From: a bacterium
GTDB lineage: Bacteria; Pseudomonadota; Gammaproteobacteria; Burkholderiales; SG8-41
NCBI GenBank assembly: GCA_027310225.1
Contig: DAIDBG010000211.1
Coordinates: 1 to 33,277 of the forward strand
DNA: 33,277 nt
Direction: 5' to 3'
Made by a program: the position numbers and the translations under genes. The notes beneath the pieces were generated by a model that searched no databases, had not been told where the DNA came from, and saw only the letters and a list, made by a program, of their open reading frames with translations. Position 1 is the first letter of the stretch. Every line of letters starts with the position of its first letter. Shown here in pieces: positions 1-33,277 of this stretch.

Positions 1-904
1 AGCGCACGCCGTGCCGCGCCAGAATGGCGAGCGTCTCCCCCGACAGTGCGCCTTCGGAAGGCCAGATGCCGCCGGGCGGCGACCCGAAGCGCCGGGCGTG
101 GCTCGCGAGCGCCCGCTCGAGCTGCATCGCGACCCGGTGGCGTCCTCCGGAATAGCAGGGCGAGAGCGGCAGCGTGACATCGGCCTGGCTCTCGCGCGCG
201 ACGGCGAAGTCAATCAGCAGGGGAGCGATGGGATGCGTGTAAAACGTGGTGCAAAGCTCGATCCGGCCCGCTTGCGCGAGCGCGCGGTAGCGCGGCAGCA
301 GATTTTTCAGCAAATCGCCGATCAGCTCGAGCAGCCGCGTCCGGTCGGCGTGCGTGAAACCTTCCCCCTTGGCCATCAGCTCCACGAGCAGCGGCTGGCG
401 GCGGCGCTCGGTTTCCCCGGTCCAGGCCAGGTGGTACCAGGTGACGAGATCGGCCAAGTAGGCGCCCGACAGGTAGCGGTGCTCCGCGCCCGCGCCGCCT
501 TCTCCCTGCGCGAGACGGTGGAGATCGAACAACCGCTGGTAGTGCGGGAAGGGCACGATCATCTGCGCGTGATTGGAGCGGAAGCAGGCGTCGAGCAGAA
601 GCCTGCGCTCCGCCTCGTCGAGCGCGTTGAGGTCCGGCACGGCGAGCAGCCGCAGCAGCGGATCGCGCAGATCGCCGCGCTCGATCTGCGCGATGTAGTC
701 CTCGATCTGGTCGAGCAGGACCGGCACGAAATTCACGACGGCGCGCACCCGCGGGTGCCGTTCGAGGTGCGCGGCCATATCGGTGTAATCCTTGATCGCG
801 TGCAGATAGACCCACGGCAGGGCGAACTTCCCGCTCGCGCGGTCGCGGTAGTCCGGCTGGTGCATGTGCCAGAGGAGAATGAGGTCGGCGCCGGCCTGAT
901 TCAT
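1..904 (-). CDS. Glycoside hydrolase family 57 protein (alpha-amylase/branching-type), 3' end outside window
   Basis: Open frame on minus strand running off the left edge, start ATG at 904: MNQAGADLILLWHMHQPDYRDRASGKFALPWVYLHAIKDYTDMAAHLERHPRVRAVVNFVPVLLDQIEDYI. 'LWHMHQPDYRD...LPWVYLHAIKDYTDM' is typical of the GH57 N-terminus. Absent from the ORF track because it has no stop inside the window. Confidence 0.85.
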   Translation of the reverse strand, partial: MNQAGADLILLWHMHQPDYRDRASGKFALPWVYLHAIKDYTDMAAHLERHPRVRAVVNFVPVLLDQIEDYIAQIERGDLRDPLLRLLAVPDLNALDEAERRLLLDACFRSNHAQMIVPFPHYQRLFDLHRLAQGEGGAGAEHRYLSGAYLADLVTWYHLAWTGETERRRQPLLVELMAKGEGFTHADRTRLLELIGDLLKNLLPRYRALAQAGRIELCTTFYTHPIAPLLIDFAVARESQADVTLPLSPCYSGGRHRVAMQLERALASHARRFGSPPGGIWPSEGALSGETLAILARHGVR

Positions 905-919
905 AAGTCCGGCATACTC

Positions 920-2203
920 CTAGCGGACCCCGTAGGCCGGCTGCCCGAGCATGGCCAGGGTCACCAGCGTGATCCCGCGCTCGGTCACGAGGAAGCGTTT
1001 CCGGTCCGCTTCGGGATTGACGCCGATCACGGTGTCGTCGGGGAGGCTGCAACCGCGGTCCACCACCGCGCGCTTCAGCACGGCCCGCTCGCCGATGCGC
1101 ACCTGCGGCAGCACCACCGTGTCCTCGACTAGGCTGTGGCCCTCGACCCGGACGCCCGAGAACAGCAGCGAGCGGCGCACGGTGGCGCCGCTCACGATGC
1201 AGCCGCCCGAGACCATGGAATCCACCGCCATGCCGCGGCGCCCCTCGTCGTCGAACACGAACTTGGCGGGCGGCAGCTGTTCCTGGTAGGTCCAGATCGG
1301 CCAGTCCTGATCGTAAAGATCGAGCTCGGGGACCACCTTGGTGAGCTCCATGTTGGCTTCCCAGTACGCGTCCACCGTGCCGACGTCGCGCCAGTACGGC
1401 ACGCCCCCCGGCTGCACGCCGACGCAACTGTCGGCGAAGCGGTGCGCGAACACGCGGTAGCGCGGCACGATGTGCGGGATCACGTCCTTGCCGAAATCGT
1501 GGGCGGAACGCGGGTCGTCGGCATCGCGTAACACCTGCTCGATCAGGAAATCCGCGTTGAACGCGTACACCCCCATGCTGACGAGCGCGCGCCCCGGGTC
1601 GCCGGGCATGGCCCTCGGGCGCGCCGGCTTCTCCTCGAAGCCCACGACCCGCAGATTCTCGTCAATCGCCATCACGCCCAGGCCGCTCGCGTCGCGCACC
1701 GGGACTTCCACGCACCCGACCGTCATGTCCGCCCCCCGCTCGCAGTGAAATGCCAGCATCTTGCCGTAATCCATCTTGTACACGTGGTCGCCCGCCAGCA
1801 CCAGGACGTGGTCCGGCGCGTGCCGGCGCAGGACGGCGAGGTTCTGGAACACGGCGTCGGCGGTGCCGCGATACCAGGACTCCTCGATCTGCTGCTGCGC
1901 GGGCAGCAGCTGGATGAATTCGTCGAAGCGGCCGTCGAGAAAGCTCCAGCCGCGCTGGATGTGGCGGATCAGGCTGTGCGCCATGTACTGCGTGACGACT
2001 CCGATACGCCGCACCCCCGAGTTGACGCAGTTCGACAGCGTGAAATCAATGATGCGGAACTTGCCGCCGAACGGCACCGCGGGCTTGGCGCGCTCGCTGG
2101 TGAGCTGCATCAGCCGGCTGCCGCGCCCGCCCGCGAGGATGAACGCGAACGCGTTCTTGGTCAGTTGATCAATGAATCTCAGTGTCTCCAGACGCGCTCG
2201 CAT
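920..2203 (-). CDS. glgC: Glucose-1-phosphate adenylyltransferase
   Basis: 427 aa; [54 protein letters not shown] is the GlgC nucleotidyltransferase signature. RBS-like AAGGTGA upstream. Confidence 0.96.
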
Positions 2204-2265
2204 CGGGTCACCTTACCGTATCGGCGCCGGCCCGTCACGGGGTCGCGTTGCGGCTACAATAGGCC

Positions 2266-4454
<2,189 letters not shown>

Positions 4455-4458
<4 letters not shown>

Positions 4459-4736
4459 TTGCGTGTCCCGCTGCCGATCCGGCGCTCGACCTCGGCTTCC
4501 GCCTGCAGCCAGTCGTCGAATTCGCAGCCCGGCGCGAACCCCCTGCGCTCGGCGATGTAATACGCCGCCTCGGCGACCCACCGGTGGCGCTCTTCCGGCG
4601 AAACCGCCGCGGGGGCGGGATCCTTCACCCCGGGGCGGCGCGGCTTGATTTTCTTCGCTGTTTCCCCGGCGATTTCCGGTGGCTTGACCCCTGCCGGCCC
4701 CCGGCCGGCGGCCGTCATCGTGTTGTGTCGAGTCAT
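4455..4736 (-). CDS. DUF2934 domain-containing protein
   Basis: [38 protein letters not shown] matches the DUF2934 pattern. Start ATG at 4736 ([11 protein letters not shown]) chosen because of a strong SD (AGAAGGAGGTGC) directly upstream. Stop codon overlaps that of convergent glgB. Confidence 0.85.
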
Positions 4737-4820
4737 CGCGCACCTCCTTCTGCTCTCGAAAGTTGACGAACCCTTTTTCCCTTTTTGTGCTAATGGTGGC
4801 ACCGCTCCCGTTGCACGGAG

Positions 4821-4834
4821 TTGATATGGATCAA
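4821..4834. promoter_or_regulatory. FNR/ANR-type box TTGATATGGATCAA
   Basis: Perfect match to TTGAT-N4-ATCAA in the divergent intergenic region, nearer to the DUF2934 gene. Confidence 0.8.
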
Positions 4835-4879
4835 CCCCGGGGCTTCCACCCCGCGTCGCGCCCGGTGACGGACAACGCT

Positions 4880-4893
4880 TTGATCTGAATCAA
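4880..4893 (+). promoter_or_regulatory. FNR/ANR-type box TTGATCTGAATCAA, class II position for the acs operon
   Basis: Perfect FNR consensus; TATGCT -10-like hexamer at 4916-4921 puts the box centre about 41.5 bp upstream of a predicted TSS near 4928. Confidence 0.85.
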
Positions 4894-4968
4894 TATCGGC
4901 GGGCCGCGCTGCCCCTATGCTGTTTTCCGGTGGAAATAGCCGGCGCCGCCCCGGCAAGGAGCAGGCAA

Positions 4969-6731
<1,763 letters not shown>

Positions 6732-6735
<4 letters not shown>

Positions 6736-7703
6736 CGCTCGACCGCGCGCTGGCGCTCGATCTGCTGAAGCAGATGCTGCGCATCCGGCGCTTCGAGGAG
6801 AAGTGCGCCGAGCTCTACGGCGCAGGCAGGATCCGCGGCTTCCTCCACCTCTACATCGGCGAGGAAGCGGTCGCGGCCGGCGCGATGCGGGCGTTCGGGC
6901 CGGAAGACGCGATCCTCGCGACCTACCGCGAGCACGGCCACGCGCTCGCCCGCGGCATCCCCGCCAGCGCGGTGATGGCCGAGATGTACGGCAAGGCCGA
7001 GGGCTGCTCGCGCGGGCGCGGCGGCTCGATGCACCTGTTCGACGCAAGCACGCGCTTCTACGGCGGCAACGCGATCGTCGGCGGCGGGCTGCCGCTCGCC
7101 GCCGGGTTCGCGCTCGCCGACAAGATGATGCGCCGCCCGCGCGTGACCGCCTGCTTCTTCGGCGAAGGCGCGGTGGCGGAAGGCGAGTTCCACGAGTCGC
7201 TCAACCTCGCTTCGCTGTGGAAAGTGCCGGCCCTCTTCCTGTGCGAGAACAACCTCTACGCCATGGGCACCGCGCTCGAGCGCTCGGAGGCCGACACCGA
7301 TCTCTGCGAGAAGGCGCGCAGCTACCGCATGGAGGCGCGCTCGGTGGACGGCATGGATGTCGTGGCGGTGATGGAGGCGACGCAGAGCGCGGCGGCCGAG
7401 GTCCGCGCCGGCGGCGGACCGCAGTTCATCGAGTTCCGCACCTACCGCTTCCGCGCGCACTCGATGTTCGACCCCGAGCTCTACCGCACCAAGGCTGAGG
7501 TCGAGCGCTGGAAGCAGCACTGCCCGATCCTCACCTTCACCGCGCGCCTGCGCTCTCGGGGGCTGCTCGACGACGCCGGGCTCGCGAAGATCGAGGACGA
7601 AGTCGCCGCGGAAATCGCCGAAGCCGTGGCGTACGCCGAGGCCGGGACCTGGGAGCCGGTCGAGAACCTCGCGCGCGACGTGTACACCGCGAGGGCCGCA
7701 TGA
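6732..7703 (+). CDS. Thiamine-PP-dependent 2-oxoacid dehydrogenase E1 alpha subunit (pyruvate/acetoin dehydrogenase type)
   Basis: [75 protein letters not shown]; 4-bp overlap with upstream gene. Confidence 0.94.
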
Positions 7704-8701
7704 AGGGGCCGCCCACGACGGTCCGCACGACCTACCGCGAGGCGCTGCGCGAGGCCCTGCGCGAGGCGCTCAAGCGCGATGAGCGCGTGTTCCTGATGGG
7801 CGAGGACGTGGCCCGCTACGGCGGCAGCTACGCGGTAAGCAAGGGCCTCGCAGCGGAGTTCGGCGAGGAGCGCATCCGCGACACGCCGCTGTCGGAAGCG
7901 GCGTTCGTCGGGGCGGGCATCGGCGCGGCACTGAACGGCATGCTGCCGATCGTGGAAGTGATGACCTGCAACTTCAGCCTGCTCGCGCTCGACCAGATCG
8001 TCAACAACGCCGCCACCCTCCGCCACATGTCGGGCGGGCAGTTCAGCGTCCCGCTGGTGATCCGCATGGCGACCGGGGCGGGCCGGCAGCTCGCGGCGCA
8101 GCACTCGCACAGCTTCGAGGGCTGGTACGCGCACGTGCCCGGCATCCGCATCGTCACGCCCGCGACGCTGGAAGACGCGCGCGGCATGCTGTGGACCGCG
8201 CTGATGGACCCGGACCCGGTCGTGATGTTCGAGAACGCCCTGCTCTACAACCTCGAGGGCGAGCTTGCAGCCGACGCGGGCGCGGTGGACATCGACCGCG
8301 CGGCGGTCCGCCGCTCGGGCGACGCGGTGACGCTCGTCACTTACGGCGGATCGCTCGGCAAGACGCTGCAGGCGGCGGAGCGGCTCGCCGCGGATGGGAT
8401 CGGCGCCGAGGTCATCGACCTGCGCACGCTGCGCCCGCTCGACATGCCCGCGATCCTCGCCTCGCTCGCGAAGACGCGCCGCGCCGTGATCGTGGACGAG
8501 GGCTGGAAGAGCGGCGGCATCGCTGCGGAAATCATGGCGCGGATCATGGAGCAGGCGTTCTACGAGCTCGACGCGCCGATCGCGCGCGTATGCAGCGCGG
8601 AGGTCCCGATCCCTTACCCCAAGCACCTCGAAGACGCGGCGATCCCGCAGGTGGCCGGCATCGTGGAGGCCGCGCGACGCGTGGTAAGCGGTCATGCATG
8701 A
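7700..8701 (+). CDS. 2-oxoacid dehydrogenase E1 beta subunit (pyruvate/acetoin dehydrogenase type)
   Basis: [70 protein letters not shown]; 4-bp overlap with E1 alpha. Confidence 0.94.
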
Positions 8702-9839
8702 GTTCCGCATGCCCGCGCTGGGGGCCGATATGGACGCCGGCACGCTCGTCGAGTGGATGGTGAAGCCGGGCGACGCCGTGAAGCGCGGCCAGGTGGTCGC
8801 CGTCGTGGAAACGCAGAAGGGCGCGGTCGAAGTCGAGATCTGGGAGAGCGGGACGGTGGACCGCATCCTCGTCGAGCCGCACACGAAGGTGCCTGTCGGC
8901 ACGGTGCTTGCCACCGTGCGCACGGCGGGCGAGCCGGCGGCGCCGGTCGCGCCGCAGCCGGCGCCGGCGGCGGCCCCCATCGCCGCGCCAGCGCCCGACG
9001 CGCTCGCTTCGCGTCCCAGGGTCGCCCCCGCGGCGCGCAAGCGCGCCGAGGAGCTTGGCATTGATATCAATACGGTACGGCCCGCCCGGGCAGGCGATGT
9101 GGTCACGCGCGCGGACGTGGAGCGCGCCGCCGCCGCGCCTCCTGCAGCACCCGCCGCAGCGGAAGAAGACTGGCGCGTGCCCATGCGACGGGCGATCGCG
9201 GCGGCCATGTCGCGCTCCAAGCGCGAGATCCCGCACTACTACCTCGCGACCGACATTGACGCCGCCGCCGTCCTCGATTGGCTCGCCGCGGAGAATCTCA
9301 AGCGACCGGTGGCCGAACGTCTCCTTCCCGTGGTGCCCTTCATGAAGGCGGTCGCGCTCGCGTTGAAGGAAGTGCCCGAGCTGAACGGCTTCTGGATCGA
9401 CGGGGCTTTCAGGCCCGCCCCGGCGGTGCACCTGGGAATGGCGATCGCGATGCGCAGCGGCGGGCTCGTCGCGCCGGCCATTCACGACGCGGACGGGAAG
9501 AGCCTCGGCCAGTTGATGGCCGACCTGCGCGACCTGATCACCCGGGTGCGCAGCGGCCGGCTGCGCAGCTCCGAGATGACCGACCCCACCGTAACCCTCA
9601 CCAGCCTCGGGGAGCAGGGCGTGGAGGAAGTCTTCGGGGTGATCTACCCCCCGCAGGTCGCGCTCGTCGGTCTGGGCAAGGTGACGGAGCGCCCGTGGGC
9701 CGCAGGCGGGACCGTGACCGTGCGCAAAGTGCTCACCGCGACGCTCTCCGCCGATCACCGCGCGAGCGACGGGCACCGCGGGGCGCTCTTCCTCGCCGCC
9801 CTCGCGCGGTTGCTGCAGAATCCCGAAAAGCTCAATTGA
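8694..9839 (+). CDS. 2-oxoacid dehydrogenase E2 (lipoyl acyltransferase)
   Basis: Lipoyl domain [43 protein letters not shown]; peripheral-subunit-binding domain [22 protein letters not shown]; catalytic motif DHRASDG. Confidence 0.94.
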
Positions 9840-9841
9840 AG

Positions 9842-9941
9842 CCGCCGATGAACGCCGATGAACGCCGATAGAATCGAACAGGACAATTTGACACAAAGAG
9901 CACAGAGGACCTTATCGGCGTGTATCGGCGTTCATCGGCGG
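9842..9941. repeat. Large imperfect inverted repeat built from the decamer GAACGCCGAT / ATCGGCGTTC
   Basis: Left arm 9842-9870 CCGCCGATGAACGCCGATGAACGCCGATA; right arm 9913-9941 TATCGGCGTGTATCGGCGTTCATCGGCGG; 27 of 29 positions complementary, 42-nt spacer. Confidence 0.95.
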
Positions 9942-9969
9942 CTGGATGTTCTTCTTCAGGGCGTGCGCA

Positions 9970-10248
9970 ATGGCTGAGATGACACGAGAACAGATCAAGG
10001 CCGTCGTCTTCGACGTGCTCGGCGCCATCGCGCCCGAGCTCGACGCGGCCGCGATCGCCCCCGACAAGCCGCTGCGCGAGCAGGTGGACATTGACTCCTT
10101 CGACTTCCTCAACGTCGTCATCCGGCTGCACGAGCGCCTCGGCGTGGACATCCCGGAGAAGGACTACGGCGAGCTGCTGACGCTCGACGGCGCCATCGAG
10201 TACCTTTCAGGCCGTCTCGCGGAGCGCGCGGGCCGACCTCGCCTGTAA
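9970..10248 (+). CDS. Acyl carrier protein
   Basis: MAEMTREQIKAVVFDVLGAIAPELDAAAIAPDKPLREQVDIDSFDFLNVVIRLHERLGVDIPEKDYGELLTLDGAIEYL; DSFDFLN matches the phosphopantetheine-attachment region. Confidence 0.88.
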   Translation: MAEMTREQIKAVVFDVLGAIAPELDAAAIAPDKPLREQVDIDSFDFLNVVIRLHERLGVDIPEKDYGELLTLDGAIEYLSGRLAERAGRPRL

Positions 10249-10317
10249 CAGCGTGAATCGTGATTCGACTTCCGCACTGCGGAGGTCATCCTTCATCCTT
10301 CATCCTTCGGGCGGCCC

Positions 10318-11313
10318 TCAGGCCGCCGCTTTGGCCGCCTGTGCCCGCGCGAGGAGCCCGCTGCGCTCCAGGTCGGCGCGCATTTCCTGGCGCTCCGTGT
10401 CGGTGATTTGCAGCAGCCCGGGGCGCACCGGCCCGCCGGCCATGCCGAGCATCTCGGACCAGGCCTTGATGTAGGCGATCGGGACGACCTTGCGGTTGAC
10501 CCACACCGAGCGCATCCACTTGAACATGAGGTCGCGCACCGGCTGCAGCGGGCTTGCGATCTTCTCCGCTTCCTCGAACCGGCCCTGCAGCCCGAGCTCC
10601 GTGTAGTCGCGCATGGGAAGCCATCCGGGCGTCTGCATGAGGTAGGGCGCGGGCGACGACTGGAACACCTTCTGGCCGTAGTCGCGCATCATCCTGAGCC
10701 ACTGCCCCTCCGTCGGCTCGCTCATGACGATCCGGTCTCCGACGAGCTTCTGGACCCTGGCGTAGTGGTCGAGAGGACGCGGGATCTTGATGCCGCACAC
10801 GTTCGGGAGATCGGCGATGCGGGCGGTGAGCTCCGGCGACAGGCCCCAGCCCGCGTACTCCGCGTCGAACATCCAGAGGCCGATGTCCACCCGGTCGGCA
10901 ATGAACCTGAACCATTCGTACATGGTCTGCTCGGATGCCGGCGGGTAGTACTGGTTCATGAGGATGACGAAATCGGCGCCGGCGTCCTGCGCGTGGCGGG
11001 TGAGCTCCACCGTCTCGTGCGCCGAGTGGTGCGCAGTATGGGCGATGACCTTGCAGCCTCCCCGCTTCGCCTCGTCCACCACGATCTCGACGACGCGTTT
11101 GCGCTCTTCCTTGGTGAGCGACCAAAATTCGCCCATCACGCCGGTGCAGAACACGCCCTCGATCTTCAAGTCGCGCGTCAGGCGGCGCATGTTCCGGCGC
11201 AGCCCGGCCTCGTCCACCTGCAGGTCGGGCGTGAACGGCGTGGTGATCGCCGCCCACACGCCGCGGAACTGGGCCCGCGCCGCTTCCTTCGCTTCGGATT
11301 TCCGGTAGTTCAT
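10318..11313 (-). CDS. Dihydrodipicolinate synthase family protein (DapA/NAL superfamily)
   Basis: FRGVWAAITTPFTPDLQVDEAGLRRNMRRLTRDLKIEGVFCTGVMGEFWSLTKEERKRVVE; start ATG 11313 preferred over track start 11421. Confidence 0.9.
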   Translation of the reverse strand: MNYRKSEAKEAARAQFRGVWAAITTPFTPDLQVDEAGLRRNMRRLTRDLKIEGVFCTGVMGEFWSLTKEERKRVVEIVVDEAKRGGCKVIAHTAHHSAHETVELTRHAQDAGADFVILMNQYYPPASEQTMYEWFRFIADRVDIGLWMFDAEYAGWGLSPELTARIADLPNVCGIKIPRPLDHYARVQKLVGDRIVMSEPTEGQWLRMMRDYGQKVFQSSPAPYLMQTPGWLPMRDYTELGLQGRFEEAEKIASPLQPVRDLMFKWMRSVWVNRKVVPIAYIKAWSEMLGMAGGPVRPGLLQITDTERQEMRADLERSGLLARAQAAKAAA

Positions 11314-11371
11314 CGCTGCTCTCCTATATATTGCTCTACGTTTCGATTCCAGTTCGGGCCGTGGCCGCGGG

Positions 11372-12394
11372 TCATTGCGGCTGGAGGCCGATTTTCTTCG
11401 CGATGCTCTGATAGCGCGCAACGTCCTTCTGCAGGAACGCGCCGAATTCCTCCGGCGAGCTGCCGACCGGAATGAGCGCCTGCTTCGTGAGCTCGCTGCG
11501 CACCTCGGGCAGGGCGATCGCTTTCGCGGCCTCGGCGTACACGCGGCGCACGATTTCCGCGGGGACGCCCGCGGGGAACCACAGGCCGTGGTAGCACGTC
11601 AGTTCGAACCCGGTCAGTCCCGCTTCGTTGAACGTCGGCACGTCGGGCAACAGCGGAATGCGGCGCGGACCGGCGAGGCCGAGCGCGCGTATGCGCCCCG
11701 ACTGGATGTAGGGGTAGGAGAACGTGGGGCTTGCGAACATGGCCTCGACGTACCCGCTCAACACATCCGTAAACGCCACCGAGGTGCCCTTGTACGCCAC
11801 GTGCGTGAGCTTGATCCCCGCTTCGGCGGCGAACAGCGCGGCGGTCACGTGCGGCGGGCTGCCGACGCCGGCCGAAGCATAGTTGAGCTTGCCGGGCATG
11901 GACCTGGCGAGCGCGATGAACTGCTTCACCGAGCGTGCCGGAAGCGACGGGTTAACCACCAGGATGTTGCCGTAGGTCACGTTGATCTGGGTGACCGGCA
12001 CGAAGTCGGCCAGGGAATCGTACGGCAGCTTCTTGAACAGCGACGGGTTCGCCGAATACGAGCAGTTGGTGGCGAGGAGCGTGTAGCCATCGCGCGGCGC
12101 CCTGGCGACGATTTCGGTGCCGATCGTCCCGCTCGCGCCGGGACGGTTTTCGATCAGGAACTGCTGGCCCATCACCGCCGCGAGCCGCTGCCCGACTGCT
12201 CGCGCCGGAACCTCGATCGGGCTGCCCGGCGTGAACGGCACGACGATGCGAACCGGTTTGGCGGGATAGCGGGCCGGCTGCGCGCCCGCCGCGGAACCCA
12301 GCGCCATTGCGGCAAGCGCGAGGCCTGCCTGAAAAAGGCAGCGACCAGCAACCCGCGGCTGCGACATTCTCAGGTTCAGCGACAAGACCTTCAT
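11372..12394 (-). CDS. Tripartite tricarboxylate transporter substrate-binding protein (Bug/TctC family)
   Basis: Signal peptide then YPAKPVRIVVPFTPGSPIEVPARAVGQRLAAVMGQQFLIENRPGASGTIGTEIVARAPRDGYTLL, the Bug family signature. Start uncertain (12427 in track; ATG 12394 plausible). Confidence 0.93.
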   Translation of the reverse strand: MKVLSLNLRMSQPRVAGRCLFQAGLALAAMALGSAAGAQPARYPAKPVRIVVPFTPGSPIEVPARAVGQRLAAVMGQQFLIENRPGASGTIGTEIVARAPRDGYTLLATNCSYSANPSLFKKLPYDSLADFVPVTQINVTYGNILVVNPSLPARSVKQFIALARSMPGKLNYASAGVGSPPHVTAALFAAEAGIKLTHVAYKGTSVAFTDVLSGYVEAMFASPTFSYPYIQSGRIRALGLAGPRRIPLLPDVPTFNEAGLTGFELTCYHGLWFPAGVPAEIVRRVYAEAAKAIALPEVRSELTKQALIPVGSSPEEFGAFLQKDVARYQSIAKKIGLQPQ

Positions 12395-12600
12395 AGCGAT
12401 GGCTCGCGGGTAATACCTGTGTGGCAATTATAGATGACTCGCGGGCAACCGGCGCTGAGAGCGGGACCGGCCAGGCGACCGGTCCGGAGCATCCTGTGTT
12501 TGCGAATAATCGGGGCTAGAATGCCGGCAGAACCCTTCGGGGACATGCCGCACCCGCACGCGGGGAACGCGTGGATCACTGATTCCGCAAAGGAGCGCCT

Positions 12601-12999
12601 ATGGACAAGCAATTGATGGAGGCCGGTCTTGCTGTACGTCGCGCGGTGCTGGGTGCCGAGTACGTCAACCAGGCGATGAAGAGCGCCGACAGCTTCAACA
12701 AGCCTTTTCAGGAGCTGGTGAGCGAGTACTGCTGGGGCGTGTGCTGGACCGACGGCACGCTCACGCGGCGCGAGCGCAGCATTCTCAACCTGGGCATGAT
12801 CGCGGCGCTCGGGAAGATGCACGAGTTCGAGCTGCATTTTCGCGCGGCGCTGGGCAACGGGCTCACGGAAGACGAGCTGCGCTCGGTGCTGACCCAGATC
12901 GCGGTGTATTGCGGCATTCCGGTCGGCGTGGACTGCTTTCGCAGCGCGCGGCGGGTGCTGGCCGATATCAAGGGGAAGCAGAACGGGAATTTGACTTAA
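12601..12999 (+). CDS. Carboxymuconolactone decarboxylase family protein
   Basis: 132 aa; FQELVSEYCWGVCWTDGTLTRRERSILNLGMIAALGKMHEFELHFRAALGNGLTEDELRSVLTQIAVYCGIPVGVDCFRSARRVL. Confidence 0.93.
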   Translation: MDKQLMEAGLAVRRAVLGAEYVNQAMKSADSFNKPFQELVSEYCWGVCWTDGTLTRRERSILNLGMIAALGKMHEFELHFRAALGNGLTEDELRSVLTQIAVYCGIPVGVDCFRSARRVLADIKGKQNGNLT

Positions 13000-13004
13000 A
13001 TCAA
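12991..13004 (+). promoter_or_regulatory. FNR/ANR-type box TTGACTTAAATCAA
   Basis: Overlaps the stop codon of the upstream gene; TATCGT -10-like hexamer at 13027-13032 gives class II spacing for a TSS near 13039, upstream of the ORF at 13075. Confidence 0.75.
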
Positions 13005-13074
13005 CCGCAGTCTGCCGTCCCGGGTTTATCGTAGTCTTGTCCGCCGCAGAAGCCTCTCGCGGCGGGGAACCCCG

Positions 13075-13608
13075 ATGACGACGCCCCAGAGTTTCATCGC
13101 CTACACGCCCTACGGCGTCGGCCTGATGTGTGCGCTCGTCTATTTCGAGCGGGATGCCGACGTCTATGGCTGGTGGATCGGGGCGCGCAATTCCGACCAT
13201 CACTCGGCGTATTTCAAGCTCGAGAATTTCTTCACCACCCAACCGACCCGCTTCTACGCGAGCGAGGGCATGGACCTGTACGGGGGATGGAGATACCTCT
13301 ATTCCGCGCGCAAGCCGGCGCTGGACAAGCCGGTGCCTGTCGAGGACAGCGTGGCGCACGAGCTCGACCGCGTGCAGGACATGTTTGTCGCCGAATGGCT
13401 GTTCTTCGGGGACGACCCCCGCAGCGAATCCGAGCGCAGGGCCTACGACGAGTACCGCCTGCCGATTACCGGCATCAACATCCGTGCCAGCCGGCTCAAC
13501 AAGCTCGACAAGCACGAGGCGGTGTGGATCTACCGCTCGCACGACCTTGACGCCAACGTGCTCGAATACCTGCAACGGTTCTGGCCACTCGATTACCGGC
13601 CAGCGTGA
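13075..13608 (+). CDS. Hypothetical protein, 177 aa, no family recognised
   Basis: Long ORF (MTTPQSFIAYTPYGVGLMCALVYFERDADVYGWWIGARNSDHHSAYFKLENFF...) rich in W/Y/F/D, downstream of an FNR-type box. Confidence 0.75.
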   Translation: MTTPQSFIAYTPYGVGLMCALVYFERDADVYGWWIGARNSDHHSAYFKLENFFTTQPTRFYASEGMDLYGGWRYLYSARKPALDKPVPVEDSVAHELDRVQDMFVAEWLFFGDDPRSESERRAYDEYRLPITGINIRASRLNKLDKHEAVWIYRSHDLDANVLEYLQRFWPLDYRPA

Positions 13609-13657
13609 CCCTGCCCCGCAGCGCCGGTGCACGTATCCGGCGGCCCGGCCGCCGTTC

Positions 13658-14494
13658 TCAGGTGATGAGCACGAGCGGACAGCCGAGCGCCGCCAGCAGC
13701 GCCCGGAGCGTCTCGCGGTCTGCGGGAACGGCCGCGCCGCACCACAGCAAGGCCGCCGCACCCTCCGCCTTCGCCGCCTGAACCACATCCGCGGCGCCGC
13801 GGCTTCTGAGCCGGAGAAAACGCGCCATCGCGCCGCGCTCGACCAGCCACGATCTCACCTCGTCGCGCAATCGCTCGAATTCCCCGGCGCCGTCCGCGGC
13901 GACCAGCAGCACCAGCCGCGTGCCGGCGGTCGCGGCCAGCGCGTGCGCCGCGGAGAGCGCCCGCCACGCGCGCTCGGAGCCGTCGAACAACACGGCGATG
14001 GGCCGCAGGTGCAGGCTGCGGAACCGCTCGCCGCGCGCGCGGCGGTGTACGCCAGGGGGGGCGGACGGGCACGCGCCGCGGGCAGCCGAACCGTAAAGCG
14101 CCGTGCCGAAGACGACGAAACCGGGCCCGATCGCGTATTCGAGCACCGCGGCGGGCGCCCGGCCCCGCACCACCTCGAACGACCAGCGCAGGTTGAGCGC
14201 GCTGGCGGCGCTCTCCAGCCATTTCCGGCTGGACTCGGCCTGCAGCCTGAGCGCGCGCTCGAGGTCCGCTGGCCCGATCGGCCTCGTCACCACGGAGGCG
14301 AGCCCCAGCTCGCGCGTAAACGGCAGCTCCGCCATGCGCACGAGATCGAGGTCCTCGACGAAGAGGCCGGCGAGTTCGATGCCGAGCGCCGCAGCGAGCC
14401 CGATCGCGGTCTCCAGCGCGGCTTCACCGGGCGGAGCGGCGTCGAACGCGACCACGATGCGCATGGCTGCGTCCGCGGCATCCCGCTCGCTCAT
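13658..14494 (-). CDS. Universal stress protein (UspA family), probably tandem-domain
   Basis: AMRIVVAFDAAPPGEAALETAIGLAAALGIELAGLFVEDLDL and second half RPIAVLFDGSERAWRALSAAHALAATAGTRLVLLV. Start ATG 14494, 4-bp overlap with upstream Lon-like gene. Confidence 0.78.
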   Translation of the reverse strand: MSERDAADAAMRIVVAFDAAPPGEAALETAIGLAAALGIELAGLFVEDLDLVRMAELPFTRELGLASVVTRPIGPADLERALRLQAESSRKWLESAASALNLRWSFEVVRGRAPAAVLEYAIGPGFVVFGTALYGSAARGACPSAPPGVHRRARGERFRSLHLRPIAVLFDGSERAWRALSAAHALAATAGTRLVLLVAADGAGEFERLRDEVRSWLVERGAMARFLRLRSRGAADVVQAAKAEGAAALLWCGAAVPADRETLRALLAALGCPLVLIT

Positions 14495-16929
14495 GACCCG
14501 GCCCTGTCGCGGCCGCGGCCGCGGCGGCGCGGCGGCGCTCCCGCGGCCTGTTGCTGCTGCCGCAGCGCGGACAGATCGCGCAGCCGCCTCGCCACGCGTC
14601 CGTTCACCGTGGCGGGCGGAAAGCCGCCGGCGGCATCGGGTTCGCCGGCCGGCATGCCGGTGAGCAGCTCGATCGCCTGGTCCACGTGCGACACCGGGTA
14701 AACGTGAAAGCGCCCCTCCGCCACCGCCGCGACGACATCGGAGCGCAGCATCAGGTCCTGCGCGTTGGCCGCGGGTATCAGCACGCCCTGCCCGCCGCTC
14801 AGCCCGCGCGCGCTGCAGATGTCGAAGAAGCCCTCGATCTTCTCGTTCACCGCGCCGATCGCCTGCACTTCTCCGAGCTGGTTGACCGAGCCCGTGACCG
14901 CCAGCGCCTGCCCGATGGGCGCCTCGGCGAGCGAGGACAGCAGGGCGCACAGCTCGGCCAGCGAAGCGCTGTCGCCCTCCACCAGGCCGTACGTCTGCTC
15001 GAACACCAGGCTTGCGGAGAGCGCATGCGGGCGCTTCGTGGAAAACCGCGCCGCGAGGAAGGCCGACAGGATCAGCACCCCCTTCGAATGAATGGCGCCG
15101 CCGAGTTCGACCTCGCGCTGCACGTCAATCACCCGCCCCTCGCCCAGCCGCGTGGTGGCGGTGATGCGGGTGGGCTCGGCGAACAGGTGCTCGCCGAGCT
15201 GCAGCACGGACAGCCCGTTGATCTGGCCGACGCGGGCGCCGGCGGTATCAATCAGCACCGTACCGCGCAGGATGGCCTCGTGCATGCGCTCGCGCAGCCG
15301 GTCGGCGCGCCTGCGCTGGGCGCCGATGGCGCGCTCGACGTCCGCCGCCGCCACGCGGTCGCGGCCGGCCTCGCGCGCCCAGTGGTCGGCCTCGCACAGC
15401 AGGTCCGAGACCGCCTGGATGTCGGCGGAGAGCTTGCGCGCATCGCCGGCGAGCCGGGAGCTGTGCTCGATGACCCGCGCCACGGCATGGCAGTCGAACG
15501 CCGCGAGCTTCCGCTCGCGCGCGATGGTGGCGACGAGCTGCGCGAGCAGACTGTCGTTTTCGGGCGTGCGGTCGAAGCGCTCCTCGAAATCGGCCACGAC
15601 CTTGAACAGCTCGCGGAAGTCCGGGTCATAGGCATGGAGCAGGTAATAAATCAGGCGGTCGCCGAACAGGACCACCTTCACGTCGAGCGGTATCGGCTCG
15701 GGCGCGAGCGACACCGTGCTGACCAGGCTGTACATCTCCGCCAGCGACTCGATCCGGATCTGACGCGTCGAGAGCGCGCGCTTGAGCGCTTCCCACGCGA
15801 ACGGCTGGGTCAGCAGCTTGTAGGCGTCAATCAGGAGATGGCCGCCGTTGGCGCGGTGCAGCGCCCCCGGCTTCACCAGCGTGAAGTCGGTGACCAGCGC
15901 GCCGAACTGGGAGACGTGGTCCACCCGCCCGATCAGGTTCTGGCAGGTCGGGTGGTCTTCGGACACGATCGGCGTGCCGTTGCCCGCATCGTGGTCCACC
16001 ATCAGGTTCACGTGGTAGCGGCGGAACGGCGGCGCTTCGGCGGACAGCGCCGCCGGGCCGCCGCCCTGTCCCTCGCGCCCGCGCATGAAGTCTTCCGCGT
16101 TCTCGATGACGTCCTGCTGCACGGCGTCGAGATAGGAGAGCACCTTCGGCAGGCCCCGGTAGCGCTCGTTGAGCTCCGCGACGTGGTGCCCGACCGCAAA
16201 CAGCGTCATCTCGCGGTTCAGCTGCTTGACGCGTTCGCGCTGCTCCTTGCGCCACCGCACCACGCCGCGCAGGATGTTCTCGAGCTTCGACTGGAGCGCG
16301 ACGATCCTCTCCTCGATGCGCTTCTTCTCCTGTTCCGGCAGCGCCGCGAAGTCCTCCGAGGAGATCACCTCGCGGTCCTTGAGCGGCGCGAAGGTGAAGC
16401 CCGCGGGCGTCCTGAGCAACCCGATCCGCTCCCGTGCCGCCTCTTCGCCGAGCTCCGTGAACGCCTTCTCGTGACGCTCGATGAACTCCGCCTCGATCTG
16501 GCCGGCGCGGGTGCGGTACTCGTCGCTCTCGAACACGGCCGGGATCGCCGTACGCAGCTCCTCGACCAGCTGCAGCATGTCGTTGCGAAGCGCTGCCCCG
16601 CGGCCCGCGGGAAGCTCGATCGCCGCCGGCCTGGACGGCTCGGAGAAATTGTTGACGTACACCCAGTCGCTGCACGGCGCCCGGCGCTCGGCCTTGCGCA
16701 CGATCCGGTCCTTCACGAGCGTGCGCTTGCCGGTGCCGGCGGGCCCCATCACGAACAGGTTGAAGCCCGCGCGCTCGATGCCGATGCCGAACTCGATCGA
16801 GTCGGTCGCCCGCGGCTGGCCGAACAGCTGCGCGGCGGCGCTGAGCTCGGCGGTGTTCTCGAAGCCGAGCCGCGCGGGATCGCAGCGGCGGTAGAGCGCT
16901 TCGGGCTTGAGCCCGGTCACACTGGCCAT
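14491..16929 (-). CDS. Lon-like ATP-dependent protease (AAA ATPase with C-terminal S16 protease domain)
   Basis: Walker A GPAGTGKRTLV; NGGHLLIDAYKLLTQPFAWEALKRALSTRQIRIES; protease region VEGDSASLAELCALLSSLAEAPIGQALAVTGSVNQLGEVQAIGAVNEKIEGFFDIC with Ser (GDSAS) and Lys (NEKIEG). ATG 16929 (MASVTGLKPEALYRRCDPARLGFENTAEL) preferred. Confidence 0.92.
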   Translation of the reverse strand: MASVTGLKPEALYRRCDPARLGFENTAELSAAAQLFGQPRATDSIEFGIGIERAGFNLFVMGPAGTGKRTLVKDRIVRKAERRAPCSDWVYVNNFSEPSRPAAIELPAGRGAALRNDMLQLVEELRTAIPAVFESDEYRTRAGQIEAEFIERHEKAFTELGEEAARERIGLLRTPAGFTFAPLKDREVISSEDFAALPEQEKKRIEERIVALQSKLENILRGVVRWRKEQRERVKQLNREMTLFAVGHHVAELNERYRGLPKVLSYLDAVQQDVIENAEDFMRGREGQGGGPAALSAEAPPFRRYHVNLMVDHDAGNGTPIVSEDHPTCQNLIGRVDHVSQFGALVTDFTLVKPGALHRANGGHLLIDAYKLLTQPFAWEALKRALSTRQIRIESLAEMYSLVSTVSLAPEPIPLDVKVVLFGDRLIYYLLHAYDPDFRELFKVVADFEERFDRTPENDSLLAQLVATIARERKLAAFDCHAVARVIEHSSRLAGDARKLSADIQAVSDLLCEADHWAREAGRDRVAAADVERAIGAQRRRADRLRERMHEAILRGTVLIDTAGARVGQINGLSVLQLGEHLFAEPTRITATTRLGEGRVIDVQREVELGGAIHSKGVLILSAFLAARFSTKRPHALSASLVFEQTYGLVEGDSASLAELCALLSSLAEAPIGQALAVTGSVNQLGEVQAIGAVNEKIEGFFDICSARGLSGGQGVLIPAANAQDLMLRSDVVAAVAEGRFHVYPVSHVDQAIELLTGMPAGEPDAAGGFPPATVNGRVARRLRDLSALRQQQQAAGAPPRRRGRGRDRAGS

Positions 16930-16993
16930 GCCATGCCTCCTGGAAATCCGCGCGGCGCCGCATCGTCCTGCGGCCCGCCGGAGGGAAAGCGAA

Positions 16994-18355
16994 TCACCTG
17001 CACAGCGCCGGCATCTCCCCCGCCTGGCGGTCAACCGCGTCGGCGAGCCTGCGCAGCGCCGGGGAGAGCTCCACGCGGTACGGACGTTTCGCCGCCTCCA
17101 GCCCCCGGCAGCGCGCGGGCAGCCGGGCGAGCTGCGCGGCGGCGCGGGCGCGTATCGCGTCCAGGCTCTCGGCGGCGTGGAGCCTGCGGCCGTTGCGCAT
17201 CACCGGCACGAGCAGCGGCTCGCCGTCGCGCCGGTCCTCTTCCACCGTCACGACGTCGTGGTCGAGCGCGCCCCCGTCGCGGCAGTGCCGATACACCTGT
17301 TTGCGGCCCGGCCACGAGGCCTTCCCGGTCGAGCGCTTGCGCCGCGCGCGCCCGGCGTACTCCTGGAGCTTGTAAACCGCGTCGAGGAACGGCGCGTCGG
17401 ACGAGGTGACGAGGCTCGTGCCGATGCCGAAGCCGTCAATCGGGGCGCCTGCCGCGAGCAGGTCGCGGATGCGGTATTCGTCGAGATTGCCGCTCGCGAA
17501 GATCGTCGCTTCGGCGAGCCCGCCGGCGTCGAGCGTGCGCCGCACGCTCCTCGAGAGCACGGCGAGGTCGCCGCTGTCCAGCCGCACGCCCTTCACGCGT
17601 ATCCCCTGCTCGCGCCACCGCGGCGCGAGCGCGACGATCCTGGCGGCGGCAGCCTCGGTGTCATAGGTGTCTATCAACAGCACGGCGCCGTGCGGATACA
17701 CCTGCGCGAAGCGCCGGAACGCAGAGGCTTCGTCGTCGTGCGCCTCCACGAAGGAGTGCGCCATCGTGCCGAACACGGGGATCCCCCATTGCTGGCCCGC
17801 GAGCACGGTCGCGGTGCCGGTGAAGCCCGCCAGGTAGGACGCCCGCGCCGCGAGCAGCCCCGCCTCCGCGCCGTGGGCGCGGCGCAACCCAAAATCCACC
17901 AGCAGCCTGCCGGGCGCGACGAGCACGCTGCGCGCGGCCTTGGTCGCGACCAGCGTCTCGAAATGAATGAGGTTGATCAGGCGCGACTCCACGAGCTGCG
18001 CCTCCGGAAGGGGCGCCGTCACCCGCAGGACCGGCTCGTCGGGAAAGAACAGGGTGCCCTCCGGCATGGCGTGTACTTCCCCCGTGAACCGCAGCGCCTC
18101 GAGATGCTTCACGAATTCCGGGGGAAAGAGCTTCGAGCCCGAAACCCATTCCAGCTCCTCCGGCGCGAAGCGCAGCCCCTCCAGGAACTCCAGCGCCTGC
18201 TCGAGCCCGGCGGCCATCATGAAGTTGCGGCGCTCCGGCATCTTGCGCACGAACAGCTCGAACACCGCCGTATCGCGCAGGTCGTGCGTGAAGTACGCGT
18301 GCAGCATGGTGAGCTGGTAGAGATCGGTGAGCAGGGGGGAAGCGAGCGGGTTCAT
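16994..18355 (-). CDS. pncB: Nicotinate phosphoribosyltransferase
   Basis: MNPLASPLLTDLYQLTMLHAYFTHDLRDTAVFELFVRKMPERRNFMMAAGLEQALEFLEGL; VDFGLRRAHGAEAG; GIGTSLVTSSDAPFLDAVYKLQEYAGRARRKRSTGKA. Confidence 0.95.
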   Translation of the reverse strand: MNPLASPLLTDLYQLTMLHAYFTHDLRDTAVFELFVRKMPERRNFMMAAGLEQALEFLEGLRFAPEELEWVSGSKLFPPEFVKHLEALRFTGEVHAMPEGTLFFPDEPVLRVTAPLPEAQLVESRLINLIHFETLVATKAARSVLVAPGRLLVDFGLRRAHGAEAGLLAARASYLAGFTGTATVLAGQQWGIPVFGTMAHSFVEAHDDEASAFRRFAQVYPHGAVLLIDTYDTEAAAARIVALAPRWREQGIRVKGVRLDSGDLAVLSRSVRRTLDAGGLAEATIFASGNLDEYRIRDLLAAGAPIDGFGIGTSLVTSSDAPFLDAVYKLQEYAGRARRKRSTGKASWPGRKQVYRHCRDGGALDHDVVTVEEDRRDGEPLLVPVMRNGRRLHAAESLDAIRARAAAQLARLPARCRGLEAAKRPYRVELSPALRRLADAVDRQAGEMPALCR

Positions 18356-18936
18356 GGCGCGAAATCCCGCAGCTCTGCGGGCACGGCGCCCGCCCGCCGC
18401 ATTTCCGTCCGCGCCCGCTCGCCGTCGCCCGGCTCGACGTTGACGGCGCGTATCGCATCCTCGAGCAGCAACACTCCGAACCCCTCCCTCAGCGCATCGC
18501 GCACGGTGTTGAGCACGCAATAGTCGGTGGCGAGGCCTCCGACCAGCAGCCGCTTCACGCCGCGGTCGCGCAGCAGCCGCGCCAGGCCGGTGCCGGCAAA
18601 AGCCGAGTAAGCGTCGGCATCCCGCTGCATCGCCTTGCTGATGATCGTGACGTCCGCGGGGATTTCAAGCCCGGGCGCGAACGCGGCGCCCGCCGTTCCC
18701 GACACGCAATGCTCGGGCCAGGGCCCGCCGCGGCTGCGGAAGGAGCAATGATCCGCCGGGTGCCAGTCGCGGCTCGCGAACACGGAGAGCCCGTGACGCC
18801 GCGCCAGCTCGAGGTAGCGGTTGAGAACGGGCACCACGGCGTCGCCCCCGGGCACGGCCAGGCTGCCGCCCGGCAGGAAATCCCGCTGAACGTCCACCAT
18901 CAGCAGGGCATCCCCATCGTCAACGGCCACCGTCAT
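18352..18936 (-). CDS. pncA: Nicotinamidase / isochorismatase-family hydrolase
   Basis: DALLMVDVQRDFLPGGSLAVPGGDAVVPVLNRYL; FASRDWHPADHCSF; LLVGGLATDYCVLNTVRDALREGF. 4-bp overlap with pncB. Confidence 0.93.
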   Translation of the reverse strand: MTVAVDDGDALLMVDVQRDFLPGGSLAVPGGDAVVPVLNRYLELARRHGLSVFASRDWHPADHCSFRSRGGPWPEHCVSGTAGAAFAPGLEIPADVTIISKAMQRDADAYSAFAGTGLARLLRDRGVKRLLVGGLATDYCVLNTVRDALREGFGVLLLEDAIRAVNVEPGDGERARTEMRRAGAVPAELRDFAP

Positions 18937-18986
18937 CGTGCTGTCCTCTCCCCGCGAATGTTATAGGTTACCCCCGGGCCGCCGGT

Positions 18987-19000
18987 TTGACATGGATCAA
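18987..19000 (-). promoter_or_regulatory. FNR/ANR-type box TTGACATGGATCAA upstream of pncA
   Basis: On the minus strand a TATAAC -10-like hexamer at 18965-18960 lies at near-class II spacing. Confidence 0.82.
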
Positions 19001-19092
19001 GCGCAGGGAGTTTGCCGGACCGGGCCCCGGCAAGCTCCCGATGCAAAATCGGCACCGGGAAAACCGCAAAAGAGGATGACCGCTGTGCGAAT

Positions 19093-21789
19093 TCATTCCT
19101 GCTTTTCTCCGCACGGGCTGCCGGGGATTGCCGCGCGGCGGCGAACCAGGAACTTGCGTGATTCCTCCAGGCAGAACATGCCCGCCACGAATGGCAGCAT
19201 GAACAGCCACGCCTGCGGCGCGAGCGGCGCGGTGCCGAACAGAGCATTGCCCCAGGGCGTGTAAAGGATCGCGAGGATGAGGGCCCCCTCCACGCCCACG
19301 CCCCACAGCAGGAGCGGGTTGCCGGAGAGGCCGGACGCCGCTGCCGGCGCGCGCGGATGGCGGCACAGGAAGACGTTCACCACCTGCGTCGCCACGATCG
19401 CCGCCAGGGTTGCGGCGGTCGCCTCAAGGTAGAGCGGATCAGCCTTCGCGAGCGCCTGCCCGTATTCCCAGCCGCCGCGGTCCAGCACGAAGAAGAACGC
19501 CGCCATCGCCGCGACCGCCTCGATGACCCCGAGGAAAAGATAGGCGCGCGCGAGCAGCGGCCCGTCGAGCAGGCGCGCGCTGCGCGGGCGCGGCGGCACC
19601 CGCATCCCGCCGGGGTCCGGCTTCTCCGCGCCCAGGGCGAGCGCGGGCAGCATGTCGGTGCCGAGGTCCACCGCGAGAATCTGGATCACCGTGAGCGGCA
19701 GCGGAATGCGGAACAGCACGAAAGCGAGGTAGGGGACGATCTCGGGGATGTTGGAGGTGAGGATGTAGGTGAGGAACTTGCGGATGTTCCGGAACACCGC
19801 CCGCCCCTCCTCGATCGCGCTCACGATGGTCGCGAAGTTGTCGTCGAGCAAGATCATGTCCGCCGCCTCGCGCGCGACGTCGGTGCCGACCACGCCCATC
19901 GCGATGCCGATATCGGCGCGCCTGAGCGCAGGGGCGTCGTTGACGCCGTCCCCGGTCACCGCGACGACGTGCCGCTTGCGCTGCAGCGCTTCCACGATGC
20001 GCAGCTTCTGGTCGGCGGTGACGCGCGCGAAGAGAAGCTGGGGCGCGTCGAGCGCGAGCTGCAATTGCATGCCGGAGAGCCGCCGCAACTGGTCCCCGGT
20101 CATGACGGCGGGGTCCCGCGCCAGGCCGATCTCGCGCGCGATCGCGCGCGCCGTGCGGGGGTGGTCGCCGGTGACCATGATCACCCGGATGCCGGCGGCG
20201 CGGCACTTCGCGACCGCCTCCGCCACTTCGGGGCGCGGCGGATCTTCGAGCCCGACGAGTCCCGCGAGCGTGAGGTCCTCCTCCCAGCGCCCGTCATCCA
20301 CGCCGTCGGGCAGCCTGCGCCACGCGAATGCCAGCACGCGCAGGCCGGCTTCCGCCATCTCCTCCTGCGCCTGCACGAAGCGCGTGCGGAGCTCCGGCGC
20401 CAGCGGCTCGGCCCCGCGCGCCGTCAGGACGCTCCCGCAAAGCGGAAGCACCGCCTCCGGCGCCCCCTTGCAGTAGAGCACGCGGCCCTCCGGCGCGCGG
20501 TGGACGGTGGACATGCGCCTGCGGTCGGAATCGAAGGGCACCTCGGCGATCCGCTCCCGCCCCGGCAGGGGCCCCACCTCCTCCGCCATTTCCACCAGCG
20601 CGATCTCCATCGGGTCGCCCAGCAGCCGCGGCCGGCCGTTCTCGATCACCCGCTTCACGTTGTGGCACAGCCCGGCGCCCTCGACGAGCGGCGCGTAGCG
20701 CTCCGGCGCCCGCGTTCCCGCGCGTTCCGGCGCAAGCACCCCCTCCGCCACGAACAGCCGCCGGACGGTCATGCGGTTCTCGGTGAGCGTGCCGGTCTTG
20801 TCGGTGCAGATGACGCTCGCCGAGCCGAGCGTCTCGACCGCCGGAAGGTGGCGGACGAGCGCCCTGCGCTTCGCCATGCGCTGCGTGGCCATCGCGAGCG
20901 AGAGCGTGACCGTCGGCAGCAGGCCCTCCGGGACGTTGGCGACGATGATGCCAATAGCGAACACGAAGTTCTCCCAGAACGAGAGCCCCAGCCACTGCCC
21001 GATGAGGAAGAACACCGCGCCGAGCACCGTCGCGAGGGCCGCGACCAGGCGCGAGACGCGCGCGATCTCCCGCTGCAGCGGCGACGGCGGCTCCGCCTCG
21101 GCCTGCGTCAGGCGCGCGATCCTGCCGAACTCGGTGTGCATGCCGGTGGCGAACACCAGCGCCCTGCCCTCGCCCGAGACGACCGAGCTTCCCGCCAGCA
21201 GCACGTTGTGGCTGCGCAGCGGGTCGTCTTCCGCGCTCGGGGCGGCGTTGCGTGCCTTCGGCAGCGACTCGCCGGTGATGGTGGCGAGATTGACGCGCAT
21301 CGCGGCCGCCTCGATCAGCCGGCAATCGGCCGGAACGCTGTCCCCCTCGCCGATCAGGATCAGGTCGCCCGGCACCAGCTCGTCCGCGGGCAGCCGGCAC
21401 GCCGCGCCCTCGCGCAGCGCGGTGACCTGATGCGGCAACAGACGTTTCAACGCGGCGACCGCCCGTTGCGCGCGATACTCCTGCCAGAACGAGAAGGTGC
21501 CGTTGATGAGGATGACGCCGAGGATCGCGTAGCCCAGCGTTGCCATGCCCTGCCCCGGTTCGCTCCATTCGGCGGCGAAAGCGAGCGCCGCGGCTACCCA
21601 CAGGATCAGGGCGAAGAAATGGATGAATTCCCCAAGAAAGCGCAGCGCAAGGGGCTTGCCCTTCAGCTCTTCGACGCGGTTCGGCCCGTACTCCGCCTGC
21701 CGCCGCCGCGCCTCGGCCGCGGACAGCCCCGCGGGGGAGCTGCGCAGGCTGGCGACCGCCTCCTCCGGGGTGAGCTGATGGACCTTCAT
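19093..21789 (-). CDS. Cation-transporting P-type (P2) ATPase
   Basis: 898 aa; phosphorylation motif CTDKTGTLTENRMTV, TITGESLPKARN, VTGDGVNDAPALRRADIGIAMG, NVPEGLLPTVTLSLAMATQRMAKRRALVRHLPAVETLGS. Confidence 0.95.
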   Translation of the reverse strand: MKVHQLTPEEAVASLRSSPAGLSAAEARRRQAEYGPNRVEELKGKPLALRFLGEFIHFFALILWVAAALAFAAEWSEPGQGMATLGYAILGVILINGTFSFWQEYRAQRAVAALKRLLPHQVTALREGAACRLPADELVPGDLILIGEGDSVPADCRLIEAAAMRVNLATITGESLPKARNAAPSAEDDPLRSHNVLLAGSSVVSGEGRALVFATGMHTEFGRIARLTQAEAEPPSPLQREIARVSRLVAALATVLGAVFFLIGQWLGLSFWENFVFAIGIIVANVPEGLLPTVTLSLAMATQRMAKRRALVRHLPAVETLGSASVICTDKTGTLTENRMTVRRLFVAEGVLAPERAGTRAPERYAPLVEGAGLCHNVKRVIENGRPRLLGDPMEIALVEMAEEVGPLPGRERIAEVPFDSDRRRMSTVHRAPEGRVLYCKGAPEAVLPLCGSVLTARGAEPLAPELRTRFVQAQEEMAEAGLRVLAFAWRRLPDGVDDGRWEEDLTLAGLVGLEDPPRPEVAEAVAKCRAAGIRVIMVTGDHPRTARAIAREIGLARDPAVMTGDQLRRLSGMQLQLALDAPQLLFARVTADQKLRIVEALQRKRHVVAVTGDGVNDAPALRRADIGIAMGVVGTDVAREAADMILLDDNFATIVSAIEEGRAVFRNIRKFLTYILTSNIPEIVPYLAFVLFRIPLPLTVIQILAVDLGTDMLPALALGAEKPDPGGMRVPPRPRSARLLDGPLLARAYLFLGVIEAVAAMAAFFFVLDRGGWEYGQALAKADPLYLEATAATLAAIVATQVVNVFLCRHPRAPAAASGLSGNPLLLWGVGVEGALILAILYTPWGNALFGTAPLAPQAWLFMLPFVAGMFCLEESRKFLVRRRAAIPGSPCGEKQE

Positions 21790-21944
21790 GGTTACCGCGT
21801 CCGGAAACGCCCGGGGGAAAAGCGTGTCTTTGCGCGCGGCAACGCGGGCGGGCGCATGGCGCTGCGCCGCAATCAGTACTCGGGCTCCGCGCCGGGGCGG
21901 GTGCTTTCGGCGGTCGCCGCCTCCGCGTTTATCTGCGGCTGCTG

Positions 21945-22232
21945 TTAGTGATCGCGGTCGGAGATGCGCGGCACTTGCTCTTCCGCGGGCTCGCCCGTCT
22001 CCGGGTCAATCCAGTCGGCCATCCCGATCTCGCCCTCCGCTTCCTCGAGCGATTCGCCGGGCTCCGGCTCCGCGTCCGCGCTGTATTGCATGTCGTTCGC
22101 CGCGTCGAGCAGTGTCGGGAACGGCCCGAAGAACTCGCCGGTCTCGGCGTCCTTCCAATAGAACCCGTCCGGCCGCTCGAGCACGCGGCTCGCGTCGAAG
22201 TCCGGCGGCGTTTCAGGCATCACCTGCTTCAT
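21945..22232 (-). CDS. Small acidic hypothetical protein
   Basis: MKQVMPETPPDFDASRVLERPDGFYWKDAETGEFFGPFPTLLDAANDMQYSADAEPEPGESLEEAEGEIGMADWIDPETGEPAEEQV. Start at 22232 inferred. Confidence 0.65.
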   Translation of the reverse strand: MKQVMPETPPDFDASRVLERPDGFYWKDAETGEFFGPFPTLLDAANDMQYSADAEPEPGESLEEAEGEIGMADWIDPETGEPAEEQVPRISDRDH

Positions 22233-22334
22233 CACTCTGGCTCCCTGATCCACGCCGATCCCGTTCCGGCACGATGCGCGAACTGTCACTTTAATCCGCA
22301 AACGGCCTCAGGTCGAGGGCAGCGTGTGGACCAT

Positions 22335-22348
22335 TTGATCTGGATCAA
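22335..22348. promoter_or_regulatory. FNR/ANR-type box TTGATCTGGATCAA
   Basis: Perfect consensus between cheR-like and the 21945-22232 ORF (both minus). Confidence 0.75.
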
Positions 22349-22384
22349 GCGGCGGACCGGTGCGTGCCGCCGGGGGCAAAGCCA

Positions 22385-23209
22385 TCAGGCGGCAGGCCCC
22401 GGCGCGCGCTTGCGGTAGATCATCCGCGTCCCCGGCCACGCAGCGAGGCCCGATAGGGCAGGCGGCAGGGATTCGTGGGCGCCGATCACCAGCGCCCCGC
22501 CCGGCCGGAGGCGATCGACAATGCGCGCCATGACGGCCTCCTGAACGGCGGGCACGTAATAGGTGAGTACGACGTTGCGACAGAGAACGAGGTCGAAGGG
22601 TCCTTCGGGGAAGCGCTCCCGCAGGTCCTGCTGCAGGAATTCGACGCCCCGAAACCGGTCGCGAATGCGCCACGTCCCGTCCAGCTCCTCGAAGCCTTCC
22701 GCGCGGAGATCCCCGGGAAGCTCCTTGAGGCTACTTCGCGCATAGCATCCCGCGCGGGCGCGCGCGAGCAGTTCCGCGTCGCTGTCGGTCGCAACGATCC
22801 GCAGCCCGATCCCGGGGAATCGCCGCTGGAGGCGAACCGCCCAGATCAATGCGAGCGTGTAGGGCTCTTCGCCCGACGCGCAGCCTGCGCTCCAGGCGTC
22901 GATCGCCGCGCGCGGCGCCCCGGCTCCGGCGAGCGCGGGCAGAACCGTGCCCTCGAGGCTGCCAAAGACGCCGCGATCCCGGTAGAACCGGGACACCGGT
23001 ATGCCGCACAGCGCGTCGAGGTGCCGCCATTCCGCCCCGTCGCCCGCGAGGCGGCGCCGGTACGCATCGAGATCCGGGAGGCCGAGCGACTTCAGCCGCT
23101 GTGCGAGCCGCTTGCAGACCAGGTGCCGCACCTTCCGGTAGCCGGACCAGTTCCGCTCGAGGCACGGCAGCGCCCAGCGCAGAAAGCCGGCGCATTCGCG
23201 ATCCTGCAT
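22385..23209 (-). CDS. CheR-family SAM-dependent methyltransferase
   Basis: YRKVRHLVCKRLAQRLKSLGLPDLDAYRRRL; ISRFYRD-like VSRFYRDRGVF; IDAWSAGCASGEEPYTLALIW; FDLVLCRNVVLTYY. Confidence 0.9.
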   Translation of the reverse strand: MQDRECAGFLRWALPCLERNWSGYRKVRHLVCKRLAQRLKSLGLPDLDAYRRRLAGDGAEWRHLDALCGIPVSRFYRDRGVFGSLEGTVLPALAGAGAPRAAIDAWSAGCASGEEPYTLALIWAVRLQRRFPGIGLRIVATDSDAELLARARAGCYARSSLKELPGDLRAEGFEELDGTWRIRDRFRGVEFLQQDLRERFPEGPFDLVLCRNVVLTYYVPAVQEAVMARIVDRLRPGGALVIGAHESLPPALSGLAAWPGTRMIYRKRAPGPAA

Positions 23210-23213
23210 GGCG

Positions 23214-23408
23214 TTACGGGAATTCGGGCTCCGGCGGGGACGGCTCTTCCGGCGGCGGCGGGGATATTTCCGACTCCACTCCGGGTTCCCCCTCGGGAAG
23301 CGGCGGTGGAATTTCCAGCGGCGTCTCCGGCTCCGCCTCGGGCGGCGGCACCGGAATCTCCGGCGAGGGGCGCGAACACGCGGCGCGGGGCAAGGCGGGC
23401 CCCTGCAA
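23214..23408 (-). CDS. Small Pro/Glu-rich hypothetical ORF (tentative)
   Basis: 64 aa, PEIPVPPPEAEPETPLEIPPPLPEGEPGVESEISPPPPEEPSPPEPEF, tightly upstream of the CheR ORF; compositionally biased, could be spurious. Confidence 0.4.
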   Translation of the reverse strand: MQGPALPRAACSRPSPEIPVPPPEAEPETPLEIPPPLPEGEPGVESEISPPPPEEPSPPEPEFP

Positions 23409-23420
23409 TGTCAGCGGCTA

Positions 23421-23627
23421 GGAGTGTGTCGGACCTTGTCCCGACACACTCCTTACGCAAAACCGCCCGCCGGTAAATGACAGGGTTGAATTTGAAATGC
23501 CTGAATTTGGCACCGCTTCAACACCTTTTGATGACCAAAACAGGTCTTTTGACTCTGCTCTGTTGCAATTCTGCGGGCGGTTTTGCATTTAGCAGCCTGT
23601 CGGAACTTCAAGTCCGACAGGCTGCTA
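23421..23627. repeat. Composite structured intergenic element (copy 1): hairpin, long-range stem, hairpin
   Basis: Hairpin 23421-23432/23441-23452 (GGAGTGTGTCGG/CCGACACACTCC); long-range stem 23457-23470/23573-23586 (GCAAAACCGCCCGC/GCGGGCGGTTTTGC); hairpin 23590-23604/23613-23627 (TAGCAGCCTGTCGGA/TCCGACAGGCTGCTA). All perfect. Confidence 0.92.
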
Positions 23628-23885
23628 GCGCTCTTCCTGCTCGCCGGGCGGCGTGCCGCGCTCGAGCAACCATCCATCCGGCTCGCCTTCGGCTTCGGGC
23701 CAGTCCTGGAGGGGATCCTCAACCGACCCCTCGACCGCCGCGTCCGCCTCCCGGCCGGCCTCCGGTTTTTCGATCCCGACCAGCCCGGGGTTCAGGGCCT
23801 CGAGATCCGGCGGCGCCGGCGGGACCGGCGCCGCCGCCTTGACCCTGGGTCCCGCCTTCGCCTGGACGCGCCTTCTCGTTCCCAT
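23625..23885 (-). CDS. Small Pro/Glu/Ala-rich hypothetical ORF downstream of Hsp20
   Basis: 86 aa MGTRRRVQAKAGPRVKAAAPVPPAPPDLEALNPGLVGIEKPEAGREADAAVEGSVEDPLQDWPEAEGEPDGWLLERG; starts directly after the hsp20 stop; its TAG stop lies in the repeat hairpin. Confidence 0.5.
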   Translation of the reverse strand: MGTRRRVQAKAGPRVKAAAPVPPAPPDLEALNPGLVGIEKPEAGREADAAVEGSVEDPLQDWPEAEGEPDGWLLERGTPPGEQEER

Positions 23886-24395
23886 CTACTCGACGGTGAC
23901 CGTGTGGCGCTTCGATTTCTCGACCTTGGGCAGCGTCACTTCGAGCACGCCGTCCTTCATGGCCGCCTTGGCCTTGGCGCTCTCGACCTGCGCCGGCAGC
24001 GCGACGGTCCGGGCAAACGACCCCCGGGAAATCTCGCACCGGTAGTAGTCGCCCTTTTCCTCCTTCTCTTCGCGCCGCATCGTCGCCTTGATGGTGACGC
24101 TGGTGTCGCTCGTCGAGATCTCGATGTCCTTCTTCTCCACGCCGGGAAGCTCCGCGCGCACGAGCACGTCCTCGTCGCGGTCGATCACGTCGACCTTCGG
24201 CATCCGCAGCTCGGCACCTTCGGTCCACGCCGGCCATTCCATGTGCCAGGGCCGCATCCATCCGCGCGGCGGAAAATCGCCGAAAATGCGGTCCATCATG
24301 TGTTCCATCTCGTCAAACGCGCGCAGCGGGCGCACCGGCGCCGCCTTCTCGATTTCCTTGCCTTTCTCCACTACAGCGAGTCTATGCTTGGTCAT
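23886..24395 (-). CDS. Hsp20/alpha-crystallin family small heat shock protein
   Basis: MPKVDVIDRDEDVLVRAELPGVEKKDIEISTSDTSVTIKATMRREEKEEKGDYYRCEISRGSFARTVALPAQVESAKAKAAMKDGVLEVTLPKVEKSKRHTVTVE. Confidence 0.95.
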   Translation of the reverse strand: MTKHRLAVVEKGKEIEKAAPVRPLRAFDEMEHMMDRIFGDFPPRGWMRPWHMEWPAWTEGAELRMPKVDVIDRDEDVLVRAELPGVEKKDIEISTSDTSVTIKATMRREEKEEKGDYYRCEISRGSFARTVALPAQVESAKAKAAMKDGVLEVTLPKVEKSKRHTVTVE

Positions 24396-24494
24396 GACCG
24401 TTTCTCCTGTCTCGATTGGATCGTCACTGGGTCAGGGCAGCCTCGTTGGCCGCCTGCCGATTAAAAACTCTACAACCAGGCCGGGGAAAACGTT

Positions 24495-24508
24495 TTGATC
24501 CACATCAA
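24495..24508 (-). promoter_or_regulatory. FNR/ANR-type box TTGATCCACATCAA upstream of hsp20
   Basis: Perfect consensus; minus-strand TAGAGT at 24472-24467 is a -10 candidate at class II spacing. Confidence 0.78.
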
Positions 24509-24520
24509 TGCCCCGCGGCG

Positions 24521-24649
24521 TCAGGGACGCCGCCGCTCGCGTTCCCCCCGGCGCGCCAGCGCCCGCAAGCGCTCGTAGAGCTCGCGCTCCTCGGCGCTCG
24601 TGCGCTCGGGAACGCGGACGTCGATGCGCAGGTTGATGCCGCTCCGCGA
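24521..24649 (-). pseudogene. C-terminal remnant of a DnaJ/CbpA-family co-chaperone gene
   Basis: In frame directly after the groEL TGA: SRSGINLRIDVRVPERTSAEERELYERLRALARRGERERRRP*, resembling the extreme C-terminus of DnaJ/CbpA proteins (V.VPE.LS..ERELYE.L). No start codon and no J-domain. Confidence 0.6.
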
Positions 24650-26254
24650 TCACTCCATCGCCGGAGCGCGGGTCTCCTCCCGCGCCCGGGCGATCATGCA
24701 GTCGGTGGTGAGGATCAGGCCCGCGATCGAGGCGGCGTTCTGCAGCGCGGTGCGCGTGACCTTGCACGGATCGAGCACGCCCATCTTGACCATGTCGCCG
24801 TACTCGTTGGTGAGCGCGTTGAAGCCGTAGTCGCCTTCGCCCTCGACCACGCGGTTGAGCACCACCGAGGGCTCCTCCCCGGCGTTGGCGACGATCTGGC
24901 GCAGCGGCTCCTCGAGCGCGCGCAGCACGATGCGGATGCCGGCGTCCTGGTCCGGGTTTTCGCCGCGCAGGGCGCCGAGCTTCGCGCGCGCCCGCAGCAG
25001 CGCCACACCCCCGCCCGGCAGGATCCCCTCCTCGATGGCCGCGTGGGTCGCGTGCACCGCGTCATCGACGCGTGACTTCTTCTCCTTCATCTCGGTTTCG
25101 GTGGCCGCGCCCACCTTCACCACGGCCACCCCGCCGCCGAGCTTCGCCGCCCGCTCCTGCAGCTTCTCGCGGTCGTAATCGCTGGTGGCGGCCTCGATCT
25201 GCTTGCGGATATCCGCGACGCGTGCCTTGATCGCGGCGGGATCTCCCGCCCCGCCGATGATCGTCGTGTCGTCCTTGTCCACCTCAACGCGCTTGGCGTG
25301 GCCGAGATCCGCCAGCTCGACGCGGTCGAGCTTGCGTCCCGCCTCCTCGCTCACCACGCGCCCGCCGGTGAGCACCGCCAGGTCTTCCAGCATGGCCTTG
25401 CGCCGGTCGCCGAAGCCCGGGGCCTTGACCGCGCAGCTCTTCACGACGCCGCGCAGCATGTTGACGACCAGGGTGGCGAGCGCGTCGCCCTCCACCTCCT
25501 CGGCCACCACCAGCAGCGGCTTGCCGGCCTTCGCCACCAGCTCGAGCAGCGGCAGCAGCTCCGGGATCGAGGAGATCTTCTTGTCGTGCATCAGAACGTA
25601 AACGTCCTCGAGGATCGCGGATTGCTTCTCGGCGTTGTTGATGAAATAGGGCGAGAGGAACCCGCGGTCGAATTGCATGCCCTCCACCACCTCCAACTCG
25701 CTGGCGAGCCCGGAGGCTTCCTCGACGGTGATCACGCCTTCCTTGCCGACTTTTTCCATGGCGCGGGCGATGAGCTCGCCGATCGAGCGGTCGGAATTGG
25801 CGGAGATGGTGGCCACCTGCGCGATCTCGGTCGGGGTGGCGCAGGGCTTGGCGAGGCGCTTCAGCTCCGCGGTCACCGCTTCCACGGCCTGGTCGATGCC
25901 GCGCTTGAGGTCCATCGGGTTCATGCCGGCGGCGACGTGTTTCATGCCCTCGGTGACGATGCCGTGCGCGAGCAGCATCGCGGTCGTGGTGCCGTCGCCG
26001 GCGACGTCGGAAGTCTTGCTGGCGACCTCGCGCACCATCTGCGCGCCCATGTTCTCGAAGCGGTCCTCGAGCTCGATCTCCTTCGCCACGATCACGCCGG
26101 AGTTGATGATCGTGGGGGCGCCGAACTCGCGGTCGAGCACGACGGTGCGCGACTTCGGACCGAGCGTCACTCGGACCGCCTGCACCAGCGTGTTGACGCC
26201 GGCCAGGATCTTCGCGCGCACGTCCTCGTGAAAGAGAATTTCCTTGCCGGGCAT
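24650..26254 (-). CDS. groEL: 60 kDa chaperonin GroEL (secondary paralogue; no groES in window)
   Basis: [99 protein letters not shown] at 26254; the 759-aa track ORF is an upstream over-extension. Confidence 0.96.
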
Positions 26255-26269
26255 CCCGATCGCTCCCCG

Positions 26270-26296
26270 CGGCGGGCGGGCGCCGCGCGCCCGCCG
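26270..26296. repeat. 9-bp perfect inverted repeat with 9-nt spacer in the groEL leader
   Basis: CGGCGGGCG (26270-26278) N9 CGCCCGCCG (26288-26296), directly upstream of the putative groEL SD. Confidence 0.75.
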
Positions 26297-26344
26297 ATCC
26301 CGCAAATGACCCGTGCATTCTCGCGGCAGGCAGGGGCAGCAGTG

Positions 26345-26358
26345 TTGACCTAGATCAA
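26345..26358 (-). promoter_or_regulatory. FNR/ANR-type box TTGACCTAGATCAA upstream of groEL
   Basis: Near-perfect consensus; minus-strand GAGAAT at 26322-26317 is a -10 candidate at class II spacing. Confidence 0.75.
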
Positions 26359-26448
26359 GACTTCGCCGGCGGGCGGCGCCGGAGGCATTTGTGGCCCCGG
26401 CCGAAGGTTGCCGGGGGGTTGCCGGCCGGCGGCACGCCGGGCCGGGAG

Positions 26449-26988
26449 TTACTCGGAGACGGGTACGCCGCGCCGTGCCGCCATGCCGGCGCCGATCGCC
26501 TTCAGGTCCTCGCGCGAGAGCAGCATCTCGGCGAGCGGAAACAGGCTCGCTTCCTCCACCGTGATGTGCGCGTGGTAGAGCTTGACGAAGCGGTCCACCT
26601 CCAGCACGTCGAGCGGCGTCTTCTCGCCGGCCGATATCTCCTGCAGCGCCGCCCGCAACTCGGTCCATACCCGCTCCATCGCGCGGTGCTCGGTTGCGAT
26701 GTCGGCCACCAGGCGGGTGAGCGATGAGCCGCGGCTGATGGTCGCCGCCGCCATCATGCGCGGCAGCAGGTCCTGCTCCTCGTCCGCGTGGTGGTGGCGG
26801 GCCGCGGTATCGAAGTAGCGCATGACGTTCGACGCCGCCAGCCGCGCCTGCCCGTCGTTGCCGTGGTCCTTCAGGTGCGCGACCAGCCGCCGCAGCGTGT
26901 CGCACTGCGCGTGGGTGCGCTGGTGGCACGCTTTCAGCGCCTGGAGCGGCTGCGAGAAATCGGGGATAGCGTTCGGAAGATCGCTCAT
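26449..26988 (-). CDS. Hemerythrin (HHE cation-binding) domain protein
   Basis: 179 aa; [84 protein letters not shown]: His/Glu pattern of HHE domains. Confidence 0.92.
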
Positions 26989-27081
26989 GGGGGATATCTT
27001 ACGACAAAATGCAGCCGCAAGCCGTCATCGGGAACCCGCCCTGTTCTGCGGCGGTGCCGGGCACGTCCCTGATTTGCCTCA

Positions 27082-27099
27082 CTTTGACATAAGTCAAAG
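27082..27099 (+). promoter_or_regulatory. FNR/DNR-type palindrome CTTTGACATAAGTCAAAG
   Basis: Perfect 7-bp arms with 4-nt spacer; plus-strand CACAAT at 27121-27126 is a -10 candidate at class II spacing, upstream of the radical SAM/ubiUV operon. Confidence 0.82.
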
Positions 27100-27155
27100 A
27101 ACTGCCAGGCGCGCGTGGCGCACAATGTCCGGATTGCCATGAACCTATCCCAACC

Positions 27156-27249
27156 AGCAGCCTGTCGGACTTGGATTCCATGGTCTTTTTTGCCATTTTC
27201 CGGCAGGCGATCTTGCCCGAGGAGTGGGTCGGGACAAAGTCCGGCAAAC
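27156..27249 (-). repeat. Second, shorter and inverted copy of the 23421-23627 element
   Basis: Minus strand 27249-27191 aligns without gaps to 23424-23482 (47/59 identical by my count), and 27156-27172 is the exact reverse complement of 23610-23626 (AAGTCCGACAGGCTGCT). Confidence 0.88.
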
Positions 27250-27346
27250 CCCTGGCGCCGGTGATGTACCCATCCGGATTCCGCACCGGAGGTTCGCGCG
27301 CGGTCTCCGTCCCACGCTGCTGCCGACGGCCGCCGCCACCGCCTCC

Positions 27347-29233
27347 ATGACCGTGCGCCTGCTGCTCATCAATCCGAAGTTCCGCGAGAGCTTCTGGAGC
27401 TTCAAGTGGGCGGTCGAAGGGGTCCTCCCCGGCAAGCGCGCCGTGAATCCGCCGCTCGGGCTCGCCACGCTGGCCGCGCTCTGCCCCCCGCACTGGCACG
27501 TCGAGATCGTGGACGAGAACATCGAGCCGGTGCCGCTCAGGCCGCGCGCCGACCTGATCGGCGTGTGCGGGATGGGAGTGCAGTTCGGGCGCCAGAGCGA
27601 GCTCCTCGCCTATTACCGCAACCAGGGCTACCGCACGGTGGCGGGAGGCAGCTACGCCTCGCTCTGCCCCGATCTCTATGCGCAGCTCGCCGACAGCGTG
27701 GTTGCCGGGGAAGCCGAGTACATCTGGCCGCGGTTCTGCGAGGAATTCGAGCGCGGCGCCCCGCGCGCGCTCTACCGCGAAACCGGCACCGTTTCCCTCG
27801 CCGATTCGCCGGTCCCGCGCTTTGACCTGCTCAAGCTGGAGAAGTACACCACGGCGACGCTGCAGTTCTCGCGCGGCTGCCCGTTCCGCTGCGAATTCTG
27901 CGACATCATCGTGATGTTCGGGCGCAAGCCGCGCTGCAAGACGCCGGAACAGGTGGGCCGGGAGCTCGACGCGCTGAGGGCGCGCGGCGTGCGCAACGTC
28001 TTTTTCGTGGACGACAACCTGATCGGGCACCGGGCGCAGGCCGGGCACCTGCTGCGGTTTCTGCGCGCCTACCAGGAGCGGCACGGCTACTGGTTTCATT
28101 TCGGCACCGAGGCTTCCCTCAACCTCGCACAGGACGCGGAACTGCTCGGGCTGTTCCGGGACGCCCGTTTCGAGTGGCTGTTCATCGGCATCGAGTCCCC
28201 GGACGAGGAGACGCTCCGGCAGACGCGCAAGACCCAGAACATCCACGAGAACGTGCTGACCTCGATCCGGCGCATCTACTCGTACGGCATAGACGTGCTC
28301 GCCGGATTCATCATCGGCTTTGACAACGATACGCCCGCCACTTTCGAGCTGCAGCGCCGCTTCATCCGCGACGCCGGGATCCAGGTCGCGATGATCGGGC
28401 TGCTCACGGCGTTGCCCAGGACCCCGCTCTACGAGCGCCTGCAGCGCGAAGGACGCCTCATCGCGCAGGCCGACAGCACCGACAACACCAAGCCGCGCAC
28501 CAATTTCCTGCCCCTGCGCATGAGCTACGAGGACATGGTGCGCGGCTACATGGACCTTTACCGGAGCCTGCTGTCCGACCGCGGGATCGCGGAACGGGTG
28601 CGCAGCAAGATTCGCCACATGGCGGACCCGGTGTACCGCGGAGAGTACTCGGCGCGCGAGCAGATCGGCATCATCGCCCGGCTTCTCACGAAGGGCATCG
28701 CGCGCGGCGGCGGGCGCAGGGTCTTTCACTTCGCGTGCAGCCTGCCGTGGCTCGCGCCGCGCAAGCTGCCGCTCGCGATCGTGGACTGGATCGCGGGGCT
28801 GGCGATGCGCGACTACGTGGACCGCCACTTCGCCGCTCCGCGCGTGCGAGACGCCGCGGTCGCCGGCAAATGGTTCGCCTCGATCGAGCGCGCGATCCGG
28901 CGCTACGTCGAGGACGGCAGGGCGAGCGTGGAGCTGAAACTCCTCGCCGATTCGGTCCCGCGGCTCAAGCTGCGGATCGCCGGCCGGCTCGACCGCGCTT
29001 TCTTCACGCGCTGCGCGAGCCGGCTCGTGCGGCTGCTCGGCTGCACGCGCGCGTCGGTCACGCTGGTGGTGGACGAGCTCGAAGCGCCGCAACTGCGCAA
29101 CCTGCAGCATCTGCTGCGGCGCCTCGCCCGCTACGGCGACCGTGTCTTCATCGAGGTGAGCGAGCGGCTGCGGCACTCGGTCCCGGTGGACTCCTCGGTG
29201 TTCAACCTCATTCTGGAAGCAGACGCCAGGTGA
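27347..29233 (+). CDS. B12-binding-domain radical SAM protein
   Basis: N-terminal MTVRLLLINPKF...NPPLGLATLAALCPPHWHVEIVDENIEPV; cluster motif FSRGCPFRCEFCDIIVMFGRKPR (CX3CX2C); GIESPDEETLRQTRKTQN. ATG 27347 preferred to track start 27224. Confidence 0.92.
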   Translation: MTVRLLLINPKFRESFWSFKWAVEGVLPGKRAVNPPLGLATLAALCPPHWHVEIVDENIEPVPLRPRADLIGVCGMGVQFGRQSELLAYYRNQGYRTVAGGSYASLCPDLYAQLADSVVAGEAEYIWPRFCEEFERGAPRALYRETGTVSLADSPVPRFDLLKLEKYTTATLQFSRGCPFRCEFCDIIVMFGRKPRCKTPEQVGRELDALRARGVRNVFFVDDNLIGHRAQAGHLLRFLRAYQERHGYWFHFGTEASLNLAQDAELLGLFRDARFEWLFIGIESPDEETLRQTRKTQNIHENVLTSIRRIYSYGIDVLAGFIIGFDNDTPATFELQRRFIRDAGIQVAMIGLLTALPRTPLYERLQREGRLIAQADSTDNTKPRTNFLPLRMSYEDMVRGYMDLYRSLLSDRGIAERVRSKIRHMADPVYRGEYSAREQIGIIARLLTKGIARGGGRRVFHFACSLPWLAPRKLPLAIVDWIAGLAMRDYVDRHFAAPRVRDAAVAGKWFASIERAIRRYVEDGRASVELKLLADSVPRLKLRIAGRLDRAFFTRCASRLVRLLGCTRASVTLVVDELEAPQLRNLQHLLRRLARYGDRVFIEVSERLRHSVPVDSSVFNLILEADAR

Positions 29234-29243
29234 CGGCGCTGTC

Positions 29244-30257
29244 ATGGGCAAAAGCGCGCGCCTCGAGCTGGTGTGCCCGGCGGGCAACCTCCCCTCGCTG
29301 CGGGCGGCCGTGGACCACGGCGCCGACTGCGTCTATATCGGCCTGCGCGACAACACCAACGCCCGCAACTTCGGCGGGCTCAATTTCGATCCCGCCACCG
29401 CGCGCGAGGGCCTCGACTACGCGCACCGCAAGGGCGCGAAGGTGCTGCTCGCGATCAACACCTATCCGCAGCCCGCGACCTGGCAGCGCTGGACCTGCGC
29501 CGTGGACACCGCGGCCGATCTCGGGGTTGACGCCATCATCGTCGCCGATCCGGGGCTCATGCGTTACGCCGCCCGGACGCACCCGCAGCTGCAGCTCCAT
29601 CTCTCGGTGCAGGGCTCGGCGACCAGCTACGAGGCGATCAATTTCTACCACCGGCAGTTCAACGTACGCCGCGCGGTGCTGCCGCGCGTGCTGTCGCTGG
29701 CGCAGGTCGGCGAGGTCGTCCGCAATACGCCGGTCGAGATCGAGGTGTTCGGCTTCGGCAGCCTGTGCGTGATGGTCGAGGGCCGCTGCGCGCTCTCCTC
29801 CTACGTGACCGGAGAGTCCCCCAACATGACCGGCGTATGCTCGCCGGCCGGGGCGGTGCGGTGGGAGCACAGGGCGGACGGGCTCGAGGCGCGGCTGAAC
29901 GGCGTGCTGATCAACCGCTACCGCGACGGTGAGCCCGCCGCCTACCCGACGCTGTGCAAGGGGCGCTTCCGGGCGGGCGAGGACGTTTACTACGCAATCG
30001 AGGAGCCGGCGAGCCTGAACGCGCTCGAGCTGCTGGCGGAACTCGCCCGCATCGGCGTTGCCGCCGTCAAGATCGAAGGCCGCCAGCGCAGCCCCGTCTA
30101 TGTCGCCGCGGTCACGCGCGTATGGCGGCAGGCGCTCGATGCGCTCATGCGGGACACCGGCGGCTGCGCGGTGCAGCCGCAGTGGGCCGCGGAGCTGCGC
30201 CGCATGTCCGAAGGGCGGTGCCACACGCTCGGCGCCTACCACCGGCCCTGGAAATGA
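29244..30257 (+). CDS. ubiU: O2-independent ubiquinone hydroxylation protein UbiU (peptidase U32 family)
   Basis: [48 protein letters not shown]; four candidate cluster-ligand Cys (GSLC, GRC, GVC, YPTLC); followed by UbiV and UbiT homologues. Confidence 0.92.
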
Positions 30258-30279
30258 AACGTCCCTGCCGCAGATTCCC

Positions 30280-31272
30280 ATGAAGCTCGCGCTGGGACCG
30301 CTGCTCTACTACTGGCCGCGCCGGACGGTCATGCAGTTCTACGAGGAGATCGCCGGCACCTCCGTTGACATCGTGTACCTCGGCGAAGTGGTCTGTTCGC
30401 GCCGCCACGAGTTGCGCCTGCCCGACTGGCTGGACCTCGCGGCGGCGCTGCAGGAGGCGGGCAAGGAGGTGGTGCTGTCAACCCAGGCGCTGACCGAATC
30501 CGAGTCGGACCTCAGGACCTTGCGCCGCATCGCCGGCAACGGGCGCTTCCTGGTGGAGGCGAACGACATGGGAGCGGTGAATCTGCTGTCGGGAACCGCG
30601 CCGTTCGTCGCCGGACCGCATTTGAACGTTTACAACCCGCACACGCTCGGCCTGCTCGCCGGGCTCGGCGCCCGGCGCTGGGTGATGCCGGTCGAAATGC
30701 CGCGCCCCATGCTGGAGGACATGCAGCGCGCGAGACCCGCCGGCGTCGAGACCGAGGTGTTCGCTTTCGGCCGGCTGCCGCTCGCGTTCTCGGCGCGCTG
30801 CTTCACCGCGCGCCGCAACAACCTGCCGAAGGACGACTGCCGCTTCAGCTGCATCGAGCACCCGGACGGACTGCCTCTCGCCACGCTCGAGGGCGAGCCG
30901 TTCCTGGTGCTGAACGGGATCCAGACCCAGTCCTCCCACGTCCACAGCCTGATCGCGGAGCTCGATGCGCTCGCCGGACTCGGCGTGGACGCCGTGCGCA
31001 TCAGTCCGCAATCCCGCCACACGCCGCAAATCATCGCGCTGTTCCGCCAGTGCGCGAGCGGCGCACTCGCCCCCGCCGAAGCCGCGCGCGCGCTCGAGCC
31101 GCTGGCGCCGGGCGCGCTGTGCGACGGCTACTGGCATGGGCGACCGGGCCTGACGAGCATCGTGAAAATGATTGACGATGCTCGACCCCTCACCCCTTCC
31201 CCCTCTCCCGAGGGGAGAGGGGAAATGGGCGGCGGTAAATGGCTCGTCAGCCATTTACCCGAGGCTCAATAG
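30280..31272 (+). CDS. ubiV: O2-independent ubiquinone hydroxylation protein UbiV (peptidase U32 family)
   Basis: [86 protein letters not shown] (Cys ligands). C-terminus carries a repeat-derived tail. Confidence 0.93.
31154..31259. repeat. Three consecutive hairpins at the ubiV 3' end, including a CTCTCCC/GGGAGAG dispersed-repeat motif
   Basis: CGAGCATCGT(31154-31163)/ACGATGCTCG(31175-31184); CCCCTCTCCC(31200-31209)/GGGAGAGGGG(31213-31222); GGTAAATGGCT(31234-31244)/AGCCATTTACC(31249-31259). All perfect. Confidence 0.9.
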
Positions 31273-31294
31273 AGCAGCTGCAGCAACGCGCCTG

Positions 31295-32893
31295 ATGCGC
31301 CTGCGCACGCTCGACGTGACCGACACCGGCCTCGCCAGCGGGCCGCTCAACCAGGCGCTCGACCGCCAGCTGCTCAAACGCGTCGCCACCGGGCAGGCGT
31401 GTGAAACGCTGCGCTTCTACCGCAACACGCCGGCGGTCAGCGTCGGGTGCCATCAGGCGCTGGCGCGCGAGCTGCGGCTCGATTACTGCCGCGCGAGCGG
31501 CATTGATGTCGTTCGACGCGCCAGCGGCGGCGGCGCCCTCTACCTCGACCCCGACCAGCTCGGCTTCAGCCTCGTCGTGCGCCGCACGCCGGGATGGCGC
31601 AACCTCGCTCTCGCCGACGAACTGCAGCACGCAGGTGAGGCTGTCGCCCGGGCGCTGCACTCGCTCGGCATCGCCGCGCGCGCCGTAGCGCCCAACGATG
31701 TCGAAGTGGACGGGCGCAAGATTGCCTCGGTGTTCGTCACTCACGATGAGCCGGCGCGGCTCGTGCACGGCGTCGTGCTGCTCGACGCGGACGTGCGCAC
31801 CATGCTGGAAGCGCTGCGCGTGCCCACGGAGAAGCTTTCCGCGGACGGGCTCGCTTCCGCGCGCGACCGGCTCACCACCCTCACCGCCTGTCTGGGCGGC
31901 CCCCCGGAACTCGGCGCAGTCAAATCGGCGCTCGCGCGCGCCTTCGTCTCCGATCTCGGCGTGCGATCGGGGCGCGGCCGCTGCGCCACGCTGCGCGACA
32001 GCGTGATGCTCGACCAGCTGGAAGCCGAGCGCGGGATCGCTGCGCGCATCGGGTGGGACGGGGACGGCGCCGGGTTTCTCGAGGCGCTGGTGCGGACGCC
32101 CGCGGCAACGCTGCGCGCCCGCGCGCAGTTCAGCGCGGGCGGCGAACGCTTTGCGCGCGTCGAATTCGCGGCCGACGCGCACGTCGCGCCGGCGAGCTAT
32201 TTCACCAGCCTGCAAGACGTCCTCGCCGGGCTTCCGGTTGCGCTGGCGACCGAGGCCGTCGGACATTGGTCGCGGCGTCACGCCGCCCAGACCGTCGGCT
32301 TTCAAGCCGCCGACATCGTGCGGCTGCTCGAACAGCTCGCCGACAAGCAGCATCTGATGCAACGCCATCGCTTCAGCGCGCGTGAAGCCAATGCGCTGAT
32401 GCCGTACTGCGCGAACGGCGTCGGCGGAACCGAGGCGGTGCTGCGCCGCGCGAGCGTCATGCTCGTCCCGTATTGCGCCAAGCCCGTGTGGTGCAAGTGG
32501 CGCCACCTCGACGGCTGCAGCGAGTGCGGCAAATGCGAAGTCGGTGACGCCTACCGGCTGGCGCGCGAGCGCAACATGCAGGTCACCACGATCACCAACT
32601 ACGAGCACCTGGTCGCCACGCTGCGCGCCATGAAGGCGGGCGGCGTCGCCGCGTATGTCGGCATGTGCTGTTCCAACTTCTTCGTCAAGCGCTACCGCGC
32701 TTTCGCGGACGCCGGGATGCCGGCGGTGCTGATGGACATCAGCGGCGCCAACTGCTACGAGCTGAAACAGGAAAGCGCGGCCTACGCCGGCAATTTCCAG
32801 GCTGAAGCCCGGCTCGACCGCGACCTTCTGGCGCAGGTCGCCCGGCTGATGCCCGGGGCCGCCGTGCCACGCGGTCACGACGCCGCGAAGTGA
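31295..32893 (+). CDS. Lipoate-protein ligase A-like domain fused to C-terminal DUF116 domain
   Basis: N-term LRFYRNTPAVSVGCHQALARELRLDYCRASGIDVVRRASGGGALYLDPDQLGFSLV (BPL/LplA fold, RRxSGGGAxY); C-term MLVPYCAKPVWCKWRHLDGCSECGKCEVGDAYRLARERNMQVTTITNYEHL...VGMCCSNFF (DUF116-like). ATG 31295 preferred to track start 31172. Confidence 0.88.
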   Translation: MRLRTLDVTDTGLASGPLNQALDRQLLKRVATGQACETLRFYRNTPAVSVGCHQALARELRLDYCRASGIDVVRRASGGGALYLDPDQLGFSLVVRRTPGWRNLALADELQHAGEAVARALHSLGIAARAVAPNDVEVDGRKIASVFVTHDEPARLVHGVVLLDADVRTMLEALRVPTEKLSADGLASARDRLTTLTACLGGPPELGAVKSALARAFVSDLGVRSGRGRCATLRDSVMLDQLEAERGIAARIGWDGDGAGFLEALVRTPAATLRARAQFSAGGERFARVEFAADAHVAPASYFTSLQDVLAGLPVALATEAVGHWSRRHAAQTVGFQAADIVRLLEQLADKQHLMQRHRFSAREANALMPYCANGVGGTEAVLRRASVMLVPYCAKPVWCKWRHLDGCSECGKCEVGDAYRLARERNMQVTTITNYEHLVATLRAMKAGGVAAYVGMCCSNFFVKRYRAFADAGMPAVLMDISGANCYELKQESAAYAGNFQAEARLDRDLLAQVARLMPGAAVPRGHDAAK

Positions 32894-32899
32894 AAGCCA

Positions 32900-33277
32900 A
32901 TGGACCTGCCGCCGCTTCCCGCCCCGCTGCAAGCCGTGCTGTCACGGCTGCCGCAGTATCCCCCCGCGGCGGCGTTCGCCGTCCTCGTCAACCTGTGGCC
33001 GGGCAATGCCGTGAGCGGCAGGAACCTTCCCGCAGCGCAGGGCAAAGTCGTCTGCATCCGCGTGCGCGATGCCGGGCTGCGGCTGCTGTTCCGCGTGCAC
33101 GAGGAAGGCGTGGCCGCGTGTACCGGCGCACGGCCCGACGTGACCATCACCGCCGATGCCGGCGTATTCGTGGCGCTCGCGCTGCGCCGGGAAGACGCCG
33201 ACACCCTGTTCTTCAACCGGCGCCTCGACATGGAAGGCGACACCGAGCTGGGCCTGCTGATCAGGAATACGCTCGAT
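32900..33277 (+). CDS. ubiT: UbiT-like SCP2 sterol-binding domain protein, truncated by window end
   Basis: MDLPPLPAPLQAVLSRLPQYPPAAAFAVLVNLWPGNAVSGRNLPAAQGKVVCIRVRDAGLRLLFRVHEEGVAACTGARPDVTITADAGVFVALALRREDADTLFFNRRLDMEGDTELGLLIRNTLD; no stop in window. Confidence 0.9.
   Translation, partial: MDLPPLPAPLQAVLSRLPQYPPAAAFAVLVNLWPGNAVSGRNLPAAQGKVVCIRVRDAGLRLLFRVHEEGVAACTGARPDVTITADAGVFVALALRREDADTLFFNRRLDMEGDTELGLLIRNTLD

Follow-up and report, generated by a model that had tools for sequence, protein, structure and literature searches.

The window analysed here, a bacterial DNA stretch of 33,277 nucleotides, carries between ubiV and ubiT a gene for a lipoate ligase-family protein of the sLpl(AB) type fused to a Cys-rich DUF116 domain. 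Our preferred explanation, held tentatively, is that the fusion is an anaerobically expressed, sLpl(AB)-derived lipoate or octanoate ligase for carriers of the LbpA/GcvH type, joined to a redox or Fe-S module. Its identification as an sLpl(AB)-type ligase is supported by a ligase fold extending over both ligase domains, a joint group in phylogenetic trees, the loci of two relatives (G399 and G748) and co-occurrence across genomes; the anaerobic setting follows from ubiUVT, nrdD/nrdG and FNR-like sites. The features of the locus and of the encoded protein are as follows.

27084-27097, no strand assigned: FNR/FixK-like palindrome TTGACATAAGTCAA, a predicted site upstream of the operon
27347-29233, plus strand: B12-binding/radical SAM DUF4070 gene, in a reading frame open from 27224
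29244-30257, plus strand: ubiU (NF047963, E=4e-165)
30280-31272, plus strand: ubiV (NF047965, E=1e-123), start read from the sequence
31295-32893, plus strand: LPL-DUF116 fusion gene, 532 amino acids, no stop inside the frame, full-length homologues exist
31346-31945, plus strand: LplA-B catalytic domain, residues 18-217 (Pfam PF21948, E=2.5e-42; fold match to LplA structures)
31718-31720, plus strand: Lys142, corresponding to the catalytic lysine of LplA, in NDVEVDGRK, from alignment with relatives
31982-32344, plus strand: LplB-like accessory domain, about residues 230-350, from a Foldseek alignment to two-domain LplA over ~360 columns
32444-32761, plus strand: DUF116 domain, residues 384-489 (Pfam PF01976, E=8.6e-9, 35.5 bits)
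32900-33277, plus strand: ubiT (SCP2 domain; PF02036, E=1.3e-15, and synteny), cut by the window end

The original prediction, made from the DNA alone, was of a lipoate ligase-like half fused to a DUF116-like half, and both assignments hold. The lipoate-pocket motif RRASGGGALY and the Cys motif PYCAKPVWCKWRHLDGCSECGKC...GMCC lie in one open frame, as had been described. The window protein scores 145.5 bits against the PF21948 cut-off of 27, its RR-x-[ST]GGG motif (RRASGGG) occupies residues 74-80, and the catalytic Lys142 is present in the alignment. In the LplB-like domain, D294 and P299 are common to all 30 sLpl(AB) sequences. The DUF116 match exceeds the PF01976 gathering score of 25 bits, and this part of the protein contains Cys394, 400, 408, 411, 414, 458, 459 and 487; C408-C411-C414 form a CxxCxxC motif, with five further Cys. 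The two outcomes named beforehand as refuting the prediction, a missing catalytic Lys and a DUF116 assignment that fails in an HMM search, therefore do not apply to this protein. The structure prediction proposed as a check bears out the ligase half. The full-length model (AlphaFold2, 15 homologues) has a mean pLDDT of 85, and its best Foldseek matches are LplA structures, across both ligase domains in the first ~360 residues. Modelled alone, the DUF116 part is predicted with lower confidence (pLDDT 72.5), and a structure search of the PDB with that model returned no significant match and no solved structure like it.

A survey of domain architecture, also proposed with the prediction, finds that about 31 of the 399 order-level genomes encode homologues of the fusion, most of them full-length with 44-53% identity. 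Scanning public genomes adds further full-length fusions with up to 83% identity, nearly all from metagenome-assembled genomes of Betaproteobacteria type. Beyond the order, the fusion occurs in about a dozen gammaproteobacterial genomes and in two more distant Pseudomonadota. An artefact or frameshift as the origin of the fusion is ruled out by the widespread full-length homologues; both the fusion and the ubiUV-X-ubiT arrangement turn up repeatedly across diverse Burkholderiales and Gammaproteobacteria, and thus neither is an artefact. In one genome (G092:C2:327359-328904, locus L064), the gene is read as two frames overlapping by ~5 nt, the result of a natural split or of a frameshift.

Phylogenetic analysis places the ligase halves of the fusions and sLpl(AB) in one group against LplA outgroups, with support of 100/100 (0.967 in another tree), and the fusions emerge from, or beside, sLpl(AB). 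Identity between fusions and sLpl(AB) is at most 38.5%, G399 excepted. As judged from these sequence comparisons, the ligase half is shown to descend from the sLpl(AB) group of sHdr/LbpA sulfur oxidation. Fusion genomes also carry ~355-residue paralogues; wherever the neighbourhood was read, these serve as the ligase gene of lipS1-slpl(AB)-lipT-lipS2 clusters, most of which follow sHdr genes. The LipS1 and LipS2 labels combine NCBIfam best matches of 204 and 195 bits, which are under the curated cut-offs of 230 and 270 bits respectively, with gene order, which agrees with published lip clusters (PMC10332631). Genes for sLpl(AB) are found in 27 of the 31 fusion genomes and in 26 of the 368 others (Fisher 3.7e-23, ignoring kinship). 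At the family level, 10 of 10 fusion families are among about 13 sLpl(AB) families of about 50 in total (hypergeometric 2.8e-8, with approximate family counts); the co-occurrence is partly phylogenetic. LipS1 was found in 35 of the 41 genomes searched; it was not found in the window genome (88% complete), the genome of L032, G351 (66% complete) or the three genomes of family f242 (G879, G1082 and G989).

Two relatives place the fusion directly among lipoylation genes. In G399 (L099) the order is sHdr-lbpA-dsrE-lbpA-lipS1-[fusion]-lipT-lipS2, and the fusion is the only ligase of the lip operon, sitting in the slot of sLpl(AB); the case rests on one 98%-complete assembly, the sole genome of its class in the set. 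In G748 (L100) the fusion lies beside lbpA and a lipS1-lipT-lipS2-slpl(AB) run. The G399 ligase half reaches 56% identity to sLpl(AB) and no more than 38.7% to other fusions. Identity and topology favour a DUF116 fusion that arose twice independently, although a single-origin constraint is not rejected (p-AU 0.13), and in a larger quick tree the constrained tree scored even better.

A third type of LbpA-like carrier, LbpA3 (MxEYRGCELP...ESGKWAGGIPAP...QCMRC), occurs in 16 of the 399 order-level genomes, each of them with sLpl(AB) or LipS1 as well (examples are L059:12443-12889, L064, L155-L158 and L192-L204). In G048 and G092, an orphan gene of this type lies 2-4 kb from the fusion, close to the ubi/fusion cluster. 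LbpA3 was considered as a dedicated substrate of the fusion and rejected, since within sHdr genomes its presence does not follow that of the fusion (p=0.77).

Residue conservation was counted in an alignment of 49 fusions, 30 sLpl(AB) and 13 LplA-type outgroup sequences. The catalytic Lys is present in 44, 30 and 13 of these, respectively. In the remaining five fusions, from about three lineages, position 142 is R (L025, L040 and L074) or T (L075 and L081); some of these lineages have an altered GGG motif as well, and the eight Cys are retained. Each of the eight DUF116 Cys is kept in 46-49 of the 49 fusions, with C458 lost in family f242 (L076, L077 and L080). This agrees with the prediction of a Cys-rich, probably metal- or Fe-S-binding partner; from their pattern, the eight near-invariant Cys are probably ligands of one or two Fe-S clusters. 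The ligase half has a conserved Cys of its own, Cys65, which is shared by 46 of 49 fusions and 30 of 30 sLpl(AB) and is thus a mark of the ligase group rather than of the fusion. Between the window fusion and L031, dN is 0.088 and dS 0.29 overall (dN/dS about 0.30), and dN is 0.064 and dS 0.30 for the DUF116 part, values that fit purifying selection in each half.

The loss of Lys with the Cys intact is the main threat to the ligase explanation, and favours a different role in which the ligase fold is a docking part. The protein would then be an oxygen-sensitive Fe-S enzyme that grips carriers of the LbpA/GcvH type by its ligase fold, with DUF116 exchanging electrons or sulfur with the lipoyl group or a carrier Cys, and with ligation itself left to sLpl(AB) or LipB/LipA. 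Such anaerobic lipoyl electron or sulfur chemistry would be new. In its favour, sLpl(AB) is already present in nearly all fusion genomes and LipB/LipA in the fusion genomes checked (except G399, which is without LipB), and the role fits the proposal that DUF116 is an electron-transfer protein (PMC5898192). However, most members keep the Lys and GGG, and in G399 there is no ligase in the lip operon other than the fusion. We regard this role as unlikely, though it is the strongest of the rivals.

The genes around the fusion point to an anaerobic setting. UbiU and UbiV score above the NCBIfam equivalog cut-offs; 22 nt separate the ubiV stop from the fusion ATG, and ubiT starts 6 nt beyond the fusion stop. 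The DUF4070 gene is likely the first gene of a ubiUV-fusion-ubiT operon, and relatives of its family adjoin or neighbour the ubiU/fusion cluster in L041, L059 and L064. Order-level loci mostly have ubiU-ubiV directly 5' of the fusion and ubiT 3', with ubiV directly upstream in 24 of 36 distinct genomes, or roughly two thirds. In related loci, ubiU often has an MnmL/YtqA-type radical SAM gene on its 5' side, and nrdD, nrdG/nrdG2 and Crp/FNR genes are near the cluster. FNR-like sites precede the first gene of the cluster in 10 of 32 related loci, and the window contains 16 where 2.6 are expected. An anaerobic role had been suggested for the fusion, and this setting is in keeping with it. Hyphomicrobium denitrificans provides an independent hint of a link between sHdr and anaerobic ubiquinone synthesis: its sHdr regulators also affect genes for anaerobic ubiquinone and denitrification (PMC12423496).

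Two further observations concern the window itself. Perfect FNR-like sites are found at 4821, 4880, 22335 and 24495. Within the 3' end of ubiV, at 31201-31260, two palindromes (CCCTCTCCCGAGGGGAGAGGG and GGTAAATGGCTCGTCAGCCATTTACC) lengthen the frame by ~30 codons past the end of relatives' alignments (about residues 291-299), possibly as a REP-like insertion.

Given this position, the fusion could instead be an accessory of O2-independent ubiquinone synthesis, such as an Fe-S electron donor or an assembly factor for UbiU/UbiV. The argument is one of synteny, seen in the roughly two thirds of order-level loci with the fusion between ubiV and ubiT and in about nine gammaproteobacterial genomes where it adjoins ubiUV. 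On the other hand, E. coli and other Proteobacteria have a working UbiUVT that does without the fusion (PMC6747719); G170, G100, G055, G213 and f242 carry the fusion at a distance from ubi genes; and in G399 and G748 it belongs to, or lies beside, the lip/lbpA genes. A direct ubiquinone role is improbable, somewhat more so than docking.

The genome of the window also bears on the sLpl(AB)-type ligase explanation. Adjacent genes on C339 encode canonical LipB and LipA; sLpl(AB) was sought in this genome and not found, and there is no lipS1/lipS2/lipT or lbpA beside the fusion within the window, such neighbours being seen only in G399 and G748. What remains of LbpA is broken: a 24-residue LbpA3-like fragment on C42 (L175, around 1959-2033), and an LbpA2-like frame on C158 (L176, around 2927-3091) that stops after ~62 residues, short of the lipoyl lysine. 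A similar truncated LbpA3 (L177) is seen in the genome of a relative. Even so, the fusion is intact, and f242 likewise has the fusion without LipS1; both facts count against the ligase explanation. LipS1 and two intact LbpA genes are still present in the genome of the nearest relative (L031). The window lineage may have lost the sHdr-LbpA pathway and kept the fusion, or parts may be missing from the draft assembly. If the loss is real, the window fusion needs another carrier, for example GcvH or an E2.

An E2 encoded in the window (8694-9839) was put forward by the original prediction as a substrate, and this part of it lacks support. Pyruvate-dehydrogenase-like genes are absent from the fusion's surroundings in all related loci, LipA/LipB are in the genome, and phylogeny and co-occurrence point to sHdr/LbpA lipoylation. 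The same evidence bears on the broader alternative of an ordinary LplA-like scavenging ligase for E2/GcvH, the window's PDH-like E2 included. The Lys and RR-GGG motifs would suit such an enzyme, as would the window's own E2 lipoyl domain, but the fusion's ligase half groups with sLpl(AB) and not with LplA-type sequences, and dehydrogenase genes are near no relative's fusion. We consider it the least probable of the explanations.

Under the preferred explanation of an sLpl(AB)-derived ligase with an Fe-S module, the fusion and UbiUVT would be co-expressed when oxygen is low. At the Lys142/GGG site, the ligase half would adenylate octanoate or lipoate and then transfer the acyl group to a carrier resembling LbpA or GcvH. 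The Fe-S module might supply or relay electrons to mature or re-reduce the lipoyl carrier, or it might act as a switch, with the ligase turned off once oxygen destroys the clusters.

Each component resembles a known system. Like sLpl(AB) of the sHdr-LbpA pathway (PMC10332631, PMC6067878), which is proven to modify LbpA (PMC10332631), the fusion has the two-domain ligase plan, the Lys, RR-TGGG and Cys65, and one fusion occupies its operon slot; unlike it, the fusion has a C-terminal DUF116, its usual home is a ubiUVT/nrdD anaerobic cluster, and some members have lost the Lys. DUF116 (COG1852, arCOG02078) was predicted in 2015 to be an electron-transfer, metal-binding family, and shares with the fusion a Cys-rich globular domain and a CxxCxxC-type motif; its archaeal members, however, are described as membrane-anchored, and the bacterial fusion described there is to a polyprenyl synthetase, not a ligase (PMC5898192). 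With O2-independent ubiquinone synthesis by UbiUVT (PMC6747719, PMC11707229), the fusion has its locus and FNR-type sites in common. We found nothing on a lipoate ligase or fusion at the ubiTUV locus in the main texts of these UbiTUV papers, nothing on such a fusion in those of the sLpl(AB) papers, and no open-access report on DUF116 and lipoate jointly. The fusion thus appears undescribed in the open-access literature, supplements apart.

The fusion sits inside the oxygen-free ubiquinone cluster of many sulfur-oxidizing Proteobacteria. It suggests a different treatment of lipoylated sulfur carriers when oxygen is absent. It would join three separately studied systems, namely sHdr-LbpA lipoate assembly, the function-unknown DUF116 and anaerobic ubiquinone synthesis, and DUF116 gains a testable biochemical partner. 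If the docking role is the true one, anaerobic lipoyl chemistry would link sulfur oxidation to anaerobic respiration.
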